Origin: Hyphomonadaceae bacterium
Lineage (GTDB): Bacteria; Pseudomonadota; Alphaproteobacteria; Caulobacterales; Hyphomonadaceae
Reading direction: 5' to 3'
Length of the DNA stretch: 64,000 bases
Assembly (NCBI GenBank): GCA_028285145.1
Contig: JANQQC010000062.1
Span: forward strand, 1-64,000
How positions within the stretch are numbered: the stretch's first letter is position 1; each line of letters opens with the position of its first letter. The position numbers and the translations under genes are program-made. Of this stretch, positions 1 through 64,000 are shown piece by piece. The notes beneath the pieces are model-generated. The model was not told where the DNA came from and searched no databases. It was given only the letters and a program-made list of their open reading frames with translations.

Positions 1-1
1 C

Positions 2-658
2 GCCAAGCGGCTGCTTGTGGTGGTTGCGCTCGGTACGGCTGCATTTGGCATGCAGGACGTTCTGCTGGAGCCTTACGGTGCCGAAATTCTTGCAATGACG
101 GTGAGTGAGACGACGCGGCTGACTGCTATCTTTGCGGCCGGAACACTTATTGGTTTTGCATTCGCGGCACGCCGGCTGGGTCAGGGAGCAGAACCGCACA
201 GGCTTGCATCGCTTGGACTACTGATCGGTATCGCGGCCTTCTCGATCATCGTTTTCGCCGACCCGCTTGGCTCAGCAGCGGTTTTTCAGACGGGGGCGTT
301 CCTGATCGGTTTGGGCGGTGGCCTGTTCTCAGTGTGCATGCTGACATCAGCTATGGCGCTGGCTAAGTCGCGCGACAGCGGGATCGCACTGGGCGCGTGG
401 GGCGCGGTTCAGGCGACTGCTGCCGGCGTCGCCATCGCGCTCGGCGGAGCGCTGCGCGACAGCGTCGATGCCATTGCTGCGCAGGGTTGGCTCGGCGAAG
501 GCTTCGCTCGCGAGGCCGTCGGCTACAGCGTGGTCTACCACATTGAAATTCTACTCCTGTTCGCGGCGCTCGCGGTTCTCGGGCCCATCGCGCGGCATAC
601 CCCACAGGAGCCTGAAGCAGCGACGGATAGATTTGGTTTGGCGGCCTTCCCGGGATGA
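2..658 (+). CDS. lhaA: LhaA/PucC-family MFS protein, C-terminal part
   Basis: The reading frame is open to the window edge, so only the last ~218 residues are present. The fragment has about six hydrophobic helices and the family hallmark QDVLLEPYG near its start, typical of the BCH/PucC branch of the major facilitator superfamily. LhaA proteins act in the inner membrane and are needed to assemble the LH1 antenna, probably by handling bacteriochlorophyll. The position directly upstream of puhA matches the conserved bchFNBHLM-lhaA-puhA order of proteobacterial photosynthesis clusters, which supports lhaA over pucC. A short gap of 24 bp separates it from puhA. Confidence 0.85.
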   Translation, partial: AKRLLVVVALGTAAFGMQDVLLEPYGAEILAMTVSETTRLTAIFAAGTLIGFAFAARRLGQGAEPHRLASLGLLIGIAAFSIIVFADPLGSAAVFQTGAFLIGLGGGLFSVCMLTSAMALAKSRDSGIALGAWGAVQATAAGVAIALGGALRDSVDAIAAQGWLGEGFAREAVGYSVVYHIEILLLFAALAVLGPIARHTPQEPEAATDRFGLAAFPG

Positions 659-682
659 AGGCCAGATAGAGGAGACGAGGAC

Positions 683-1468
683 ATGATCTTCGGCGGCGAA
701 TTTGTAAGCGGTATCGACCTTGTCGATGTTTGTCTGTGGCTTTTCACGCTCTTCTTTTTCGGGTTGATCTTCTACCTGCGAAAGGAAGACCGGCGCGAAG
801 GCTATCCCCTTGAAGCCGACACAAGCGGTAAGCAGGAACCGTCAGGCAACTTCTGGATGCCTAGCAAGAAGACGTTCCGCTTGCCGCATGGTCGTGGCAA
901 CTGGGAAATGTCTCATGGTCCGCGTGACTCGCGGTCACTGGCCCTGAAACGTACAGCTGTCTGGCCGGGCGCACCCTACGAACCAACCGGTAACCCTATG
1001 GAAGACGGGGTCGGCCCAGCTTCCTACGCAGAACGCGCCGATGTCCCCGATCTTACCATTGACGGTGCTCCACGTATCGCGCCGTACCGTAACAGTCCCG
1101 GGTACGACGTCGCCAAAAGCGATCGCGACCCTCGCGGCCTGAACGTGATCGGAACGGACGGCGAGACGGCAGGCACGGTCGTCGACCTCTGGGTGGACCG
1201 ATCGGAAGCGATCATCCGTTACCTGGAAGTAGAGTCGAGCGCAGAGATCGGGACCCGTAGAGTTCTGGTGCCAGTTCCTTTCACCAAGATCGTAGGCGGT
1301 CGCAAGCCACGCGTCGAAGTGGAAGCGGTGACGGCAGCCCAATTCGTCAAGGCCCCCGGCACTCGGATGCCCGATTCCGTGACACGGCGAGAGGAGGACC
1401 GCATCTCCGGATACTTCGGCGGCGGCAAACTCTACGCCACACCTGACCGCCTGGAGCCAATGCTATGA
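683..1468 (+). CDS. puhA: Photosynthetic reaction centre H subunit
   Basis: 261 aa, the normal length for PuhA. One transmembrane helix lies near residues 12-32, followed by charged residues and a soluble PRC-barrel-like domain whose sequence (GTVVDLWVDRSE, then a VPVPFTKI strand) is typical of the H subunit. It caps the cytoplasmic face of the L-M reaction centre and helps proton transfer to QB. The reading frame overlaps puhB by an ATGA-type junction, so the two are translationally coupled. Confidence 0.97.
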   Translation: MIFGGEFVSGIDLVDVCLWLFTLFFFGLIFYLRKEDRREGYPLEADTSGKQEPSGNFWMPSKKTFRLPHGRGNWEMSHGPRDSRSLALKRTAVWPGAPYEPTGNPMEDGVGPASYAERADVPDLTIDGAPRIAPYRNSPGYDVAKSDRDPRGLNVIGTDGETAGTVVDLWVDRSEAIIRYLEVESSAEIGTRRVLVPVPFTKIVGGRKPRVEVEAVTAAQFVKAPGTRMPDSVTRREEDRISGYFGGGKLYATPDRLEPML

Positions 1469-2142
1469 CGTTTTTCCACGACGAGGAAGACGGCCCAGAC
1501 GAGCCGGTTCCGGGATTACCGGAAGCCTTGCCAGAGGGCGAGACAATAGTCTGGCAAGGCCGCCCGGATCCACTTGCATTGGCCATGGGAGCCTTTCGGC
1601 TTCGATGGATCATTCTCTACTTTGCTGGCATGACCTTCTGGCGTGTCTCAGCAAAGGCAAGCGCCGGGGCTCCCACCGAAGCGATGACAGGTGTCGTTGT
1701 GATCTCCGCCGTCACATTTGTCGGCGCGATCGGCCTGCTGATGCTTATCGCTTATGCAATGAGCCGGGCAGCACTGTTCACGATCACCAATGAACGGGTG
1801 GTGCTGCGCTACGGCGTGGCTGTTCGCAAGTATGTAAACGCACCCTTTGCGAAAATGGTGTCGGCTCAACTCAAACGGCGTAGCGCGAGGGTCGGTGATA
1901 TCGCCCTTCAACTGGAAGGTCCGGGACGCACACCATTCCTACACCTGTGGCCGTTTGCCCGCCCCTTTCAGTTCAGCAACGCACAGCCAATGCTTCGCGG
2001 ACTGACAGAGGTCGAGAGCGTCGCCCAGATCCTTGCGCGGGCGGCTCGTGACAGAGCACCTGACAAGGTCCGCATCGAGCTTGGCAACTCAGCTTCTGAC
2101 AAGAAAACAACAGCGCCACCTGCCGCTGCTGAACCAGCCTGA
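1465..2142 (+). CDS. puhB: Photosynthetic complex assembly protein PuhB
   Basis: 225 aa. An N-terminal soluble part contains the phrase GETIVWQGRPD, a bacterial PH-domain-like opening, followed by two hydrophobic helices (about residues 45-65 and 75-100) and a second PH-like part with NERVVLRYG. PuhB is an integral inner-membrane factor needed for efficient reaction-centre assembly. Overlaps puhA by 4 bp and lies directly upstream of puhC. Confidence 0.93.
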   Translation: MTFFHDEEDGPDEPVPGLPEALPEGETIVWQGRPDPLALAMGAFRLRWIILYFAGMTFWRVSAKASAGAPTEAMTGVVVISAVTFVGAIGLLMLIAYAMSRAALFTITNERVVLRYGVAVRKYVNAPFAKMVSAQLKRRSARVGDIALQLEGPGRTPFLHLWPFARPFQFSNAQPMLRGLTEVESVAQILARAARDRAPDKVRIELGNSASDKKTTAPPAAAEPA

Positions 2143-2152
2143 GGACATGGCG

Positions 2153-2617
2153 ATGGATGAGCATCACGATCAGATAAAGACGCCCCTACCACTGCTCGTC
2201 GCGGCCGCGCTGCTGATTGCCTCGGTGCTTGCCGTTACGACCATTTCGAAGCTAACCGGCTTCGGGAACCTGACTGTGTCAACTGGCACACAAACAGAAC
2301 GTCTCGCACTCAATTTCAGGGATGAGCCAGATGGCGGCGTAGGTGCTTACGATCCGGTCTCGGGAGAACAGGTATTCGAGTATGCGCCGGGTGCCGGCGG
2401 CTTCGTTCGCACGGCGCTTCGTGCGCTCGCTCTGGACCGGCGCAAAGCGGGTGTCGGACCCGAGCCCGCATACGAACTAACACGTACTTCCAAAGGGCAG
2501 TTCGTATTGCATGATCCATCGACGAACAAGTCGATCACACTGAACGCATTCGGATCAACGAATGCTGGCGACTTCGCCCAACTCTTCGACGCACACAACG
2601 GAGGCGCAGACGGATGA
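2153..2617 (+). CDS. puhC: Photosynthetic complex assembly protein PuhC
   Basis: 154 aa from the chosen ATG, which lies 8 nt after a GAGG site; another ATG two codons upstream is too close to that site. The protein has one N-terminal membrane anchor (about residues 12-34) and a periplasmic domain with the AYDPVSGEQVFEYAPGAGGF stretch conserved in PuhC. It supports LH1 and reaction-centre assembly. Its end overlaps the next gene by 4 bp. Confidence 0.9.
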   Translation: MDEHHDQIKTPLPLLVAAALLIASVLAVTTISKLTGFGNLTVSTGTQTERLALNFRDEPDGGVGAYDPVSGEQVFEYAPGAGGFVRTALRALALDRRKAGVGPEPAYELTRTSKGQFVLHDPSTNKSITLNAFGSTNAGDFAQLFDAHNGGADG

Positions 2618-2904
2618 CATCCAATCGAGTTTTAAACCTCCCCTGCACGGTGACAGTTGAACACACATGGGAGTCTCTCGAGGCTCATGTGGAACTGGCC
2701 GATGGGGTCCAACCCAATCTCGGGGACCGGATCACAGTGCATGGGTCAGCCATCAAAATCCCATTCGGCGAAAAGATCGTTGTTCAACGCGACGCGACCC
2801 TTCGTCGGGCCGGTCCGCTGATCAAGACCTGGATGAAAATCCGCCAGTTCTTCGAATTGACAGAACTCTACGAAGTCAGCTTTTCAACGGAGATGCTGAA
2901 ATGA
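2614..2904 (+). CDS. Conserved photosynthesis-cluster protein (PuhD-like)
   Basis: 96 aa soluble protein with no signal peptide or membrane helix. It sits between puhC and acsF, where many alphaproteobacterial clusters have a small conserved gene often called puhD. The C-terminal half ([17 protein letters not shown]) looks well structured. Overlap with both neighbours by 4 bp indicates translational coupling. The biochemical role is not known; the family assignment rests mainly on position, size and general sequence character. Confidence 0.7.
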
Positions 2905-3989
2905 CCCACGAGCCAATCACCGCAGAAGAAGCCCTCGGCGACGGCGCGAAAGAATTCGATACCAACGAACTCGCACTCGAAGAGACTCTGCTCAGCCCGC
3001 GCTTCTACACAACCGACTTCGACGAGATGGACCGGATGGACGTCTCACCTGTGCGGAAGGAATGGGACGCCCTGATTGCCGAAATGGAAAGCGACCCCAA
3101 TAAAGGTCACTTCAAGCGAACCGACGAGTTCGACGATATTCTGGACACGCTAGACCCGGAACTACGCACTGAGTTCGTGGACTTCCTTGTCAGCTCGCTG
3201 ACGTCTGAATTCTCAGGCTGCGTCCTCTACCGGGAGATCGCCAGAAAGGCCGAAAACCCTGACATGCGGGCACTCTTCAAGCTGATGAGCCGCGATGAAG
3301 CTCGCCATGCCGGCTTCATCAACCACGTCCTGCGTGACTTCGGTATCGGCGTCGATCTGGGCTTTCTGACGCGCACCAAGAAGTACACCTTCTTCAAACC
3401 GAAATTCATCTTCTACAGCGTCTACCTGTCAGAGAAGATTGGATATGCGCGGTACATCACGATCTTCCGGCAGCTCGAAAAACATCCCGAGTTGCGGTTC
3501 CACCCGATCTTCAAATGGTTTGAAGAGTGGTGCAATGACGAGTTCCGGCATGGCGAGGCGTTTGCCCTGTTGTTGCGCGCCAATCCAAGGCTGCTGACGG
3601 GCATGAACCGACTCTGGATACGCTTCTTCCTCGTCGCTGTTTTCGCAACCATGTATGTTCGCGATCACAGGCGGCCAGCCTTTCATGCCGCCATGAAACT
3701 GGACCCGACGAAGTATGATTTTGACGTGTTCCGCCTGACGACGGAAATCTCTCGTCAGGTCTTCCCTGTCGAACTGGATCTGGAAAATCCGAAATTCCGT
3801 ATGCTTCTCGACAAGCTTCGTGTCACCGCTGACAAGATGGAAGCATCACGCTCCAAAGGCGGACTTCTAGGACGAATTCGCCGGGGTGGGCTCGCCCTAT
3901 CCTGCGCGACCCTGTTCGCACGCCTCTACTTTGTGGGCACACGCAAGAACAGCCTTCCGGTCAACACGCGTCTGGAACCGGTCTGGTAA
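2901..3989 (+). CDS. acsF: Aerobic Mg-protoporphyrin IX monomethyl ester cyclase
   Basis: 362 aa from the ATG that overlaps the preceding stop; a longer frame extends upstream but would run inside the neighbouring gene. Two di-iron carboxylate-His motifs are visible: E133-x-x-H136 (DEARHAG) and E214-x-x-H217 (DEFRHGEA). AcsF is the oxygen-dependent oxidative cyclase that forms ring E of bacteriochlorophyll, so the organism makes pigment under oxic conditions. No BchE-type cyclase lies in this window. Overlaps puhE by one base. Confidence 0.97.
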
Positions 3990-4798
3990 TGAGCAGCGTG
4001 GCGATTCCTCTGGTCGCGGCCGTGCTGATCTGGTGGTCGAGCACGGGCGCGCTCCTTTGGTTGGTCCAGAGAAACCGCTCCACTCACAAATGGGTGGCAG
4101 CGGTCGCCACACTTTCCGTGCTCGCAGCCACCGCCAGCGTGGTCGCGGTGCGGGACGTCACCTCGGTTTCAGGGGCCTATGCCGGGTTTGCCATCGGCAT
4201 CGCGCTCTGGGCCTGGCACGAAATCATGTTCCTGTTCGGGTATGTTTCCGGCCCTCGCCGGACACCCTGCCCGCCAGACCTTAAACCGTGGCGGCGTTTC
4301 TTCGCATCGACGCAGACCGTCATTCATCATGAGCTCGCAATTGCCGGTCACGCCATCATTATCCTCGCGTTGAGCGTTGGCGCGGCAAACAGCTTCGCCG
4401 CACTCACCTTCGTGCTTCTATGGGTTATGCGGCTGAACTCGAAAATGGTCGTGTTCTTTGGCGCTCCAAACATCTCAGATGAGCTGCTGCCAAGACATCT
4501 GGCCTATCTGTCGAGCTATTTCGGCAAGAAGCGGATTGCACCGCTCTTTCCCGTTTTGATCGCCATCGCGACCATCATTGCATTGGCGCTCGTTTACCAG
4601 GCCGCAACCCTTCCGATCGGGTCCTTCGAATCGACCGGTTATCTGTTGCTGGCTGCGCTTGCGACACTCGCCGTTCTCGAACACTGGGCGCTGGTACTGC
4701 CAGTTCCAGACACTGCGCTATGGGCATGGGCCCAGCGAAAGGATCAGCCCGCTGTTCCTATCGCGACCAATAAGACAACAAAGTATGGGAGGATCTGA
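3989..4798 (+). CDS. puhE: PuhE membrane protein (DUF3623)
   Basis: 269 aa with about seven hydrophobic helices spread over its length and the typical stretch [20 protein letters not shown] after the second or third helix. PuhE lies between acsF and hemA in most proteobacterial photosynthesis clusters and modulates reaction-centre and bacteriochlorophyll levels. It begins on the last base of the acsF stop codon, so it is translated from the same message. Confidence 0.92.
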
Positions 4799-4800
4799 AG

Positions 4801-6012
4801 ATGAACTATGAGGAACACTTCAAGGAACAGCTCGACGCGCTGAAGGAAGAAGGCAACTACCGTGTCTTCGCCGACATCGAAAGGCGCATGGGAGCCTTCC
4901 CCACCGCTCAGAACCACGGCAACGGCCCGCGCGATGTCACGGTGTGGTGCTCGAATGATTATCTCGGAATGGGTCAGCATCCCGATGTCCTGAATGCCAT
5001 GCATGAAGCGCTGGAACGCTGCGGCGCAGGTGCCGGGGGCACACGCAACATCTCCGGAACCAATCACTATCACGTGCTCCTCGAACGAGAGTTAGCCGAT
5101 CTCCACAACAAGGAGAGCGCTCTCCTGTTCACATCTGGCTACGTATCGAACTGGGCCGCGCTCGGAACTCTGGCCTCTCGGATCCCCGGATGCACAGTTG
5201 TGTCAGACGAACTCAATCACGCCTCCATGATTGAGGGCATTCGGCACAGCCGCGCGCAGAAGCTGATCTTCAGGCACAACGACCCGAAAGACCTTGAGGA
5301 AAAACTCAAAACGCTTGACCCAGATGCTCCAAAGCTCGTGGCGTTCGAGTCTGTCTATTCGATGGATGGTGATATCGCACCCATCGCCGAATTCTGCGAC
5401 GTGGCTGAGCGCTACAACGCAATGACCTATCTCGACGAAGTCCACGCGGTTGGGCTGTACGGTCCGCGGGGCGGTGGCATCGCTGAACGTGAAGGCTTGA
5501 TGGACCGGCTGACCGTAATCGAGGGAACCCTTGGCAAGGCCTTCGGCGTACTCGGCGGTTACATCGCAGCGTCATCTGCGCTTTGCGACTACATCCGCAG
5601 TTTCGCTTCAGGTTTCATATTCACCACCGCCCTTCCACCGGCCGTGGCTGCAGGTGCGCTCGCGAGCATCAAGCATTTGAAGGTTAGTGATCAGGAGCGC
5701 GCGCGGCAGCGGCGGCAGGTTGGCCTCGTACGCGACAAGCTGAGATCGATTGGCATTCCAACGATGGAGAACCCGAGCCATATAGTGCCCGTCATGGTGG
5801 GGGATCCGGTGAAATGCAAAATGATCAGTGACTGGCTGATGGAGCAGCACGGCATCTATGTGCAGCCGATCAACTATCCCACTGTCCCGAAAGGCACCGA
5901 GCGGCTGCGCATAACGCCGTCCCCAGTACATTCTGATCACGATATTGATCGTCTGGTAGGTGCATTGTCTGAGATCTGGTCACGTTGCGAACTTGCCCGG
6001 ATGGCGGCTTAG
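4801..6012 (+). CDS. hemA: 5-aminolevulinate synthase
   Basis: 403 aa, full length for the alphaproteobacterial enzyme. It condenses glycine and succinyl-CoA to 5-aminolevulinate in the Shemin pathway, the entry to heme and bacteriochlorophyll. Pyridoxal-phosphate features are clear: D212-E213-V-H215 (YLDEVHAVG) and the Schiff-base lysine K246 in TLGKAFG. Placed 2 bp after puhE at the end of the photosynthesis operon, so tetrapyrrole supply is tied to photosystem expression. The next gene, guaA, converges on it. Confidence 0.97.
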
Positions 6013-6045
6013 GCTCTCAGCGCTCCTGCTGGGTCAGTAAGGAAC

Positions 6046-6066
6046 GAGTGATCTGACGGATCACTC
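6046..6066. terminator. Hairpin between convergent hemA and guaA
   Basis: A perfect 8-bp stem, GAGTGATC / GATCACTC, with a 5-nt loop sits between the two converging stop codons and includes the guaA stop. There is no clear T tract on either side. It is a plausible bidirectional terminator, but the missing U run lowers confidence. Confidence 0.4.
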
Positions 6067-7623
6067 CCACTCGATCGTACCGGGTGGCTTTGATGTGATG
6101 TCGTAAACAACGCGGTTTACGCCCTTCACTTCATTGATGATGCGGGTCGCCACGCGGCCAAGAAACTCGTGATCGTAAGGATAATAGTCTGCGGTCATGC
6201 CATCGGTAGATGTCACAGCCCGCAGCGCCAGCACACTTTCATAGGTTCGCTCATCTCCCATGACGCCCACCGTGTTGACCGGGAGAAGCACTGAAAAGGC
6301 TTGCCAGATCTCGTCATAAAGGCCCGCGTTTTTGATTTCTTCGATGTAGATCGCGTCCGCCTTGCGGAGGGTATCTGCTTTCTCGCGCGTGATCTCACCA
6401 GGTATGCGGATTGCCAGTCCCGGCCCCGGGAAGGGATGTCGTCCAACGAACGCGTCGGGTAAGCCAAGCTCACGACCTAGCGCGCGGACCTCATCTTTGA
6501 ACAGCTCTCTTAGCGGCTCAACGAGTTCCATGTTCATGCGTTCGGGAAGTCCACCAACATTATGGTGCGACTTGATGGTCACGCTCGGTCCACCGGTGGC
6601 GGACACGCTTTCAATAACATCGGGATAAAGCGTCCCCTGAGCCAGGAAATCTGCGCCGCCGATCTTCTTTGCCTCTTCTTCAAAAACATCGATGAAAAGG
6701 CCGCCAATGGTCTTTCGCTTGGCCTCGGGATCGCTGACGCCTGCCAGCGTGCCGAGAAACAAGTCGGAAGCGTCAACATGCACCAGCGGGATGTTGTAGT
6801 GCTCGCGGAAAAGCCCGACGACTTCTTCGCTCTCATAGGCACGCATCAAGCCGTGATCGACGTAGACACAGGTGAGTTGCTCACCGATCGCCTCGTGGAT
6901 GAGGACAGCGGCTACTGAGCTGTCTACGCCGCCAGACAGACCGCAAATCACGCGCCCCGCACCGACTTGCGCGCGGATTTTCTCAATCGCCTCGTCGCGA
7001 TAAGCCGCCATGGTCCAGTCGCCTTTGAAGCCCGCAATCCCATGAGTGAAATTACGCAGGACTTTCGCACCATGGGTCGTATGCACGACCTCGAGGTGAA
7101 ACTGGGTCGCGTAAAACTTGCGTTCGGGGTCTGCAACGGCTGCAAGTGGCGCACCCGGTGATTTGGCGATGACGCCAAAGCCCGGTGCCAGTTCAGCAAC
7201 GTGATCGCCATGACTCATCCAGACCTGTTCGTGCGCATCTCCCGCAAACAAGCCTTCAAGCAATGGATCATTCTCGACGCGCTCAACGTAGGCCCGGCCA
7301 AACTCGCGGCTCGTACCTGTCTCCACCCGCCCACCGAGCTGCTCCATCATCACCTGTTGGCCGTAGCAAATTCCGAGCACGGGAACGCCAAGCTCGAAGA
7401 CAGCGGGATCGGCGCGCGGGCTATCCTCCCAGGTGACCGAAGCCGGCCCGCCGGACAGAATGACGGCCTTGGGCTGATAAGCATCGAGAAAGGCCGCATC
7501 AACTGAGTTGAAAGGGTGGATTTCGCAATAGACGTTCAGCTCTCGTAGACGGCGAGCAATGAGCTGAGTAACCTGACTGCCAAAGTCGACAATAAGGGCG
7601 CGATCGTGATTCTGGATGTCCAT
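6061..7623 (-). CDS. guaA: GMP synthase (glutamine-hydrolysing)
   Basis: 520 aa, full length. The N-terminal class I glutamine amidotransferase has the triad C86 (GICYGQQ), H176 and E178 (HLEV). The synthetase domain has the ATP-pyrophosphatase loop SGGVDSS at 230-236, and the C-terminal GMPS dimerisation domain ends with PPGTIEWE. It converts XMP to GMP. Starts 17 bp downstream of the RsmB-type gene on the same strand and is likely co-transcribed with it. Confidence 0.98.
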
Positions 7624-7640
7624 GGCGTCGTCTAGCTGAG

Positions 7641-8948
7641 TCAGGCTTGCTTTCGCAACACTGCGAAGAAAAATCCATCAGTTCCGGCGCGGCGCGGCGT
7701 CAAACGCACAGAGCCATCTGCGTTTCGGAACTTCCTGACGGTCTCCGCGCCTTCATCGGTCAGCAAGCCGCTGGCAATCGCACTCTCGGCCGCATCTTCC
7801 TGCGAGTAATTGGGGTTTTCCCTAAGAAACTCCACTACACGATCTTCGTCTTCTTCGATCAAAAATGAGCAGGTTGCGTAGATCAGGCGTCCACCTGGTT
7901 TTACAAAATGACTGGCGGCCGCAAGTATTTCCGTTTGTTCAGACATCCTTTTGGCCAATGCAGTTTCCTTCACACGCCACTTTGAGTCCGGACGCCTCCG
8001 CCAAGTCCCCGTACCGGTGCAAGGCGCGTCGACAAAGACGCAGTCCATTGAGCCCTTTAGAGGCTCAAGGGCTTCTGGCTCGCGAGGATGAACAAGCTGA
8101 ACATTGTGTGCGCCCGAGCGTTTCAAGCGCGGAATAATCGCAGAGAGGCGGCGTCCATCAATGTCATAGGCGAAAACCTGCCCTTTGCCTTCCATCATCG
8201 CCGCGAACGCCAAGGTCTTGCCACCCCCTCCAGCACAGTAGTCCAGAACGGTCTCTCCCGGTTTCACATTCGCCGCCGCCGCAGCGATTTGCGAACCAGC
8301 ATCTTGCACCTCAACCCACCCTTTCGAGTAAGCTGGAATACTTTCAAGGCTTGCTTCTCTCTGACTTGGGTCCCGTGCGGGAATGTGAAAGGCACCTTTC
8401 AGAAGCGGCGATGTTTCCGCTTTCGCGGCGCTCAACGGCTTCGCTGCCCGTTCACTATCGGTCTTGAGCGTATTCACACGCAAATCCACCGCCGCGCGGA
8501 CAGCCATGGCCTGCGCCTCAATCACGGCTTCCTCTCCGAAAACACGGGTCATGTGGGGGGCGAGCCATTCTGGATAATCACCGGCCACATGCGCCGGGGC
8601 CGACGGGTCAGGTGCCATAACGAGCCGCTCGCGCTCGTCTAGCGTCAATGCGTCGGGCGCGTGTTCCTCGTCCATCGCATCATCAATTCGGCGGATGTCC
8701 CACCCCCAGGAGTGTGCCAGCGCACCCAGCACAAGCCCGCGCGGACTATCATCCCCCATAGTGTTGGCGATTGAGTGTTTCTTACGCAGCGCATCAAGAA
8801 CCAATCCTGACACCCAGGCCCTGTCTTTCGCGCCTGCATAGCGCGCCCGCTTGCCCCAATCACGAGCCGCAGATTTGACTGGCTGATGGCGGGACATCAC
8901 ATCCGAAAGAACGTCAATCGCCGCCGCTATTCGTCCACCGTCGCGCAT
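7641..8948 (-). CDS. RsmB/NOP family rRNA cytosine-C5 methyltransferase
   Basis: 435 aa. An N-terminal NusB-like helical region is followed by a SAM-binding Rossmann fold: motif [11 protein letters not shown], then [15 protein letters not shown] holding the Pro-Cys motif, and YATCSFL holding the catalytic Thr-Cys. These two cysteines define the RsmB/RsmF m5C family. The exact rRNA position modified cannot be told from sequence. Divergently transcribed from the acetyltransferase gene at 9027. Confidence 0.92.
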
Positions 8949-9026
8949 GATTTATCTCTCATCTCAAAAACTCGTTGCCCTCTCTAGGCTGCCTGCCGTC
9001 TACTGAAAACAGACGGAGACAGAGTG

Positions 9027-11124
<2,098 letters not shown>

Positions 11125-11161
11125 GGCCCAACTTGTGAAGGGGTCTTAGCACCCGAATGCG

Positions 11162-12841
11162 CTAAGGGGCCGGCGTAAATCTGTAACCGCGAGTCAGGCC
11201 GTCTTCATAACGAGGTCGCTGAGCATCGTTGGTCACCGCAGCCACATCCTGCTGGACCTGATTGAAAACGAGTTCAGCTGGACCATCGACTTCCGTGATC
11301 GCCTTGGCGAGCGCACGGGCATAGTGACCATTGTCCAGAGCTACCTCCCCCCAATCCGTTGCATAGCCAAACATGAACTGCGAGCGGAGCCGGAAGCCGA
11401 CGGGCGCAAAGCCTTTCGTTGTGCCTTTGGCATCAATGATGTTCCGGCAGGCGTCCGATACGACAAAGATCGTCTCAGCACCGGAGGCAGTCAAACCACC
11501 CATAACTGCGTCGAGCCGGATGGCGTCCGCGCTGATTTGGAAAGGCTCAAGATCCTCAAGGTCGGTTGGGATAAGATAGTTTCCGGCCAGATCGCCCGCC
11601 AACGCGGCACCGTGGCCTGAATAGTAGAAGAATACATCGGGGTTTTCACCCGTAGCAGCAGCAGCGGCAACCTTACTGTTGAATGCGGACATCATGCGAC
11701 GGAAGTTGGCACGCCCGAGATCGGCACAAACGTCGACCGTGAAGCCAACCTGTTCCAGCGCATCCTTAACGATCACACCATCCTGATAGACATTGCTCAA
11801 CGCGCCAACGCTCGCTGGGTAGTCTTGATTAACAATGATCAGCGCGAGCTTGCCCGCGTTGTCGTCGGTAAGAGGGCTGATGCAGTCCTCTGTCGGAAAC
11901 GGCACTTCTCCAGATGCCACCACACTTACACTGCTGGTATCCAATTCTGGCGTTTCGGCCTCTGGCACAACGATCTCGGGCCCTGTTTCCTCGTTGCCAA
12001 CTGCAGTCTCTTCAACGCTACGGGACGACACTTCGAACAAGGTATCGAGCGATTTCACCTCGATAACCCGCGAAATGGTGTTCATGACCTGCGTGTAGGT
12101 CTTTCCATCAGGGCCCTCGACATCAGCGGAGTAAGTCACCGTAAGTGGCAGACGCCCTGTTCGCTTCGGCGTAACTGCCCACGTCCAGCGCGTGATTGTA
12201 CCACTGGCGACATATTGCTCTTCCGGCGCAGTTGGCTCGATCTCAAATGCCGAACCAGTCATCGTGACCTTCATCACAGATGACAGCCCCAACTCGATAA
12301 AGTCGATCTGTTGCTCGCCGTTCGGGTCCGCCTGAGATAAGGCACCAGCCATTTGCGCTTCGAGAATCTGTTCGTCGGTGACCTCGTCATAGACGCCGAT
12401 AACGGACTCCAGAAAGTACGGCTCGTTTTCGAGCATTACACCCGGCGCACGAAGAGCAGCACGCCCGGCCATTGATATCGGGTCATCGCCGGAATCACCC
12501 GCCGCAGGTTCGATCTCAGCGAGCGCTTCGAGTTCTTGCTCTAAAGCCGCAATTTCTTCAGCAGACAATGAGGGTTCTTCCGCTGACTCGCCAACAACGA
12601 TATCGACGGGTGCCCCCACGCTTGCATCAACCTCCACCGACGGTGCCGGCTCAGGTGTTCTCACAGGCTCCAAAGCCGGCGGAAGTGGCGCTTCAGAATC
12701 TTGCTCGTCATCGTTCGGGCCCTCAATCATCACGGGCTCTTCCATCACAGGCTCCGGAGAGGCATCTCCCATTGGAGCGCCGCAGGCCGCCATCCAGATA
12801 ACGCCAACCAGGGCCGCTGCGAGTTGATATCCACGAGTCAT
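11162..12841 (-). CDS. Caspase-like (peptidase C14) lipoprotein
   Basis: 559 aa from an ATG with GAGGAG 7 nt upstream; a longer frame starts 11 codons earlier. A signal peptide ends in a lipobox with C20 (MAAC), so the protein is probably anchored to a membrane on the outside of the cytoplasm. An acidic, Pro/Glu-rich linker (about 30-120), a central region of unknown fold, and a C-terminal p20-type caspase domain (from ~330) follow. The His-Cys dyad is present: H410 in YYSGHG and C465 in SDACRN. Bacterial members of this clan cleave after basic residues; the target here is unknown. Not part of an evident operon. Confidence 0.85.
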   Translation of the reverse strand: MTRGYQLAAALVGVIWMAACGAPMGDASPEPVMEEPVMIEGPNDDEQDSEAPLPPALEPVRTPEPAPSVEVDASVGAPVDIVVGESAEEPSLSAEEIAALEQELEALAEIEPAAGDSGDDPISMAGRAALRAPGVMLENEPYFLESVIGVYDEVTDEQILEAQMAGALSQADPNGEQQIDFIELGLSSVMKVTMTGSAFEIEPTAPEEQYVASGTITRWTWAVTPKRTGRLPLTVTYSADVEGPDGKTYTQVMNTISRVIEVKSLDTLFEVSSRSVEETAVGNEETGPEIVVPEAETPELDTSSVSVVASGEVPFPTEDCISPLTDDNAGKLALIIVNQDYPASVGALSNVYQDGVIVKDALEQVGFTVDVCADLGRANFRRMMSAFNSKVAAAAATGENPDVFFYYSGHGAALAGDLAGNYLIPTDLEDLEPFQISADAIRLDAVMGGLTASGAETIFVVSDACRNIIDAKGTTKGFAPVGFRLRSQFMFGYATDWGEVALDNGHYARALAKAITEVDGPAELVFNQVQQDVAAVTNDAQRPRYEDGLTRGYRFTPAP

Positions 12842-12912
12842 AAGCGCCTCTCCTCTGGAACTAAGTCTAATCACGGCTGCCGATCTGCGCCAAATGCTGG
12901 AATTGATCTGCC

Positions 12913-13620
12913 TCAGCGACGGAAGCCCTTGGCCACGACGAATATCTCCGGGCTTGCAGTTCGACTGGCAGGTGGCTTGATGTGCTTCACGCTGCTAAAT
13001 CGCTCCTTGAGCGTGGCTAGCATGTCTTCAGTCGCACCACCCTGAAAGACTTTCGAACAAAAGTGTCCGCCCGGTGCCAAATGGTCGAGCGCAAAAGCGA
13101 GCGCCATCTCGGCGAGCGCAACAGTTCGCAAATGGTCAGTCTGCTTGTGACCTGTGGTGTTCGCAGCCATGTCGGACAGAACAAGGTCGACAGGTCCGGA
13201 CAGCCCTTCAAGCATCCGAGAAACGTCAACAGGTTCGTTGATGTCGCCCTCAACGATATGCGCGCCGGCAAGCGGCTCAACGGGCAAGAGATCGATACCG
13301 GCAACTTCGGCGGCTCCGCGCTCAAGACAGACCTGAAGCCAGCCTCCCGGCGCACAGCCGAGATCGGCAACGCGCTGCCCTCTGCGAAGCAAGCCAGTCT
13401 TTTCGTCAATCTCAAGAAGCTTGAACGCCGCTCGGGCGCGGTAACCGGCATCCTTTGCTTTCTTCACATAGGGATCGCTGAGTTGTCGCTCGATCCACCG
13501 CTTTGAGCTTTCACTCTCGGCATTGTGCGCCGTAATCTTGCGTTCGCTCATGCGTCGGCCGGAGCTCTTCTTATTGCTGGCCGATGGACCTTTCCAGCGT
13601 CGCTTTCCATCATCCGGCAT
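12913..13620 (-). CDS. rlmE: 23S rRNA (uridine-2'-O)-methyltransferase RlmE
   Basis: 235 aa; FtsJ/RrmJ family. A basic N-terminal tail precedes the core DPYVKKAKDAGYRARAAFKLLEI, which carries the first catalytic lysine. The SAM motif VADLGCAPGGWLQV, the catalytic Asp in VLSDMAAN and a late lysine (CSKVFQG) follow. It methylates U2552 of 23S rRNA late in 50S assembly. Its start overlaps the end of the Ppx/GppA gene by 11 bp, so the pair is probably one operon. Confidence 0.95.
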   Translation of the reverse strand: MPDDGKRRWKGPSASNKKSSGRRMSERKITAHNAESESSKRWIERQLSDPYVKKAKDAGYRARAAFKLLEIDEKTGLLRRGQRVADLGCAPGGWLQVCLERGAAEVAGIDLLPVEPLAGAHIVEGDINEPVDVSRMLEGLSGPVDLVLSDMAANTTGHKQTDHLRTVALAEMALAFALDHLAPGGHFCSKVFQGGATEDMLATLKERFSSVKHIKPPASRTASPEIFVVAKGFRR

Positions 13621-14710
13621 TGTCAGCCACCTTCGCGCGCTTGCGACGACCGGAACGACGACGTGATTTCCTCGGGCCGTGCATCATTGACAGCAGCAGA
13701 CCCTCACGAAGCCCCCGGTCGGCCACCCGCAGCCGGTCCGCTGGAAACAGACTCCAGGCGGCATCGATGATGGCGCACCCTGAAAGCATGAGCCCCGCGC
13801 GCTCAGGTCCAATGGTTGGCATTTTCGCGCGACCTTCTGGACCCGCCTCTCGCAATTTCTTAATGGCTATATCCGCCTCGTTTCGGGCGAGCCAGGTCCC
13901 ATCGACCTTATCTCGTCGATACATATCCAGTTCCATATGGAGCGCAGCCAGACACGTCACCGTGCCGGACGTTCCGATCAGATGCGCCTTACCTGCGCTC
14001 ATGACTTCGGATGCCGCCGGCTGCCCACTCCATGTACGAATAACCTCCTCGGCATATGCCCTCATCGCCTGATATGCCTCGTCCTCGTTCTCGATGTGAG
14101 AGAATGCCTCAGAGAGCGTCACAACACCTAGAGGCAGAGACGTCCAACTCTTTATCGGGGCGCGGCGCAGCATTCCCTTCATGCCATCGGCTAGCGCAAG
14201 CTTCGCGTCGACGAACGCCAGTTCTGTCGAACCGCCACCAACATCTATCACAACGACGCTCTCAGCATCCTTGTCGATGAGATTGTGACAGCCAACAACC
14301 GCGAGCCTGATTTCTTCCTTCGGTCCGATAATTTTGAAAGATAACCCGGTCTCGTCCTGCACCCGCTTGATAAACTCCGGGCCATTCTCTGCTTTCCGGC
14401 AGGCTTCCGTTGCGATACAGCGGACCCGGCCGACACCTCGTTTCTTAAGCTTGGCTCTAATCTTCGAGAGGGCGTCCATGGCCCGCGCAATCGACGCATC
14501 GGACAGCCGGCCCGTAGAGTTCAGGCCTTCACCCAGCCTTGCGATCTGCGAATGCGAGTCAACAACGCGAAAACTCGCGCCGCGTGGCTCCGCGATCAGG
14601 AGCCGACAGTTATTTGTACCCAGATCGACAGCCGCGTATAGCGACTGCGGACCTTTCATACGCGTTGGGCGGCGCCGGGAGCGCCTGCCTTTCGCTGAAT
14701 CGAGTGGCAT
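13610..14710 (-). CDS. Ppx/GppA-family phosphatase
   Basis: 366 aa from the ATG at 14710 (weak GGTGG site); ATGs at 14788 and 14659 are alternatives. ASKHA-fold ATPase-like motifs are visible: AAVDLGTNNCRLLI (phosphate 1) and VVVIDVGGGSTELAF (phosphate 2). The family hydrolyses polyphosphate or pppGpp; short two-domain forms like this one cannot be assigned to one substrate by sequence. Directly upstream of rlmE, a pairing seen in many alphaproteobacteria. Confidence 0.88.
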   Translation of the reverse strand: MPLDSAKGRRSRRRPTRMKGPQSLYAAVDLGTNNCRLLIAEPRGASFRVVDSHSQIARLGEGLNSTGRLSDASIARAMDALSKIRAKLKKRGVGRVRCIATEACRKAENGPEFIKRVQDETGLSFKIIGPKEEIRLAVVGCHNLIDKDAESVVVIDVGGGSTELAFVDAKLALADGMKGMLRRAPIKSWTSLPLGVVTLSEAFSHIENEDEAYQAMRAYAEEVIRTWSGQPAASEVMSAGKAHLIGTSGTVTCLAALHMELDMYRRDKVDGTWLARNEADIAIKKLREAGPEGRAKMPTIGPERAGLMLSGCAIIDAAWSLFPADRLRVADRGLREGLLLSMMHGPRKSRRRSGRRKRAKVADNAG

Positions 14711-14762
14711 ACTGTCCACCAAAACTTGTTCGTTGGCGAAAGCTGTAGCACATGTACAAGTT

Positions 14763-15212
14763 ATGAGTAACGGATCAGGACCACTCACTCGGTTCGCACG
14801 GCTTTTTGGCCGACAGAAACCGGAGGAAGCCCCGCTGGAAACGGCGAATGACGCTCTCGAACTCGTCGATCGGGTTCCATTGAATGCGATTGGCGGAACG
14901 GCACGATTCCAGATCGGACAGGTTGTACGTCATCGTCTGTTCCCTTTTCGAGGCGTGATTTTCGACGTCGATCCGGTCTTTGCCAATACCGATGAGTGGT
15001 ATGAAGCAATACCCGAGGAAGTTCGGCCCCATAAAAATCAGCCATACTATCACCTGTTCGCGGAGAACGAGAAAACGCACTACATCGCGTACGTTTCGGA
15101 GCAGAATTTGGAAGCCGATGAGAGTCGGGTTCCCGTCGCGCATCCGGATATTCCCGTCATGTTCGAGATTGGCGACGGCGGTTACGTTCTGAAAGCCGAT
15201 CAGGCGAATTAG
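14763..15212 (+). CDS. hspQ: Heat shock protein HspQ / hemimethylated-DNA-binding YccV-like
   Basis: 149 aa. The N-terminal ~45 residues are family-variable; the YccV fold runs from FQIGQVVRHRLFPFRGVIFDVDPVFANTDEWY to about residue 140, including QPYYHLFAEN. HspQ proteins bind hemimethylated DNA in vitro and act as Lon adaptor or specificity factors. The start is the only ATG in frame before the conserved core; the open frame farther upstream lies antisense to the phosphatase gene. Converges on astB with 7 bp between stops. Confidence 0.9.
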   Translation: MSNGSGPLTRFARLFGRQKPEEAPLETANDALELVDRVPLNAIGGTARFQIGQVVRHRLFPFRGVIFDVDPVFANTDEWYEAIPEEVRPHKNQPYYHLFAENEKTHYIAYVSEQNLEADESRVPVAHPDIPVMFEIGDGGYVLKADQAN

Positions 15213-15219
15213 CGGGCAA

Positions 15220-16542
15220 TCACGCCAAGTCCGATAAATCTAGCACCTTGAGCAGCGCCTCACGAGCCGTCAGACACTCATTTGCTAAGTCGGGATCTGC
15301 AAGATCTGCCGGTGCCAGGCGATCGCGGTATGTGCCGCGAACAACGTTCTGAAGCGCATTGATTCGATCATCGTCCAGAAAAACGCCCTGATGTGCCGCT
15401 TCACGTTCAGCCTCGGTCATGACGACCCTTAAACGCAGGCAAGCTGGTCCGCCACCATTTCGCATGGACTGACGCACATCGACATATTGAACCCGGCCAA
15501 TTGGACCATTGCCAGAGACCATGCCGTCACAGAAGCGGCGTGTGCTCTTTGTTTCCTGCGTTTCTAGGGGTGCGACGAGTACAAGCCTGTCTTCACCAGG
15601 CATCTGAAGAAGCTGCGAATTGAAGAGGTACGACCTGATTGCATCCTCAATAGGGACATCCGCCTGAGACACCATGACCGGCTTCAACTCAAACAGACCC
15701 TCACCGGCTCGCTTCAGAGAGTCGAGCGTATCTTCGGTGTTTTCGAAAGCAAGTTCGTGGAAAAACAGCGCATCGCGTGCGCCGACGCAGACGACATCGT
15801 TGTGGAAGGCACCGGCATCAATCGCTGCCGCCGCCTGCAAAGCCATCACTGTGCGGCCTTCAGTTAATCCGTGCCCACGGGCGACGCTCTGACTGGCAAG
15901 CAAGGTTTGGCGAGCCGGGAAATTCGTCGATGCGACGGCATTGTCCCGACCATAGACGAATAGTTCGACACCGGCCGCACCATGTTCGCGACATAGCCGA
16001 ACGTGATTGGCCGCTCCTTCATCCGCAAAGGCTGAGTGCATCGGCAAAGCAGGATGAACAGCAAAACGGTTCTCATCAGCAAAAACGGCCTGAAGGGTTG
16101 CGGTAGTATCGGTATGCTCAATCGAGCGGTGAAGCATCGTCGAGAGATTGGCAGTCGTTAGATGAAGCCGGCCGTCGCCCGTATCGGCTGACGGGGAGAC
16201 CGTTGCTGCGTTAGCCGTCCACATGTTGCTCGCGGAGTATGCTGCCTTGAGAATTGCCGGCGCTTTATTGGCCGCGGCTTCGATAATCTGCGCGTCGGTT
16301 CCCGTGAAACCGGCCGAGATGAGCAGGTCGAAACTCGGGCGCGGAAGCGATGGTAGCACACCTTGGATGAGCCCGGCGTGCATCATCGCACGCATCTTCT
16401 CCAACCCCTGCAAAGCAGCTTCGCGAGGGTTCGATACGTCGCCAGCATTGCTCGCGCTGGCGAGATTCCCATCTGAAAGGCCGCCATAATTGTGAGTCGG
16501 GCCGATCAGCCCATCGAAGTTCACTTCCGTCGCATTGCTCAT
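15220..16542 (-). CDS. astB: N-succinylarginine dihydrolase
   Basis: 440 aa, normal length. The opening NFDGLIGPTHNYGGLSDGN is the family signature, and NGGGPACLRLR near residue 365 carries the catalytic cysteine. AstB removes two ammonia from N2-succinylarginine in the arginine succinyltransferase pathway of arginine use. No other ast genes lie in this window, so they must be elsewhere or missing. It is the last chromosomal protein gene before the prophage. Confidence 0.96.
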   Translation of the reverse strand: MSNATEVNFDGLIGPTHNYGGLSDGNLASASNAGDVSNPREAALQGLEKMRAMMHAGLIQGVLPSLPRPSFDLLISAGFTGTDAQIIEAAANKAPAILKAAYSASNMWTANAATVSPSADTGDGRLHLTTANLSTMLHRSIEHTDTTATLQAVFADENRFAVHPALPMHSAFADEGAANHVRLCREHGAAGVELFVYGRDNAVASTNFPARQTLLASQSVARGHGLTEGRTVMALQAAAAIDAGAFHNDVVCVGARDALFFHELAFENTEDTLDSLKRAGEGLFELKPVMVSQADVPIEDAIRSYLFNSQLLQMPGEDRLVLVAPLETQETKSTRRFCDGMVSGNGPIGRVQYVDVRQSMRNGGGPACLRLRVVMTEAEREAAHQGVFLDDDRINALQNVVRGTYRDRLAPADLADPDLANECLTAREALLKVLDLSDLA

Positions 16543-16641
16543 ACAGGGCCGTTACACTGGGAAGACCCCAGGGAAAAGGTGCTCATCTGCACAACACCGG
16601 ACTCAAATCGAATTCTTCGCGTTCCAGAAACTGGTCTAGAA

Positions 16642-16728
16642 TGGTGCGGACGGCCGGGATTGAACCGGCAAGGCCTTACGGCCGGCAGATTTTAAGTCTG
16701 CTGCGTTTACCAATTTCGCCACGCCCGC
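16642..16728 (-). tRNA. tRNA-Leu (anticodon TAA)
   Basis: 87 nt including an encoded CCA (16642-16644). The acceptor stem GCGGGCG pairs with CGTCCGC (one G-U). The anticodon stem GCAGA/TCTGC holds the loop with TAA, and a long variable arm GGCCGTAAGGCC marks a leucine tRNA. The T arm has GGTTCAATCCC. The first 41 nt, through the anticodon loop, lie inside the 42-bp prophage repeat, so this gene is a hybrid: its 3' half is original chromosome and its 5' half plus upstream region come from the prophage. Confidence 0.97.
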
Positions 16729-16729
16729 A
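16688..16729. other. attL core (42-bp repeat)
   Basis: Matches 61068-61109 base for base. It spans the anticodon loop to the first base of tRNA-Leu plus one base beyond. The bases on either side differ (16687 A versus G at 61067; 16730 C versus A at 61110), which fixes the ends. Confidence 0.95.
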
Positions 16730-16926
16730 CACCGGGAAACCCCAATAACCACGGGCGTTTGCGGCCCGTTGAGCGCCTATAACACAGATTCCGTGTTCGG
16801 GAACGGGCGGGAAACAAACCCGGTGTTGCTGAACCGGGTCCCCGAAATAGTCCCGAAGCCTGTTCCCCCACCGTTCACGCGGCCCTCGCCGCATGACCCA
16901 ACAATCTAACAACTGAGGAGAAGAAG
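16730..16926. promoter_or_regulatory. Left attachment arm and new tRNA upstream region
   Basis: Phage DNA without a gene. It must supply transcription of the hybrid tRNA-Leu on the minus strand; the best -10 candidate is TTATAG at 16777-16782 (minus), without a good -35. TCCCGAA-type heptamers occur at 16796-16802 (inverted) and 16851-16857, and the stretch 16841-16861 is 20/21 identical to 60990-61010, as expected for integrase arm sites. An inverted repeat, ACCCGG/CCGGGT, lies at about 16818-16839. A GGAG site before 16927 serves the first phage gene. Confidence 0.5.
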
Positions 16927-17316
16927 ATGAAAGTGTCTGAGCTAAAGCATGCCCTCAAGCACGCAAAGGATGACGATGACGTTGTCGTCCCTATCGAGAC
17001 GATGACCGGAGCCGTGGGCGGTCACCCATACGTCGAGGTGAAGTCTGCCCATCCGGGTATCGACTGGGATCGCGGCAAAGTCTTCATTTACCCGGAGCAA
17101 GACGTCCACGTCGCCGGACCAACTTATCAGGCGGAACAGAAGGCGTCATGGGACAAGGGTGAGGCTCTCGCGTTCATCTGGATGACCGCCAAAGATGGAC
17201 GCATGGACCCGCGCCAAAAACTGAACGCCATCAGGAGCACGCTTCGCAGGTTCGGTTTTAATCACGGCATTGAGGGTGACGAACCCGAAAAATCGCCGGA
17301 GCCCTCCGATGCCTAA
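16927..17316 (+). CDS. Conserved phage protein, unknown function
   Basis: 129 aa, soluble, acidic C-terminal tail. GAGGAGAAGA lies just upstream of the ATG. The opening MKVSELKHALKHAKDDDDVVVPIE resembles small phage proteins with a similar start that describe no known enzyme. First gene of a short rightward group at the left end of the prophage, in a spot where lysogenic accessory genes are common. Overlaps the next gene by 8 bp. Confidence 0.7.
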   Translation: MKVSELKHALKHAKDDDDVVVPIETMTGAVGGHPYVEVKSAHPGIDWDRGKVFIYPEQDVHVAGPTYQAEQKASWDKGEALAFIWMTAKDGRMDPRQKLNAIRSTLRRFGFNHGIEGDEPEKSPEPSDA

Positions 17317-17845
17317 CCCATCAACAGAGAGCGTAGAGAAAGAGCTGTTGGAGCTGGCTGAGAGGCTGGAGGCGGCTGAGAAAGGAAGTCGGGAACTGGA
17401 CGCTGAGATCATGTTTGACCTTTTTGCGACGCCTGCAGGCGAGCATGAATTGGGTGGCCCGCGTTTCTACCTCGACCCAGAAGACGACCCTTCGTGGTGT
17501 TTTGGGTTGCGTTTTCCCGGAAAGAGCAAGGATTGGATCGTCGGCACTCGGAAGAAGCTGCGCGCGGAGACGCTAGTGATTGAACGTGATGGCGCAAATG
17601 TTCTTATGGTTTCACCGCGCGTTCCTGATCTAACGACGTCTCTAGATGCCGCGCTCGCACTCGCTGACCGCGTGCTGCCCGCCCCTGTTTTCTGGGAGAT
17701 GCATACGAACAAGGTCGCACCTCACCTGTATCACGCGAACGTAGGACGGAGCGAGCGCACCTGGCTGGGTTCTAACCGTAGACCTGCTCTCGCGTTCTGC
17801 GCCGCCCTCCTAAAAGCCAAAGCCTCCGAGGAGCCCACGCCATGA
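17309..17845 (+). CDS. Phage accessory protein, unknown function
   Basis: 178 aa from the ATG that overlaps the preceding stop region. A charged coiled-coil-like N terminus (about residues 6-35) is followed by a mixed domain with DAALALADRVLPAPVFWEM and a C-terminal PALAFCAALLKA. This LALADRVLP...A...FCAALLKA layout recurs in small proteins of temperate phages but I cannot name a function. Overlaps the lipoprotein gene by 4 bp. Confidence 0.65.
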   Translation: MPNPSTESVEKELLELAERLEAAEKGSRELDAEIMFDLFATPAGEHELGGPRFYLDPEDDPSWCFGLRFPGKSKDWIVGTRKKLRAETLVIERDGANVLMVSPRVPDLTTSLDAALALADRVLPAPVFWEMHTNKVAPHLYHANVGRSERTWLGSNRRPALAFCAALLKAKASEEPTP

Positions 17846-18000
17846 GGTTCCTCGCTATACTGCTCCTCGCCGCCTGCGGACCTGTTCAGCAGGACGTGCC
17901 AGATCCTTCTCCAAGCCGTCTCGTCATAGAGTGTATGAATGACCCTCTGGGAGAGTTTGAGAGTGAGGAAGAGCGGGCTAGGATTTGTCGAGTGGATTAG
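17842..18000 (+). CDS. Small prophage lipoprotein
   Basis: 52 aa, ATG overlapping the previous stop (ATGA). A short signal sequence, MRFLAILLLAAC, ends in a lipobox with the lipidated Cys at position 12, leaving a 41-residue acidic mature peptide. Possible roles are a superinfection-exclusion or surface-modifying lipoprotein; an outer-membrane spanin is less likely because a better spanin pair exists at 18946-19387. Confidence 0.65.
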   Translation: MRFLAILLLAACGPVQQDVPDPSPSRLVIECMNDPLGEFESEEERARICRVD

Positions 18001-18025
18001 AAACTGAGCTTGCTATAAACTGACA

Positions 18026-18149
18026 GGTGCGCGCTGGGAGACACCAAGGTTTTTTTGAAGTGCTCGCCTCTGTCCCGGCCAAACACCGGGCACGCGATAA
18101 ATCGACGAGAGAGCCAAGGGCCGGACCAAAAACGGAGGCAGCGCGCACC
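18026..18149 (+). ncRNA. Candidate structured RNA or 5' leader, class unknown
   Basis: An 11-bp perfect closing helix pairs GGTGCGCGCTG (18026-18036) with CAGCGCGCACC (18139-18149). A -10-like TATAAA at 18014-18019 would place the transcript start at the first base of the helix. Inside are a CCCGG/CCGGG hairpin (18074-18090), a small CGA/TCG hairpin (18095-18104), a GCTC/GAGC stem, and an alternative CCGGCC/GGCCGG pairing (18075-18080 with 18119-18124) that competes with the first hairpin. The next ATG follows 2 bp after the helix, so this may be the leader of that gene. No -35 of good quality is visible. Confidence 0.5.
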
Positions 18150-18151
18150 CT

Positions 18152-18373
18152 ATGACCAGCCCTAAGCCCGGCTCTCTTGAAGAGATTATCATGCTTGCAC
18201 TGGCGTCTCATAAGTTCCAGCACCCGGAAGATGCCAAGACTTATGGAGATGGCGGTATACAGCGTAATGACGATATAGCAGCCGCTCAGAGGATTGCAGA
18301 GACGGTTGCGGCAGAGATACGTAAGTCTGAGAAGTGGAAAGAGATGGTCAGGGCTTGGAGAACAAGGACATGA
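18152..18373 (+). CDS. Small phage protein, unknown function
   Basis: 73 aa, soluble. Its ATG lies just after the long helix of the candidate RNA; the nearest Shine-Dalgarno match, GGAGG at 18134-18138, is 13 nt away with the helix arm between, so translation may depend on RNA folding. Overlaps the next gene by 4 bp. No recognised domain. Confidence 0.6.
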   Translation: MTSPKPGSLEEIIMLALASHKFQHPEDAKTYGDGGIQRNDDIAAAQRIAETVAAEIRKSEKWKEMVRAWRTRT

Positions 18374-18672
18374 ACACACTCACCGACAAGCAAAAGATGC
18401 TGGCTGAAGTCTGCTGTCAGAACGGCATGGTTCTCAAAGATACCGTTTCACAGTTCCTGCTGGTCGCTGATTTGGTGCGAGAAGGTCTGGCAAGACCAAG
18501 TTTCGAATTCGGCAAGCTGCTGATCTACTCCACTGATAGAGGTGTATCACATGCTCTGGAAGAGGGCCTGATATTCAAGCCAGACCCGCCGACCGAATTC
18601 CATTGGAAACAGTACATGATTTTCATTTCTGATGATCAGCGCTTAGATGGCTTTGTTCGGCCACCTGAATAG
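18370..18672 (+). CDS. Small phage protein, unknown function
   Basis: 100 aa, starting in an ATGA overlap with the preceding gene. Mixed alpha/beta composition with EFHWKQYMIFISDD near the end. Its last 50 bp run antisense into the end of the convergent gene at 18623, the meeting point of the left accessory group and the late region. Confidence 0.6.
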   Translation: MNTLTDKQKMLAEVCCQNGMVLKDTVSQFLLVADLVREGLARPSFEFGKLLIYSTDRGVSHALEEGLIFKPDPPTEFHWKQYMIFISDDQRLDGFVRPPE

Positions 18673-18967
18673 GCTCTAGGAACGGCCTTGGATAATCAGG
18701 CTCGTCTTTGAACGGGCAATAGCGCTGGCGCTCTGCCCAGCGGGATACCTCAAGGCGAAGCATGTTTGTCTGGCTGAGACAGCCATTGGCTGAGCAGTAG
18801 GCGTAGAGGTCCTGGCGCTGATCAGGATAGCAGAACTTGTACCCTGCATAGGTGAGCCAGCCGCCGACGATCAGAAAGCAGAAGATTGCCCCGCCGGATA
18901 TGGAGAGGATCAGGGCGCGCAGGAGCGGCCCGGAGGGCTGGGTTTTCACCCGCACCGCGCCATCCAT
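18623..18967 (-). CDS. Single-pass membrane protein at the end of the late region
   Basis: 114 aa from the internal ATG at 18967, which overlaps the end of the spanin gene; the longer frame upstream is antisense-like and Arg-rich. One membrane helix (about residues 18-40) and a cysteine-rich outer part with six cysteines. Last gene of the leftward late group. May be a lysis accessory protein or a lysogenic conversion factor; no family recognised. Confidence 0.55.
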   Translation of the reverse strand: MDGAVRVKTQPSGPLLRALILSISGGAIFCFLIVGGWLTYAGYKFCYPDQRQDLYAYCSANGCLSQTNMLRLEVSRWAERQRYCPFKDEPDYPRPFLEPIQVAEQSHLSADHQK

Positions 18968-19194
18968 GCCGCGTCCATTTCCAGCACGAGATCGCGCCAG
19001 TATTGGGGTGCGGTGTTGAACTCTTCCAGATCGAGGATTGGCAGGGCCAGATCTGCGCATGTGTCAGCCCTCTCCTGCGCTGCGACCTCGGCTATGACCG
19101 AAGAGTCGTTCGTATGTGTCGTCCCGCAGCTCGTCAGAATGAGCAACGCGGGGAGCGTCAGCGCGAGCATCAGCGACCTTTTCAGAGATGTCAT
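18946..19194 (-). CDS. Outer-membrane spanin lipoprotein (Rz1-like)
   Basis: 82 aa. Signal peptide with lipobox LTSC (Cys23) and a short mature part of 60 residues. It starts inside the inner-membrane spanin gene in another frame and overlaps it by 131 bp, the classical Rz/Rz1 arrangement. Rz1 proteins sit in the outer membrane, pair with Rz across the periplasm and fuse the membranes at the last lysis step. The mature part is less proline-rich than lambda Rz1. Confidence 0.8.
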   Translation of the reverse strand: MTSLKRSLMLALTLPALLILTSCGTTHTNDSSVIAEVAAQERADTCADLALPILDLEEFNTAPQYWRDLVLEMDAAWMARCG

Positions 19195-19387
19195 GGCTCT
19201 CCTCCTGTAATTGTTTCTGGACCTTGCGGGCCTTGCGCTCGGCCCTTGCCGCCTGCTCCCGGCGCACGCCGGCGTCATGTCGGCTCAGCCAGAAGAAGAA
19301 CAGCATGACCGCGCCTGCGGCTGCGATGGCGTACTGAGCGGCGGGGTTGTCTCTGATGAACAGCCAGACGCCGTAGAGGGGTGGCAT
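19064..19387 (-). CDS. Inner-membrane spanin (Rz-like)
   Basis: 107 aa. One N-terminal membrane helix (about residues 17-34) followed by a strongly charged coiled coil (RREQAARAERKARKVQKQLQEE). Size, topology and the nested lipoprotein gene are diagnostic of an i-spanin. Starts 2 bp after the endolysin stop, so endolysin, i-spanin and o-spanin form one lysis cassette. Confidence 0.82.
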   Translation of the reverse strand: MPPLYGVWLFIRDNPAAQYAIAAAGAVMLFFFWLSRHDAGVRREQAARAERKARKVQKQLQEESHDISEKVADARADAPRVAHSDELRDDTYERLFGHSRGRSAGEG

Positions 19388-19389
19388 GC

Positions 19390-20433
19390 CTACACCTTCG
19401 GCTGCGTGGTTTCCTGGCGGCCTTCATATGTGATGATCTTGCCGCGCCACCAGCGCCAAAAGCCAACCCCGATGAGCAGGAAGCCTATCACCATGAACGT
19501 CCAGACAATCGCGCTGGTCGAAAATTCCTCAAGATAGCCTGTAATGGCCGTCACGGCCGGAAGAGACGTCGTGACAGCGGCCAGCACACCGCCTGTTACG
19601 GCTTGCTCTCTGGCCGCCTTCTGCTTTGCAATGCCGTTGACCGTCTTGGAATCCTCTGCCCGCTTCGGCTTGGCATCTGGTTTCAGGTTTGGAACGTCGA
19701 TCACGTCTTTCTCCCTGACCAGTCCTCGGAATTCCTCAAAGGTCATGGTGCTGCCGCTGCGCTTCATAGCGAGGTAATTGGCGTCCTCGGTCGTCATCGG
19801 CGTGTCAGGCGTTGGATCGGCTGGCTCCCACTCGATTGTGTCCATAGACCAGCCGCGTTCGTCCTCCAGACGCTCAACCAGCGGCCAGAAGTCCTGTTTG
19901 TATTCGAGCGTCTGTGAATTCTCATATGGATCTGGAAGCGACCGGGCCAGCAGCACCTCGCCCACCCGGCGACGATACAGACCTTTGCGGATTCCGGGGC
20001 TCTTGGGATCGCAGTAAAGCACCCAGCGGTCAGCAAGCTCACGCGTCATCTCGACATGCTGACCATACACGCCATCGCGCAGGGCCTGCATGATCGGCTG
20101 CTTCGTGACGTTGCGCAGATTGTACCACATGGAAACGAGCGCATTCCACATAGGCGGGCTGAAGGTCACCTCGCCCATATAGCGCTCGATTGCAGGCTCC
20201 TTCTTTGCAGCAATCCAATGCTGCATGAGCTGCTCTGCCTTGAAGCTATCAATTGTATCGCCCGGCAGGACCGGATCGCCATTCTCCCAGAACTGACAAC
20301 CATACCCGATGTCATACATGAGGGTGCCGTCTGGATGGCGTTTGCCAGAGACGCAGGGCGAAGCGTCGTTTTTGAAGCCTTCATAGTGCTTCATGAACTC
20401 AATAGTGTCAGGCGTGACGCGTGGCGTCTGCAT
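19390..20433 (-). CDS. GH24 endolysin with C-terminal membrane helix
   Basis: 347 aa from the ATG at 20433, preceded by GAGGGGG; another ATG five codons upstream lacks a site. Residues 1-170 match T4-type lysozyme: glutamate E18 in KHYEGF, the YDIGYG turn near 40-45, and the WNALVSMWYNLRN and RRRVGEVLLA helices. The usual Thr before IGYG is Asp (D41), so the nucleophile layout differs. A linker and a membrane helix (about residues 308-330) with basic flank follow. Membrane tethering is unusual for a GH24 enzyme and could delay or localise wall attack. Confidence 0.85.
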   Translation of the reverse strand: MQTPRVTPDTIEFMKHYEGFKNDASPCVSGKRHPDGTLMYDIGYGCQFWENGDPVLPGDTIDSFKAEQLMQHWIAAKKEPAIERYMGEVTFSPPMWNALVSMWYNLRNVTKQPIMQALRDGVYGQHVEMTRELADRWVLYCDPKSPGIRKGLYRRRVGEVLLARSLPDPYENSQTLEYKQDFWPLVERLEDERGWSMDTIEWEPADPTPDTPMTTEDANYLAMKRSGSTMTFEEFRGLVREKDVIDVPNLKPDAKPKRAEDSKTVNGIAKQKAAREQAVTGGVLAAVTTSLPAVTAITGYLEEFSTSAIVWTFMVIGFLLIGVGFWRWWRGKIITYEGRQETTQPKV

Positions 20434-21715
20434 CCTCGTCCCCCTCATCTAGATTGGTGTCCACATCAGCCCCGTTTGGCTTGGGGAGCTGCATGATCCG
20501 GTCGAATTCTTCGCGGGTGATCCAGCCCTGACGCGCAGCGCGCTGCAGATGGCCGGTCATTTCCTCTGCCGTGCGGCCCCCGCCATACTTCTCGGCGAGG
20601 TAGTTGAGCGTCAGTTTAGGGCGCTTCTCACGCGCTGCGAGCATCTGGGCGACCGCTTCGCGCCAGTAGGTTTCCTGGTTAGGGTCGAGCCCCGAACCGC
20701 CCTGTACGATCCTGTCAGGGCCATGACGGGCTTTGCGGAGGGTGCCAATCTCCTCCTCAAGCTCGTCGATCTTGTCCTGCATCTTCTTGCGATGGATGCC
20801 GTCTTTGGTGAGCTCGGAGTGCTTGTCCTTGCCGCGGCGCTCATCCGCCAGCGCAGCATCGCGCAGGTGCATGGCGTAGACCCGCTCAGGTAGGAAGATC
20901 ACGAGGCTCTCACCGAGCAGCACCCAGAACACCACGAACCCAATAGCGCAGAGATAGATTTCCCAGTCGGTCGGCTCCTTCGACCATGTGAACAACTGAG
21001 CAATGCCGACAAAGAGCGGTGCCCATGGCTGGACCTCTGTTGTGCTCTCAATGGCCTCAGTGCGCGTCACAGCCGCGCTGTTGAGCAATTCCAGCTTCTT
21101 AGCCCGCAGATCGCGTTTCTCCGCACTGGCGGCGTCCTGAAGCGCATTGCGGCGGTTTCTCGCATCATCGGCGAGGTCATCATTGTTGAGGCCATCGGTG
21201 ATGTATTGCCGGATCTCGGCATTGAGCACCGGAATCGCCAGCGCCAGTTCGGCATCGATCTCCGCAATCCGGTCATCGATCAGGCCAATAGCGTCCTGAT
21301 TGTTGGTCTCGACAACCGCGGCAACGTCGCGGACGGCAAGCGCCTGATCGCGCCGCTCATCAAGCGCTTCAAACCCAAACCCGAAGGCATGCAGACAGAC
21401 GATGACCGAAGCGAACGCGCCCAGAAGCCGGAACGTCCATGCGCCCTTAAGGCCCTTGAGGACACATCGCGCAGCTGCCATGAGGAAGGCCGCAGCAAAC
21501 AGCCGGTAGGCCACGCCCATGCCTTGGAACGAGAGCGGGTTGATGCTCTCAGGCGCGAGTTTCCGGCTGAAGGTGGCATCGATATAGAGCAGCACTGCAA
21601 AGGCCAGTGCGATCACGCCCCATAAAATGATGTACAGCCATGCGGTCGTGAACCACGATGCGAAGCTGTCCCGGCACCATCGAAGGGCACCGAGCACGGT
21701 AATCCGGTCTTCCAT
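20408..21715 (-). CDS. Membrane and coiled-coil protein of the lysis region
   Basis: 435 aa. Four hydrophobic segments: three in the N-terminal 115 residues and one near residues 255-280, with a long charged helical part between (about 120-230) and a coiled coil (residues ~290-335). The C-terminal part includes GGGRTAEEMTGHLQRAARQGWITREEFDRIMQ, which looks like a small helical binding domain. Position just before the endolysin suggests a role in lysis control or virion-membrane contact. No known family recognised. Confidence 0.7.
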   Translation of the reverse strand: MEDRITVLGALRWCRDSFASWFTTAWLYIILWGVIALAFAVLLYIDATFSRKLAPESINPLSFQGMGVAYRLFAAAFLMAAARCVLKGLKGAWTFRLLGAFASVIVCLHAFGFGFEALDERRDQALAVRDVAAVVETNNQDAIGLIDDRIAEIDAELALAIPVLNAEIRQYITDGLNNDDLADDARNRRNALQDAASAEKRDLRAKKLELLNSAAVTRTEAIESTTEVQPWAPLFVGIAQLFTWSKEPTDWEIYLCAIGFVVFWVLLGESLVIFLPERVYAMHLRDAALADERRGKDKHSELTKDGIHRKKMQDKIDELEEEIGTLRKARHGPDRIVQGGSGLDPNQETYWREAVAQMLAAREKRPKLTLNYLAEKYGGGRTAEEMTGHLQRAARQGWITREEFDRIMQLPKPNGADVDTNLDEGDEDADATRHA

Positions 21716-21723
21716 CTTGCCCC

Positions 21724-22191
21724 CTAGTTGAGCCCGCCCAGGGTCTCAATGGACTTCTGCATCTGGGCCTGACCGCGTACGCTCATATTCGGCGCGCAGG
21801 TCGTTGCGACCGCCCCAATGAACAGGACGCCTGCCGTCAGCAGCGTCAGGCGGTTTTTCCACTTAGCGACTAGCAACTGGCGCTCGGCTTCTGCCAGCTT
21901 GAGCTTATTCTCGTGAAAGGCGTCGAAGCGCGCCTCCAGATGCTTGTCAGCCCATGCCTCAATGACCTTCTCAAGGCGCGCGGGCAGCTTGTCGAACTGG
22001 TCGGCGATCTCCTTCGTCGTGTTCGTGGTGAAGGTCTTGAACTGCTCCTCAGAGAGCTTGAGATCGCCTTCACGCTGAACTTCGATTGCATCGACACGCC
22101 GTTCCAGATCCTTGGAGCGCTCCTCACCCCGCTTCACCAGCCCGCTCATCTCATGAAGGATGCTAAGCTGTTGGTCTCCCCCGTTCGGCAT
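21724..22191 (-). CDS. Coiled-coil protein with C-terminal membrane helix
   Basis: 155 aa. Charged helices over residues 10-115 precede a single hydrophobic helix (about 116-134). The layout, coiled coil then membrane helix, is a mirror image of an i-spanin. It begins in a TAATG overlap with the gene before it and ends 9 bp before the 435-aa membrane protein. Possibly a holin partner or structural protein; function unknown. Confidence 0.6.
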   Translation of the reverse strand: MPNGGDQQLSILHEMSGLVKRGEERSKDLERRVDAIEVQREGDLKLSEEQFKTFTTNTTKEIADQFDKLPARLEKVIEAWADKHLEARFDAFHENKLKLAEAERQLLVAKWKNRLTLLTAGVLFIGAVATTCAPNMSVRGQAQMQKSIETLGGLN

Positions 22192-22628
22192 TAGTCAAAC
22201 CCCCAGAGAAGCGTTCGCCCGTCCGCAACCGTGGTGAACTTCTTGCCGTTCCAGACGTCCTGCTGATGAACAACTTCTGCATCCCACTGCTCAGATACTG
22301 GGCCCTTGATGCCCCTGAGCGTACGCAAATCATTCTGGAAGTAGCTCTCAGCCACCTCATAGCGCCAGAGTTTGCGCCCATCGCTGAAACCCGCCTCGAA
22401 ATCGGTCTTGCCGACATAGACATTGCGGTCGCCCGCACAGATACGCCGGCAGTATTCGTCGGAGATTTCTAGCATCACGAACCGCTCAGGGTCGCGCAGA
22501 TACTCCTTAACGAAGGCAAGCCCCGGATAGGTGCGGATCACCTTGAAGGCGAGGCTGTCGGAGAGGGACGTGTTTTCAAACTTCTGCAAAAGGCTGTCGA
22601 AGCGTGACGCGCCCTCATCACCCGTCAT
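22191..22628 (-). CDS. Late-region protein with PAS-like sequence, unknown function
   Basis: 145 aa from the ATG at 22628 (GAGG 9 nt upstream); a TTG five codons earlier is possible. The stretch EISDEYCRRICAGDRNVYVGKTDFE...WNGKKFTTVADGRTLLWGF has the flavour of a PAS fold, but I see no ligand residues that prove it. Lies between tail-fibre-associated genes and the lysis block. Confidence 0.6.
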   Translation of the reverse strand: MTGDEGASRFDSLLQKFENTSLSDSLAFKVIRTYPGLAFVKEYLRDPERFVMLEISDEYCRRICAGDRNVYVGKTDFEAGFSDGRKLWRYEVAESYFQNDLRTLRGIKGPVSEQWDAEVVHQQDVWNGKKFTTVADGRTLLWGFD

Positions 22629-22629
22629 A

Positions 22630-23133
22630 TCAAATGACCTCAATTGATCTGTTCAACCAGCCCTCATGACGCTCCAGCGTGGAGAGCAGCGTCTTGTTGT
22701 AAGGCTGGTTCATCATCAGCAGGTGACGCTGCTCTTTGAGGAGGTCGATCAGGCGCGCGGCTTCCTCTCCATGGGGTTTGCCCTCCCACATGAGGTCTGC
22801 GATCTCAGCAGGCGGCTCGTCGCTATGGGCTTCTTCTGCTTCCTGTTCTGCGAAGATGGCTTCGGCTTCTGCGAGCTTAGCGTCCTTGTCGGCAATTTCG
22901 GCTTTGAGGCGTTCGATCTCGTCATCCTGACGGACAAGCTCTTCAACGACCTCTGGCTCTACGGGGGCTTCCTCCGGGTCCAGACGTGCGACGAGGTTGC
23001 GGGCGACTTGCTCAGGGTCTTGGCCGGTGCCTGCGTGAGACTGGCCTTTGAATGTACCCGACACGCTCCAGAACGGGCCGTGATTGGTGGCCTTGACGCC
23101 TGTCCAGCCGTCGAGGATGGCTTCTACGTTCAT
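22630..23133 (-). CDS. Tail-region protein, unknown function
   Basis: 167 aa. A small N-terminal domain (NHGPFWSVSGTFKGQSHAGTG) is followed by an acidic coiled coil (about residues 60-105) and a helical C-terminus. Overlaps the tail-fibre gene by 4 bp and is therefore probably translated with it; could be a fibre assembly factor or minor virion protein. Confidence 0.6.
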   Translation of the reverse strand: MNVEAILDGWTGVKATNHGPFWSVSGTFKGQSHAGTGQDPEQVARNLVARLDPEEAPVEPEVVEELVRQDDEIERLKAEIADKDAKLAEAEAIFAEQEAEEAHSDEPPAEIADLMWEGKPHGEEAARLIDLLKEQRHLLMMNQPYNKTLLSTLERHEGWLNRSIEVI

Positions 23134-24548
23134 GACTGGCCCCCTTTGAGGTCATTCACTTCAGCCCGGAGTGTCTGCAACTCCCTGATGATGGACGCGA
23201 TGGTCTCAGGGTCTGACGCGTCCATGCCCTGCATCTCGGGGCCGTCTTTCACGCCAGAGACAGCCTTCGGGTTCACCTCCTGGAACTCGTGGGCGATAAA
23301 GCCTCTGGCGGGTTCCTGTGTGGTGTTCCAGACATACTTTCGGGGGCGGAGCGCGCCGATGAACTCTGTCGCCTCCTCAGCGCTCAGATCCTGAATGTCG
23401 TTTTTGAGCCGATAATCGGATGAGGTCAGATAAGACGTGTTCGTCGTCGTGACGCTGACAGCCCCGACAAGGGTTGTGTCCCGGTACCATTGCGCAACAT
23501 GGCCGTTAGAGGTGCGTCGCCGTGCTCGGATGGCCGGCGCAACGTTGCGTGAGATGTCAAGCTGGCCACCGCTGAAGTAGAAACCGTCACTTGATCCGCT
23601 CGTAACATCGGTGAGGCTGCCATTGCGGAAGCTGCCATCGCTTGCAAACCGGAATGTGTCAGTGCCAGCCGGGGCAAGAATGATGTCCTGCGAGGTAATG
23701 CTGACAAGACGAGAATCGTTATCCCCGCCAATATAGGAAAAGCGGTGAGGGGTGCCCACAGTGTCCTCGACCCATAGCCCTTCATTGTTGGCTGTGGTCA
23801 CCCGGATAAACTCAACTTGATCGCCTGTGCCGAGTTCCTGGTTCACCTCGTCGAGAAACGCACTGTAGGCTTGCACATTGGTGCCGGGGACAAGCCCGAG
23901 CGTGGTCTGCATGGCCCCCTGAGTGGTGTCATCGAGCAGGGTGCGTGCAAAGCTGGTGAGCGTCGCTGTGGAGAAGGTATCGGCCCCAGACGCATAGATA
24001 AGCTGGTCAGCGGTTGGTGAGAGCGCTGCAATGCCTGTCAGGGTCGCTTCCAGCGGCTGTGCGTCGGTAATGCCATAGCCGGAGAGTGTGGTGGGCGTGT
24101 TCGTAATATTGGCGAAGTCTGTGGTGAATTCTGGCTGTTCGCCATCTGTGAGGCCGAGCCAGGCCCGGCCGGCTGAGCGGTCAAAAGACGTTCGGGCACC
24201 ATTTTCATCCCATGCAGCAACGCTATCGGCCGCGACATGAGCGTCCCAGGACCCGTCTCTGATGATGATGAAGCTATCGCCGCCCGCCGTGTAATCGAAC
24301 TGGATGTCCATATCGACATCAGCCGATGTTTTGACGTTCAAAGAGTAGTTCAGCGCGTTGTCGGCGTAGACATCGAATCTGCCTGCCGCGTCCGCTATCA
24401 CGGGATTTGTGGCCGGGGTGGTGAGTCCGCTGTCTGTATAGAGCGCAAGCGGCGTGGAGGTGCCTTTGACGAAGGATTCCAGTTTTGCCCCAGCTTCTGG
24501 ACTACCGTTGATATCGAGCACGGTCTTGTTCAGGGCTTTAGCAGCCAT
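23130..24548 (-). CDS. Tail fibre with S74 intramolecular chaperone
   Basis: 472 aa. The N-terminal ~95 residues (PEAGAKLESFVKGTSTPLALYTDSG...) form a small bead domain often found on phage fibres. A repetitive beta-rich shaft follows. The C-terminal ~97 residues form a peptidase S74 chaperone: SSDYRLKNDI from residue 376, with the Ser-Lys pair (S376/S377 and K382), and a terminal coiled coil. Such domains fold the trimer and then cut themselves off. This is the likely receptor-binding protein. Confidence 0.9.
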   Translation of the reverse strand: MAAKALNKTVLDINGSPEAGAKLESFVKGTSTPLALYTDSGLTTPATNPVIADAAGRFDVYADNALNYSLNVKTSADVDMDIQFDYTAGGDSFIIIRDGSWDAHVAADSVAAWDENGARTSFDRSAGRAWLGLTDGEQPEFTTDFANITNTPTTLSGYGITDAQPLEATLTGIAALSPTADQLIYASGADTFSTATLTSFARTLLDDTTQGAMQTTLGLVPGTNVQAYSAFLDEVNQELGTGDQVEFIRVTTANNEGLWVEDTVGTPHRFSYIGGDNDSRLVSITSQDIILAPAGTDTFRFASDGSFRNGSLTDVTSGSSDGFYFSGGQLDISRNVAPAIRARRRTSNGHVAQWYRDTTLVGAVSVTTTNTSYLTSSDYRLKNDIQDLSAEEATEFIGALRPRKYVWNTTQEPARGFIAHEFQEVNPKAVSGVKDGPEMQGMDASDPETIASIIRELQTLRAEVNDLKGGQS

Positions 24549-24587
24549 TCGAAACTCCCATCTTGATATTTAGGATGCTTAGGCAGG

Positions 24588-25214
24588 TCAGGCGGAACCG
24601 ATGTCGCCGACGCCTGAGAAGTCGAGATTGAATATGGACGTCGACACGGACTTGCTGGCAGAAAGCGGCGTTCCGCCCGTGCTGTCAGTGACCGTCACCT
24701 TCTGTGTTCCAGTCAGATACGTATTTGCGGGCGTTGCTTTCCTGAAAGTCTCGCTGAACGGACCGTTTCCGGATTGAGCCCCGGTGACCGCAGGAATGTT
24801 ATCGCCGCCTGTATTGGACCAGGTGATGGAATAAGGAGCGACCCCGCCAGAGACGGTTATCTGGACGGCCCCAGTGGTCAGCGTCGCAGCCGCGCCCGTG
24901 CCGTTCGCGGTTACTGACGTTTTGTCCTGCGTTACGATGAGACCACCGCCGGCAGATGCTGCTGTGACAGAGGCGTCCTCGATGTTCGCATTGGCCGTGT
25001 CGAGCTCCGTAGCGAGATCGCCGCGGCCGCTGATGACGACCCGCTCCAGTTCCAGTGAACCATTGATAATGTCGGCAACCCGATCCGCGAACTCACCGCC
25101 CGTCCTGTCAAGCAGATCGTTCCAGGCATCAACGAACCACGCCTGGAGGGTTCCATCCTCTCGCATAATTGATGATCCCTGATGCAGCCTCGGGATCGAT
25201 CGCTCAGTGCTCAC
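24588..25214 (-). CDS. Tail protein with Ig-like domain
   Basis: 208 aa from a GTG that overlaps the previous stop (GTGA). Residues 1-75 are helical (QAWFVDAWNDLLDRTGGEFADRVADIINGSLELE), suggesting a virion-binding part. Residues ~95-190 contain a beta-sandwich-like sequence with GGVAPYSITWSNTGGD and GTQKVTVTDSTGG, typical of PKD/Ig-like domains on phage tails that touch carbohydrates. Confidence 0.75.
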   Translation of the reverse strand: MSTERSIPRLHQGSSIMREDGTLQAWFVDAWNDLLDRTGGEFADRVADIINGSLELERVVISGRGDLATELDTANANIEDASVTAASAGGGLIVTQDKTSVTANGTGAAATLTTGAVQITVSGGVAPYSITWSNTGGDNIPAVTGAQSGNGPFSETFRKATPANTYLTGTQKVTVTDSTGGTPLSASKSVSTSIFNLDFSGVGDIGSA

Positions 25215-26641
25215 GCCGCCACGTCCACAATGCCCTCATTGATCCACGCGCCGCTGAGCGTGAATCCGAGAGGGTCAGAAACCGAAATATGAGCGGTCAG
25301 GCCCTCGGCCGGCGCAATGATCCCTATCCCGAAAATGCACGGGCGGTGATACTGGCCCTGCGCCGGGGCAGACAGGTAGTGAAGATTATCGAGCGGGCCG
25401 GGAACCGCGCGACCATTATTGGAGAAGTCGACCATCACGGTCGGCGCAGCGCCCTGACCGCTTTGCGGATGATCGAACGTCTTCAGATCCAGCGTGAATG
25501 ATCCGATCGTGTCCCGCTCCTTTGTGCGGAGACGAACGGTCGCCTTGCGGATAATCTCGTCCCCGCCAATGTCAGAATATGTTGTCCGGTTCATCGTGTA
25601 GAGCTTGGACCCGCCCTCGACAGCAACGACATGCTGGCCATAGGCGCGCGCATAGTGTTTTGGGGCGTAGTAGCCGAGCCCCAGTGTTTCTCGCGTGTGC
25701 CAGAGTTTTGTTGAGCGATCATAGACGAAGGCTTTTGACGAAGGTGGCCGCACCACGAAGAATTCGTGCGTGCCATCATTGTAAGACCAGCATCGAACGT
25801 TTGCCCGGTCTGCTTCGCTCAGATCTTCAAGAACGAGCTCCAGCTCCCGATTGGCCGGGAGTGGTGTCAGCGAGAACCCTGACATGACGTAGGACGCGTG
25901 ATCCCCGCCGACGAGATAGACCTTGTCTCCATTCTTCGCGACCGCGTACTTGCCTAAAACACCATTCGATTCATCAATCGATTGGTTGGTGACGTTCTGG
26001 AATGGAAGCGTTGTAGAGCTGACGGCCCGCAATATCTCATGGCCGGACGCGCCCATTGCAATGATCTGGCCAGAGACCTTCACGAGCCGCTTGATCGCAT
26101 CTGAGGACTGCTCCGCGGTCCCAAAGGACAGAGACTCCCAGTCCGTCCCGTCCAGGGTTTCAGACCATGAATATGTGTCGTCATCCTCAGCGTGAGAGAC
26201 AATGCGCTGATTGAGAACAACGAACGTATCCACATCAGGGAGATCAACGTCTGTCACTTCGGTCAGTGTGGAACCGTTCCAGCGCCAGAGCCGCGTCGCC
26301 ACTGAAATATAGAGCCGGTCCCGAAGCCCTGCGAATTCTGCCTCTCCCGCGGCAAGCGTTCCGATCTCTGTCGCCACGAACGAACTCGACACGCTGTAGA
26401 GCTTCGTGCCCGCCTTAACGAACAGTTCGCCATTGCGAACGCCCGGCTCCTGGAACAGGCCAAAAATCTCGTCTGTGAGGTCAACTTCTTCAGTGAACCC
26501 GGGCGTTGGTATGAGTTCGTAACTGACGGTCTTGCCGGCATCGTTCAGGACCGGTTGCACGAACCAGTTACTCAACTCCAGCGGGGCCATGCCCGTCTTG
26601 CGACGATTGTCGGCTGTTGGAATGACAGGGGCATAGGGCAT
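25211..26641 (-). CDS. P22 gp10-like packaged-DNA stabilisation protein
   Basis: 476 aa, about the length of P22 gp10. The opening (NRRKTGMAPLELSNWFVQPV) and repeated blades such as LFVKAGTKLYSV, RLYISVATRLWRWNGS and KVYLVGGDHASYVMSG match the beta-propeller-like family that plugs the portal after packaging. Its presence supports a short-tailed phage. Overlaps the large ejection protein gene by 1 bp. Confidence 0.8.
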   Translation of the reverse strand: MPYAPVIPTADNRRKTGMAPLELSNWFVQPVLNDAGKTVSYELIPTPGFTEEVDLTDEIFGLFQEPGVRNGELFVKAGTKLYSVSSSFVATEIGTLAAGEAEFAGLRDRLYISVATRLWRWNGSTLTEVTDVDLPDVDTFVVLNQRIVSHAEDDDTYSWSETLDGTDWESLSFGTAEQSSDAIKRLVKVSGQIIAMGASGHEILRAVSSTTLPFQNVTNQSIDESNGVLGKYAVAKNGDKVYLVGGDHASYVMSGFSLTPLPANRELELVLEDLSEADRANVRCWSYNDGTHEFFVVRPPSSKAFVYDRSTKLWHTRETLGLGYYAPKHYARAYGQHVVAVEGGSKLYTMNRTTYSDIGGDEIIRKATVRLRTKERDTIGSFTLDLKTFDHPQSGQGAAPTVMVDFSNNGRAVPGPLDNLHYLSAPAQGQYHRPCIFGIGIIAPAEGLTAHISVSDPLGFTLSGAWINEGIVDVAA

Positions 26642-29600
26642 CAGGGCGCACCGCCGAGTTCGGTTTCCATGCCAATGACTGCACCGCCTGCGCCTGCTCC
26701 AATCGCCAGTGGCAGGACGGAAGCCGAAGGGTCAGGACGCCGGCGACCTCTGCGGTCAGCTTCTCGTGCCATTTCGCGTGTGAGATCTAACGGCACATCC
26801 GCCTTCGCCGACATGCTGCGAGTGAGCAGAAGCGTGTCTCCGATAACCCCGACCCGGTATTCAAGCGCGGCCTGATCAATCCGGTACATCCGGGCGATTT
26901 CTTCTGTGGACAGGCCGCCTTCCTCGATGAGTGACATGATGCGTTCGTCAGAGAGCGGCAGGTTACTGGCCTTGCGGATTGTTTCGATTTGCTCGACCGT
27001 GCGCTTGGGTGGACCGCTATCGTTTGGCTGTGTTCGAACGCTTCGACGAACGGATTTGTCGAGCTGCCGCTTATAGGCGCTGGCAAAGCGTTTCCCCGCC
27101 AGCGCAATCAACGCACCGGCCAGAACCCCGCTATTTGGCGGCCCTTCGCCATTGTTGGCGAGTATCTCGGTCAGGCCACCAGCCGCAGCACCCGTGACGA
27201 TGGCTGTAACATCAGCCTTTGACAGGTCTGTCAGGTCGGGGAACGGCGCGCCCGCGAAGATGCTCCGCTCATTTTTGCGTTTTCCCTCAAATTTCGCTAC
27301 CTTCGGATCACGAAGCACGGAGGCGTTTCGGGCGACGACGCCCACCTCCTTACCAGCATCATCAGTGATGCGAACAAACGAGACAGAAGGATCTTCAAAT
27401 GCGCGTTCGAGAAATGGTTCAAGAAGCTCTTGATCGCGTCCCAGTGCTTGGGTGGAGACGGATCGCACATCGCCGCGCCCAACGAGGCTACGTTCCATCC
27501 CATCAGTGGCTGCAGAACCGCCTTGAGCGTCTGCGCGAAGCCCCGGAAGTTGCGCCCGATCTGCCGCGACAATAACCGCGCCCTGCTTCTTCAGATTATC
27601 ACTTTTCCATGATGGCGTGATCTGGTCATTCGAAAGATTTGCCTGCCCCTTGCGGCCCTTATCGGTCAGCGTAACGAAGTCTTTGTCGTAGCCTTGCCGG
27701 CGCATCCGACGCCGCCGTGATGCATCATCCATCTTGAGCGCTTTTGAGGAAGCTTTCGGTGCTGATCCAAGGCCAGTTTCAGGCAAGCCAACTCGTGGGC
27801 GCAGATCGTTTGGAACAGCCCGCTCGACAGCCGCTGGATCAACCAGCTCATCAATGCCCTTGAACATCTCCATATTGGGCGTCTTATTTGCCGCGCGATA
27901 GTATTCACCGAGCCCAAGATTGTAGAGGTATTCCTCCTCGTGCGCCGTCAGGGCTTCGTTGTCCTTGGCGAGCCGTTTTGAAACGTCCCGCACAATAGCG
28001 TTCGCTTCTTTCCTTGCTTCGCGATCAATACGGCCCCTTGTCCACGAGGAACTGAACGCGCGACGGGACCTGCGCTGACCGAGAGCCGCGATGATCGCTC
28101 CCGCGAATCCACCTGCTGCGCCGCCAGCCAGCCAACCCGACCAGGCTGCGCCCTCCCCTTGCGTCGACCCGACATAATCCGCGCCAGCTTGGGACCCAAA
28201 GTATGCACCCGTAACCATGCCAGCCATCGGAAGGAGATCATCAATATCAACGGAGCCTGCTTCATTTTTTCTGCTGCCGAGCGCAGATGGGCGTTTTGAG
28301 GTCTGCTTGCGGACCACCGACTCCATTTCATCAAGAATGCGGCCCAGATCATCCTTCCCGCTTGTGAAAAGGATATCGCCGAGCTCCCGGTTCACCTCCG
28401 GCTGGTAGATTTCCGGGCGGGCCACACGGTTGGCGGCAAAGCGCGCAAGGCGTTCCGCTGTCTCACGTGGTCGGAATATGGCTGAGAGGGCCTGCTGGAT
28501 GCGTTCCTGACCGCGCCCTTCTTCTTCAACCGCTTCCATACGCCGAGACGTCTGCGAATTCCGGTCAATCCGGTCGCGGTTGACGTTGAAGTCCACTTCC
28601 CGATCGATCCGGCTGCGGATTTCGCGGCCATCATCGGTTGTTCCACCGATCAGGGCGCGTGTTCGTTTCGTCTGGTCGCCTTTACGGCCTGCTGTCAGCC
28701 CCTCCCCGCTGGGCAACATGTCCATCAGCTTCTGGCGCTGGCGTTCGGACCCGTAGAGCTGACGGATCACTGTGCCCGGATTAGTCGCCTTGGCGATCTG
28801 GTCTTCGGCCCCGCGAAGCCACCCCATGAGAAGCGCGGATTCAATGTTATCGCCACCATAGCGATCAATCTTGACCGCGTATTCACGCTGCAGGGTTTCC
28901 AGATCCGTGCCGTTCCGGAATGCCTTGCGCCCGAACTCCAACGCCTCCTCGGCCGTCTTCAGTTCAGCAACCAGATCACGCGGCGCATTCAGTCCGGTTT
29001 CGGCATCGAGTCCGGTTTTGTCTGTGCCACGGATGGCCCGCTGAGCGCCAGAGGGGCCTCTTGCACGCTCCCGCCGTCCTTGTGTGCTTCGAAGCCCTTC
29101 AGCGGCGTCTCCGAGCATCCTGTCGACATAGTCGAGGGCTTTGGTTGAGAGTTTCGCAGGACTGCCTTCGCCCTCAAGCGCCTCCTGGAAGGCGCGCAGC
29201 TCGCCAGCCACTTCACGCTCGCCCAGATCGTCAGCATAATCAGCCGCCTCAGAAACCGCCTTGCGTGCTGATGGTGACCCAGAAAGAACGGGGAGGATGC
29301 GATCGCGGAAGGTCGCGTCCGAGACTGTTCTGGAATAGGCTTCGTCATAAAGCCCCTCCGGCTCCTCGCGAACTCTGGCGGCGAGTTCGTCTTTCACATC
29401 GTAGAAGTCAGAGCCTTTCAGGCCAATGGCTTTTTGAAGATCCTCGCGGATTCTGGCGGGGCTGTCCTTGGCACGGGCAGCAAGACGTTCCGAACCGATC
29501 TTCTGCGCATCGAGGCCGACTGAGCCGAGCGCGACGGCAAGGCGGTCATTGGAGGCACCCGCGAGCTCAAACAGCATTTCGTCAACGCTTCCGCCACCAC

Positions 29601-30684
29601 CCGGATAGCTCAGCCGTTTCATGGCCTCGCGGATATCATCGGGCTCAACGCCCTGATCCTGCATATACTTGTAGATTTTCCGGTAGGCGGTCTTGCGCGC
29701 CTCACTCATTTCAGCGCTGTCAGGCTCTGGAAGCGCGCGGCGGGCTGACTGTTCTGCAACTTCTGCCGCTCTGGAGGTGGGCGTGAGCCTACCGGCGCTT
29801 TCAATGCGCTCTGCTCCGCGTGCTTTCTGGATTTGATCAGCGGCTGCTGTCACAGGCGCGCGGGCCGTCCGGTAAACAACGGAGGCTGCAGGGCCGATCG
29901 CGAACGCAAGCGGATCGGTCGCGCCCTCCTTTGCCATTTCAGCACGCTCTCCGAGGCCCACGTCACGACCCTCTGTCGCTTCAAGATTGGAGGCCTCTAC
30001 CGTCGCGCGATAGAGACCGTAATCTGCCGCGCCTGCAGCAGCAGAAGACGCGACTGGCCCAGCGCCATATCGAACGAGTTTCGAACTCGTGCGCGATCCC
30101 TGCGGCAGCTTTGCAAGGGCTGTAGAAATGATCGGGGCCGATCGGATGGCTTTGGAGCCCAAGCGCAGTGCAACCGAGCCCGGAGCCAGGAAGCCCGTAA
30201 CCTCGCCCGCCAGCGAAGCTGCCCCCTGCTCTTCCAGCATCTTGGCCCGCTCCATGCGAGCCTGACCGAGCGCACTTTCATAGGGCTGCGCACCCGATAT
30301 GTCCTGGACCTTGGCGGAGATACGATCTCCCTGCCCCAGCAGGATCGCATTAAATCCGCTGTCGACGAACGCCTCGGTCGCACCCTTGGAACGCGGTGAG
30401 TACTCAAACCCGGTTTGGCGGTCGCTTCCGTCGAGCGTTGGGGGCGTGATGATTTTACGCTGTGACCGATACGTGTCCCGGTCCAGCTCGCCAGCCTCGT
30501 AAGAGGCATCAAGCTCCTGCATTTCTTCTTCGGTGCGGACGTAATCCTGTACGTCTTCGCGCTCACCGACACTGCGTGTGAATTTGGACCAGGAGCCGCC
30601 ACCAGCCGGAGCTTCAGGAGCAGCAAGTGCTGCTCGCTCCGCCTTTAAGGCGTCGATCCGTTGCTGACGCTCTGCGGGGGTCAT
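26641..30684 (-). CDS. Large internal virion (DNA ejection) protein
   Basis: 1347 aa, the largest gene here. Mostly helical and charged, with Gly/Ala-rich hydrophobic segments in the N-terminal third (near residues 165-225), around 835-885 (GAYFGSQAG..., GWLAGGAAGGFAGAIIAALG), near 1190-1235, and at the very C-terminus. This layout fits podovirus ejection proteins (T7 gp16, P22 gp16) that leave the head and form a channel through the envelope. No lytic transglycosylase motif is visible. Coupled by 4-bp overlap to the 465-aa gene upstream. Confidence 0.75.
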   Translation of the reverse strand: MTPAERQQRIDALKAERAALAAPEAPAGGGSWSKFTRSVGEREDVQDYVRTEEEMQELDASYEAGELDRDTYRSQRKIITPPTLDGSDRQTGFEYSPRSKGATEAFVDSGFNAILLGQGDRISAKVQDISGAQPYESALGQARMERAKMLEEQGAASLAGEVTGFLAPGSVALRLGSKAIRSAPIISTALAKLPQGSRTSSKLVRYGAGPVASSAAAGAADYGLYRATVEASNLEATEGRDVGLGERAEMAKEGATDPLAFAIGPAASVVYRTARAPVTAAADQIQKARGAERIESAGRLTPTSRAAEVAEQSARRALPEPDSAEMSEARKTAYRKIYKYMQDQGVEPDDIREAMKRLSYPGGGGSVDEMLFELAGASNDRLAVALGSVGLDAQKIGSERLAARAKDSPARIREDLQKAIGLKGSDFYDVKDELAARVREEPEGLYDEAYSRTVSDATFRDRILPVLSGSPSARKAVSEAADYADDLGEREVAGELRAFQEALEGEGSPAKLSTKALDYVDRMLGDAAEGLRSTQGRRERARGPSGAQRAIRGTDKTGLDAETGLNAPRDLVAELKTAEEALEFGRKAFRNGTDLETLQREYAVKIDRYGGDNIESALLMGWLRGAEDQIAKATNPGTVIRQLYGSERQRQKLMDMLPSGEGLTAGRKGDQTKRTRALIGGTTDDGREIRSRIDREVDFNVNRDRIDRNSQTSRRMEAVEEEGRGQERIQQALSAIFRPRETAERLARFAANRVARPEIYQPEVNRELGDILFTSGKDDLGRILDEMESVVRKQTSKRPSALGSRKNEAGSVDIDDLLPMAGMVTGAYFGSQAGADYVGSTQGEGAAWSGWLAGGAAGGFAGAIIAALGQRRSRRAFSSSWTRGRIDREARKEANAIVRDVSKRLAKDNEALTAHEEEYLYNLGLGEYYRAANKTPNMEMFKGIDELVDPAAVERAVPNDLRPRVGLPETGLGSAPKASSKALKMDDASRRRRMRRQGYDKDFVTLTDKGRKGQANLSNDQITPSWKSDNLKKQGAVIVAADRAQLPGLRADAQGGSAATDGMERSLVGRGDVRSVSTQALGRDQELLEPFLERAFEDPSVSFVRITDDAGKEVGVVARNASVLRDPKVAKFEGKRKNERSIFAGAPFPDLTDLSKADVTAIVTGAAAGGLTEILANNGEGPPNSGVLAGALIALAGKRFASAYKRQLDKSVRRSVRTQPNDSGPPKRTVEQIETIRKASNLPLSDERIMSLIEEGGLSTEEIARMYRIDQAALEYRVGVIGDTLLLTRSMSAKADVPLDLTREMAREADRRGRRRPDPSASVLPLAIGAGAGGAVIGMETELGGAP

Positions 30685-32078
30685 TCAACACCTTCCGCCA
30701 TAAGCGCTTCGAGCTCTGCATCGATCTCTGCCACGCGCGCCTCAGCGGCTTTAGCCTGCATCCACTCCTGGATCGAGGGGCGGGTCAGACGACCATCTTC
30801 GCCGATATTGACATCACCCTCGCCGTTGTAGAGCGGGTTTTCATCCGCGTATTGGTTCCATGTCTGAATGAGCTGCTGCTGAGAGCCATAGCCATATTGA
30901 GCCTGACCCCAGCGCAGGAACTCATTGTATGCTTCTTCGTTCTCAACCGAGGCAGCATAGGATTTGGCCACCCTGAGATTGGTTTTGCGCGTATTGTTCA
31001 CATTCACGATGCTGGACCGGTACATCTCAGCATCTTTATCTGACATCGGTCCCGAGCCAGCCTCACGCATAGCAGGGACAAGCTTGTTGGAAATCTGCTT
31101 GAGGTCGGATGTCTTCATCGAGAAGATCTGACCGAAATCATTGATGAGCCCCTCACCCTGAGCACCATAGTTTTCAGCGATCTCATTGAACTGGTCTGTC
31201 AGAGTCGCAATCTCACGCAACGCGCTGAGGCGACTATCGCTTTGATTGAGGACATCGAGCTCCTGTCCGACGATCCGACTCTGAACGGCTGTCGGGAGAC
31301 CCTGAAGGGCTGGAGCAGTCTGCGCTTCTGTCATGGCCTTTGCGAGTTCTGCCTGTGCGGCCGTCTCCGCCGTTGCGGCCCGGCGGGCGTCAAGGTCGTA
31401 GCTCTTTTCCCACTGGGCATCTTTGACTGCGTCGCGCTCATCGCGATAGTCCAGATCCTGCTGACGATTGTTTGCATCAATCTCCATCTGGATCTGGGTG
31501 GCGCCGTCCATGATCGAGCGGGTAAATCCATCCAGCTCGTCATCGGTGAGCTTTCCGTCCGCCATGGCCGCTTCGATCGAGGATCGCACTTCAGGCGAGT
31601 TGAATGGGCTGTTCTCGATGATCCGAAGCGCTTCAGCCCCGCGTGCCTCGATCGGCAACGATTTCAAGCCCTGCGCCTGATCGCCGAGGAACTTCAGGCC
31701 ATCCATATAGTCCTGCTGCTCCCATTGCTGGGTCTGCCGCTCTCGCTGATCACCTGCGAAGGCCGCAGCCTCCATGGCCCCAGCCGTCTGGAAATCACCA
31801 CGTGCGCCAGCGGTTTGGGCGACACCGGAATATCCATCCTTGGAGAAGGACTTTGCGTAGAGTTCTTTATCCTCCGCTGCCTTCCGGCGCTGACCGGCAG
31901 CGGCATAGGCGGACGCCTCATCCATGAGGCCGGTGCGCATGAGGATGCTCTCAGCACCTTCATAATTGCCCGCTTTGAACAGGTCCGCAGCCGATGACCG
32001 CGCCGCAACCGCCTCACGCTCTCTGCGCTGCGCCTTGCCAGCCTGTAGTCCTGTCTGAAACGCCTGGAATGTGCTCAT
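30681..32078 (-). CDS. Internal virion (ejection) protein
   Basis: 465 aa starting at the ATG in an ATGA overlap with the EF-hand gene; a longer frame of 34 more codons would overlap that gene deeply and is unlikely. Nearly all helical, Ala/Glu/Gln-rich, with repeated RAGxYEGA-like elements near the start (LFKAGNYEGAESILMRTGLMDEA). Second member of a three-gene ejection set. Confidence 0.7.
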   Translation of the reverse strand: MSTFQAFQTGLQAGKAQRREREAVAARSSAADLFKAGNYEGAESILMRTGLMDEASAYAAAGQRRKAAEDKELYAKSFSKDGYSGVAQTAGARGDFQTAGAMEAAAFAGDQRERQTQQWEQQDYMDGLKFLGDQAQGLKSLPIEARGAEALRIIENSPFNSPEVRSSIEAAMADGKLTDDELDGFTRSIMDGATQIQMEIDANNRQQDLDYRDERDAVKDAQWEKSYDLDARRAATAETAAQAELAKAMTEAQTAPALQGLPTAVQSRIVGQELDVLNQSDSRLSALREIATLTDQFNEIAENYGAQGEGLINDFGQIFSMKTSDLKQISNKLVPAMREAGSGPMSDKDAEMYRSSIVNVNNTRKTNLRVAKSYAASVENEEAYNEFLRWGQAQYGYGSQQQLIQTWNQYADENPLYNGEGDVNIGEDGRLTRPSIQEWMQAKAAEARVAEIDAELEALMAEGVE

Positions 32079-33073
32079 GCTGCTAATGCCGACTTCTGTG
32101 CTGCCTTGGATGGTTGCCAGTTGATGTTCCCGGCCGCCCAGCCCGCCCAGCCTGCTGCATCCCCAAGCGCCGAGCGCCATGCGCTTGCCCGGTTTGCCTC
32201 ACCCTGAGCGACAGCTGCGCCCGTAGCGGCGGCAGTGTTGGCTGCGTTGTTCGCGAAATTCTGCCCCGCTGAGGCAATGCCGGACGAGGCACTGAAGCCT
32301 GTGTCTGCGACTCCGCCGAGCGCGCCTTGATAGGCGTAGAAATTCCGCAGCGCCGCTTCTTCACCGACTTCTGCCATACCCCTTGCTGTACGCCCGGAAA
32401 GCGATGACCCCTGCGACCCGGCAAGGGCGAGGAAATCATCTTTCGCCTGATCGGCTTCGAAACGACCGATCTTTGCATATGGTGTTCCGAGATAGCTCTC
32501 CCACGCGGATTCCTGGGCCTGCTCAGGTGTTTGTGCTGGCGTCGGAGTTGGTTTCGTAGCAGCTGTTGGTGCAGCGGGTGCTGTGGTAGGAAGCGCCCTT
32601 GGTCCGTGCTCATTGTATGTGAAGCTGCCGAATTCTGCCTTGCTGATGCTGCCATCGCCATCGGTGTCATAGCCGCGATTGCGGATGTAGCGCTGATCCT
32701 TGCCGCTAAGACCGGTATAGGCGCTCGACAGGTCGGGATACTTGTCGACATAGGCTCCAAAATCCGGACCGGTAGAAGTGCGGCGGCCACCAAGAGCACT
32801 CGATCTCGTCGGAGTCGCTGGCGTTCTCCCACCCAGCCCGAGATGGCTCATGATCATGCCACGCGCAGCATCGCCATCATTCACGTACGGGCGCAGCTCG
32901 CCCTCAGCGATATCCCGGCCCTCGCGCTGGAACTGCAAGGCTTGCGCATTCGCATCGACCTGTGCCGCTGTGGACCGGTCAGCGGCTTTCGCGCCCTGGC
33001 TACCGGCATAGACGCTCGCTCCCGCACCAATGGCTGCAGCGCCCAGAATAGCTGTAGTCGTCCCGATCGCCAT
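32075..33073 (-). CDS. Ejection protein with a canonical EF-hand loop
   Basis: 332 aa. An N-terminal hydrophobic, Gly-rich stretch (residues 3-30) and an Ala/Gly-rich C-terminal half (TGFSASSGIASAGQNFANNAANTAAAT) are typical of P22 gp7/gp20-type DNA-transfer proteins. Between them, residues 136-147 read DTDGDGSISKAE, a perfect 12-residue EF-hand calcium loop with D1, D3, D5, G6, I8 and E12, preceded by a helix (LSSAYTGLSGKDQRYIRNRGY). A Pro/Thr-rich linker follows. Calcium could set its fold or release. Confidence 0.78.
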   Translation of the reverse strand: MAIGTTTAILGAAAIGAGASVYAGSQGAKAADRSTAAQVDANAQALQFQREGRDIAEGELRPYVNDGDAARGMIMSHLGLGGRTPATPTRSSALGGRRTSTGPDFGAYVDKYPDLSSAYTGLSGKDQRYIRNRGYDTDGDGSISKAEFGSFTYNEHGPRALPTTAPAAPTAATKPTPTPAQTPEQAQESAWESYLGTPYAKIGRFEADQAKDDFLALAGSQGSSLSGRTARGMAEVGEEAALRNFYAYQGALGGVADTGFSASSGIASAGQNFANNAANTAAATGAAVAQGEANRASAWRSALGDAAGWAGWAAGNINWQPSKAAQKSALAA

Positions 33074-33492
33074 TAAACAGCCCTCATGTAAACACTCTCC
33101 ATCGGCGCATAGCCGCGGCGCTGGTAAAGCGGTGCCACATCCCGCACACCATGGATCTTGAGCATCTGGATCATTTCAGCGCCCTGCTCCCCTGCCCATG
33201 CTTCAAAGGCATCCAGCAGCGCCACACCGTCTTCCTCGGCCCACCAAAAAAGTTCCGAAGCGATACGCTGAGACGGACAGGCCCAGATTGGCACGACAAC
33301 ACCCCCGATCATGCCGTGATTGTGCATGAGCAAACAGGCATCCGGATTGTCGATCAGATTCCGGAGCGCCGCCTCGATCGAGGCCATATCCTTTGGCAGG
33401 TCCGCCATAAGCGGGTGGAAGCTCAGAAACGCCTCACCCCATGCAAGCAGGGTCGGCAGGTCGTCATAACCTGCCTCCCGGATATCAGGCAT
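33073..33492 (-). CDS. GNAT-like protein in the tail gene block
   Basis: 139 aa. The fold signature of a small GNAT domain is present: REAGYDDLPTLLAWGEAF at the start, GMIGGVVVPIW in the core, and APLYQRRGYAPMESVYMR at the end. The glycine-rich acetyl-CoA loop is not clear. GNAT-like genes are common beside ejection and tail genes in podoviruses, with unknown target. Overlaps the ejection gene by one base and the Lys-rich gene by 8 bp. Confidence 0.75.
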   Translation of the reverse strand: MPDIREAGYDDLPTLLAWGEAFLSFHPLMADLPKDMASIEAALRNLIDNPDACLLMHNHGMIGGVVVPIWACPSQRIASELFWWAEEDGVALLDAFEAWAGEQGAEMIQMLKIHGVRDVAPLYQRRGYAPMESVYMRAV

Positions 33493-33688
33493 TGGTCACT
33501 GACGAGGCATAGCCCTTACGTTCAACCTTGCCCTTCTCTCGAAGTTCCTCGTCGGGATCGGTCGGCTCTTCCTGCTTCTTTTTCTTCTTCTTGGCCTGAA
33601 GGGCGGTTGTGTCGATGCCAAGCTTTTCTCGCAGCGCACGACGCAGCAGGTTCAGCTCATCATTGGTAGGGGCCTTAGCCTTGGGCAT
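33485..33688 (-). CDS. Small basic phage protein
   Basis: 67 aa from the ATG with GGAG 6-8 nt upstream; the frame extends 13 codons more inside the adaptor gene. Helical start (NDELNLLRRALREKLGID) then a run of six lysines and an acidic stretch. Small proteins like this are common between adaptor and ejection genes; function unknown. Confidence 0.6.
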   Translation of the reverse strand: MPKAKAPTNDELNLLRRALREKLGIDTTALQAKKKKKKQEEPTDPDEELREKGKVERKGYASSVTNA

Positions 33689-34355
33689 ATTGATCTCCAA
33701 CTGTGAACAGGATGGTTTCTTCTGCATCGTGGCCGAGGATATCGAGCATTCCGGCCTGAGCGCGCTGTCTCACAAGCGCGACCGAAGCATTCTCAATCCG
33801 GAACGTCGCCGCACACCGCTGACCGAGCTCGTCGATCACTGTGTCGAGCCATTCCTGCGGCACATCCACGATCGAAGTCGGGCTGGTGATGTCCTCCATG
33901 ACCCGGTCATAGGAGACGCGCAGAGTAAGCGCCGCGTTGGCTGCGTCCGGGGTCGGCCAGATGACGAGATTGGTCGCCGTGCGCTGCCGGTCCACCGTGA
34001 ACACGGTCGGGCGGCCCTGCTGCGTCTTCACCGGCAGGCGGTCGTAATCATCATAGTTCCAGCGGCCCATTTCGAGTTCGCGGGCATTGGCGTCCACGTG
34101 GAAGGCGTTGCGGATCGTATCCGGCCTTGGATTGAGCACGTAAGCCGCTTGCCCCTGTACCATGCTGACGGTCTGGTCAGTCCGGCGCCACTGATTTTCC
34201 CCGTAGGTCTGGAGATGCTTCAGCATCCCGTTCAGATGGGTTTTCGCAACATCGAACTGATAGGCGCTGAGCGACTGGTTCGCCCCCAGCATGGAGACCC
34301 GCGTATAAGCGTCGGTCGCCACCTCTGTCGCTGTCCGGGTCCAGTCAATCGCCAT
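33675..34355 (-). CDS. Tail adaptor / head-completion protein (gp4-like position)
   Basis: 226 aa. The N-terminal helices (AYQFDVAKTHLNGMLKHLQTYGENQW) and the following beta part (AAYVLNPRPDTIRNAF; RPTVFTVDR...NLVIWPTPDAANAALTLRVSYDR) match the general pattern of proteins that extend the portal in short-tailed phages. It lies between capsid and ejection genes, where P22 has gp4. Family assignment is by pattern and position. Confidence 0.65.
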   Translation of the reverse strand: MAIDWTRTATEVATDAYTRVSMLGANQSLSAYQFDVAKTHLNGMLKHLQTYGENQWRRTDQTVSMVQGQAAYVLNPRPDTIRNAFHVDANARELEMGRWNYDDYDRLPVKTQQGRPTVFTVDRQRTATNLVIWPTPDAANAALTLRVSYDRVMEDITSPTSIVDVPQEWLDTVIDELGQRCAATFRIENASVALVRQRAQAGMLDILGHDAEETILFTVGDQYAQG

Positions 34356-34633
34356 CAGTCAAATCCCGGGCGGCCGGTTGAAGTATCGAGCTGATCATCA
34401 TCAGAGGCCTCGATAAGCTCATCAGGGCGGCTGTTCGGCAGCGGCGCGCCCTCATTTGGCGTGATGTAGGGCGGATCAAGATGCTCCGGCCTTGGATCAT
34501 AGCAATCGCCGCAAACCTTCAGGTTTGTCCATTCGGTGCGCATGGCCTTCAGGCGGAACTTGAAACCACATCGATCGCAGATCCCGTAGGGCTGCGCATG
34601 AACGTAATCATTGCCGGTATAATTCTCAGCCAT
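34355..34633 (-). CDS. Zinc-ribbon phage protein
   Basis: 92 aa with CDRCGF and CGDCYD, two CxxC pairs 21 residues apart that form a zinc ribbon, then an acidic disordered tail. Small zinc proteins next to the capsid gene are common in podoviruses of alphaproteobacteria; role unknown, perhaps a head cofactor. Confidence 0.72.
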   Translation of the reverse strand: MAENYTGNDYVHAQPYGICDRCGFKFRLKAMRTEWTNLKVCGDCYDPRPEHLDPPYITPNEGAPLPNSRPDELIEASDDDQLDTSTGRPGFD

Positions 34634-34671
34634 GGTGGTGGCGGCGACCCGCTTGAGCCGCCGCCTCCCTC

Positions 34672-35577
34672 TTAAGCATCGCCATCCGATCCCCAGACCG
34701 AGCGCCAGTCATTGACGGTCGCCACATAGCGTTCCGTCGCCTTGGCCTTGGCGTTCTCGGTATCGAAGTCGTTGTCCTTCTGCAGCTCCATGCCGCGGCG
34801 CTGATACCGGATGAAACCCTGCGGCACATCGGTTTGCAGGAACCAGGCATTCGGATCAGTCAGATAACGATAATTCACGAAGGTTTCGGGGATAAGCCCC
34901 ATAGCCTTCGTCGCATTGATATCGTTATTGGCCGTTCCGGGCTGCTGATCGCTGGAGAGCAACCGCTTGGCGATAAACGCCAGCTGCGGCGGCACGATCA
35001 GGCGCTTTGGCGACAGGTTGATGCGAAGGCCGCGGCTGTTTGTATAGAGGAACAACTCGATCTGCGCATCCTCCAGGGCCGCCTCGGTCAGGTCGGCATC
35101 CGTCGCCTTCTTATTGGCCTTGTTGCCAGCTAGCGTCGGATGCGCCGTCGAGATCAGAGCCGCGCCGTCTCCATAGGTCGTGGAGAACGCTGTATTGAAG
35201 ATGCCGGCATGGACATTTTCCTTGGTCTGACGCATCGAGAAAGCCAGTGAGCCGGAGCGTTGCTTGCCCTTGCTCTCATACTGGTTGTCCTCAATCTCCT
35301 CGCGCGTGACGACATAGCCAAGACCATAGACCGCATGGGTCGCCCGGTTCTTGTAGCCCTCGGCATCGCTATCGTACTGGATCGCCTGACCCTCTTTCTT
35401 CACCGTGGCGAGCCCGAAGCTGGTGGATTCCACTGCCTCCTCATAGGCCTTCGTCGACGTTTCTTCGGTGAAGATCATGTCGCACTGCATCGGGATTTCT
35501 TTGTAAGTCTTCCCGAAGTGGGCCTTGATGCCCGGCCACAGATCAGACGGGTGAGCACTGCGTGTAATAACAGTCAT
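34672..35577 (-). CDS. Major capsid protein (Mu gpT-like)
   Basis: 301 aa. The sequence layout resembles Mu-type major head subunits of the HK97 fold: WPGIKAHFGKTYKEIP near the start, FGLATVKKEGQAIQYDSDAEGYKNRATHAVYGLGYVVTREEIEDNQ, and a C-terminal strand FRPS-like region replaced here by NAWFLQTDVPQGFIRYQRRGMELQKDNDF. Position after scaffold and decoration-like genes supports this. Good ribosome-binding site and no overlap, as expected for a highly expressed gene. Confidence 0.85.
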   Translation of the reverse strand: MTVITRSAHPSDLWPGIKAHFGKTYKEIPMQCDMIFTEETSTKAYEEAVESTSFGLATVKKEGQAIQYDSDAEGYKNRATHAVYGLGYVVTREEIEDNQYESKGKQRSGSLAFSMRQTKENVHAGIFNTAFSTTYGDGAALISTAHPTLAGNKANKKATDADLTEAALEDAQIELFLYTNSRGLRINLSPKRLIVPPQLAFIAKRLLSSDQQPGTANNDINATKAMGLIPETFVNYRYLTDPNAWFLQTDVPQGFIRYQRRGMELQKDNDFDTENAKAKATERYVATVNDWRSVWGSDGDA

Positions 35578-35580
35578 GGC

Positions 35581-36177
35581 TTATACCCCCGCAACCGCTG
35601 CAGGGCGGTTTGTATGAATGTTGATACTGACCAGAACCTTCGCGAAGTCCGATGCGGCCGTGTTGTCCACACGGTCGGAGAACCCGCGAATAGTGGTCTG
35701 GAGCGTCGCGCCCGAAGCAGCGGATGTGGAATCCAGCATCCAGCCCGATTTCTTCGAGTAGGTGTTGCCCGCAGCCGCAATCAGATTGCAGTTGAGGCCA
35801 ACCTCTGCGAGCTCGATCGCATTGCCGTCGCTATCCTCCTGGATTTCAAACAGGAGCGTCGGATCGTCCGCCACATAGACTTCGCGCAGCGTGGAAGCGA
35901 GGCCATAGCCATTGTCCACAATGCTCGGAGTCGGGCCGAACCCGACAATCGCGCCGGTGAGCTGGTTGGTGGACCCCGCTGAAGCGAGATTCACTTCCTG
36001 ATAGGCCCCTCCCGAGGTGCCCGGTGAGGCAGTCCCTGTCACGATGACGGGATCGCCGATGAATAGGTCAGTCGCGTAACTGGCCGGCGCAATGTAGGTG
36101 TTGCAAGCCCCATTATACGGGGCCCCGCCAAGATAGCGGACAGGGCGCAGGCCAAACGCCGAATTGACGTTTGCCAT
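35581..36177 (-). CDS. Head structural protein (possible decoration protein)
   Basis: 198 aa, beta-rich. Opens MANVNSAFGLRPVRYLGGAPYNGACNTY, a start I associate with small virion proteins encoded just before capsid genes in podoviruses. It contains VADDPTLLFEIQED, typical of this family. Probably a decoration or minor head protein; the gene lies 3 bp from the capsid gene. Confidence 0.7.
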   Translation of the reverse strand: MANVNSAFGLRPVRYLGGAPYNGACNTYIAPASYATDLFIGDPVIVTGTASPGTSGGAYQEVNLASAGSTNQLTGAIVGFGPTPSIVDNGYGLASTLREVYVADDPTLLFEIQEDSDGNAIELAEVGLNCNLIAAAGNTYSKKSGWMLDSTSAASGATLQTTIRGFSDRVDNTAASDFAKVLVSINIHTNRPAAVAGV

Positions 36178-36201
36178 GAGTAATTTCCTTGAAAGATTGG
36201 G

Positions 36202-36738
36202 TTATTCGAAGTCGGGATTTCGCTTAGGCGTCATCACAGCGTCTTCGACACGGTTGTTTTCGTCGGCATAGCCGGGGGCTTCCCCGTCTTCGGACCTCTG
36301 GGCCTCTGCCTTGCCGCGCATCATGTCGGCCATCAATGTTTTGTGTGCCTTCTGGCGTCGTTCAGCGTCTTCGTTGAACCACTCTTTCCATTTGCGCATC
36401 AGTACGCAGTTTGACGGTTTTCCTTCGGGACCGTACCCGGCGGCGCGAGCTACTTCCTGCCCGCCAACATCATCTTCTTCCACCTGTTCCCATTCGCGGG
36501 ACTTGAGGTTGGCTATCCGGCCCGGATCATCTCTTACCCAGCGCCAGCGATAGTTGTTGTGGTCGAGCTTATCTTCATCAAGCCCGAGCCTCTGATTGAA
36601 CCCATGATCAACCGATCCGCGCTCCATCCGCGCAGCCCGGCGTTTCCTGAGTTCGGCATTGGGACCGGGTTTTACCCGACGCCCGCGACGTGGCTTGGCT
36701 TCCGCTTCATCCTGCGTCTGTTCAACCACATCATTCAT
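36202..36738 (-). CDS. Head-region protein, unknown function
   Basis: 178 aa, highly charged, with an N-terminal Arg-rich tail (KPRRGRRVKPGPNAELRKRRAARM) and a helical C-terminus (NEDAERRQKAHKTLMADMMRG). A basic tail suggests nucleic-acid binding. Coupled to the scaffold gene by a 4-bp overlap. Could act in packaging or head assembly. Confidence 0.6.
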   Translation of the reverse strand: MNDVVEQTQDEAEAKPRRGRRVKPGPNAELRKRRAARMERGSVDHGFNQRLGLDEDKLDHNNYRWRWVRDDPGRIANLKSREWEQVEEDDVGGQEVARAAGYGPEGKPSNCVLMRKWKEWFNEDAERRQKAHKTLMADMMRGKAEAQRSEDGEAPGYADENNRVEDAVMTPKRNPDFE

Positions 36739-37664
36739 GCTTCTTCTCCACCTTCAGCGAAGTACACCTCCGCATATTCCTCGTATGAGCCGTAAAGGCC
36801 CTCCTCGATGTATCTCTTGGCCGTCGCGCGGGCCTCGGCCGGGAGCCGGGTCGCCTGACTGGCGCTCGTGGCCCTGTGGGCAGGTGCAATAACCGGCGGG
36901 GCCCGGCGCTTGGTCGACGGCTTGGGATCGTCTTTGACGTCCTCGGCCTCGTCTTCCTCGATCATGTCCGGGAAAGCCCGGGCGATCAGCTTTTCCGCGG
37001 CATCGAACGCCTCTGTGGCTGTCTTGCCATTGGCCATGCCCTTGCTGATCTCGGCCTCAACCATCGCAAAGTCATCGACGGGCGTATCCTCGTCCAGCAG
37101 AAAAGCATATTTGTTCCAGAAAGGCTCCTGAATACGTGGAACAGCGACCTCGAACTCCTCGACATAATCGTCTTCGGCCTGCCTGATCTGCTCTGGCGTC
37201 AGTTCCTGCTCGGCAAGCTCTTCCAGTTCGGCAACTTGCTCACCGAACTCCTTGCGCAGCGCCGCCTCCAGGTCCTCGTCACCATCTTTGATGGCCTTGC
37301 GGATACGTGCACCGAAATCCGCTTCTAGCTCCTCACGATCGCGCCGTCGCGCGTCCTGCATGGTCTTTTCAAGACGCTTGACCCGCTGATCGAAATCCTT
37401 TTCGCGACGGGTGAGCTCCGCGCCGCGGTTCTTGACCGTCTTGGCAAGGTTCTTGATGTAGCTGCCCGCATCGGTCCAGCCGGACTTGTCGCCCTTCCAT
37501 TCCGATTCCGGTTTCCAGCCGGCCTCCATGGCGATCTTTTCAACCTCGGTCGGCTCGGCCTTCGCTTTATCGGCTGCGGCCGCCTCCTCAGCGATCTTTG
37601 CGGCCTCGGCATCGTCCTCGACGATGACGTCCTCATTTTCGAGCGTATCGGTGGTGATGGTCAT
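36735..37664 (-). CDS. Putative capsid scaffolding protein
   Basis: 309 aa, very acidic and mostly helical, with a coiled coil at about residues 75-155 and a disordered basic/proline patch near 255-270 followed by a short C-terminal helix (AEARATAKRYIEEGLYGSYEEYAEVYF). Scaffold proteins commonly have this make-up and bind capsid through a C-terminal helix. Located between portal and capsid genes, the usual place. Confidence 0.72.
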   Translation of the reverse strand: MTITTDTLENEDVIVEDDAEAAKIAEEAAAADKAKAEPTEVEKIAMEAGWKPESEWKGDKSGWTDAGSYIKNLAKTVKNRGAELTRREKDFDQRVKRLEKTMQDARRRDREELEADFGARIRKAIKDGDEDLEAALRKEFGEQVAELEELAEQELTPEQIRQAEDDYVEEFEVAVPRIQEPFWNKYAFLLDEDTPVDDFAMVEAEISKGMANGKTATEAFDAAEKLIARAFPDMIEEDEAEDVKDDPKPSTKRRAPPVIAPAHRATSASQATRLPAEARATAKRYIEEGLYGSYEEYAEVYFAEGGEEA

Positions 37665-38146
37665 CAGCTTGTCACCTGCGCATCACGATCGAGAGCGCGC
37701 TTAACGTCGACCTCTGTCGCCCCGTGGACATTGGGAAGCGGGCCATTGATCGGAAGCGACACAGGAGATGCCGCCTGACGTCGAACGCCGAGAATCTCCT
37801 TGTCCTTCATGATCCGGTACTTGCGCCCATCCTTGCCAACGAAGTTCCGGCCGCCCGCATAGCGAGCGAACATCGCCACATCGCCCGGCTGAGGAGTGTT
37901 ACGCCATGGTAGAACTTCACCGCTGGGGTCTTCCCAGTGAAAAGCGAACTCTCCGGTCGCGACAATCATGCCCTCAATGCCGGCTTCGTCCTCGCGCTCT
38001 CGGGAGGTTTCCGGCATGTAGACGCCAGAGGCCGTCTTCTCCTCCAGCTCCCGCGGAAGAACGAGGATGTTGAACTCAAAGACCTCGATGTCCGGATCAA
38101 TCTCAGTCAGGCTCGGCAGCGGCTTGTAATCGGTCAAGGATGTCAT
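37664..38146 (-). CDS. Phage GroES-like co-chaperonin
   Basis: 160 aa. Residues ~24-122 follow the Cpn10 fold: NILVLPRELEEKTASGVYMPETS (first strand and mobile-loop start), EGMIVATGE, then QPGDVAMFARYAGGRNFVGKDGRKYRIMKDKEILGV, which matches the GroES end region closely. A ~35-residue C-terminal tail is extra. Phage co-chaperonins such as T4 gp31 replace GroES so that GroEL can fold capsid protein; location between portal and scaffold agrees. The ATG at 38146 has AGGAG directly against it; the TTG three codons later (38137) has ideal spacing and may be the true start. Confidence 0.82.
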   Translation of the reverse strand: MTSLTDYKPLPSLTEIDPDIEVFEFNILVLPRELEEKTASGVYMPETSREREDEAGIEGMIVATGEFAFHWEDPSGEVLPWRNTPQPGDVAMFARYAGGRNFVGKDGRKYRIMKDKEILGVRRQAASPVSLPINGPLPNVHGATEVDVKRALDRDAQVTS

Positions 38147-38390
38147 CTCCTGTCAGGTTGATAATGTCGTCCAGCGTCTGATGCTGAATTTTCAGCTGGC
38201 GGTAGGGGCCAGTAATCTGTGAAGGGTCTTCAGGCTCCGGGCCCAGGAAGAGGTCCGCCCATGCCGTCTGCTGATCCGTTTGCATCAGCTCCAGGCAATG
38301 GAAGAAGGCCTGCGTCGCTGGCAACGCCCTCCACGCCGTCAGGCTCTCCATCCAGTCCTGTCTTTGCGCCTCGTTCAAAGGCCCGATCAT
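38103..38390 (-). CDS. Small protein overlapping the portal gene end
   Basis: 95 aa. It begins 161 bp inside the portal gene in another frame and overlaps the GroES-like gene by 44 bp. The sequence is protein-like (LTAWRALPATQAFFHCLELMQTDQQTAWADLFLG; LKIQHQTLDDIINLTGDDILDRLQ) and the overlapped portal tail is low-complexity Gly/Pro/Ala, which suggests that this frame is the constrained one. Function unknown. Confidence 0.55.
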   Translation of the reverse strand: MIGPLNEAQRQDWMESLTAWRALPATQAFFHCLELMQTDQQTAWADLFLGPEPEDPSQITGPYRQLKIQHQTLDDIINLTGDDILDRLQAAAEPD

Positions 38391-40251
38391 CGGCTTCCTC
38401 CAGTTTCACTTCCGCCTCGGCACCGAGCTTCGCGGTCTTGGCCCCAGTTTCACCAATGCGGGCCTCGATCTCAGCGATCTCAGCGCGGAGCTTGTCGTTC
38501 TTCAGCTTCTGTTCCTCGGCCTGTAGCTCCATCATCGGATCAGGCTCCGACGTGAACAGCTTGTCGATGTCTTCGTGATTGGCGGCCTCAAGCTCGCGGC
38601 GCTGGATTTCCTGATCGTTGATGCCAGGCTGGCCCTTGAACTGTGCCAGATGCTGCGAGCGCATGAGCCGCTGCATGTCCGTCACCGATTTCGGATCAGC
38701 AGACGGGGCCAGATCCATTTTCGACAGATCGAAATCGTCCATGGGCTTGTATCCGCCCCGGACCATCTCCATCAGCTTCGGATCGTCATGGAACTCCAGA
38801 TAGGCCTGCGGATTCATGTATTCGCCATTGAGACGGGTGATCAGACGGAGTTCCCGACGCGCAGAGCGATAAACGCGCGTGTAGATCGTCGAGAAGACCT
38901 GCAGGCCCTGCTCGATGAGCGCCTGTGTGGCCGCAAAAGCCTGTCCTGATGGCGCATCCCCGGTGAGCACGTCCTTGACGGCTGTGATGTCCTGAGCTGC
39001 CCCGAGCAGGAAGTCCACTAGACTGAACTGCACTGGAGACGGGCCGGGAAACTGAAGTGTGTGAATACCGTTCTGAAGCCCCGCAGCTCCCGCCTTTACG
39101 AACTTATACTCGCCCGGGTTCATCCGCATGGTTCCACCGCGAGCGCCCTTCAGACGAAGCGTCGCATCAATGAACCCGCCGCCTGTGTTCTGGCGAGTGC
39201 CGGCGTCGATAATCTGGTTGATCGCGCTGTTAATGGCGCTCCCAAGGCTCTCCAGTAGCTTACCGAAGCCCATACCATACACAGAACCGTCAATATCGGG
39301 CAGGAACTTGTAATCGATCCATGGGCTTTCGCGGAGGATGGTCTCCAACCCTCCCGCTTCGCTGATCATAAGCGAGTTCTTGTAGAAGGCCGGGTCTATC
39401 CGGACCGGACGCTTGCTCTCCTTTTCGACCGTGACGATGTAGGGCTCCTGAAGCCCGTCCCCGTCCAGATCGATGTAGCGAAGCTGCTCCAGATAGGCGA
39501 CCGCGCCCTGCTTGTCGTTCTCCTTGTTCCTCTCGTAATCATGCTGCGCCCAGCGGCCCGAGGCGATGAGCGCATCGATCTCGTACGGATAATAATCAAC
39601 CGGCTGCGTCTGGCGTGGTGCCCGCTGGAAGTTCGGGCTGTTATTGTTGACGACCACGTCCTGAGACTTGGCATAATCCGCTACGCAGCGGCCAAGCTGC
39701 GGCGACCAGTAGACCTTGCGGAACGCCGAGCCCGTGACCGGGATGGTGTGCAGCATCTGATCCGTGCCGCTGTCCCACTCATCCATCTTGTACATGAGCA
39801 GGTGGTTGTTGAACTTGGTCAGGCGCTGGGCCTTGGCGGTCTTCGACCCGTCCTCGTCGGTGCCGAGGACTTTGGTGACAACGGGCTGATCACCGCGGGT
39901 CATGGCTCCGTAGGCGCGTGAGCCGAACTGGATGGCCGCAGAGGTCAGGATCGGGAACTTGACGTTCGACGCTTTTTCAAAGGGATAGTTCTTCTGCTCG
40001 GAGTCCTGCTTGGCAGCCTTTACCGCACGCTCAATATCCTTTTCCCATTCTGAGCGGCTGGCCTTGTCGTGATCGTATTCCTCGACAGCCTCTCCACCGA
40101 GCGTGGTGCGGGCCTCCTCGTTCAGCAGGTCAAGGAGATTACCATCATATTCAGCGATATCAGCAAGGTTCTCGACGATGCTGACAGGCGCGGCTTCAGC
40201 GGCTCCGTCGAGCTCTTCGTCATAACCGGCGGCGTGCTGAGGACTATCCAT
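38230..40251 (-). CDS. Portal protein (P22-like)
   Basis: 673 aa, close to P22 portal size. Helical clip and stem features are suggested by AQDITAVKDVLTGDAPSGQAFAATQALIEQGLQVFSTIYTRVYRSARRELRLI, and the N-terminal part has the typical SEWEKDIERAVKAAKQDSEQKNYPFEKASNVKFPILTSAA entry. A coiled coil near residues 580-620 and a low-complexity C-terminus follow. It forms the dodecameric DNA gate. Confidence 0.9.
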   Translation of the reverse strand: MDSPQHAAGYDEELDGAAEAAPVSIVENLADIAEYDGNLLDLLNEEARTTLGGEAVEEYDHDKASRSEWEKDIERAVKAAKQDSEQKNYPFEKASNVKFPILTSAAIQFGSRAYGAMTRGDQPVVTKVLGTDEDGSKTAKAQRLTKFNNHLLMYKMDEWDSGTDQMLHTIPVTGSAFRKVYWSPQLGRCVADYAKSQDVVVNNNSPNFQRAPRQTQPVDYYPYEIDALIASGRWAQHDYERNKENDKQGAVAYLEQLRYIDLDGDGLQEPYIVTVEKESKRPVRIDPAFYKNSLMISEAGGLETILRESPWIDYKFLPDIDGSVYGMGFGKLLESLGSAINSAINQIIDAGTRQNTGGGFIDATLRLKGARGGTMRMNPGEYKFVKAGAAGLQNGIHTLQFPGPSPVQFSLVDFLLGAAQDITAVKDVLTGDAPSGQAFAATQALIEQGLQVFSTIYTRVYRSARRELRLITRLNGEYMNPQAYLEFHDDPKLMEMVRGGYKPMDDFDLSKMDLAPSADPKSVTDMQRLMRSQHLAQFKGQPGINDQEIQRRELEAANHEDIDKLFTSEPDPMMELQAEEQKLKNDKLRAEIAEIEARIGETGAKTAKLGAEAEVKLEEADDRAFERGAKTGLDGEPDGVEGVASDAGLLPLPGADANGSADGMGGPLPGPGA

Positions 40252-40553
40252 CAGTAACCACGCTCCATCATTTCCTCAGCCGTCAGCCCCATTCGGCGAC
40301 AGCCATTCCAGCGCCATGCGATTTCTCCCTCGTTGACGCTGGTTCGTGACTTCAACCAGAAACCCCACTCCAACACTTCAGCAGCCCACGCCATGGAGTA
40401 GCCGATCCGTAGATAACCAACAGGAAGCGGCAAGTACGGAAATAACCGCGCCCACCAGCGATAAGCGTAGAACGGTAACCCGATCGCCAGCACCGGCTCC
40501 CACCACTTGCGGCCGGTCCAGTCCCTAGAGTCGACGACAATGCGATCACACAT
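40251..40553 (-). CDS. Trp-rich small protein between terminase and portal
   Basis: 100 aa with nine or more tryptophans and a moderately hydrophobic middle (WWARLFPYLPLPVGYLRIGYSMAWAAEVLEWGFWL). Couples terminase and portal genes by 1-bp overlaps at both ends. No clear membrane helix or known domain. Confidence 0.6.
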   Translation of the reverse strand: MCDRIVVDSRDWTGRKWWEPVLAIGLPFYAYRWWARLFPYLPLPVGYLRIGYSMAWAAEVLEWGFWLKSRTSVNEGEIAWRWNGCRRMGLTAEEMMERGY

Positions 40554-42097
40554 CAGTAGCCCGTGTGCTCATCGGCATAGAGGTCGCGGTCCTCCGCATC
40601 CCGATCGTACTCATCATCATAAAAGTCCTCATCCAGCAGGCCGTCATAATCAGCCTGGGCGGCTGTTCTGTAGCCGTCAGCGCCGTCCGATGCGGCGTTG
40701 TGGAATGGTTTCTTGTCCCAGCCGCCAAGGCGGTCATTCCACTCCCGGCGATAATTCTTCAGATGTTTCAGGCCCTCAGCGCACCCGACACGATCAAACG
40801 CGCACAAGGCAAAGAAGGCCTTGGTGATATTGATCGCGCTGGTAAGCTCCGGTCCCGCCAGATCCTTTGTACGCTTCACCACGTGCACAGGTGACTGCAG
40901 CAGGTTCTCCAGCGTCGTGTCCCGGCTCAGCGTCGATGACAGGTCTGTACGCTTCCCATCATGTGGCAGGTAATGACCGGCATACACCCAGTCGTCATAC
41001 TCTGACGCCATCTCCTTCAGCTTTCGGGCATAGTAGGGGAAGCTCTCATTCCGGCCCTCAAGGTACGCAAAGAAACGCCAGCGAGAGGCTCCGACACGCT
41101 GAGCAAACCAGATCGTCATCAGGTCCGATCGGCCAAGATCCCAGAAGGTGTAGACAGCCCCAAGCTTTGGATCGAAGGGGTAGTCCCCGATCCGATATGT
41201 TTCCTCGGCCCGCCTGATCTCATCAGTGTAGAACGCGCCCTCGATCGGTGCGTCGAACGCCTCCTCCGGATACGAAGGAAACTCTCGGCGCATGTCATCC
41301 TTTTGCTGCGCGCGCTTCTGCGAGTACCAGGCCTTCTGCTCGTCATCGAGAACAATACCGTGCTGGCGCTCCAGCTCCGCGAAGTAAACCTGATCCCGCT
41401 CTGGAATGGTCCGCTGCGTTGTCAGCCGATACCGCCTGTCCCGCCACCATGGCGCAAAGTGCAACTTGAACTCCAACGGCCCGGGATCAATGCCTTGCGC
41501 TTCCTGCGCCATCGCAAGCTGGCACATATCGAAGAACTCGCCCTCCTGCCCTTCGGCAGTGGATTCAACGGCCACGAACTGACCCGCATGAACCGTGTTC
41601 AGCGCACCCGACTTAATTTCTCGCGCCTTGTCCGGATACTTGGCCGCGATCTTCCCGAGCTCAGACACATGCAGGAACTGCTTTGTTCCACCACGCAGCG
41701 ATGTGCCGACGCGAATGTGCGAGCCATTCGAGAAAGTCATCTCCTCGGCGGCATCCTGCGTTGCCGTCACTAGCGACTTGATGCCCTCATCCAGCCACTC
41801 ATAGGGCCGGCGTATCTTCTTCAGGAAGATTTCCTTAGCCGTGTCCCGGTCCTGAGCAATGATGCCCATATCGGTAAACTCATGGAACACGCACGTATCA
41901 AGGCCCATGAGCTGGATAAGCGTTGAGAAGCCAAGCTGACGAGCTTTGAGCACGAGATTGAACGCGTGCATCTCGTCCATGAACCGGACCTGTTCCTCGT
42001 TCGGCCGGAACGGAACCTTTTTCCCTTTCTCGTTTTCGATGTGGTAGAGATTGGAGACGCGCCATCTCCAATCGAGCATCTGCTCCTTAGTCGCCAC
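40553..42097 (-). CDS. Terminase large subunit
   Basis: 514 aa from a GTG that overlaps the TerS gene by 11 bp. The ATPase part shows KARQLGFSTLIQL (Walker A-like, R/K before GxST), and the nuclease part begins near FYTDEI and YTFWDLGRSDLMTIWFAQ, where D in DLGRSD is the first metal-binding acid. It pumps DNA into the prohead and cuts it. The acidic tail is unusual but harmless. Confidence 0.92.
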   Translation of the reverse strand: MATKEQMLDWRWRVSNLYHIENEKGKKVPFRPNEEQVRFMDEMHAFNLVLKARQLGFSTLIQLMGLDTCVFHEFTDMGIIAQDRDTAKEIFLKKIRRPYEWLDEGIKSLVTATQDAAEEMTFSNGSHIRVGTSLRGGTKQFLHVSELGKIAAKYPDKAREIKSGALNTVHAGQFVAVESTAEGQEGEFFDMCQLAMAQEAQGIDPGPLEFKLHFAPWWRDRRYRLTTQRTIPERDQVYFAELERQHGIVLDDEQKAWYSQKRAQQKDDMRREFPSYPEEAFDAPIEGAFYTDEIRRAEETYRIGDYPFDPKLGAVYTFWDLGRSDLMTIWFAQRVGASRWRFFAYLEGRNESFPYYARKLKEMASEYDDWVYAGHYLPHDGKRTDLSSTLSRDTTLENLLQSPVHVVKRTKDLAGPELTSAINITKAFFALCAFDRVGCAEGLKHLKNYRREWNDRLGGWDKKPFHNAASDGADGYRTAAQADYDGLLDEDFYDDEYDRDAEDRDLYADEHTGY

Positions 42098-42680
42098 CAG
42101 GAAGACCCAGGCGAGGTTGTGATGATACCTGCTTTAGAAAGCTGGTCAGCTCTGGTGAGGCTTCCAAAGTCGTCGAAACCTTATCGTTAAACATGCCAAG
42201 ATGACGAGCGATCGAATTCAGCGCGCCAAGCTTGTCGTGCATCTTCAGCTTCACGCCGCCCTTGGAATCCTTTGACACTTCAGAAATCGCGAGCGCGATG
42301 TCGTCTTCCAGATCCTCGCTATTCAAAAACTCAACGTCATTGACGTGGACGCCCGCAGCTTCACCAGTGTCCGGATCAATCGCAGCAGCCAAAACGTTTG
42401 ACCGCCATTTCACAGCCTTGCGAATGTCAGCGAAGCCAATGCGAGCGTATTCCTGCACCACTCGGTCAGCATCTATCTCCAGTCGACTGGCGCGTTCCGC
42501 CTGAGCTGTAGCAATCGCATCAGCGATCTGAGGTTTTCTCAGGTTTTCGTATCCAGCCTCGGCGGATGTTTTTTGACTGTAGCCTGCCCGTATAGCTGCC
42601 TGCGTCGCATTGAGGTCCACAAGATATTCGAGGACAAAGCGTTGCTGCTTATCGGTCAGACCGGCCTTCTTCTTGGCCAT
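42087..42680 (-). CDS. Terminase small subunit
   Basis: 197 aa. The N-terminal region LTDKQQRFVLEYLVDLNATQAAIRAGYSQKTSAEAGYENLRKPQIADAI is the Terminase_2 helix-turn-helix that recognises the packaging start. The C-terminal part has KLGALNSIARHLGMFNDK, the usual link to TerL. Directly upstream of the large subunit. Confidence 0.93.
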   Translation of the reverse strand: MAKKKAGLTDKQQRFVLEYLVDLNATQAAIRAGYSQKTSAEAGYENLRKPQIADAIATAQAERASRLEIDADRVVQEYARIGFADIRKAVKWRSNVLAAAIDPDTGEAAGVHVNDVEFLNSEDLEDDIALAISEVSKDSKGGVKLKMHDKLGALNSIARHLGMFNDKVSTTLEASPELTSFLKQVSSQPRLGLPGGD

Positions 42681-42771
42681 TCTGCCTACTCTCAGTTGTG
42701 TTTAATCCGTCTCCGAAGTCTCAACCCGAAGATTTTGATGCCTCACGGCGACTCTTCGTTGAATTCCCCCA

Positions 42772-43320
42772 CTAAGGGATCACATCCTGCACCACGTAAT
42801 TGACGAGGATGCTCTGCGTTTGGTTGGCAACAGTCGCGCTCGGGAACTGAAGCCGCAGCTTGGTGTTTGTGAACACGCCGTCTTTATTGCCGGAAACAGT
42901 CAGGCCCGTGAGGTCATAGCCCCAATACTTTCTGTCGGCTGTGAGCGGGTCCATATCATGCTCGACACCGCCGAGAAGCGTGTCGTCTGGATTCAGGCGC
43001 TGGATCTGAATCGTTTGATGGTCAAGACCGGTCAGGCCGGTCGTATGTGTTCTCACCCGAACAAAGGTGGATGTGATCACCTTCATAGGGCCGGGATTGC
43101 CAATGGTCAGTTCAAGGCCCGGATTCTCGTCGACTGTGCAGGTGATCCCCAGGCTGTCTGTGATGACCTGCGAAACCTCATTGAGGAAGCCGCCGAGACC
43201 GATCGAGCCGCCATGAACAAGCCTTGCAAAACCGACAGAGCCAAGCCCTGCAAATTGTACATCGAAATCAGGTGCGCCATCGGCTGAGCCAAAGGCGGCG
43301 AACCGCTCATATAGCGGCAC
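42772..43320 (-). CDS. Putative virion protein, unknown function
   Basis: 182 aa, beta-rich, ending VNYVVQDVIP. It begins immediately after the stop of the 96-aa gene. A group of three short beta-rich genes upstream of terminase may encode head fibres or decorations. The regular strands and Thr/Gly content fit a surface structural protein; no family recognised. Confidence 0.6.
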   Translation of the reverse strand: MPLYERFAAFGSADGAPDFDVQFAGLGSVGFARLVHGGSIGLGGFLNEVSQVITDSLGITCTVDENPGLELTIGNPGPMKVITSTFVRVRTHTTGLTGLDHQTIQIQRLNPDDTLLGGVEHDMDPLTADRKYWGYDLTGLTVSGNKDGVFTNTKLRLQFPSATVANQTQSILVNYVVQDVIP

Positions 43321-43611
43321 CTATCCGAACTCCGTCACACGTGCATTGCCGGTGCCGGACGCAAGAACACCGGCAACACGGCCAGTGTAGTAAAACGGGC
43401 TCTCCCAAGTGCCATTGGCGGCCACAGCGGTTGTGTAATCAGTCGAGGACGCATCGCCAGGACCGCAACGCAAATAAAGGATCTGCGCCGCATCATTGAC
43501 AATCACCAGACCACCGGCCGAGTTCTGACCGCCACTGTGGATGACAGCGCTGGTCGTACTCGTGGCCACTGAGGTGGTCACAGCATTGCGGGTGCGAGGC
43601 GCGCCAGACAT
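43321..43611 (-). CDS. Small beta-rich virion-like protein
   Basis: 96 aa. Thr/Ser/Ala/Gly-rich with alternating hydrophobics (GLVIVNDAAQILYLRCGPGDASS; FYYTGRVAGVLASGTGNARVTEFG), the pattern of small phage decoration or fibre-tip proteins. Starts on the last base of the previous stop codon. Confidence 0.6.
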   Translation of the reverse strand: MSGAPRTRNAVTTSVATSTTSAVIHSGGQNSAGGLVIVNDAAQILYLRCGPGDASSTDYTTAVAANGTWESPFYYTGRVAGVLASGTGNARVTEFG

Positions 43612-43829
43612 CAGTCGTCAATCCAGTAAGGAACCTTGACGGTCGTTCCGCCGACATCGAACGACAGGAAACCATCCTCTGCCGTGGTGCCAATCGTGTC
43701 ATTGGTCAGCGTGGCCGCAGTCGCACCGCTCGTCGTGGACAGCTTCATGACATGCGTGACCGTGGCGTCTGATAGGTCATAGCCAGCCGTCGCCGTCCCT
43801 TTCAGCTTCTGAAGGTTTGGGGTGGTCAT
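43611..43829 (-). CDS. Small virion-like protein
   Basis: 72 aa, Thr-rich and acidic, with a beta-strand pattern (FLSFDVGGTTVKVPYWIDD). A good GGAG site precedes it. Likely belongs with the following two genes to a minor structural group. Confidence 0.58.
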   Translation of the reverse strand: MTTPNLQKLKGTATAGYDLSDATVTHVMKLSTTSGATAATLTNDTIGTTAEDGFLSFDVGGTTVKVPYWIDD

Positions 43830-43841
43830 TGAAAACTCCTC

Positions 43842-44069
43842 CTAGAAAATCTTGCGGCGCTTGTAGAGCTGCCAACCGAGAACACCGCCGCCGATTGTGA
43901 TGATCGTGTTCGAGAACGGTGCAATGTACTGGAACCAGAATGGGGGCTCGGTCGCGATGTAGAGCGCAAAGACAGACATCCCCGCAAGAATCAGCGACAA
44001 TGCTGCAAGCCCGTTCAGGACGTCCTCCACGGTCAGGTTCGGAAGCGGCAGTGACCTCTGTTCAGCCAT
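43842..44069 (-). CDS. Two-helix membrane protein, candidate holin
   Basis: 75 aa with two membrane helices (about residues 18-40 and 50-68) and a basic C-terminus (YKRRKIF). This is the layout of class II holins. It is the only such small two-helix protein in the late region apart from the endolysin's own helix, but it lies 23 kb from the endolysin, so the assignment is tentative. Confidence 0.5.
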   Translation of the reverse strand: MAEQRSLPLPNLTVEDVLNGLAALSLILAGMSVFALYIATEPPFWFQYIAPFSNTIITIGGGVLGWQLYKRRKIF

Positions 44070-44094
44070 GTCAGGCTCCTATTGTTGGGCGGGG

Positions 44095-44301
44095 TTAGGC
44101 GATCTTGAAGCCGAGAGGGGCGCTGTCGTCTCGGAAGTACTCGTTGCCCGACGCATCTAGAATGCCTGTTGGTTGAGGCCCGTTCGACCAGACCTCGCAG
44201 CTAGGTGTGTCAACGCCCTCCCAGTCGCAGCCATGAAGACCATCGTCCGAAGGTGGCGTTGCAATGTGTGCAGCTCTTGGGCGTGTGACGTAGCGAGGCA
44301 T
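44095..44301 (-). CDS. Small phage protein, unknown function
   Basis: 68 aa from the ATG with GAGGAGG 6 nt upstream. Acidic and Pro/Gly-rich with two cysteines; no known domain. Its leader contains a 10-bp inverted repeat with nested stems (44323-44395). Confidence 0.5.
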   Translation of the reverse strand: MPRYVTRPRAAHIATPPSDDGLHGCDWEGVDTPSCEVWSNGPQPTGILDASGNEYFRDDSAPLGFKIA

Positions 44302-44579
44302 CTCGCCCTCCTCTGAAATCAATCCACCCGCCTGAAATGCGATGCTTGTAGCGTGGCCGTGGAGCCATCCATCAGCTTGGGGAGTGGCGGGTGGAAATGG
44401 GTAGCGCTTAAAGCACTATCGACTCGTGCACATGAATCGCGCTTAAGATGTGAACGGCCCGTCACGTGGTTCAGACGCGACGGGCTTAGCTTTAACCGCC
44501 GAAGCGATTGATGTGATCACGCCAAACCGTCACCGATTCAGGACACGCCGTCAATCGCCTTCATGCAATGGAGGTCGAT
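44302..44579. promoter_or_regulatory. Intergenic region with nested inverted repeats
   Basis: No gene. TCCACCCGCC (44323-44332) and GGCGGGTGGA (44386-44395) form a perfect 10-bp stem enclosing GATG/CATC and TGGC/GCCA stems; it lies in the leader of the 44095 gene. GCGCTTAA occurs twice (about 44404 and 44439). A second hairpin, GCCCGTC/GACGGGC at 44457-44485, is followed on the + strand by TTAGCTTT and could insulate the GIY-YIG gene. No convincing -35/-10 pair seen. Confidence 0.45.
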
Positions 44580-44909
44580 ATGACCCAATACGCTACCTGG
44601 ACCGGAGCCTCTGGCCGACAGTATGAGTTTCAGATTGATGGAATTGGAAGTCAGTACAGATCAGTTCCTGGAATCTACATGTTCGTAAGGAGTCAAAACG
44701 AACGCTGGTACAGCCTCTACGTCGGCCAGACCAACGACTTCAACTATCGCATCAATACCGCTCTCAAGTCTCACAATGCGTGGCAATGCGTTTCGCTCCG
44801 TGGGGCATCTCACCTCGCGACACTCGTCACCAGCGGCACCGAGCGAGAGCGCATCGCTCTCGAAACCGATTTGCGACATGGGCTAAATCCTCCGTGCAAC
44901 CAACAGTGA
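44580..44909 (+). CDS. GIY-YIG nuclease-domain protein
   Basis: 109 aa from the ATG with GGAGG 5 nt upstream; another ATG four codons earlier overlaps that site. The core shows PGIYMF and, 12 residues on, YSLYVGQTNDF with a following R/N helix, the GIY and YIG strands of this nuclease fold. A conserved Glu of the active site may be in TERERIALE. It is on the + strand inside the leftward late block, so it is probably expressed alone, as a mobile or lysogenic-phase gene. Confidence 0.72.
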   Translation: MTQYATWTGASGRQYEFQIDGIGSQYRSVPGIYMFVRSQNERWYSLYVGQTNDFNYRINTALKSHNAWQCVSLRGASHLATLVTSGTERERIALETDLRHGLNPPCNQQ

Positions 44910-45009
44910 AATGGGAAGGCCCCCAAGACGCGCGCTAGAATACAGTGCTTGCCTTGAGAGCCCCATGCGCCGGGTTGGAGAGGGGGGACTGACCTCGCCG
45001 GCGATCTTG

Positions 45010-45348
45010 TTAGCTTCGTGTCCAGAAGCCTGATTTCTCCAAGTGGCTGCCAGCGTCGCCTGTGCCATTGGACTGTAGCTCAGGCGCAGACGTGATTTCT
45101 TCGCCATGAGCGCCGATGATCTTGCCGATGTGCTGGCTCTCTGGCTGGCCGTAGTCTCCGGCCTTGGCGCGGGCGACAGCCTCATCGAGGGCCGTCTCAG
45201 CAGCCGTGACGGCTTGTTCAGCCTCTTTGTGATCGCTCGTCGCATCGTCATAGTTTCGCTTGGCGTCACGCAGTGTCTGAAGCGCTTCTGCCTCTGCTTC
45301 CTGTGCCTTGGACAGGTCGCGGACGTAATCGTTCATGGTCTGGGTCAT
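45010..45348 (-). CDS. Coiled-coil phage protein
   Basis: 112 aa. Residues 5-65 form an uninterrupted charged coiled coil (KAQEAEAEALQTLRDAKRNYDDATSDHKEAEQAV), followed by a disordered tail. Coupled to the gene before it by a 4-bp overlap. Unknown function. Confidence 0.58.
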   Translation of the reverse strand: MTQTMNDYVRDLSKAQEAEAEALQTLRDAKRNYDDATSDHKEAEQAVTAAETALDEAVARAKAGDYGQPESQHIGKIIGAHGEEITSAPELQSNGTGDAGSHLEKSGFWTRS

Positions 45349-45629
45349 GAGATGCGCTGGGCAAAAGGATCATAGGCGCGCAGCCGATCACCGGGCGTTG
45401 TTGGCCCGCCCTGCAAGGCTCCAAGCGATCGATTGCTGATATCATCACAGTGCGCTAGCCCCTCTTCACCGCCTTCTGCATACGCCATGAAGCGCCGCTT
45501 TGCTTCGTGCATCTTTTCCTGCGCGGCGTTGGAGGCCGTGTAGGCTTTTTCAGCCGCGTCAGCACTCCGGACCATAACGCTTCGCAGCTCTTCCAGTTTT
45601 CCAGCATCAATTTTGGCAATGTCGCTCAT
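45345..45629 (-). CDS. Helical phage protein, first gene after the terminator
   Basis: 94 aa from the internal ATG with GGGAG upstream; the 58 codons before it run through the terminator hairpin and are not protein-like. Helical N-terminus (ADAAEKAYTASNAAQEKMHEAKRRFM). First gene of the leftward group after the intrinsic terminator at 45646-45666. Confidence 0.58.
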   Translation of the reverse strand: MSDIAKIDAGKLEELRSVMVRSADAAEKAYTASNAAQEKMHEAKRRFMAYAEGGEEGLAHCDDISNRSLGALQGGPTTPGDRLRAYDPFAQRIS

Positions 45630-45645
45630 ATCAGGCTCCCATGAG

Positions 45646-45666
45646 AAAACCCGCCTGAATGGCGGG
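45646..45666 (-). terminator. Intrinsic terminator after the NusG-like gene
   Basis: On the minus strand CCCGCC, loop ATTCA, GGCGGG, then TTTTC. It lies 140 bp past the stop of the NusG-like gene and 17 bp before the next coding start, at the border between regulatory genes and the late region. Confidence 0.75.
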
Positions 45667-45808
45667 GCGGTCTGTGACGTGTCTGCATGCTTCGCACTCC
45701 GGGTGACTATGGCCCTGAAAGGCTGTCCCCCGAATGGGTCGGTTCGCGGCCTGGGTATGCTTCCGTGAGAGGCCCGCCTGCGGATTAACCGATCATCCAA
45801 CACTAAAA

Positions 45809-46378
45809 TTATGCTGCTTTGTAAGCTTGGTCAACTGGTACGCGAATCTCTCGCTCAGCACCGAGAAACGTCAGCAACACCTTGGCGCTGTGCTCGTCAA
45901 TCTCAATCACCTTGGCCGGATAATCGGCAAAGCCCTGCGTGTTGATCCGAACCATGTCGTTGACTTCGTATTCGTACTTGTAGCGCATCTTCCGAACGAA
46001 CGGAGAGTCGACGAAATTCCGCTTGTCCTCGCGGATCAGGAACTCCTCAACCTGGTTTGTGTCCAAAACGGCCGGCGAGCCTTCAAAGCACACCACGCCA
46101 TTGATGAACGAGAAGTCGGTGAACAGCGCATACCAGTTCACCGGGCCTGTAAACGCCACCAGGACATAGCCCCACATGGTCGGGTAATCCTTTGCCCGGC
46201 CTTTGCGACGGCAATTGCGGTGCATGCGGACGCTGCGGCGCTCATACGGCACCACAGCCCTCACGCCGCCATCTCTGAGGATCTTGGAGCACCGTAGCTC
46301 CTTCTGGCTTGGAACGCGCAGAGCAAACCACGTATCCGCGGGCTTCGGCTCGATGGCTATGGCTTGTTGGGTTGTCAT
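45809..46378 (-). CDS. NusG-like transcription (anti)termination factor
   Basis: 189 aa from the ATG preceded by GGAGG (10 nt); the frame upstream is antisense noise. Residues ~16-118 form a NusG N-terminal domain: DTWFALRVPSQKELRCSKILRDGGVRAVVPYERR and MWGYVLVAF. Residues ~136-185 form a KOW domain: YEVNDMVRINTQGFADYPAKVIEIDEHSAKVLLTFLGAEREIRVPVDQ. NusG paralogues bind RNA polymerase and change pausing or termination. Located at the end of the leftward regulatory genes and followed by an intrinsic terminator, so it likely controls read-through into the late genes. Confidence 0.85.
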   Translation of the reverse strand: MTTQQAIAIEPKPADTWFALRVPSQKELRCSKILRDGGVRAVVPYERRSVRMHRNCRRKGRAKDYPTMWGYVLVAFTGPVNWYALFTDFSFINGVVCFEGSPAVLDTNQVEEFLIREDKRNFVDSPFVRKMRYKYEYEVNDMVRINTQGFADYPAKVIEIDEHSAKVLLTFLGAEREIRVPVDQAYKAA

Positions 46379-46536
46379 TGCGGGCGGACCTCCACGAGAT
46401 AGGCAACGTAATGGACCAGACCGAGGCCCATGGCACCGACCAGTGCCCACAACGGCATCAAGACCAGCAAGGCCGGCCAGACTTCTTTCCAGAATGCCTT
46501 GCGCCACGCTTTGGCTATGGCTTGCTGGGTTCTCAT
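46375..46536 (-). CDS. Small single-pass membrane protein
   Basis: 53 aa. The start lies in an ATGA overlap with the gene before it and its stop overlaps the NusG-like start. A hydrophobic helix (WPALLVLMPLWALVGAMGLGLVHYVAYL) fills residues 20-47. The first 24 bases resemble the first 24 bases of the NusG-like gene, a sign of local duplication. Function unknown. Confidence 0.5.
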   Translation of the reverse strand: MRTQQAIAKAWRKAFWKEVWPALLVLMPLWALVGAMGLGLVHYVAYLVEVRPQ

Positions 46537-46859
46537 TGGGTGTGCCCCTCAAGATAAAGCTCTTGGACGCGTTTGCGGCAGTGGTCCTGGGCTCTTCGCT
46601 CCTTCCAGAGCGTTGCGTTCGGACCGCATAGCCGGATGCACTCTGCGGCGTTGTGGGTCGTGTCATTCATGCATTTGTCCGCAAGCGTTTCCGCCTGCTG
46701 GAGCGCTGCCGCCCTTTCTCGCCTGTCTTCGTTGGTGCCCGAAACCGCGCCAGCAACAATCGCGATGAAAACCAAAGCAGCCACGGAGAAAATGAGTATG
46801 GGCGCAACGACATCAACGACATTGAAGATTTTGCGTCGCCATTCAGCTTGTGTGGTCAT
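46533..46859 (-). CDS. Single-pass membrane protein with Cys-rich domain
   Basis: 108 aa. A membrane helix at about residues 17-40 is followed by a charged outer domain with four cysteines (CMNDTTHNAAECIRLCGPNATLWKERRAQDHC) that could form two disulfides. Linked to the next gene by a 4-bp overlap. Unknown; the small membrane proteins here could act on the host envelope early in infection. Confidence 0.58.
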   Translation of the reverse strand: MTTQAEWRRKIFNVVDVVAPILIFSVAALVFIAIVAGAVSGTNEDRRERAAALQQAETLADKCMNDTTHNAAECIRLCGPNATLWKERRAQDHCRKRVQELYLEGHTQ

Positions 46860-46878
46860 GGGTGTCCCCCTTGGGTGG

Positions 46879-47157
46879 TTAGGCCTGAAGCTGTTGCCTT
46901 GGCAGAACGCCGTATTCAGCCGTGAAGTCGCGCATCACTTCGCCAGTGCCGATGAATGCCGGAGCCATGGTTGGCCCCATGATGCTGAGAAAAATACGAG
47001 CGGTGCGCCGAACTTCTTCAAGCTCATCGGGCTCTAGTTCCCAACAGGACACGACCATGCCGCGATTGCGGAAGATGGGCAGCGGCGACACGTCATCCCG
47101 GCCCAGCGGCGGTTGCAGAACGAGGTTCGCACCATCGAATTCAACAGCGTGGGCCAT
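46879..47157 (-). CDS. Phage protein, unknown function
   Basis: 92 aa, mixed alpha/beta, with LPIFRNRGMVVSCWELEPDELEEVRRTARIFLSIMG. Begins in a TGATG overlap with the preceding gene. This type of small protein is common near phage replication genes; no function known. Confidence 0.58.
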   Translation of the reverse strand: MAHAVEFDGANLVLQPPLGRDDVSPLPIFRNRGMVVSCWELEPDELEEVRRTARIFLSIMGPTMAPAFIGTGEVMRDFTAEYGVLPRQQLQA

Positions 47158-47492
47158 CAGGCGTTCCCCCTCGTTGGATACACTGCCGATGCGAGCTGAC
47201 TGGTGATCTCTTCCATCTCAACGAATATTTTCTCCATCCGCTCTTCGTCTTTGTCGGTGACGTCGGCACCTGGTTCCAAGAACTCGACCATTGAAGCCCA
47301 GAGGTGCTGGGCACCCGCAAAATACGCCAGAGCGCATTCGCGAATCTGGACTGGACCTGCATCCTTTGGCATGACCGTCAGGCAGTAAGCCGCATAGCCT
47401 GCCATGATCAGCTTGCCTTCATCGGTCAGCTCTTCCGTGGTCTTGTGAATGGCTTGCTCGAATGCTTCTCGGCGGCGTTTTGCTTCACCCAC
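47157..47492 (-). CDS. Phage protein, unknown function
   Basis: 111 aa from a GTG. The opening MGEAKRRREAFEQ is a start shared by many unrelated small bacterial and phage proteins. Mostly helical. Lies 32 bp after the primase-helicase. Confidence 0.58.
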   Translation of the reverse strand: MGEAKRRREAFEQAIHKTTEELTDEGKLIMAGYAAYCLTVMPKDAGPVQIRECALAYFAGAQHLWASMVEFLEPGADVTDKDEERMEKIFVEMEEITSQLASAVYPTRGNA

Positions 47493-47524
47493 GGGTCTAC
47501 TCCTTTGCTTGCAGAGAGAGGCGG

Positions 47525-49018
47525 TCAGTCATCTGCGACCTCCGCCAACATGCGTTCGACTTCGTTTCGGGCGATGTGCTCCATCAGGCCGGATGACGGG
47601 ATGTAGCGGAGATAGAATGAGCCATTCCGGCCCATCTCGCGGCGCTTGGTCTTCCAGACGATGATCTCGGCGATGTTCGTAAGCCCCGCGACCGGATGAA
47701 GCGTGATACCGTTGTAGGGCTTGTTGGCCCAGTGCGCGGCCCCCGAGATGTCGTATCCCCTTGGCGGTCTGAGCTTGCCGATCTCCGGCGGTTTCTTGGG
47801 GTGCGCAACGATCATGATGTGGACGTTGAACGCCCGCGCCATCTGGTTGAACATGTTGAGACCGCGCTCGATATGGCGGAAGTCGGTCTCTCCATTCGGG
47901 GCTGTGATCTCGGTCCAAGGATCCACAAGAATAAACTCTGACCGATAGCGAACGATCATGGTCTGGATGCGCTCATACAACCATTCCAGGGTGACGGTTT
48001 CGCCGGTCTCATCGTTCGACACGAAAGCGAAGCGGTCCTCGTAGAATTCGCGGAATCTGACGTCGTCATCACCACGGAAGGATGAGCGCGGATAGCCCGC
48101 CCAGATGCCCGCCACATCGTCTTCGTAATAGCGGAAAATGTCGTCTTCGAACGCGGCTACGCCGATGTTCACAGAGTGACGCTTAGCCAAGGCCGTGATG
48201 ACATTCTTGATCAATGATGACTTGCCGGTATTGGCGTATCCGGTCCACACGCTGACCTGCTTGCGACAAAGCCCGATATGCTCATCAAAGTCGGGACTGA
48301 TCCCCGTGCGGTAGACGTTCAGCGGCCCAAGCCGGGGCATGTCCCTCGGAGAATACACCCCGGACACCGGCACTGGCTTGGCGTCGTCAACCACTCTGGC
48401 AACCGCCTCTTCCCCGTGCTGCAACAGGACATCGTTCAGATCCTTGCAGCCCTTCGGATACTCCACGAAACAGCACTTGGCCTTGCCGATCACCTGGCAC
48501 AAGTCCTCGAACAGGGCCGCGCCCGGCTTGTCATTGTCCGTAGCGAGAACGACACTCTCAGCCTCAGCAATCAGATCAGCCGCATCATCGAGCGCCGGGT
48601 AAGCCTTCTGGCCCGTCTCTGCCGGCGCACCCTCCGGAATCGAGACAACGCCCGTGATGCCCGCGCTCAGCGCTGCCAGTGCATCCCATTCGCCCTCGGT
48701 GATGACGATCCGTTTGCAGCCCCGTGCCATGTCCCGAAGCCAGAGCGTTTTGTTCCCGCCTTTGCTCTGAGACCAGCGGCGCGTCTCCAGATTGCGGGCC
48801 TTGATCCCGGTGGTTTCGCCATCTCGGACGTAGGGGAAAACGATGTGGTCGCCATCAGGTGCGGGCGTTAAACCGTGCTTGTCCCTGAAGGCGCTGTAAA
48901 TCCCGGTGCGCTCCGCCGCTTCGATGTCGATTCCACGTTCGCTCAGAACCGCTGCCAGCCTGTTTCCGATGGCCGGGGCGATGTCCAAACTTGAGTCCGC
49001 AGTGGTGGCAAAAGGCAA
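47525..49018 (-). CDS. TOPRIM primase-helicase (T7 gp4-like)
   Basis: 497 aa from a TTG that directly follows an in-frame stop. A TOPRIM domain carries the acidic residues in ITEGEWDALA (E108) and LATDNDKPG (D161, D163). A RecA-type DnaB-like helicase domain has Walker A at 260-268 (GYANTGKSS) and Walker B in FILVDPW. The N-terminal zinc-binding domain that T7 gp4-type proteins need for primer-site recognition is missing from this frame but is encoded just upstream in an overlapping frame (48855-49163), so the gene looks split or frameshifted. Confidence 0.88.
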   Translation of the reverse strand: MPFATTADSSLDIAPAIGNRLAAVLSERGIDIEAAERTGIYSAFRDKHGLTPAPDGDHIVFPYVRDGETTGIKARNLETRRWSQSKGGNKTLWLRDMARGCKRIVITEGEWDALAALSAGITGVVSIPEGAPAETGQKAYPALDDAADLIAEAESVVLATDNDKPGAALFEDLCQVIGKAKCCFVEYPKGCKDLNDVLLQHGEEAVARVVDDAKPVPVSGVYSPRDMPRLGPLNVYRTGISPDFDEHIGLCRKQVSVWTGYANTGKSSLIKNVITALAKRHSVNIGVAAFEDDIFRYYEDDVAGIWAGYPRSSFRGDDDVRFREFYEDRFAFVSNDETGETVTLEWLYERIQTMIVRYRSEFILVDPWTEITAPNGETDFRHIERGLNMFNQMARAFNVHIMIVAHPKKPPEIGKLRPPRGYDISGAAHWANKPYNGITLHPVAGLTNIAEIIVWKTKRREMGRNGSFYLRYIPSSGLMEHIARNEVERMLAEVADD

Positions 49019-49163
49019 GGATCAGCCCTCCATCAATGGTGATACTGAGGCAACGGGAATTCTTCTTCTTCCGTTGGGGGCTGCACGACGGGCATGTCGT
49101 GTGGTGAGTGCCGTTCGGGCGACCCTTCGCCCAGTCGACTATCGTTTGTTCGTGGTGGTTCAT
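48855..49163 (-). CDS. Zinc-binding primase domain in a separate frame
   Basis: 102 aa from the ATG preceded by GGGGGAG. Cysteines at 24, 27, 52 and 55 (CPSC and CHHC, with SRCLSITIDGGLILAF between) form a zinc ribbon like that of T7 gp4 primase. It overlaps the end of the DUF1376-type gene by 131 bp and the primase-helicase by 164 bp, each in a different frame. After the last Cys the sequence loses protein character, while the helicase frame becomes protein-like, so a +1 shift near 49000 would fuse them. Confidence 0.7.
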   Translation of the reverse strand: MNHHEQTIVDWAKGRPNGTHHTTCPSCSPQRKKKNSRCLSITIDGGLILAFCHHCGLKFGHRPGHRKQAGSGSERTWNRHRSGGAHRDLQRLQGQARFNART

Positions 49164-50007
49164 CGTCTCCCCCGTCATGCGCATGGAACATCCCAAACTC
49201 TGCGCGCTGCTGTTCTTCGCGGTTGTCGATCTTGTGGCGGCGGATCGCCCCGCCAATGTAGCCGACCGGGTCTTGCGTCCCGCTGTCGTAGAGGCCTTGA
49301 AGCACACGCAGCGCCTGCTTGGGTCCGGTTTCTTTGATGAGCTTGCCGACCAGTGACCGCGCCTTGCGCTCGTCTTCGCCGTTGTAGCGTTTGATGTAGC
49401 TTGGCCCGATGGCCCAGCATCGCTTTCGCGGATCGAGATGGACGACGGTCTCGGACACGATGGTCCCATCGGCTTCGACACCGACCACCCCATCACGTTC
49501 CTCAAGCGAGCTTTGCTCCGACGTAGTCGGAATAGTAGAAGCGTCAGCTTCTACCTCTAGCTTCTCGCTTCTAGTCTCTCTTAGGGGCCTTGTTTCTTCT
49601 GAGTTTTCTGGGACAGTTTGGGAAATCTTTCGCGAATCTTTCGCCAAACTTTGCTCAAACATTTCCAAAAGTCTGTCCAAACGTCTGCAAACCGGCTTCG
49701 GAATTGACCGGCGTTCAGCGGCAAATTGAGACATCTCCAGAAGAGCGCGTTCGTTGATCAGGCCACCATCTGAAAGCTCTATGAGCTTGCGCTTGGCAAT
49801 GAGGCTTTCGCGGACACGGAGCCATTTCCGGGCATTCGATCCACACCATCGCGCTATGGTCTTGTCATCGGCGTAGATCGCATCGCCTGCGTCGTACATG
49901 CGAAGAACGAGATGGAGGTAAAAGGCTGTCTCGTCGCAGTTGAGGCCCACCAGACCGCCGATAAAGGCGTCGGGATAGCATTTGAACCAGGGTCCGATCG
50001 CACTCAT
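49033..50007 (-). CDS. Replication protein with DUF1376-type N-terminus
   Basis: 324 aa. The first ~95 residues (WFKCYPDAFIGGLVGLNCDETAFYLHLVLRMYDAGDAIYADDKTIARWCG) match the DUF1376/YdaU winged-helix found in phage replication initiators. A disordered middle and a second helical domain (DERKARSLVGKLIKETGPKQALRVLQGLYDSG) follow, then a low-complexity tail that overlaps the zinc-ribbon frame. Likely marks the replication origin or loads the helicase. Confidence 0.75.
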   Translation of the reverse strand: MSAIGPWFKCYPDAFIGGLVGLNCDETAFYLHLVLRMYDAGDAIYADDKTIARWCGSNARKWLRVRESLIAKRKLIELSDGGLINERALLEMSQFAAERRSIPKPVCRRLDRLLEMFEQSLAKDSRKISQTVPENSEETRPLRETRSEKLEVEADASTIPTTSEQSSLEERDGVVGVEADGTIVSETVVHLDPRKRCWAIGPSYIKRYNGEDERKARSLVGKLIKETGPKQALRVLQGLYDSGTQDPVGYIGGAIRRHKIDNREEQQRAEFGMFHAHDGGDDEPPRTNDSRLGEGSPERHSPHDMPVVQPPTEEEEFPLPQYHH

Positions 50008-50186
50008 GAATTCTCCCTCCCATGGGCCTTGATCAAAGCGTCCCGCAGCTCGCGGTACTGGGCGTCATGGCCGCTCTTCATCCACTCGCGTCGAAGCTCG
50101 TCGAGCATGGTGCGCAAATGGGGCGGGATGGACTCGAAAGCGGTCCTGCGGGCGCTGGCGCGCTTCTGTGCAGCTTCTATGGTCAT
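50004..50186 (-). CDS. Small helical phage protein
   Basis: 60 aa from the ATG in an ATGA overlap with the gene before it; it ends in the same kind of overlap with the replication gene. Charged, helical (LRTMLDELRREWMKSGHDAQYRELRDALIKAH). Unknown. Confidence 0.55.
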   Translation of the reverse strand: MTIEAAQKRASARRTAFESIPPHLRTMLDELRREWMKSGHDAQYRELRDALIKAHGRENS

Positions 50187-50470
50187 GCCGAAGACTCCTT
50201 CATTTGGAGGATGGAGGACACGCACTCGGTGACAGCGTCGACTTCAGCTTGTTTTGGGATCACCAGATCGCGGGCGTAGCAGGCCCTGCCCCCTCCGATA
50301 CCAACGACATGAAGCGCTGGTCGGGTCTTCCTTGGGGCGGACATGTCGACCTCGCCCTTTGCAATTTTTTCTTCTGCCAATCGGGCCTGAGCCAGAAGCA
50401 TGTAAGCCTGCATCTGGCGGCCGGCTTCACTGGCCTGCCTTGCCTGGTATCGAAGCAATGACGGGCTCAT
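50183..50470 (-). CDS. Phage protein, unknown function
   Basis: 95 aa; helical start and a small hydrophobic core (ALHVVGIGGGRACYARDLVIP). 4-bp overlaps with both neighbours place it firmly in the leftward replication operon. Confidence 0.57.
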   Translation of the reverse strand: MSPSLLRYQARQASEAGRQMQAYMLLAQARLAEEKIAKGEVDMSAPRKTRPALHVVGIGGGRACYARDLVIPKQAEVDAVTECVSSILQMKESSA

Positions 50471-50919
50471 GCTGCGGCCTCCAACAGACCGCTGTCAGCC
50501 ATCTCTTCAGCTCGGAGACGGGCGATTTCCTCGCGCGTGCCCGTTGCAAGGCGGTAGCCCTGCCCCCAAATCGTTTCGATACCCAGACCATGCGGCTTGA
50601 GTTTCCGCCTGAGCTTGCAAATGTAGACGTCAACGATCTTCAGGCCGGTCTCCGGGTGCTCGCCCTTGCTGGAAGCAAGATGAAGCATGTCCTTTGTACA
50701 GATTTCGCGGCGATATAGCGCGGCGAGAACACGCCGCTCGCTCGCGGTGAGCCGGAAGCTCAACGGGATCATTCCCTCCGGTGCCAGGGCGTCCTCAAGC
50801 TGCCGGATGCGCTCGTTCGCCTCCTCCAGCTCGTCACACATGCGCGCAAGTAGGGCAGCCTTCTCTCGTAGGGCTGTCAGCTCGTCCTGAACGGCGCTTT
50901 GCGATACAAGTGATGTCAT
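50467..50919 (-). CDS. CtrA-like winged-helix protein lacking a receiver domain
   Basis: 150 aa. Residues 10-45 are a coiled coil. Residues ~52-125 form an OmpR/PhoB winged helix whose recognition helix, KIVDVYICKLRRKL (94-107), and wing, IETIWGQGYRL (114-124), closely match those of CtrA, the master cell-cycle regulator of alphaproteobacteria. The CtrA receiver domain with its phosphorylated Asp is absent. The coiled coil could replace it as dimeriser, giving a factor independent of the CckA-ChpT relay. Inferred role: control of phage genes or competition at host CtrA boxes. Confidence 0.8.
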   Translation of the reverse strand: MTSLVSQSAVQDELTALREKAALLARMCDELEEANERIRQLEDALAPEGMIPLSFRLTASERRVLAALYRREICTKDMLHLASSKGEHPETGLKIVDVYICKLRRKLKPHGLGIETIWGQGYRLATGTREEIARLRAEEMADSGLLEAAA

Positions 50920-50945
50920 CTCTGCCCCCTCTTGAGGATTGGTGG

Positions 50946-51611
50946 TTAGGCCGCTGGGCGGGTGAGTTCGTAGTCGGATGGGTACTCAAGCTTCTTCCGG
51001 CATGGCGGAATCCAGCGAAGCTGCGTGTGCTGGTTTGGAGGGCCGGCGTTCAGCCAGACCACCCAGCTATAGCTTGTGGCTGTTGAGCCGGTGGGCTTGG
51101 GATCACCCTTGGTCAGCGGCACTCGTTCTGAGAAAACACACCACCAAGTTGGCGGTCGCCTCTCGAAGAACTTGTAGCGTTCAATGGACTCCACCCACTG
51201 AGTGCGAACGAACAGCGCCACGCCCTGCGTCGCCACATCGAGCGCCCGTTCGGCAAACTGCATGGCCAGCTTGAAGGGCGGATTGGTGATGACCCAATCA
51301 ACACCTTGCTTGTTGATGTGAGGCGGCCCCTGATGCGGCCAGAGAAAGTCGCAAACACGTTCTTGGTCACCGCCGTAATCATGCACGTCAGAAGCATGAA
51401 CGGATCTGAAATACTGATTGAGTGGCCGGGACATGAAGCCATTGCCACAGGCCGGTTCCCAAACGCTGCAATTGCTTAAAGTCGCCGGGTTCAACATCTC
51501 TCCACAGAGTGCGCGCGTCGCCCATGGCGGCGTACCGAAGTAGTCGAGGGAGTCGTTCGGCTCTGTGCGATCCGCCATGACAGCGGTGTGTCCTGATGCG
51601 CGCTCAGTCAT
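50946..51611 (-). CDS. DNA N6-adenine methyltransferase-like protein
   Basis: 221 aa from the ATG preceded by AGGAGG. SAM-binding motif I is EPACGNGFM, and the catalytic motif IV is NPPF (VDWVITNPPFKLAMQFAERAL), which marks amino-methyltransferases acting on adenine or a related N. The opening DYFGTPPWATRAL is common in phage Dam-like or orphan enzymes. Target sequence unknown. The 5' flank has a tiny gene ending in the ATG (TGATG-type junction). Confidence 0.8.
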   Translation of the reverse strand: MTERASGHTAVMADRTEPNDSLDYFGTPPWATRALCGEMLNPATLSNCSVWEPACGNGFMSRPLNQYFRSVHASDVHDYGGDQERVCDFLWPHQGPPHINKQGVDWVITNPPFKLAMQFAERALDVATQGVALFVRTQWVESIERYKFFERRPPTWWCVFSERVPLTKGDPKPTGSTATSYSWVVWLNAGPPNQHTQLRWIPPCRKKLEYPSDYELTRPAA

Positions 51612-51703
51612 CCCCACCTCCTGAACGCCCGCCGCCCTGCCACTGCGAGGCAGAAGAGAGCGAAGAGCATGCGTGTGAGAGAGTCGGGGCGGTAGGTGGT
51701 CAC
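51608..51703 (-). CDS. Possible micro-protein
   Basis: 31 aa from a GTG overlapping the previous stop (GTGA); it ends in an ATGA overlap with the methyltransferase. A short hydrophobic stretch (MLFALFCLAVAG) could be a membrane anchor. Supported only by the tight coupling at both ends. Confidence 0.3.
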   Translation of the reverse strand: MTTYRPDSLTRMLFALFCLAVAGRRAFRRWG

Positions 51704-51888
51704 GACCAGAATCCCCCTTCTTCCAGCAGTAGAACGAAGCTCAAATTGAGGATCGCGCCGAATACCCCACCGCCCAGAACAGCGGCTACGCGCTCCTCCC
51801 AGTCAGAAGCCCATTTCCAAAGCCGAATAGCGGTCACACAGTTTGCCAGCGTGATCAGCGCCACCATGATCGCATGATGTGCCGCCAT
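51700..51888 (-). CDS. Small two-helix membrane protein
   Basis: 62 aa from the ATG at 51888. Two hydrophobic helices (about residues 6-24 and 36-54) flank WKWASDWEERV. It lies in a chain of overlapping tiny genes in the early leftward operon. Could be an early envelope-acting protein or a second holin candidate. Confidence 0.5.
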   Translation of the reverse strand: MAAHHAIMVALITLANCVTAIRLWKWASDWEERVAAVLGGGVFGAILNLSFVLLLEEGGFWS

Positions 51889-51983
51889 CACCCCGCCCTC
51901 CCAAAGATCAGGAAACAAAGGCCAGACCAGACAGCGGCTGAGAAAGAGACAGTGGCTAGGGTCGTGGTGCGGGGGCTAGGCAT
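51888..51983 (-). CDS. Possible micro-protein
   Basis: 31 aa; its start overlaps the stop of the HTH gene and its stop overlaps the next start (TGATG). It has one hydrophobic segment (FSAAVWSGLCFLIFG). Evidence is limited to overlaps and membrane-like composition. Confidence 0.3.
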   Translation of the reverse strand: MPSPRTTTLATVSFSAAVWSGLCFLIFGRAG

Positions 51984-52224
51984 CTGGGGCCTCGATGGCG
52001 TCAGCGCGGGCCTCAAGCACCGCAGCCTTGTCTCTCAGCGACTTCGCCGTTTCCCGGAGCTGTAAAGGGGATGCGTTACCCGGAGAGCGGTGAAGCGTGC
52101 GTCCGTTCCGCTGTAGCGTCGCCCTGACGTATTCGGGCTTGCAGCCCACGCGCTCGGCAATCTCCGAACTGGATAGCTGCGGGTTTCTATCGAACACGTT
52201 CAAGACTTCGTGCTTGTTCGCCAT
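51976..52224 (-). CDS. Small HTH DNA-binding protein
   Basis: 82 aa from the ATG with GGGGAGGGG upstream. Residues 5-40 (VLNVFDRNPQLSSSEIAERVGCKPEYVRATLQRNG) form a helix-turn-helix, and a charged helix follows. First gene of the leftward regulatory and replication run after the + strand gene at 52338. Likely a phage transcription regulator. Confidence 0.7.
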   Translation of the reverse strand: MANKHEVLNVFDRNPQLSSSEIAERVGCKPEYVRATLQRNGRTLHRSPGNASPLQLRETAKSLRDKAAVLEARADAIEAPDA

Positions 52225-52337
52225 CACTCGCCCCTCCCCGGCCTCTGGGCCTTCCGGCACGGCAACTGTCGATAGGTGTAGTCTTCGCGAAGAAGCGAGC
52301 TAGTATCGGAAGCGTAGGCGTAAATTGGGGGAAAACA

Positions 52338-52784
52338 GTGAAGTATCCGGTCTTTGATGACGTGAAGTCGTTCGATATCGCCATCGCCAAGAAGGGGCCG
52401 GCGTTCCGCAAGGGCAGGAAGAACTATCTGATCAAGTGGAGCTTCTTCGACCTCAAATGGGTCGGCATGGAGCGCCATGATGAGACAGGGCTGCTCCTGA
52501 TCTACCCCGAGGGCCACAAAGGCCTCGGCATCCTCGTCCCGCCCAAATGCTTCCAACACGGACTCGGCAAAGCCAATGAACTGTTGGAGGACTATCCCGT
52601 CACATCCGAGACGCAGGTCGTGGTCTACGAGACCGCCAGCTATGGGAAGAACTTCGGGATCGGCGTCGAGGCATTCGATCACGGGATCATGCGCGCCATG
52701 GCCCTGCTCTATGGCTCTGACAGGGGGCATATCGTGCCCCTGCCGGTCAGGAACTGGATGGATCGGCCCCCGGTGCATGGTTAG
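52338..52784 (+). CDS. Accessory (moron-like) protein, unknown function
   Basis: 148 aa on the + strand between two leftward genes, with its own GGGGG site upstream. Mixed alpha/beta with YLIKWSFFDLKWVGMERHDETGLLLIYPEGHKG and a regular end. The isolated orientation and own leader, which contains a TAGTAT-like -10 near 52301, suggest expression in the lysogen. Its end overlaps the Cro-like gene tail by 4 bp. Confidence 0.62.
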   Translation: MKYPVFDDVKSFDIAIAKKGPAFRKGRKNYLIKWSFFDLKWVGMERHDETGLLLIYPEGHKGLGILVPPKCFQHGLGKANELLEDYPVTSETQVVVYETASYGKNFGIGVEAFDHGIMRAMALLYGSDRGHIVPLPVRNWMDRPPVHG

Positions 52785-53026
52785 GCGGCCGTTTCTTTTT
52801 CAGAACGCTGCGATTTTGCGCGACACTCCAACGTGTGCAGGTCTCTCCAGCTTATCTTGAGGCCACGCGCCGGCGCGTTCTCCAAAATCGCTGGCCATGA
52901 GCTTTCGGGAATGCGATTCCGGTGACGCCAAACCTGCGCCTGTCCGTAAGTCGCCTCAGCATCCTCGGCAAAATCGTCGTAGGACTTCCACCGGCGCTGA
53001 AATAGAGTAACGGCATTGGCTGACAT
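52781..53026 (-). CDS. Cro-like repressor, leaderless
   Basis: 81 aa. The promoter on this strand has TTGACA (53055-53060) and TATGAT (53033-53038), which puts +1 at about 53026, exactly the second ATG; the message is therefore probably leaderless and that ATG is chosen over 53032. The sequence YDDFAEDAEATYGQAQVWRHRNRIPESSWPAILENAPARG is the compact HTH type (Cro/YdaS-like) found opposite phage repressors. It diverges from the XRE repressor gene across three operators. Confidence 0.72.
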   Translation of the reverse strand: MSANAVTLFQRRWKSYDDFAEDAEATYGQAQVWRHRNRIPESSWPAILENAPARGLKISWRDLHTLECRAKSQRSEKETAA

Positions 53027-53032
53027 GCCCAT

Positions 53033-53060
53033 ATCATACGTTTCGTATGAGTACTGTCAA
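53033..53060 (-). promoter_or_regulatory. Leftward early promoter
   Basis: -35 TTGACA (perfect), 16-bp spacer, -10 TATGAT. Two palindromic operators (53035-53049 and 53059-53073) cover the -10/spacer and the -35. Reads into the Cro-like gene. Confidence 0.8.
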
Positions 53061-53088
53061 TACGCGTCGTATGAATACATGTTGTATT
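53035..53088. promoter_or_regulatory. Three-operator cluster (left operator region)
   Basis: Three 15-bp palindromes: CATACGTTTCGTATG at 53035-53049, AATACGCGTCGTATG at 53059-53073 and AATACATGTTGTATT at 53074-53088. Half-site consensus is (A/C)ATACG around a 3-bp centre. They share the pattern with two sites near 54106-54145 and are the likely binding sites of the XRE repressor and Cro-like protein. Confidence 0.82.
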
Positions 53089-53096
53089 CGGGGGTC

Positions 53097-53468
53097 ATGA
53101 GTGAGTTCAACGAAAAAGTCGGCGAACGACTAACCTCTGCGCGGCAGGCCGCTGGCCTTTCGCGTGAGCAGGTATCAGAGCGCTTGGGCAAGGGATTCTC
53201 GCTTTCGACCATTCAGGCTCACGAAAATGGGCGAAACGCGCTGACTCCGGAAAAAGCTGATCGGTACGTCCGGCTCTACAAGATTTCGCACGACTGGCTG
53301 GTAACTGGCGTTGGAGAGATGCACTCGCAGGCGGTTGACCCGCAAACCGCAGAGATTCTCGATGTTAGCCGAAAGATTCACAACAATCGCTTACGGAAAA
53401 TCTGGATCAATACGGGTCGCGAAATGGCGGATGATGGCACCGAAAGCGAAGCTGATGGCGCTGCCTAG
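53097..53468 (+). CDS. XRE-family phage repressor
   Basis: 123 aa from the ATG directly after GGGGG; the 27 codons before it cover the operators and are not coding. Residues ~8-65 are an XRE helix-turn-helix (GERLTSARQAAGLSREQVSERLGKGFSLSTIQAHENGRNALTPEKADRYVRLYKISHDWLVTG). The C-terminal tail is short, with no LexA-like Ser-Lys peptidase, so induction does not use RecA-driven self-cleavage of this protein. It most likely keeps lysogeny. Confidence 0.85.
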   Translation: MSEFNEKVGERLTSARQAAGLSREQVSERLGKGFSLSTIQAHENGRNALTPEKADRYVRLYKISHDWLVTGVGEMHSQAVDPQTAEILDVSRKIHNNRLRKIWINTGREMADDGTESEADGAA

Positions 53469-54047
53469 CTAGTTCCGGTTGAACGCCAACATCTGGTGAC
53501 GAAGCCCGAGACCGACGAGCATCAATGTTACGCCAGATACAAGCGCTACCCAGTCCGTACCGAACCCGCTGGCATTGGACATCATAAACAAACCTGCTCC
53601 AAAGCAGAACATTTGCCCGATGCGCAAATAGAGCCACCGCAGTACAAGAATGAACCGGTTTGTTCCACTTGGCTTCGGCTTTGACGCAGGCCTCTCCGCA
53701 TAGGAAGACGTACTCGCTTCGACCTCATTCTGATCCCCTCGCTTTGCTTCAGTTCGGCCAGATGTGAGGGCCGAATACAGAAACATAGCGACGGCAAAGA
53801 TGGCTGCCGAAATCGAGTAGAAGATGATGCCTTCGGTCAGAGCCTGTTCTGTGCCGCCGTTAAGCGTCATGTAGATTCCTGGCAGTATCACCATTGCGGC
53901 AAGAGCGCCGACCGCCACACGCGTTGGCTCGCGCTCGTCCCAGAATCGAAGGACGACTTGCCCAATAAAGATTGCACCACCAACGGACCAGATCGAGCCG
54001 CCGAATATCGCCCCGATGTCCGCCCAACTTATAATTACATCGTCCAT
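53469..54047 (-). CDS. Multi-pass membrane protein of the immunity region
   Basis: 192 aa with about five hydrophobic helices (near residues 10-30, 42-62, 72-92, 130-152 and 160-180) and a charged middle loop. It lies between the repressor and the rightward early promoter, where phages often carry exclusion genes. A possible promoter on this strand (TGATAC, 17 bp, TATTAT at 54104-54132) overlaps the right operators. Function inferred only from place and topology. Confidence 0.65.
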   Translation of the reverse strand: MDDVIISWADIGAIFGGSIWSVGGAIFIGQVVLRFWDEREPTRVAVGALAAMVILPGIYMTLNGGTEQALTEGIIFYSISAAIFAVAMFLYSALTSGRTEAKRGDQNEVEASTSSYAERPASKPKPSGTNRFILVLRWLYLRIGQMFCFGAGLFMMSNASGFGTDWVALVSGVTLMLVGLGLRHQMLAFNRN

Positions 54048-54105
54048 CGGATGTCCCGCCCTCAGCTCGGATTTACCCTAGTGATTCGACGCTAACACGA
54101 AAAAT

Positions 54106-54145
54106 AATACGAAACGTATTGACCTCGTATCATACGTATCGTATG
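54106..54145. promoter_or_regulatory. Two-operator cluster (right operator region)
   Basis: AATACGAAACGTATT at 54106-54120 and CATACGTATCGTATG at 54131-54145, both palindromes of the same type as the left cluster, 25 bp centre to centre. They flank and cover the rightward promoter. Confidence 0.82.
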
Positions 54146-54147
54146 TT
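54119..54147 (+). promoter_or_regulatory. Rightward early promoter
   Basis: -35 TTGACC (54119-54124), 17-bp spacer, -10 TATGTT (54142-54147). The second operator sits between and over the -10 and the first touches the -35, so repressor binding would block it. Reads into the gene at 54175. Confidence 0.82.
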
Positions 54148-54174
54148 TCCCTCATCAAACATTGAGGGGACACC

Positions 54175-54429
54175 ATGTCACTTACAGATCAATCCGCCGA
54201 AAACCGTGATGACCGCAGAGCCTTTGTCGGCGTCTGTCTTTCGGCCAGTTCTACAATGCTCGTATTGGAGGCTGCATCGGCAAGCGCCGATGCGCTCGTC
54301 GCGTTCGCCAAGGAGTCTGACTACTACGCCGAGATGGCAGCCTCTCACTTCCGGGCAGTTGCCAAAGAGGCCTCAAAGCAGGCTGACGCCATCGAGCAGG
54401 CCCTCGCAAAAGCGGAGGACGCCCAATGA
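54175..54429 (+). CDS. First early-operon protein, unknown function
   Basis: 84 aa with GAGGGG upstream. Ala-rich and helical (VLEAASASADALVAFAKESDYYAEMAASHFRAVAKEASKQADAIEQALAK). The first gene behind the rightward promoter; often such a gene encodes an early regulator, but no motif is recognised. Confidence 0.6.
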   Translation: MSLTDQSAENRDDRRAFVGVCLSASSTMLVLEAASASADALVAFAKESDYYAEMAASHFRAVAKEASKQADAIEQALAKAEDAQ

Positions 54430-54554
54430 CCCGCTACCCAACCTACCGCCTGAAGCCAGCGACTGACGCTGGAGCGATTGGCAAGCTTCTATTCGGGGCG
54501 GCTCTTTTTGGCTGCGCAATCGGTGGCTCTGCTGCCGGGCTGTTGGGGGGCTGA
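54426..54554 (+). CDS. Small membrane protein
   Basis: 42 aa starting in an ATGA overlap. One Gly-rich hydrophobic helix (IGKLLFGAALFGCAIGGSAAGLLGG) ends the protein. Tight coupling on the left and the following gene 3 bp away support that it is expressed. Confidence 0.5.
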   Translation: MTRYPTYRLKPATDAGAIGKLLFGAALFGCAIGGSAAGLLGG

Positions 54555-54557
54555 GGG

Positions 54558-54746
54558 ATGGCTTGGACCAACTACAAACAGGCAAAAGACCTGCCGCCCG
54601 AAATCGTTGAGCGTATGTGGCGAGCCTTGGATCGCATTGCGACAGCTTGCGAGCAAAAGCATCCGGCAGATCCCGACTTCTTAAGCAAGGATCAGATTCG
54701 GGAGTATTGCGAGCGCGCCCTCCCCACTGAGGAGGACGCATCATGA
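54558..54746 (+). CDS. Small early protein, unknown function
   Basis: 62 aa, helical and charged (PPEIVERMWRALDRIATACEQKHPADPDFLSKDQIREYCERAL), with GAGGG upstream and a 4-bp overlap with the next gene. No known domain. Confidence 0.57.
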   Translation: MAWTNYKQAKDLPPEIVERMWRALDRIATACEQKHPADPDFLSKDQIREYCERALPTEEDAS

Positions 54747-55003
54747 CCCTCCTAAACCTCAAAACCCGTGCTGCTGACTTTGACGCCGCTGTTCTTGAAC
54801 GCCGAGCGGTGCGCGAAAAGCGAGAGAGCGCTGAGTGGGGCGCAGAAGCCCGCGCTGACATCCGCGCCTTCGTCAATAAGATGCCGGTCTCATCCGCTGA
54901 CTTCGACATGGTCGTCGAGGGCATTGAGGACCTGCTCCACGATCACTGCAACGCATCAGACGCCGACGCCTTCATGGCTGGGCTGAAGGGAGAAGACGCA
55001 TGA
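54743..55003 (+). CDS. Small early protein, unknown function
   Basis: 86 aa, acidic, helical (SADFDMVVEGIEDLLHDHCNASDADAFMAGLKG). 4-bp overlaps with both neighbours. Probably one of several early host- or recombination-modifying proteins. Confidence 0.57.
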   Translation: MTLLNLKTRAADFDAAVLERRAVREKRESAEWGAEARADIRAFVNKMPVSSADFDMVVEGIEDLLHDHCNASDADAFMAGLKGEDA

Positions 55004-55233
55004 GCGCCAACGATTTCGATTTGAACGCACACATGATGCCGCGAGAACTGGTCAACTGCCCGGTTCGCAAGAAGGCGATCACCGCGCCCCTGATGCTGTC
55101 TTTGGCCAATCATGAGGCCGAGGCCAAAGCCCGCGCCGACGAGCTGAAGCGCCTGGAAGCCGAGCACGCTGTTGCACGCATTCTTGTCGGCATTGCCCGA
55201 CGGGAAGCCGAAGAAGCGGGATGCTTTGAATGA
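55000..55233 (+). CDS. Small early protein, unknown function
   Basis: 77 aa. A short N-terminal part (MMPRELVNCPVRKKAIT) precedes a charged helix (ANHEAEAKARADELKRLEAEHAVARILVGIARREAEE). Overlaps the previous gene by 4 bp. Confidence 0.56.
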   Translation: MSANDFDLNAHMMPRELVNCPVRKKAITAPLMLSLANHEAEAKARADELKRLEAEHAVARILVGIARREAEEAGCFE

Positions 55234-55234
55234 C

Positions 55235-55597
55235 ATGCGCCAGCCAACAACACTCGATGAACGCTGGGCATGGTGGGAGGCGGCTGTATCTGGCGAGCCC
55301 CTGCCAGCCCACGAGGAAGAACCTCAGTGCGGCTACTTCAAAGTCCGCAAGTTCAGATACGGGCTCTGGCCCGCTGGGCCTTGGCTACCTGCGCGCATCT
55401 GGATGGCCCCGCAGGACATCAACCCTGACACCGGAGAGCTGCTCTCCGATGAAATCATACACGCTGAAATCAACGGGAGGCCAGTAGACCCATGGAAAAC
55501 TTGGCTTTGGATGGCCGCGAGGCCGATCAGGGAGACGGAGTGGACGGAGTTGTCGGCCTTGAGTCCGCTGACGCCGGAGAAGATACCGAGCCGCTGA
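55235..55597 (+). CDS. Early protein overlapping the ERF gene
   Basis: 120 aa from the ATG one base after the previous stop. Trp-rich with EPQCGYFKVRKFRYGLWPAGPWLPARIWMAPQDINPDTGELLSDE, which matches a common small phage family of unknown role in recombination operons. The last 106 bp overlap the start of the ERF gene in another frame. Confidence 0.6.
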   Translation: MRQPTTLDERWAWWEAAVSGEPLPAHEEEPQCGYFKVRKFRYGLWPAGPWLPARIWMAPQDINPDTGELLSDEIIHAEINGRPVDPWKTWLWMAARPIRETEWTELSALSPLTPEKIPSR

Positions 55598-56256
55598 CGC
55601 TGGCTCAGAAGATTGTCGCCATTCGCAAGCAATGCGCCGGCATTGGCAAAGAGCCGGTCACGATGAAGTATCAAAAGGACGGCAAGTGGGTTGAGACGAC
55701 TTACCCCGCGCACACGATTGAAGGTGTCCTCGTCGCTGTTCGCCACCTTCTCAACGAGCACAACGTCATCATCACCCCGAGCGTCGTTGAGCGGGTCTAT
55801 AATGGCAACCGCTGCGACGTGATCATAGAATTCACTTGGGAGTGTGTGGAGAGTGGCGAGACACGCGTTGTTCGCTGGGCTGGGGCCGATACCGACAAGG
55901 GTGGAAAGGGCTTTGCCAAGGCGGGCACAAACGCGCTTAAGGAGCACCTGAAGAAGTTCCTGCTCATTACTGACCGCGACGACGCCAAGGAAGAGACGGA
56001 AAATCTCGAACACCAGACCGCAGAGCAGGTCTCCCGATCAGAGGTTGAGGCGGCCAAAGAGAAGGCCCGCCAGCAGTTCGAGAACCTCGCAAAGGCGTGG
56101 ATCGCCAACATCAAGAACGCGCCGGACGTGGCCGCCCTCAAGATGCTTAAGCGCGAGCAGACCTTCCTTGATGATCCGGACCTGCCGGGCACGACGAAAC
56201 AGTTCCTCGATAAGCTCTATAGCGAGCGCATTGCAGAGTTGGAGGCCGGAGAATGA
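55492..56256 (+). CDS. erf: ERF-family single-strand annealing recombinase
   Basis: 254 aa. The core (LTLAQKIVAIRKQCAGIGKEPVTMKYQKDGKW...YPAHTIEGVLVAVRHLLNEHNVIITPSV...VRWAGADTDKGGKGFAKAGTNALKEHLKKFLLI) matches the ERF superfamily, ring-forming proteins that anneal complementary strands in P22-type recombination. A basic/acidic helical C-terminal domain follows. Acts with NinB and host nucleases to recombine and circularise phage DNA. Confidence 0.88.
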   Translation: MENLALDGREADQGDGVDGVVGLESADAGEDTEPLTLAQKIVAIRKQCAGIGKEPVTMKYQKDGKWVETTYPAHTIEGVLVAVRHLLNEHNVIITPSVVERVYNGNRCDVIIEFTWECVESGETRVVRWAGADTDKGGKGFAKAGTNALKEHLKKFLLITDRDDAKEETENLEHQTAEQVSRSEVEAAKEKARQQFENLAKAWIANIKNAPDVAALKMLKREQTFLDDPDLPGTTKQFLDKLYSERIAELEAGE

Positions 56257-56648
56257 GCCGCGCTTCCCTCTTCGTCTGCACTGAGAGCCAACGTCAAAAA
56301 GCCCTGCGCTGGGTTCGTGAGGCCCCGCTGGGCTACTTCATCGACTTCCGGCGCGACAAGCGCAGCCTCGATCAGAACAACCTCATGTGGGCCTGCCTGA
56401 CCGACCTGTCCCATCAGGTGGAATGGCATGGCCAGAAGCTCAGCCCGGAGGACTGGAAAGTCCTCATGATGGCCGGGCTCGATCAGGAATTGCGCGTCGT
56501 TCCGAACATCGCGGGCAACGGATACGTCCCGCTCGGCCGGTCCAGCTCCAAGCTCACCAAAGCCGAGATGATCGAACTCATCGAGCTGATCCGCGCGTTC
56601 GGGGCTCAGCACGGCGTCGTGTTTGGCGATCAGGAGGAAGCGGCATGA
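56253..56648 (+). CDS. ninB: NinB (lambda Orf-like) recombination mediator
   Basis: 131 aa. RRDKRSLDQNNLMWACLTDLSHQVEWHGQKLSPEDWKVLMMAGL and the end LTKAEMIELIELIRAFGAQHGV are the NinB family signature. Lambda Orf loads annealing protein on SSB-coated DNA and stands in for RecFOR. It follows erf by 4-bp overlap, a natural partnership. Confidence 0.93.
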   Translation: MSRASLFVCTESQRQKALRWVREAPLGYFIDFRRDKRSLDQNNLMWACLTDLSHQVEWHGQKLSPEDWKVLMMAGLDQELRVVPNIAGNGYVPLGRSSSKLTKAEMIELIELIRAFGAQHGVVFGDQEEAA

Positions 56649-57124
56649 CCGATCCCCTCCCCCAATCCGAACTCAAGCGCCTTCGTGTCCGTGAGAGCGC
56701 CCAGCGCCGAGAGACACGCGAGCGCGGGCTTCCGCACGAGCCAATCAATGTGAGTGCGCTCTGGGAGCTTCAGAATGGCGTCTGCGGATGTGAGAAGCGC
56801 TGCGGGGATCTGAACCCCAATGCCGTCCACGGAGAGCCAGACCATATCGTCATCGGCCACATCCACCCGCGCAGCCTTCAGGGCGGGCACGTGATCCGCA
56901 ATGTGTTCCTGCAACGAGCGGACTGCAACGCTTACAGCGCCCAGACATGGGAATCCACCTCACGGCGGATGCGCACGAAGTTCACGCTCGACAAGGCGAA
57001 ATCGGCGAAGCGCAAGGCTGCCAAACGCACGTCCTCTAAGCCCAACAATGGCAAGCGCAACGGCCTGAGCAAGCGCAAGGGCATCAAATACGACTGGAAG
57101 AAGGGCCGATATGTCAAAGCCTAG
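56645..57124 (+). CDS. HNH-type nuclease-like protein
   Basis: 159 aa from the ATGA overlap with ninB. The middle (LWELQNGVCGCEKRCGDL...EPDHIVIGHIHPRSLQGGHVIRNVFLQRADCN) has cysteines and a DH...H...N pattern of a zinc-supported HNH fold. A Lys/Arg-rich tail would bind DNA. Similar nucleases follow NinB in other phages (as NinG or Ref-like proteins), so a recombination nuclease is likely. Confidence 0.78.
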   Translation: MTDPLPQSELKRLRVRESAQRRETRERGLPHEPINVSALWELQNGVCGCEKRCGDLNPNAVHGEPDHIVIGHIHPRSLQGGHVIRNVFLQRADCNAYSAQTWESTSRRMRTKFTLDKAKSAKRKAAKRTSSKPNNGKRNGLSKRKGIKYDWKKGRYVKA

Positions 57125-57160
57125 CACCAGGAAATCATTCAGCGGAAAGGTAACGCCCCG

Positions 57161-57427
57161 ATGACTGAAGAAGCAATTGAGATCACGGATGACAATTTTG
57201 AGATGGCTATGTCTCAAGTCTCCACGGCCTTCCACATGCTTGCGCTGTTTGATTGGGCCAAGCTTATCGAGCAGCGGCGCAGTGCTGACAGCTTCATGCA
57301 CATCACGGACCCGACTGGCTATCTCAAGCTGATCAACTCCGAGAATGCCGCCAACAATTTCGAGGCCGCTCAGGCAGCGCGCGACTATGTTGCCGCGTTG
57401 AAGCGGATCGCGGGGCGTCCATCATGA
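57161..57427 (+). CDS. Small early protein, unknown function
   Basis: 88 aa, helical and without cysteine, with a weak GAAAGG site. Ends in an ATGA overlap with the next gene. No domain recognised. Confidence 0.56.
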   Translation: MTEEAIEITDDNFEMAMSQVSTAFHMLALFDWAKLIEQRRSADSFMHITDPTGYLKLINSENAANNFEAAQAARDYVAALKRIAGRPS

Positions 57428-57987
57428 CCACCCCCACCAGACTCCGCGAGCTGCTTGAGGCGGCGACGCCCGGCGATCTATCGACGGCTGAACTCAGTAT
57501 TGCCCGAGAATGGCTTGAGTGTCCCATGTGCGGCGGGGCTGGAGAAGTAGAAGGGTCAACATTCGTCAACTTCGACGACAAGCCTTTGAACGTGCAATTC
57601 TATAGCACCGGCTTCTCAGGCATTGGCCCAGAGTTCGGCGCGCACGAGGCGTTATGGCAAGCCGTTCTCCCCATGCTGCCCACCCTCATCACAGCCCTTG
57701 AAGAATTGGAAGCGCTGAGGGCGGAGAATGCGCGATTGATGGAGGCGGCAATTTCGCTGGCTCCTTGGCTTGATCACTGGCAGCGGGACAAGGAGTTCGG
57801 CCTCGCGCCTACTGATGCGTCTTTGGATGCCGCACGCCAAGCGCTCGCGCCAATCTGGCAGATCATTCCACACATTCACGACGGACGCGGCGATGACCCA
57901 GACACCTGCCTGAGATGCGGGCTCGACATTCGTGGCTCAATTCACTCGTCGGCCGCCCGCGCCGCACTGAAAGGAGCCCCAGCATGA
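57424..57987 (+). CDS. Zinc-motif early protein
   Basis: 187 aa. Opens TPTRLRELLEAATPGDLS, then CPMCGGAGEVEG, half of a DnaJ-like zinc motif, and later CLRCGLDIRG, a second CxxC. The rest is helical. Ea22/Ead-type accessory proteins of lambdoid phages share this opening style; function unknown. Confidence 0.6.
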   Translation: MTTPTRLRELLEAATPGDLSTAELSIAREWLECPMCGGAGEVEGSTFVNFDDKPLNVQFYSTGFSGIGPEFGAHEALWQAVLPMLPTLITALEELEALRAENARLMEAAISLAPWLDHWQRDKEFGLAPTDASLDAARQALAPIWQIIPHIHDGRGDDPDTCLRCGLDIRGSIHSSAARAALKGAPA

Positions 57988-58787
57988 GCAGTGAGCTGAA
58001 TGAAGAGGCGCTGGAAGCGGCGGCGAAGGCGATAATCAGAGAGGGTTGGTCAATTGATGAAAAGATGTCGCGTTACTGCGCAAAAGACGCCATCAAAGCC
58101 TACCTCGCCGCACTCCCGTCAAAGGACACCGCGCCGTCAGTCTTCAAAACGCCAACCGAGGAAGAGGCAGCGGCTATCATAGCCGAAGGCCCTCAAGGGC
58201 TCATGCGTTGGGCGGGATCGTTCGAAGGTGGCGTGTGTGTATCTGACGAGGACACCGCGCCGTCTGCGTTGAGGGAGGCGTTGGACGACAACCAGGCTTT
58301 CCTACTTGAGCGCGCTAATCCCGACGCAAGCATCTCGATAGAGGCCCCCAACGGCTCGATGCGCGCCAAGACGGACATCACGGTCGCGCAGCTTCAAGCA
58401 GCCCTCGCCACACCCGAAGCTGCTGAGGTGAAAGACGTTGATCCAACTGACATGCTTGGACGCCTCGCGATCTACCGGGGCTCATGGGAGCGCGACGATG
58501 CTTTAGAAGCCCGTGATCCTCTTGAAGAAGCGAAGTTCCTTCGTGAGCTTGAGAGCTTCGTCTGGCCGCTCGTTTGCGAAAAGGCAGCACTCTCCGCCCC
58601 GTCCGTGTGGCGGGACAGGCTCGATCAAGCGAAGGGTCAAATACTTGCGCGAGTGCAAGACCTGTCCGCAGCTTCGTCAATGGGAGGAAAGCTGCCACTC
58701 AACTATGATGATGTTGCAGGGATCGTCTGTGACGAACTGGACCCGTTGATCAAGCCCCTCCCACCAGCCCCTGAAGGAGGTCGGTGA
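57984..58787 (+). CDS. Accessory early protein, unknown function
   Basis: 267 aa from the ATGA overlap. Opens with NEEALEAAAKAIIREGWSIDEKMSRYCAKDAIKAYLAAL, common to accessory proteins of temperate phages that often carry variable middles. SxKDTAPS and DEDTAPSALREAL repeat the element DTAPS, a sign of modular growth. No catalytic motif. Confidence 0.6.
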   Translation: MSSELNEEALEAAAKAIIREGWSIDEKMSRYCAKDAIKAYLAALPSKDTAPSVFKTPTEEEAAAIIAEGPQGLMRWAGSFEGGVCVSDEDTAPSALREALDDNQAFLLERANPDASISIEAPNGSMRAKTDITVAQLQAALATPEAAEVKDVDPTDMLGRLAIYRGSWERDDALEARDPLEEAKFLRELESFVWPLVCEKAALSAPSVWRDRLDQAKGQILARVQDLSAASSMGGKLPLNYDDVAGIVCDELDPLIKPLPPAPEGGR

Positions 58788-59011
58788 TGTCTCAAGCATG
58801 GAAATGGTTTGAGCAATCGATCTCTGATCACATCGCGATCATGGGTCTGATGTTTCGATCATACGTTCAGGATGTGCCAGACGGTGAGACATGCGCCGAA
58901 TACCATCAATCCAACAAGCGCATCTGCGTCTCCTGCAAGCAAGAGTTTTTCGGTGCGCCGACACGGATTGAGTGCCGCGAATGCGCCACCCCACACGGAG
59001 ACCAGACATGA
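58784..59011 (+). CDS. Zinc-ribbon early protein
   Basis: 75 aa (a second ATG at 58787 is equally good; GGAGG precedes). Two CxxC motifs, CVSC and CREC, separated by 15 residues form a zinc ribbon in the C-terminal half. Ends in an overlap with the next start. Confidence 0.58.
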   Translation: MMSQAWKWFEQSISDHIAIMGLMFRSYVQDVPDGETCAEYHQSNKRICVSCKQEFFGAPTRIECRECATPHGDQT

Positions 59012-59184
59012 GCGGGACGTGTGAGACGTGCAGGTTTTGGTCTGGCGACGAAATCGACAATCGCGGCAGGTGCCGTGTTTGGCCGCCACGATCTGACAGA
59101 AAGACCGGCAATGCGGAATGGCCTTGGACCAAAGCAGATGATTGGTGCGGCTACCGCCAACCCCGTGGAGGCGCAGATGACTGA
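59008..59184 (+). CDS. Small Cys-rich early protein
   Basis: 58 aa. Pattern CETCRFW...GRCRVWPP...WPWTKADDWCGY is a common small phage family with four cysteines that probably bind one zinc. Starts in a 4-bp overlap. Confidence 0.62.
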   Translation: MSGTCETCRFWSGDEIDNRGRCRVWPPRSDRKTGNAEWPWTKADDWCGYRQPRGGADD

Positions 59185-59476
59185 GCAGCTACAGGGAGCG
59201 ATTGAGGCGGGGTTGCTCGCCATGAGTGAAGTCGATGCGTCATCGCGCGGTGAGGCGGAGGCACGGCGTTGCTTGGAGGCTGCTCTACCTGCTGCGATGG
59301 CTGATCTCCGAGCGCAAGGCTTTGTGCTGGCTTCCTCGTTGGCGCTAAAGGTGCTCATCAAAACCATTCGGGAAGAGTTCTTGGCCTTTCAAGATAGCGA
59401 TGAACACGAGGAGCTTCGATCTTCCGTTCGCGCGCTTGAAGCCATGCTCACGACCGCACAGTGCGAGGGTGGGTGA
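59177..59476 (+). CDS. Small early protein, unknown function
   Basis: 99 aa, helical and Ala-rich (AIEAGLLAMSEVDASSRGEAEARRCLEAALPAAMADLRAQG). Overlaps the Cys-rich gene by 8 bp. Unknown. Confidence 0.56.
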   Translation: MTEQLQGAIEAGLLAMSEVDASSRGEAEARRCLEAALPAAMADLRAQGFVLASSLALKVLIKTIREEFLAFQDSDEHEELRSSVRALEAMLTTAQCEGG

Positions 59477-59796
59477 TGAGTAAACGTCGCTTTCGCAAAG
59501 AGCTAAATCATCTGATGAAAACCGGTGACTGGGCTCCAGAAATCAACGGAACATTTGGGTGGCGGCTTGAGGCGCTTTCGAGCGACCCCGTCAAAATCTG
59601 TCGTTCAGGCCACGACGAGGTCACCCTCTTCGTGGGCGGAGAATTCATCGGTACTTTCGGCGAGAACAACAAACCAAGAGTCTTCAAGTTCTTCCGCCAG
59701 CACGCCAACGCTGTTCATCAAGAGTACAATCAGAACAAAATGGCCCGGGCTGTTGCCGCACTGACAGCATCTCGCCCCACGGAGTCAGGAGAGTGA
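59476..59796 (+). CDS. Small early protein, unknown function
   Basis: 106 aa from the ATG in a TGATG overlap; a GTG five codons upstream is less likely. Basic N-terminus (SKRRFRKELNHLMKTG) and a folded middle with VTLFVGGEFIGTFGENN. Ends 1 bp into the excisionase start region. Confidence 0.57.
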   Translation: MSKRRFRKELNHLMKTGDWAPEINGTFGWRLEALSSDPVKICRSGHDEVTLFVGGEFIGTFGENNKPRVFKFFRQHANAVHQEYNQNKMARAVAALTASRPTESGE

Positions 59797-60128
59797 CCGG
59801 GGCGCTCCTCACATATGCTGACGTCACCGAGCTCTTGGGCGTGGACGAAAAGACCGTTCGCGGTATCGTGGAGAAGGGTCAGCTTCCGCGCATTGTCATT
59901 TCAGCAAGGTGCATCCGCTTTGATCCGCAGGATGTTCAAGCTTTCATTGAGGGGGCGAAAGAGTGTCCGTCTATCGAAAAGGCCGCTTCTGGCACTACGA
60001 CTTCCAATACCAGGGCCGCCGCTTCTACGGTTCGACGGGGCAGGAAACAAAGCGCGCCGCTGAAACCGTGGAGCGCGCAAAACGACTTGAAGCCGCGACC
60101 GGCTCCCATGACGACGCGAGCAAAATGA
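59793..60128 (+). CDS. Excisionase-like HTH protein
   Basis: 111 aa from a GTG in a GTGA overlap. Residues 4-53 (LLTYADVTELLGVDEKTVRGIVEKGQLPRIVISARCIRFDPQDVQAFIEG) form a MerR/AlpA-type winged HTH as in phage excisionases. The rest is a basic disordered tail that overlaps the integrase start by 166 bp. It would bend attL/attR DNA to favour excision. Confidence 0.75.
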   Translation: MTGALLTYADVTELLGVDEKTVRGIVEKGQLPRIVISARCIRFDPQDVQAFIEGAKECPSIEKAASGTTTSNTRAAASTVRRGRKQSAPLKPWSAQNDLKPRPAPMTTRAK

Positions 60129-61054
60129 CCGTTGAAGCCGCCGCCAACCGATACTGGATTGAGATCGGGTCGGACTTGCGCGGAGCTCGGAACGTCGAAC
60201 GCCAACTGCGCGTCATGATGACCTGCGTTGGACCTCAGAAGCTTTTGAAGGAAATCAGCACGCCGGACGTGGTGGACGCCATCTCGCGCCGGCGCGGCAT
60301 GGATCTGGGGCGTGGAGCTCCATCAAAGACGACCGTTAACCGGGACATTATTGATTCCACGCTCCGGCCGATTATGAACCGAGCTCGGAAAGTGTGGGGC
60401 GCGCGCGGACTGTCAGACATCGATTGGGCGGCGGTGCGCTTCACTGAGCCTGAACCCGAGCATCGGGAGTACACCCCTACTCAAATTGAAGCGTGGAAAT
60501 CTGAGCTCGATCCGATTCCGCGTTTCGCATTGCACCTGCTGCTTCGCTATGGGCTACGGTTGTCGGAGCTTAATTTTGATCCGCGCGACGTGGACGGCGA
60601 AGGTGGCCGCCTGACAATCCGGGGCAAGTCTCGAAAAAGCGGTGCCGTGCTAATCCTGCCGCTCTTGGAGGAGGATGCGCGCATCCTGGCCGGGCTCGCT
60701 GGGCGCGCAATCGCGATGGGCTTGCCGACCGTCTGGTTCTATGGTGATCCACCGCAAAGCTATAAGGGGGACGCTCTGGGGCGTGTTCTGAGGCGCACTG
60801 GAAAGTCCGCCGGGCTCGACATGGGACGGCTTGTCCATGGAGCTCGACACCATGCTGGAACACAAATTCTAAGGAGGACAGGCAACCTGAAACTTGCGCA
60901 GCGTCTTCTGGGCCATGCGAGCATCCAATCCACGGTGCGATATGCCCATGCGACTGAGGCCGATCTGAGGGACGCGCTTGACGACCTGTCCCGAAATGGT
61001 CCCGAAGCCTCCGATGGGGACCTTGATAACCCGTTGAAGCGAAAGGAGAATTGA
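59963..61054 (+). CDS. int: Tyrosine site-specific integrase
   Basis: 363 aa from a GTG. An N-terminal arm-binding domain (VYRKGRFWHYDFQYQGRRFYGSTGQETKRAAE), a core-binding domain (~60-145), and a catalytic domain with R in YGLRLSEL, H-x-x-R in HGARHHAGT, and the last H and Y in LLGHASIQSTVRYAH. The stop lies 14 bp from attR. Placed after the excisionase in overlapping frames, so the two are made together. Confidence 0.96.
   Translation: MSVYRKGRFWHYDFQYQGRRFYGSTGQETKRAAETVERAKRLEAATGSHDDASKMTVEAAANRYWIEIGSDLRGARNVERQLRVMMTCVGPQKLLKEISTPDVVDAISRRRGMDLGRGAPSKTTVNRDIIDSTLRPIMNRARKVWGARGLSDIDWAAVRFTEPEPEHREYTPTQIEAWKSELDPIPRFALHLLLRYGLRLSELNFDPRDVDGEGGRLTIRGKSRKSGAVLILPLLEEDARILAGLAGRAIAMGLPTVWFYGDPPQSYKGDALGRVLRRTGKSAGLDMGRLVHGARHHAGTQILRRTGNLKLAQRLLGHASIQSTVRYAHATEADLRDALDDLSRNGPEASDGDLDNPLKRKEN
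60989..61010. repeat. Putative integrase arm sites at the right end
   Basis: Two TCCCGAA heptamers at 60989-60995 and 61000-61006, within the end of int. The stretch 60990-61010 is 20/21 identical to 16841-16861 on the other side of attP. Confidence 0.5.
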
Positions 61055-61067
61055 GATGCTGTCAACG

Positions 61068-61109
61068 GATTTTAAGTCTGCTGCGTTTACCAATTTCGCC
61101 ACGCCCGCA
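61068..61109. other. attR core with stranded 5' half of tRNA-Leu
   Basis: 42 bp identical to 16688-16729. It holds tRNA-Leu positions 1-41, without the 3' half, so any transcript across it cannot form a tRNA. Confidence 0.95.
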
Positions 61110-61118
61110 ACGGTCAGA

Positions 61119-61148
61119 GCCATAGACGTTGTGACCGCTGACGCGCAA
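61119..61148 (-). promoter_or_regulatory. Stranded native tRNA-Leu promoter
   Basis: On the minus strand TTGCGC (61143-61148), 18-bp spacer, TATGGC (61119-61124), placing +1 a few bases before the old tRNA 5' end (61108). It was the promoter of tRNA-Leu before insertion; it now reads into int antisense. Confidence 0.55.
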
Positions 61149-61180
61149 GATGCACATTAACATCACGAGGTAGACCCAAG

Positions 61181-61630
61181 ATGAAGACGGCGCTCCCTAT
61201 CGCATGGTTCGTTCTTGTTGTGCTTGTTGTTGCGGGCACGCTGACCCGCATTCTTATGGCCGACCCGGCACAGACGGTTCAGATCGCACTTATAACGTTA
61301 CCGTCAACACTAACGGGCGTTCTGTGGATGGCCGGAACGGCCCTCGCTTACCTTTTTGCTATCAAGACCGTTTCAAACATCGCAGTTGCCATACTCGGTT
61401 TCGTGCATTTGTTCTTTGCGGCAATCGCGAGCCTAAGCGCGTTTGCCGGAGGCCGCCTACAAGATTCGATGATGGCAAATGGAGATTTCTCCAACGCAGA
61501 CATGCTGGGAGCATTCTTCGGTGCTAGCGGTCTGACGAACGCAATTGGTGGCTTACTGTTTATCGCGGCGATGATTGTCGCGATCGTATCGGCACCGAAA
61601 ACTGCTGAGAAAACCGAAACTTTCGGCTAG
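61181..61630 (+). CDS. Four-helix membrane protein, unknown function
   Basis: 149 aa with four hydrophobic helices (about residues 5-27, 36-58, 64-90 and 112-138). First chromosomal gene to the right of the prophage; before insertion it lay next to tRNA-Leu. DUF-type inner-membrane protein; no functional motif recognised. Confidence 0.7.
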   Translation: MKTALPIAWFVLVVLVVAGTLTRILMADPAQTVQIALITLPSTLTGVLWMAGTALAYLFAIKTVSNIAVAILGFVHLFFAAIASLSAFAGGRLQDSMMANGDFSNADMLGAFFGASGLTNAIGGLLFIAAMIVAIVSAPKTAEKTETFG

Positions 61631-61644
61631 CCCCTTTCGTTGAC

Positions 61645-62871
61645 TTAGCTCTCCACGCGCTCGAAGACCGCGGCGAGCCCCTGCCCACCGCCAATACACA
61701 TTGTCTCCAAGCCATAGCGAGCCTCACGTCGATCCATCTCGCGCGCAAGGGTTGCCAGAATACGGCCACCCGTCGCGCCAACCGGATGACCGAGCGAAAT
61801 GCCCGAGCCATGTACGTTCAGGCGCTCAAAATCGTCGTCGCTCAGTCCCCATTCGGTTGTGCAGGCCAGAACCTGCGACGCGAATGCCTCGTTAAGCTCA
61901 ATCAGGTCTAAGTCCTTCATCGAAAGGCCAGCCCGCTCAAGCGCTTTAGCCGTCGATGGGACAGGACCAATTCCCATAGTCTTTGGGGGAACGCCGGACA
62001 CGGCCCAGGACTTCATACGCACAAAAGGCTTCAAGCCATGCTTGTCCGCCATCTCCCGTGTCGTGACGATGCACGCCGACGCGCCATCATTCTGACCACT
62101 CGCATTTCCGGCCGTCACTGTTGAAGCGGCATCCGATTTGGACATGATCGCCCTTAGCTTCCCAAGGCTCTCGGCTGTGGTATCCGGGCGCGGATGCTCA
62201 TCCTTGTCGATCACAGTCTCACCTTTACGGTGCTTAACTGTGACCGGGACCATTTCTTCGTCGAAAGACCCGCTCTCTTGTGCAGCGACGGCGCGCCTCT
62301 GGCTCTCAGCGGCATAAGCATCCTGCGCCTCTCGCGAGATCTGGTAATCGCGGCGCAGGTTTTCGGCAGTTTCAAGCATGCCGCCCGGCACCGGGAAATT
62401 CTTGCCACCTGCGGTCAACCGTCCGCGTGTGAGTCCATCGTGAACCATCAGACCACCACCGGCTCCGAGGCCCCATCGCGAGTCGATCGTGAAGAATGGA
62501 GCGTTGCTCATGGACTCAGCCCCACCGGCAATTATCAGGTCGCTGCCACCCGTCGCCGTCTGCATCACGGCATAGATGACAGCCTGAAGCCCGGAGCCGC
62601 AGCGACGATCAATCTGCAAGCCAGTCGCCTCGATCGGCAGCCCCGCGTCGAGACCCACAACACGACCGAGCGCAGGCGCTTCCATGCTGGGATAGCACTG
62701 CGCAAACACCACATCGTCCACAGCATCGCCAGGCAGTTTCGTTCTCTCCATTAACGCCGAAATCACCGTCGCCCCTAACTCATGGGCATGGACTGATTTG
62801 AATACGCCGCCGAAGCGGCCAACGGGCGTCCGCAGCGGTTCGCAGATTACAACTTCTCTAAGGTCGCTCAT
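61645..62871 (-). CDS. Acetyl-CoA acetyltransferase / thiolase
   Basis: 408 aa. Catalytic cysteine in RRCGSGLQAV (about residue 89), the GHPVGATGGR histidine motif and CIGGGQG with the second cysteine. Thiolases join or cleave acetyl-CoA units; degradative and biosynthetic forms cannot be separated here. Overlaps the enoyl-CoA hydratase by 4 bp, so they are one beta-oxidation-type operon. Confidence 0.93.
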   Translation of the reverse strand: MSDLREVVICEPLRTPVGRFGGVFKSVHAHELGATVISALMERTKLPGDAVDDVVFAQCYPSMEAPALGRVVGLDAGLPIEATGLQIDRRCGSGLQAVIYAVMQTATGGSDLIIAGGAESMSNAPFFTIDSRWGLGAGGGLMVHDGLTRGRLTAGGKNFPVPGGMLETAENLRRDYQISREAQDAYAAESQRRAVAAQESGSFDEEMVPVTVKHRKGETVIDKDEHPRPDTTAESLGKLRAIMSKSDAASTVTAGNASGQNDGASACIVTTREMADKHGLKPFVRMKSWAVSGVPPKTMGIGPVPSTAKALERAGLSMKDLDLIELNEAFASQVLACTTEWGLSDDDFERLNVHGSGISLGHPVGATGGRILATLAREMDRREARYGLETMCIGGGQGLAAVFERVES

Positions 62872-63644
62872 GATTGCAGCCCTCGTCCTCGTTCCGTCAC
62901 CGCCTTGCGGGCCTCCTCAACACTCTCTGCGGACACGCTGGCTGCATGCTCGGCCGAACGTTTGACCTCCATCCGCATTCCATCGCCAAACGTGGAGGCG
63001 AACCCGTCATCAATCACCTTCTTGTAGTTTCGGAGCAGCGTCGCATCACAACTCGCCATCTCGTGCCCCATCTTGATGGCGGCAGGCACGAGTTCATCGG
63101 CTTTGTAGACGCGGTTAACGAGGCCCCAATCTGACGCTGTCTCTGCATCCAAGAAGTTTCCGGTGAAGGAAAGCTCCTTGGCGCGACTAGTTCCGATCAT
63201 ACGAGAAAGTTTCTGAGACAGCCCCCAGCCTGGCATGATCCCTACACGGGCATGAGTATCGGCGAACTTTGCATCCTCTGACGCGAGCAGCACATCGCAC
63301 ATCAGCGCAAGTTCAAACCCACCAGTGATGGCGAACCCATTGATCGCGCCTATGATCGGCCACGGAAACGCGGACAATCCCTTGTGCAGGTCAATCTCGC
63401 CGCCATCAGCGCCCAACGCAAAACCAGTCTGGCCCGCCTCCTTTAGATCGACACCCGCCGTAAACGCCCGACCTGAACCTGTCAGCACGGCCGCGCGGAC
63501 GGTGTCATCCTTCGACAACTCCGTGAAAACACGAACGATCTCCGCTCGCAAAGCTCGACTCAGCGCGTTTAGCGCATCAGGGCGGTTCATGGTGACAATT
63601 GCGACGGGACCGTCCCGTTCCAGCAATACGATTTCTTCCGACAT
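62868..63644 (-). CDS. Enoyl-CoA hydratase/isomerase family protein
   Basis: 258 aa from the ATG with GAGGAG 6 nt upstream; the frame extends 13 codons farther without a site. Crotonase fold: RALRAEIVRVFTEL, the oxyanion loop TGSGRAFTAGVDLKE, and ITGGFELALMCDVLLASEDAKFADTHARVGIMPGWG. The first catalytic glutamate is in GGFELAL; the second usual position reads G-I-M-P-G-W-G, so exact activity is uncertain. Next to thiolase, fatty-acid or acyl-CoA breakdown is likely. Confidence 0.92.
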   Translation of the reverse strand: MSEEIVLLERDGPVAIVTMNRPDALNALSRALRAEIVRVFTELSKDDTVRAAVLTGSGRAFTAGVDLKEAGQTGFALGADGGEIDLHKGLSAFPWPIIGAINGFAITGGFELALMCDVLLASEDAKFADTHARVGIMPGWGLSQKLSRMIGTSRAKELSFTGNFLDAETASDWGLVNRVYKADELVPAAIKMGHEMASCDATLLRNYKKVIDDGFASTFGDGMRMEVKRSAEHAASVSAESVEEARKAVTERGRGLQS

Positions 63645-63718
63645 GGTTTTCTCCTCGCCCATCCCTATCTTCGGCAATGACATAGACCGTGCGCCGCCCG
63701 GTCGCCAAGGGGATGACC

Positions 63719-64000
63719 ATGGCTACGCCCACAGCAAACATAAACTACACCTTTAGCGACGCTGAGATTGATCAGCTAATACCCTACGGTGAGGTGCGTA
63801 GCCACGAGGCTGGCGATCTGCTGATTGAAGAGGGCGAAACGAATGTCGACTGCCTCGTCACGCTTTCGGGGCATACAGACATCACTATCTCAACACCTGA
63901 AGGCGAACGACGCGTTGGCTGGATGGAAACTGGTCAGTTCGCAGGCGACATAGCCGTGCTGACAGGTCAGGCTTCGCTGGCTCGCGTCACGATGGGAGCC
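63719..64000 (+). CDS. Cyclic-nucleotide-binding domain protein, 5' part
   Basis: First 94 residues; runs off the window. FSDAEIDQLIPYGEVRSHEAGDLLIEEGETNVDCLVTLSG...GWMETGQFAGDIAVLTGQ is the cNMP-binding beta-barrel (Crp-type), with the phosphate cassette expected just where FAGDIAVLTGQ lies. Whether it continues into an HTH or an oxidoreductase domain cannot be seen. AGGGG precedes the ATG. Divergent from the hydratase operon. Confidence 0.8.
   Translation, partial: MATPTANINYTFSDAEIDQLIPYGEVRSHEAGDLLIEEGETNVDCLVTLSGHTDITISTPEGERRVGWMETGQFAGDIAVLTGQASLARVTMGA

Follow-up and report, generated by a model that had tools for sequence, protein, structure and literature searches.

The stretch of 64,000 nucleotides analysed here (the window; 64 kb) contains a single tRNA gene, an intact tRNA-Leu(TAA) on the reverse strand at 16642–16728, which was identified with ARAGORN and scores 59.6 bits with the Rfam tRNA model. 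The first 41 positions of this gene and the base at position −1 form a 42 bp att core (16688–16729, reverse strand) that is repeated on the same strand at 61068–61109 (42/42 bp identical by BLAST, E = 3e-15), as an earlier note on this DNA had proposed. The core ends at tRNA position 41, just 3′ of the anticodon, which is consistent with a crossover within the anticodon loop. Phage genes fill the interval between the two copies (16730–61067; 44 338 bp, plus one core copy for the complete element), and PHROGs matches there include terminase, portal, major head, head closure, tail fibre, primase/helicase, primosomal protein, NinB-like protein and integrase. Together with the Pfam matches and the att repeats, these assignments confirm a tailed-phage prophage of about 44.3 kb. 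The tyrosine integrase gene (int; 59963–61054, forward strand; PF00589, E = 1e-15; phrog_1, E = 1e-36) ends 13 bp before the distal repeat and is therefore placed tail-to-tail with the tRNA fragment. Host genes lie outside the element on both sides, with astB at 15220–16542 and genes for a thiolase and an enoyl-CoA hydratase beyond 61645. ARAGORN, run on the 64 kb window, reads no second tRNA inside the prophage.

The displaced 5′ fragment and the intact tRNA thus occupy opposite ends of the prophage in the same orientation, with the fragment upstream of the tRNA and the integrase-bearing element in between. The prophage is on the upstream, promoter side of its target, in agreement with the earlier note. 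At attL the tRNA joins a phage-borne 5′ half (16688–16728) to a host 3′ half (16642–16687), and the copy at attR is the stranded host 5′ half of tRNA-Leu(TAA).

The order of the empty site was reconstructed from 105 genomes of the family, among which the genus of the window is represented by a single genome; the relatives belong to Hyphomonadaceae (Henriciella and others) and Caulobacteraceae. A host ORF on the forward strand beyond the distal repeat (61181–61630; homologue query 61181–61627) has a homologue in 17 family members besides the window genome, and in 16 of these 17 an intact and divergent tRNA-Leu(TAA) lies about 60–450 bp from it (in one of the 16, reading the gene requires an intron). 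In the reconstructed empty site, the sequence from 61110 onward accordingly lies upstream of the tRNA. No convincing match to 16730–16926 as host DNA was found in the 105 genomes; beyond the window, the best match covers 40 bp at 80% identity, at the equivalent place in the arm of the G012 prophage. The refuting observation named in the earlier note, a relative whose tRNA is preceded by this sequence, was thus looked for in these genomes, and the outcome favours the note. In 21 relatives examined for the empty site there is no tRNA within about 1.5 kb of astB, from which it follows that the left flank has been rearranged and that the synteny comes from the right flank only. A conventional arrangement that we have misread, in which the tRNA kept its promoter at 16730–16926 and the DNA beyond 61110 is phage or unrelated, would suit the position of 16730–16926 beside the intact tRNA, like a native upstream region, but is scarcely credible: it is refuted by the synteny, 16730–16926 carries arm motifs common to other prophages, and a host-type tRNA promoter is present from 61110 onward. 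Synteny and promoter score (see below) thus bear out the statement of the earlier note that the intact tRNA owes its 5′ half and everything upstream of it to the phage, with the native promoter at attR.

The syntenic locus is itself variable. At seven loci (L036, L040, L041, L043, L044, L046 and L048) the tRNA-Leu(TAA) is a different, 84-nucleotide gene, as if the tRNA had been exchanged in place, and this version is matched at 93% by the tRNA half in the L052 virus. In L039 (genome G076; about 2340–2660) ARAGORN reads tRNA-Leu(TAA) only with a 234-nucleotide intron, and the region before the 3′ exon is group I intron-like; a search for a group I intron in the tRNA-Leu of G071 and G076 gave no Rfam match at the gathering threshold.

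The earlier note had suggested counting further tRNA-Leu(TAA) genes. The assembly, a draft of 67 contigs with a completeness of 99.88%, yielded 38 tRNA genes with one Leu(TAA), the gene at attL, and one Leu(CAA); the single copy refers to this assembly, in which a gap might hold another. Of the two codons that the note had assigned to this tRNA, TTA stands, but dependence on it for TTG does not, because tRNA-Leu(CAA) can also read TTG; UUA decoding alone hinges on tRNA-Leu(TAA). A simple ORF picker applied to a sample of about 0.24 Mb gave a UUA frequency of 1.37 per 1000 codons; 71 of 203 host ORFs and 12 of 42 prophage ORFs contain the codon. With a sole tRNA-Leu(TAA) found and UUA present in about a third of the sampled genes, the lysogen must transcribe the attL tRNA, and from phage DNA. 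We infer that in the living lysogen this transcription begins in phage DNA, so that the phage-borne stretch upstream of the tRNA (16729–16926, reverse strand) must either hold its promoter or transmit transcription from one.

A generic sigma-70 scan gave nothing useful for locating promoters at the two ends, and a tRNA-promoter model was therefore built from the genome's own tRNAs. This two-box model, trained on the upstream regions of 36 other tRNAs of the same genome, converged on CTTGAC-N17-TAT. The native flank at attR scores 9.2 bits (CTTGCGC-N18-CTATGGC), a value that falls among those of the other tRNAs in this genome and is reached by 3.0% of random phage windows and 2.4% of random host windows. 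The predicted promoter lies on the reverse strand at 61119–61148, with a −35 element TTGCGC (61143–61148), an 18-nucleotide spacer and a −10 element TATGGC (61119–61124), and ends 10 nucleotides before the tRNA half. On this evidence the attL tRNA is clearly cut off from its predicted native promoter, which is now stranded at attR.

By the same model, which covers activator-dependent or extended −10 promoters poorly and in which a low score does not equate to absence, the phage flank shows no recognisable tRNA-type promoter within 65 bp of the core (−0.6 bits, shuffle p = 0.96). Over the first 150 bp the highest-scoring site reaches 5.0 bits and is unconvincing; it is TTATAGG, part of an extended −10 sequence TGTTATAGG (hexamer 16776–16781, reverse strand) 47 nucleotides before the tRNA. 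A second weak candidate element on this strand is TATTGG (16742–16747). The earlier proposal of a phage-supplied promoter is thus upheld in that the upstream DNA is phage-borne and the native promoter is lost, but the promoter itself is not recognised in the flank. A phage-supplied promoter would be right by necessity and is strongly favoured by analogy, though undetected in the window.

The phage flank also contains sequences that are shared with the other end of the prophage and with related phages. A putative arm-type Int site in the left arm, TTCGGGACTATTTCGGG (16841–16863, reverse strand), recurs in the right arm at 60990–61012 (reverse strand), within the 3′ end of int; the two blocks are identical at 20 of 23 positions, compared with a best value of 17 among 59 random pairs of phage stretches. 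Alignment reveals a conserved GTTCCCGAA block in the left arm (16796–16804, reverse strand), a putative second arm site that appears as GTTCCCG in the flanks of the G012, G063 and G110 prophages. In all four prophages at tRNA-Leu(TAA) (window, G063, G012 and G110) TTCGGGACTATT-CGGGAC is found about 100–120 bp from the core and GTTCCCG about 65–75 bp from it, both with changes in G110, and the motif of the first arm block is also present in Val-tRNA phages of sphingomonads. The repeats flanking the core are interpreted as arm-type integrase sites, which would make the phage flank in the window an attP arm. At the left end of the G012 prophage (L089), about 190 bp upstream of tRNA-Leu, there is a sequence similar to the 3′ half of a tRNA with a CAT anticodon, perhaps the trace of an earlier attachment site.

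Genome scans of relatives place tRNA fragments mostly 10–130 bp after int. Two kinds of fragment occur, 5′ halves in antisense to int (Leu TAA, Leu TAG, Pro and Val) and 3′ halves in sense with it (Arg, Met, Pro, Gly, Ser and Thr), as labelled by BLAST matches to a tRNA library, a few of the 3′ cases being short matches. The anticodon end faces int in both arrangements, so that one geometry combined with a near-palindromic anticodon arm explains both halves; by this geometry, the phage would have to carry whichever half of the tRNA is on its far side. The comparison supports an integrase subfamily that targets tRNA anticodon loops in either orientation. On a 49-row integrase tree, a quick tree with SH-aLRT support only, the half label changes at least five times, with three of the changes forced by starred branches. 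The window integrase belongs to a clade of Leu(TAA) phages that comprises six rows and has branch support; the other lysogens of this clade at tRNA-Leu(TAA) are G012, G063 and G110.

The promoter model was also applied to 5′-half cases at other tRNAs. Flank pairs were scored for 12 cases, 11 at Val or Pro and one at Leu(TAG), with the intact tRNA and the stranded half in one genome; in six genomes (G413, G414, G416, G418, G422 and G019) the two ends are on different contigs, and the flank is taken to come from the phage. All of the scored phage flanks come from 5′-half cases. Among the stranded flanks, including those of the window, G012, G063 and G110, 15 of 16 score at least 8.2 bits (Fisher combined shuffle p = 5e-12). 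The phage-borne flanks of the Val, Pro and Leu(TAG) cases reach at least 8.7 bits in 11 of 12 (Fisher combined shuffle p = 5e-11), and the Val phage flanks typically carry CTTGACG-16/17-GTAAT about 17 nucleotides before the tRNA. The flanks of the Leu(TAA) clade (n = 6) are not significant (combined Fisher p = 0.20). The comparison supports the view that 5′-half members usually have a host-like tRNA promoter in attP, between Int-arm-like sites and the core. The Leu(TAA) clade departs from this pattern, with a predicted promoter that is degenerate or unrecognisable. A generalization drawn from the Leu(TAA) cases, that all 5′-half phages are without promoters, was dropped because the Val, Pro and Leu(TAG) cases have them.

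Two apparent attP members of the Leu(TAA) clade, L170 and L052, have GTGAC(T/A)-N17-GTA(A/G)ATG, scoring 8.0 and 6.7 bits, respectively. The order in the apparent attP of L170 is int, arm, 5′ half, promoter-like element and arm, and by eye the phage flank of the window looks like a diverged form of the L170/L052 element. In L052, an IMG/VR contig, the promoter and tRNA 5′ half of the apparent attP (about 4160–4240) are inverted relative to int in comparison with L170 and the window. In Novosphingobium sp. SG751A (G415; L254 and L271) both flanks are identical over 48 bp upstream of tRNA-Pro, promoter included. The att repeat there spans the promoter, and integration is therefore promoter-neutral; the 48 bp identity suggests that such phage promoters may have been captured from hosts.

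Taken as a whole, we consider it very probable that a phage in reversed orientation occupies the sole known tRNA-Leu(TAA) and that the tRNA is transcribed from phage DNA. A temperate tailed phage would integrate by means of its tyrosine recombinase at the anticodon loop of tRNA-Leu(TAA) in reversed orientation, so as to lie on the promoter side, with attP bringing the tRNA 5′ half. Recombination would leave a rebuilt tRNA preceded by phage DNA at attL, and at attR the host promoter and the former 5′ half would be stranded and directed at the 3′ end of int. The tRNA would then be transcribed from 16729–16926 or from deeper in the phage, probably by a diverged or weaker form of the tRNA promoter, while the stranded host promoter would transcribe the half-tRNA and then int in antisense. 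Of this scheme, the sequence itself establishes the presence of the repeat and of the prophage, how the empty site was ordered, that the assembly has one copy of the gene and that the predicted native promoter has been lost.

An alternative source of the tRNA is weak or leaky transcription from deeper in the prophage, with no dedicated promoter in the phage flank and little tRNA-Leu(UAA) being tolerated where UUA is rare. The low score of the flank and the low frequency of UUA would both accord with this, as would the structural genes, which are on the reverse strand and directed toward the tRNA, but the phage ORFs closest to the tRNA (16927 and 17270) point away from it, UUA is used in about a third of the sampled host ORFs and other 5′-half phages have a promoter at the matching place. 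We regard this alternative as unlikely, although it is the strongest of those considered.

Transcription from the stranded promoter would run through the 41-nucleotide half and enter int from its 3′ end. On that strand no site resembling an intrinsic terminator turned up between the promoter and int, so that an antisense transcript into int is geometrically possible. The stranded promoter could then be regulatory, with antisense RNA against int stabilizing the prophage in the lysogen. The 5′ half is antisense just after int in nearly all of the 5′-half cases examined, and the retention of a promoter by almost all of the stranded flanks scored would also agree with such a role. However, the phage promoter in attP would point in the same direction before integration, so that the antisense would not by itself be a lysogeny switch and need not be specific to lysogeny, and the cassette is inverted in L052. 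A regulatory role is somewhat less likely again than leaky transcription. Still more doubtful is a combined version, in which a strong host promoter on the sole UUA reader is swapped for a weak or phage-controlled one, making UUA-containing genes lysogeny-dependent, while the antisense silences int and locks the prophage in.

After phage integration, control of the target tRNA normally stays with the host. A paper from 2002 reportedly concerns, going by its title, a reversed target orientation as in the window, and overlap with the promoter point made here is likely. Among the 3919 islands in Islander, 3760 have 3′ and 159 have 5′ tDNA fragments (Hudson et al., 2014; PMC4383910), and according to a review a recombinant bacterial tRNA keeps its original promoter 'with very few exceptions' (PMC8371274); both sources agree with the earlier note that integration on the promoter side is rare. 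The Islander islands with 5′ fragments are like the window in having the element on the promoter side, a displaced 5′ fragment and an integrase aboard (PMC4383910). The window element is thus a rare but already known kind of integration. The Islander paper makes no mention of promoters, whereas the present analysis scored promoters on both the stranded and the phage-borne side and traced the integrase subfamily. A limited literature search found no description of a subfamily-wide 5′-half habit with tRNA promoters borne on attP.

Two further systems are comparable. As summarized in the review, archaeal pTN3-like integrases use the 5′ half of a tRNA as attB (tRNA-Leu in T. nautili), and the regenerated tRNA receives a promoter from the element, as we infer for the window; in that account integration divides int, whose promoter then serves the tRNA, whereas in the window int is whole and tail-to-tail with the core (Cossu, 2017, via PMC8371274). 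In the tRNA-dependent lysogeny of mycobacteriophages (Guerrero-Bustamante and Hatfull, 2024; PMC10865867) an essential tRNA likewise relies on phage-borne DNA. There, a core of about 10 bp does not rebuild the host tRNA; integration destroys it, and the phage brings a complete tRNA of the same isotype to take its place; in the window a 42 bp core regenerates the host gene. Elsewhere in the family, a host tRNA-Leu(TAA) is split at the anticodon loop by about 1.1 kb in which no integrase was seen (L093:1445–2651; genome G071, C10:99944–101150). The insert contains a complete divergent tRNA-Leu(TAA) (1717–1801) and one ORF, and resembles a minimal version of a tRNA-dependent element.

A single-copy, essential-looking tRNA would thus be transcribed from viral DNA in this bacterium, and lysogeny could alter the reading of UUA. 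Decay of the prophage end beside the tRNA would be selected against. More widely, the comparison suggests that the reversed orientation is common in one alphaproteobacterial integrase subfamily, usually with a replacement tRNA promoter inside attP.

What the first reader, a model, noticed from the sequence alone, without database searches (positions are those of the whole stretch)
50467..50919. Receiver-less CtrA mimic
The winged helix of this 150-aa protein is far closer to CtrA than to generic OmpR/PhoB proteins in its recognition helix and wing, yet the receiver domain is replaced by a coiled coil. It would read CtrA boxes without phosphorylation. This could hijack the host cell-cycle regulon, block host replication starts, or time phage genes.
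Basis: partly seen in the sequence, partly recalled or inferred. Interest (0 to 1): 0.72.

Follow-up and report, generated by a model that had tools for sequence, protein, structure and literature searches.

The report
Phage-borne receiver-less CtrA-like DNA-binding protein
A prophage in an alphaproteobacterium carries a small protein that keeps the DNA-reading half of the host's cell-cycle regulator CtrA but has swapped its phosphorylation-sensing half for a long helix; relatives are widespread in alphaproteobacterial phages, so these phages may act on their hosts' cell-cycle genes, though no binding has been tested.

Summary
The 150-aa ORF is an OmpR/PhoB-type winged helix of the CtrA kind (recognition helix 11/14 identical to CtrA; 3-8/14 to other OmpR-family paralogues), preceded by a confidently predicted 42-residue helix instead of a receiver. 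It sits in the early operon of a 44.4-kb prophage, next to replication genes. It is not unique: at least 80 divergent relatives occur in alphaproteobacterial phages and prophages; a profile of 40 of them picks out CtrA, and essentially only CtrA, in nearly every one of 200 genomes of the host's order. Two further features were found. Half of the family (37/60 of the helix type) end in Ala-Ala, as CtrA does, against 11% of neighbouring genes. Some phages carry tandem copies in which one copy has lost the CtrA-type recognition helix. That it reads CtrA boxes is plausible but untested; the prophage itself has no TTAA-N7-TTAA site, even with one mismatch. The host's own ctrA is missing only because the assembly breaks at that spot. 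Best reading: a phosphorylation-independent mini-CtrA. Phage 'ctrA' genes are annotated in a few records; I found no paper on this receiver-less family.

The parts
50467..50919 (-). receiver-less CtrA-like winged-helix protein, 150 aa
50788..50913 (-). predicted long N-terminal helix (residues 3-44), in place of a receiver
   Evidence: AlphaFold2 model; conserved '..EN..LRERV..LE' helix in relatives
50542..50766 (-). winged-helix core (residues 52-126); the N-terminal beta platform of a full OmpR-type domain is absent
   Evidence: profile match starts at position 22 of 99
50599..50640 (-). CtrA-type recognition helix KIVDVYICKLRRKL (residues 94-107)
   Evidence: alignment
50470..50475 (-). C-terminal Ala-Ala, as in CtrA
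50946..51617 (-). DNA methyltransferase (phrog_799), gene just upstream; also found near relatives
   Evidence: neighbour clustering, phrog_799 in L080
50183..50470 (-). 95-aa protein of unknown function; its ATG overlaps the stop codon of the CtrA-like gene
   Evidence: no family match
49033..50007 (-). primosomal/DUF1376 replication protein in the same early operon
   Evidence: phrog_9327
47525..49018 (-). primase/helicase
   Evidence: phrog_239
53016..53468 (+). CI/Xre-type repressor, opposite strand
59963..61054 (+). tyrosine-type integrase
   Evidence: reading of the translation; adjacent to attR
16688..16729 (.). attL: 42-bp repeat within tRNA-Leu(taa)
61068..61109 (.). attR: the same 42 bp after the integrase

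Best explanation
It is a phage early protein built from a CtrA-type DNA-binding domain on a dimerising helix: a mini-CtrA that needs no phosphorylation. Shown: CtrA-type winged helix, no receiver, long helix (predicted), prophage early operon, widespread family in alphaproteobacterial phages, Ala-Ala ends. Inferred: the helix pairs two winged helices, so the protein binds CtrA-type (TTAA-based) sites constitutively once the repressor is lifted; its main targets are host promoters or the host origin rather than the prophage, so that it competes with or stands in for CtrA during phage replication; and the Ala-Ala end lets the ClpXP protease clear it, as it clears CtrA.
For: Recognition helix and wing of CtrA type. 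NCBIfam best hit CtrA. Tree: OmpR-family paralogues split from CtrA plus phage proteins, 100/99, and 88 when the recognition-helix motif columns are removed. A profile of 40 phage proteins finds essentially one gene per genome, CtrA, in 198 of 200 genomes of the order at 1e-12. Search without a motif anchor: the CtrA domain hits 29 phage records named after alphaproteobacterial hosts, the host's PhoB domain none. Where named, the bacterial hosts of the 80 loci are Alphaproteobacteria, the group that has CtrA, apart from one MAG labelled Paceibacterota that carries a full-length CtrA-type protein. Ala-Ala end in 37/60 of the helix type against 55/488 neighbour genes. Model pLDDT 91 and PDB matches to response-regulator DNA-binding domains, some bound to DNA.
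Against: No binding data. No TTAA-N7-TTAA in the window even with one mismatch (0 found, 3.8 expected by chance); no excess of that spacing around the gene in relatives (3 in 824 kb). The host assembly itself has only 7 perfect sites (control pattern 12), so the host's real box is not defined here. Two residues in the contact regions differ from CtrA (F to Y in the helix, R to Q in the wing), and the domain lacks the beta platform. The tree has 77 columns, and an AU test does not reject placing this sequence with the paralogues (p 0.40). The alignment behind the profile was gathered partly with the motif KIVD[VI][FYR][VI]C.
Confidence: 0.5

Rival explanations
1. A phage regulator descended from CtrA that has drifted to its own operators in the phage genome and only controls phage early genes; the CtrA-like helix is inherited.
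For: It lies in the early operon with the repressor and replication genes; the tandem B copies show that the helix can be re-specified inside phages (B clade SH-aLRT 99; helices such as NTLESHISRLRRKI).
Against: The A copies keep KIVDV[FY][VI]CK across proteins only 28-47% identical to this one overall (though the search was partly anchored on this motif); searches for direct repeats found no convincing operator.
Confidence: 0.25
2. A dominant-negative: it occupies CtrA sites without activating RNA polymerase, or pairs with host CtrA or its partner SciP, shutting down the CtrA regulon (motility, division).
For: Receiver lost, DNA-reading surface kept; the loop before the recognition helix differs in length from that of CtrA.
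Against: Relatives keep the acidic DE[PA]E.K stretch of CtrA before the helix, which might favour contact with polymerase; no data on activation.
Confidence: 0.18
3. An ordinary OmpR/PhoB-type winged helix whose likeness to CtrA is convergent.
For: AU test with few columns does not exclude grouping this one sequence with paralogues (p 0.40).
Against: Profile search, NCBIfam and branch support all point to CtrA; removing the helix motif still leaves the split at 88.
Confidence: 0.07

Closest known systems
CtrA (Caulobacter crescentus response regulator, OmpR family)
   Same: Winged-helix type, recognition helix, wing motif ET[IV]WG.GY, C-terminal Ala-Ala
   Different: No receiver, so no phosphorylation site; no beta platform; long N-terminal helix; phage early gene; 45% identical over the domain
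Roseobacter phage RDJL Phi 1/2 and RDJL6 'ctrA' genes
   Same: Phage-encoded CtrA-type winged helix without receiver
   Different: Keep a beta-platform-like start instead of a long helix; do not end in Ala-Ala; fall among CtrA proteins in the tree, perhaps a separate capture
Rhodobacter RcPacific-type, Paracoccus R3 and RDJL3 phage regulators
   Same: CtrA-type winged helix
   Different: A different N-terminal domain of about 100 residues
Phage-borne cell-cycle regulators GcrA (phiCbK-like phages, PMC3556154) and CcrM (Sinorhizobium phages, cited in PMC9437464)
   Same: Phage carries a version of an alphaproteobacterial cell-cycle regulator
   Different: Different proteins; no passage found in either paper mentions a phage-encoded CtrA
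Host-CtrA control of phage genes ('lytic deferment', PMC9437464; Jorvik, PMC10589892)
   Same: Links CtrA to the phage life cycle
   Different: There the host protein acts on phage DNA; here the phage brings its own CtrA-type domain and lacks canonical boxes

Membership tests
OmpR/PhoB-type winged helix (PF00486) | Significant domain match over the curated cut-off | tested here: met
   45.2 bits against 26.2
CtrA DNA-binding domain lineage | Groups with CtrA rather than other OmpR-family paralogues | tested here: met
   Branch 100/99, 99; but the AU test for this sequence alone is not decisive (p 0.40)
CtrA DNA-binding domain lineage | CtrA-type recognition helix and wing | tested here: met
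   11/14 and 8/11 identical
CtrA response regulator (full family) | N-terminal receiver with phospho-acceptor Asp | tested here: not met
   No receiver match; only the C-terminal domain matches
CtrA response regulator (full family) | Binding to TTAA-N7-TTAA | not testable with these tools
   No binding data; no such site in the prophage
CtrA response regulator (full family) | C-terminal Ala-Ala recognised by ClpXP | tested here: inconclusive
   Ala-Ala present; proteolysis not testable. The role of Ala-Ala in CtrA is from general knowledge, not read here
Receiver-less phage CtrA-like family (defined here) | Long N-terminal helix plus CtrA-type winged helix, encoded in a phage early region | tested here: met

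The most novel reading that the evidence does not exclude
A widespread family of phage-made mini-CtrAs that write directly to the host cell-cycle regulon without the phosphorelay, are cleared through a CtrA-like Ala-Ala end, and in some phages come as pairs with one copy re-aimed at a different sequence.
Probability: 0.35. Interest if true: 0.78.

Novelty: new variant of a known kind. Interest (0 to 1): 0.6.

Why it matters
CtrA links cell division, replication start and motility in Alphaproteobacteria and is normally governed by a phosphorelay. Phages that carry its DNA-reading half alone would bypass that control. This would add CtrA to GcrA and CcrM as cell-cycle regulators taken up by phages, and would offer a natural constitutive CtrA domain, plus re-specified sister copies, for studying how this domain chooses its sites.

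Tried and rejected
Host lacking CtrA: first suggested by the searches, rejected because contig C26 begins beside sciP, exactly where a relative continues to flhF, parA and ctrA, and nearly all genomes of the order have CtrA. CtrA boxes in the prophage or around relatives' genes: none or no excess. Direct-repeat operators: only low-complexity or weak signals. AU test of a single origin of all phage copies: not rejected, not shown (p 0.35). Ala-Ala end as a by-product of ATGA gene overlap: rejected, since enrichment holds with and without overlap and with varied codons.

Full report
What is there. The ORF at 50467-50919 on the minus strand encodes 150 residues. Pfam finds only the winged helix Trans_reg_C (45 bits, residues 56-124). 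In NCBIfam the best model is a CtrA equivalog, matched over its C-terminal DNA-binding part alone (E 1.6e-9; the next family 1.9e-4). AlphaFold2 on an alignment of 40 sequences gives pLDDT 91: one helix over residues 3-44, then the winged helix with a two-strand wing. The best Foldseek matches are response-regulator DNA-binding domains such as AdeR on DNA, SaeR, ArlR and PhoB. The match to the domain profile starts at position 22 of 99, so the beta platform that opens a full OmpR-type domain is missing as well as the receiver.

Is it CtrA-like? Over the winged-helix core it shares 32 of 71 residues with C. crescentus CtrA, and 25-36% with 21 other OmpR-family proteins from the host and two relatives. 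In the recognition helix it shares 11 of 14 with CtrA and 3-8 with the others. In trees of the core the paralogues fall on one side of a branch with CtrA and all phage proteins on the other: SH-aLRT 99 (137 rows), 100/99 (81 rows, careful search), and 88 when the recognition-helix motif is left out; with both motif blocks left out, resolution is lost. With 77 columns an AU test cannot reject moving this one sequence to the paralogues (p 0.40). Because relatives were collected partly by a motif, two checks without that anchor matter. The C. crescentus CtrA domain searched against 50,697 phage records hits Rhodobacter (21), Roseobacter (6) and Paracoccus (2) phages, while the host's PhoB domain hits no phage named after an alphaproteobacterial host. 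And a profile of the phage family finds essentially one gene per genome, CtrA, in 198 of 200 genomes of the host's order at 1e-12, although genomes looked at here have about ten OmpR-family proteins each.

Setting. The gene lies in a prophage of 44.4 kb bounded by a 42-bp repeat, in tRNA-Leu(taa) at 16688-16729 and after the integrase at 61068-61109. The early operon on the minus strand holds a DNA methyltransferase (phrog_799), the CtrA-like gene, two small genes, a DUF1376 primosomal protein and a primase/helicase; a CI/Xre-type repressor is on the other strand. In relatives the gene sits in the same kind of region: 50 loci have a ParB-like (DUF6551) gene close by, others a methyltransferase, a CI-like repressor or a replication initiator.

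Family. At least 80 divergent receiver-less relatives were found in IMG/VR contigs, named phages and GTDB genomes; a second member occurs in a related closed genome, G012. N-termini differ: a long helix in most; a beta-platform start in the RDJL phages; a CxxC start in a few; a separate domain of about 100 residues in Rhodobacter, R3 and RDJL3 phages. Several phages carry tandem copies. All but one of the B copies form one clade (99) nested among the A copies; they share the leading helix and have lost the CtrA-type recognition helix for forms such as NTLESHISRLRRKI.

Ala-Ala ends. CtrA of C. crescentus and most close relatives ends in Ala-Ala, known from general knowledge to be needed for ClpXP turnover (not read here). 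Of 80 non-redundant phage A copies 40 end in Ala-Ala (37 of 60 of the long-helix type, including this one), against 55 of 488 recurrent neighbour genes in the same loci (Fisher 3e-14). The excess holds for genes with and without an ATGA overlap, and the alanines use varied codons. The tails are 2-48 residues long and otherwise variable; the state changes at least 24 times on the tree. This was noticed after looking at the sequences and related rows are not independent, so the p-value is descriptive.

Boxes. The window has no TTAA-N7-TTAA, even with one mismatch (3.8 expected), and half-sites are at chance. Around relatives' genes that spacing is not in excess. The whole host assembly has seven perfect sites, so absence from the prophage is weak evidence, but nothing suggests control of phage promoters through canonical boxes.

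Host CtrA. No ctrA is found in the assembly, yet chpT, sciP and flhA are present, and sciP lies 580 bases from the start of contig C26, where a relative continues to flhF, parA and ctrA. The gap is most simply one of assembly.

Literature. Mascolo et al. 2022 (PMC9437464) show that host CtrA binds promoters of several phages and mention phage GcrA and CcrM; no passage found there describes a phage CtrA. The phiCbK paper describes phage GcrA (PMC3556154). Jorvik needs host CtrA (PMC10589892). The RDJL Phi 1 genome paper does not mention its annotated ctrA (PMC3070671). Ten searches of the held library found no description of this family; subscription journals are mostly not held.

Verdict.

Noticed in passing
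L001-L004, L072, L075, L153, L155, L157-L159: Tandem CtrA-like genes in one phage; the B copy has a changed recognition helix and wing while sharing the leading helix.
   Followed up: partly
G000 contig C26:1-834: The host assembly breaks beside sciP, so ctrA is missing from an otherwise 99.9% complete genome.
   Followed up: yes
L217, L224, L225, L226, L065: CtrA-type winged helices with a CxxC (zinc-ribbon-like) start in viral contigs and Rhizobium phage RHph_X2_30.
   Followed up: no
plasmid hits H133-H140: Methylobacterium plasmids of 38-67 kb carry genes annotated as response regulator CtrA.
   Followed up: no
window 50946-51617: The neighbouring methyltransferase matches only positions 196-395 of a 458-position family (phrog_799); possibly a shortened form.
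   Followed up: no
window 45809-46666: Phage antiterminator-like protein (phrog_6386) at the far end of the early region.
   Followed up: no
L001 3745-4593 and about 50 related loci: A ParB-like DUF6551 gene is the commonest close neighbour of the CtrA-like gene, but was not seen in this window.
   Followed up: partly
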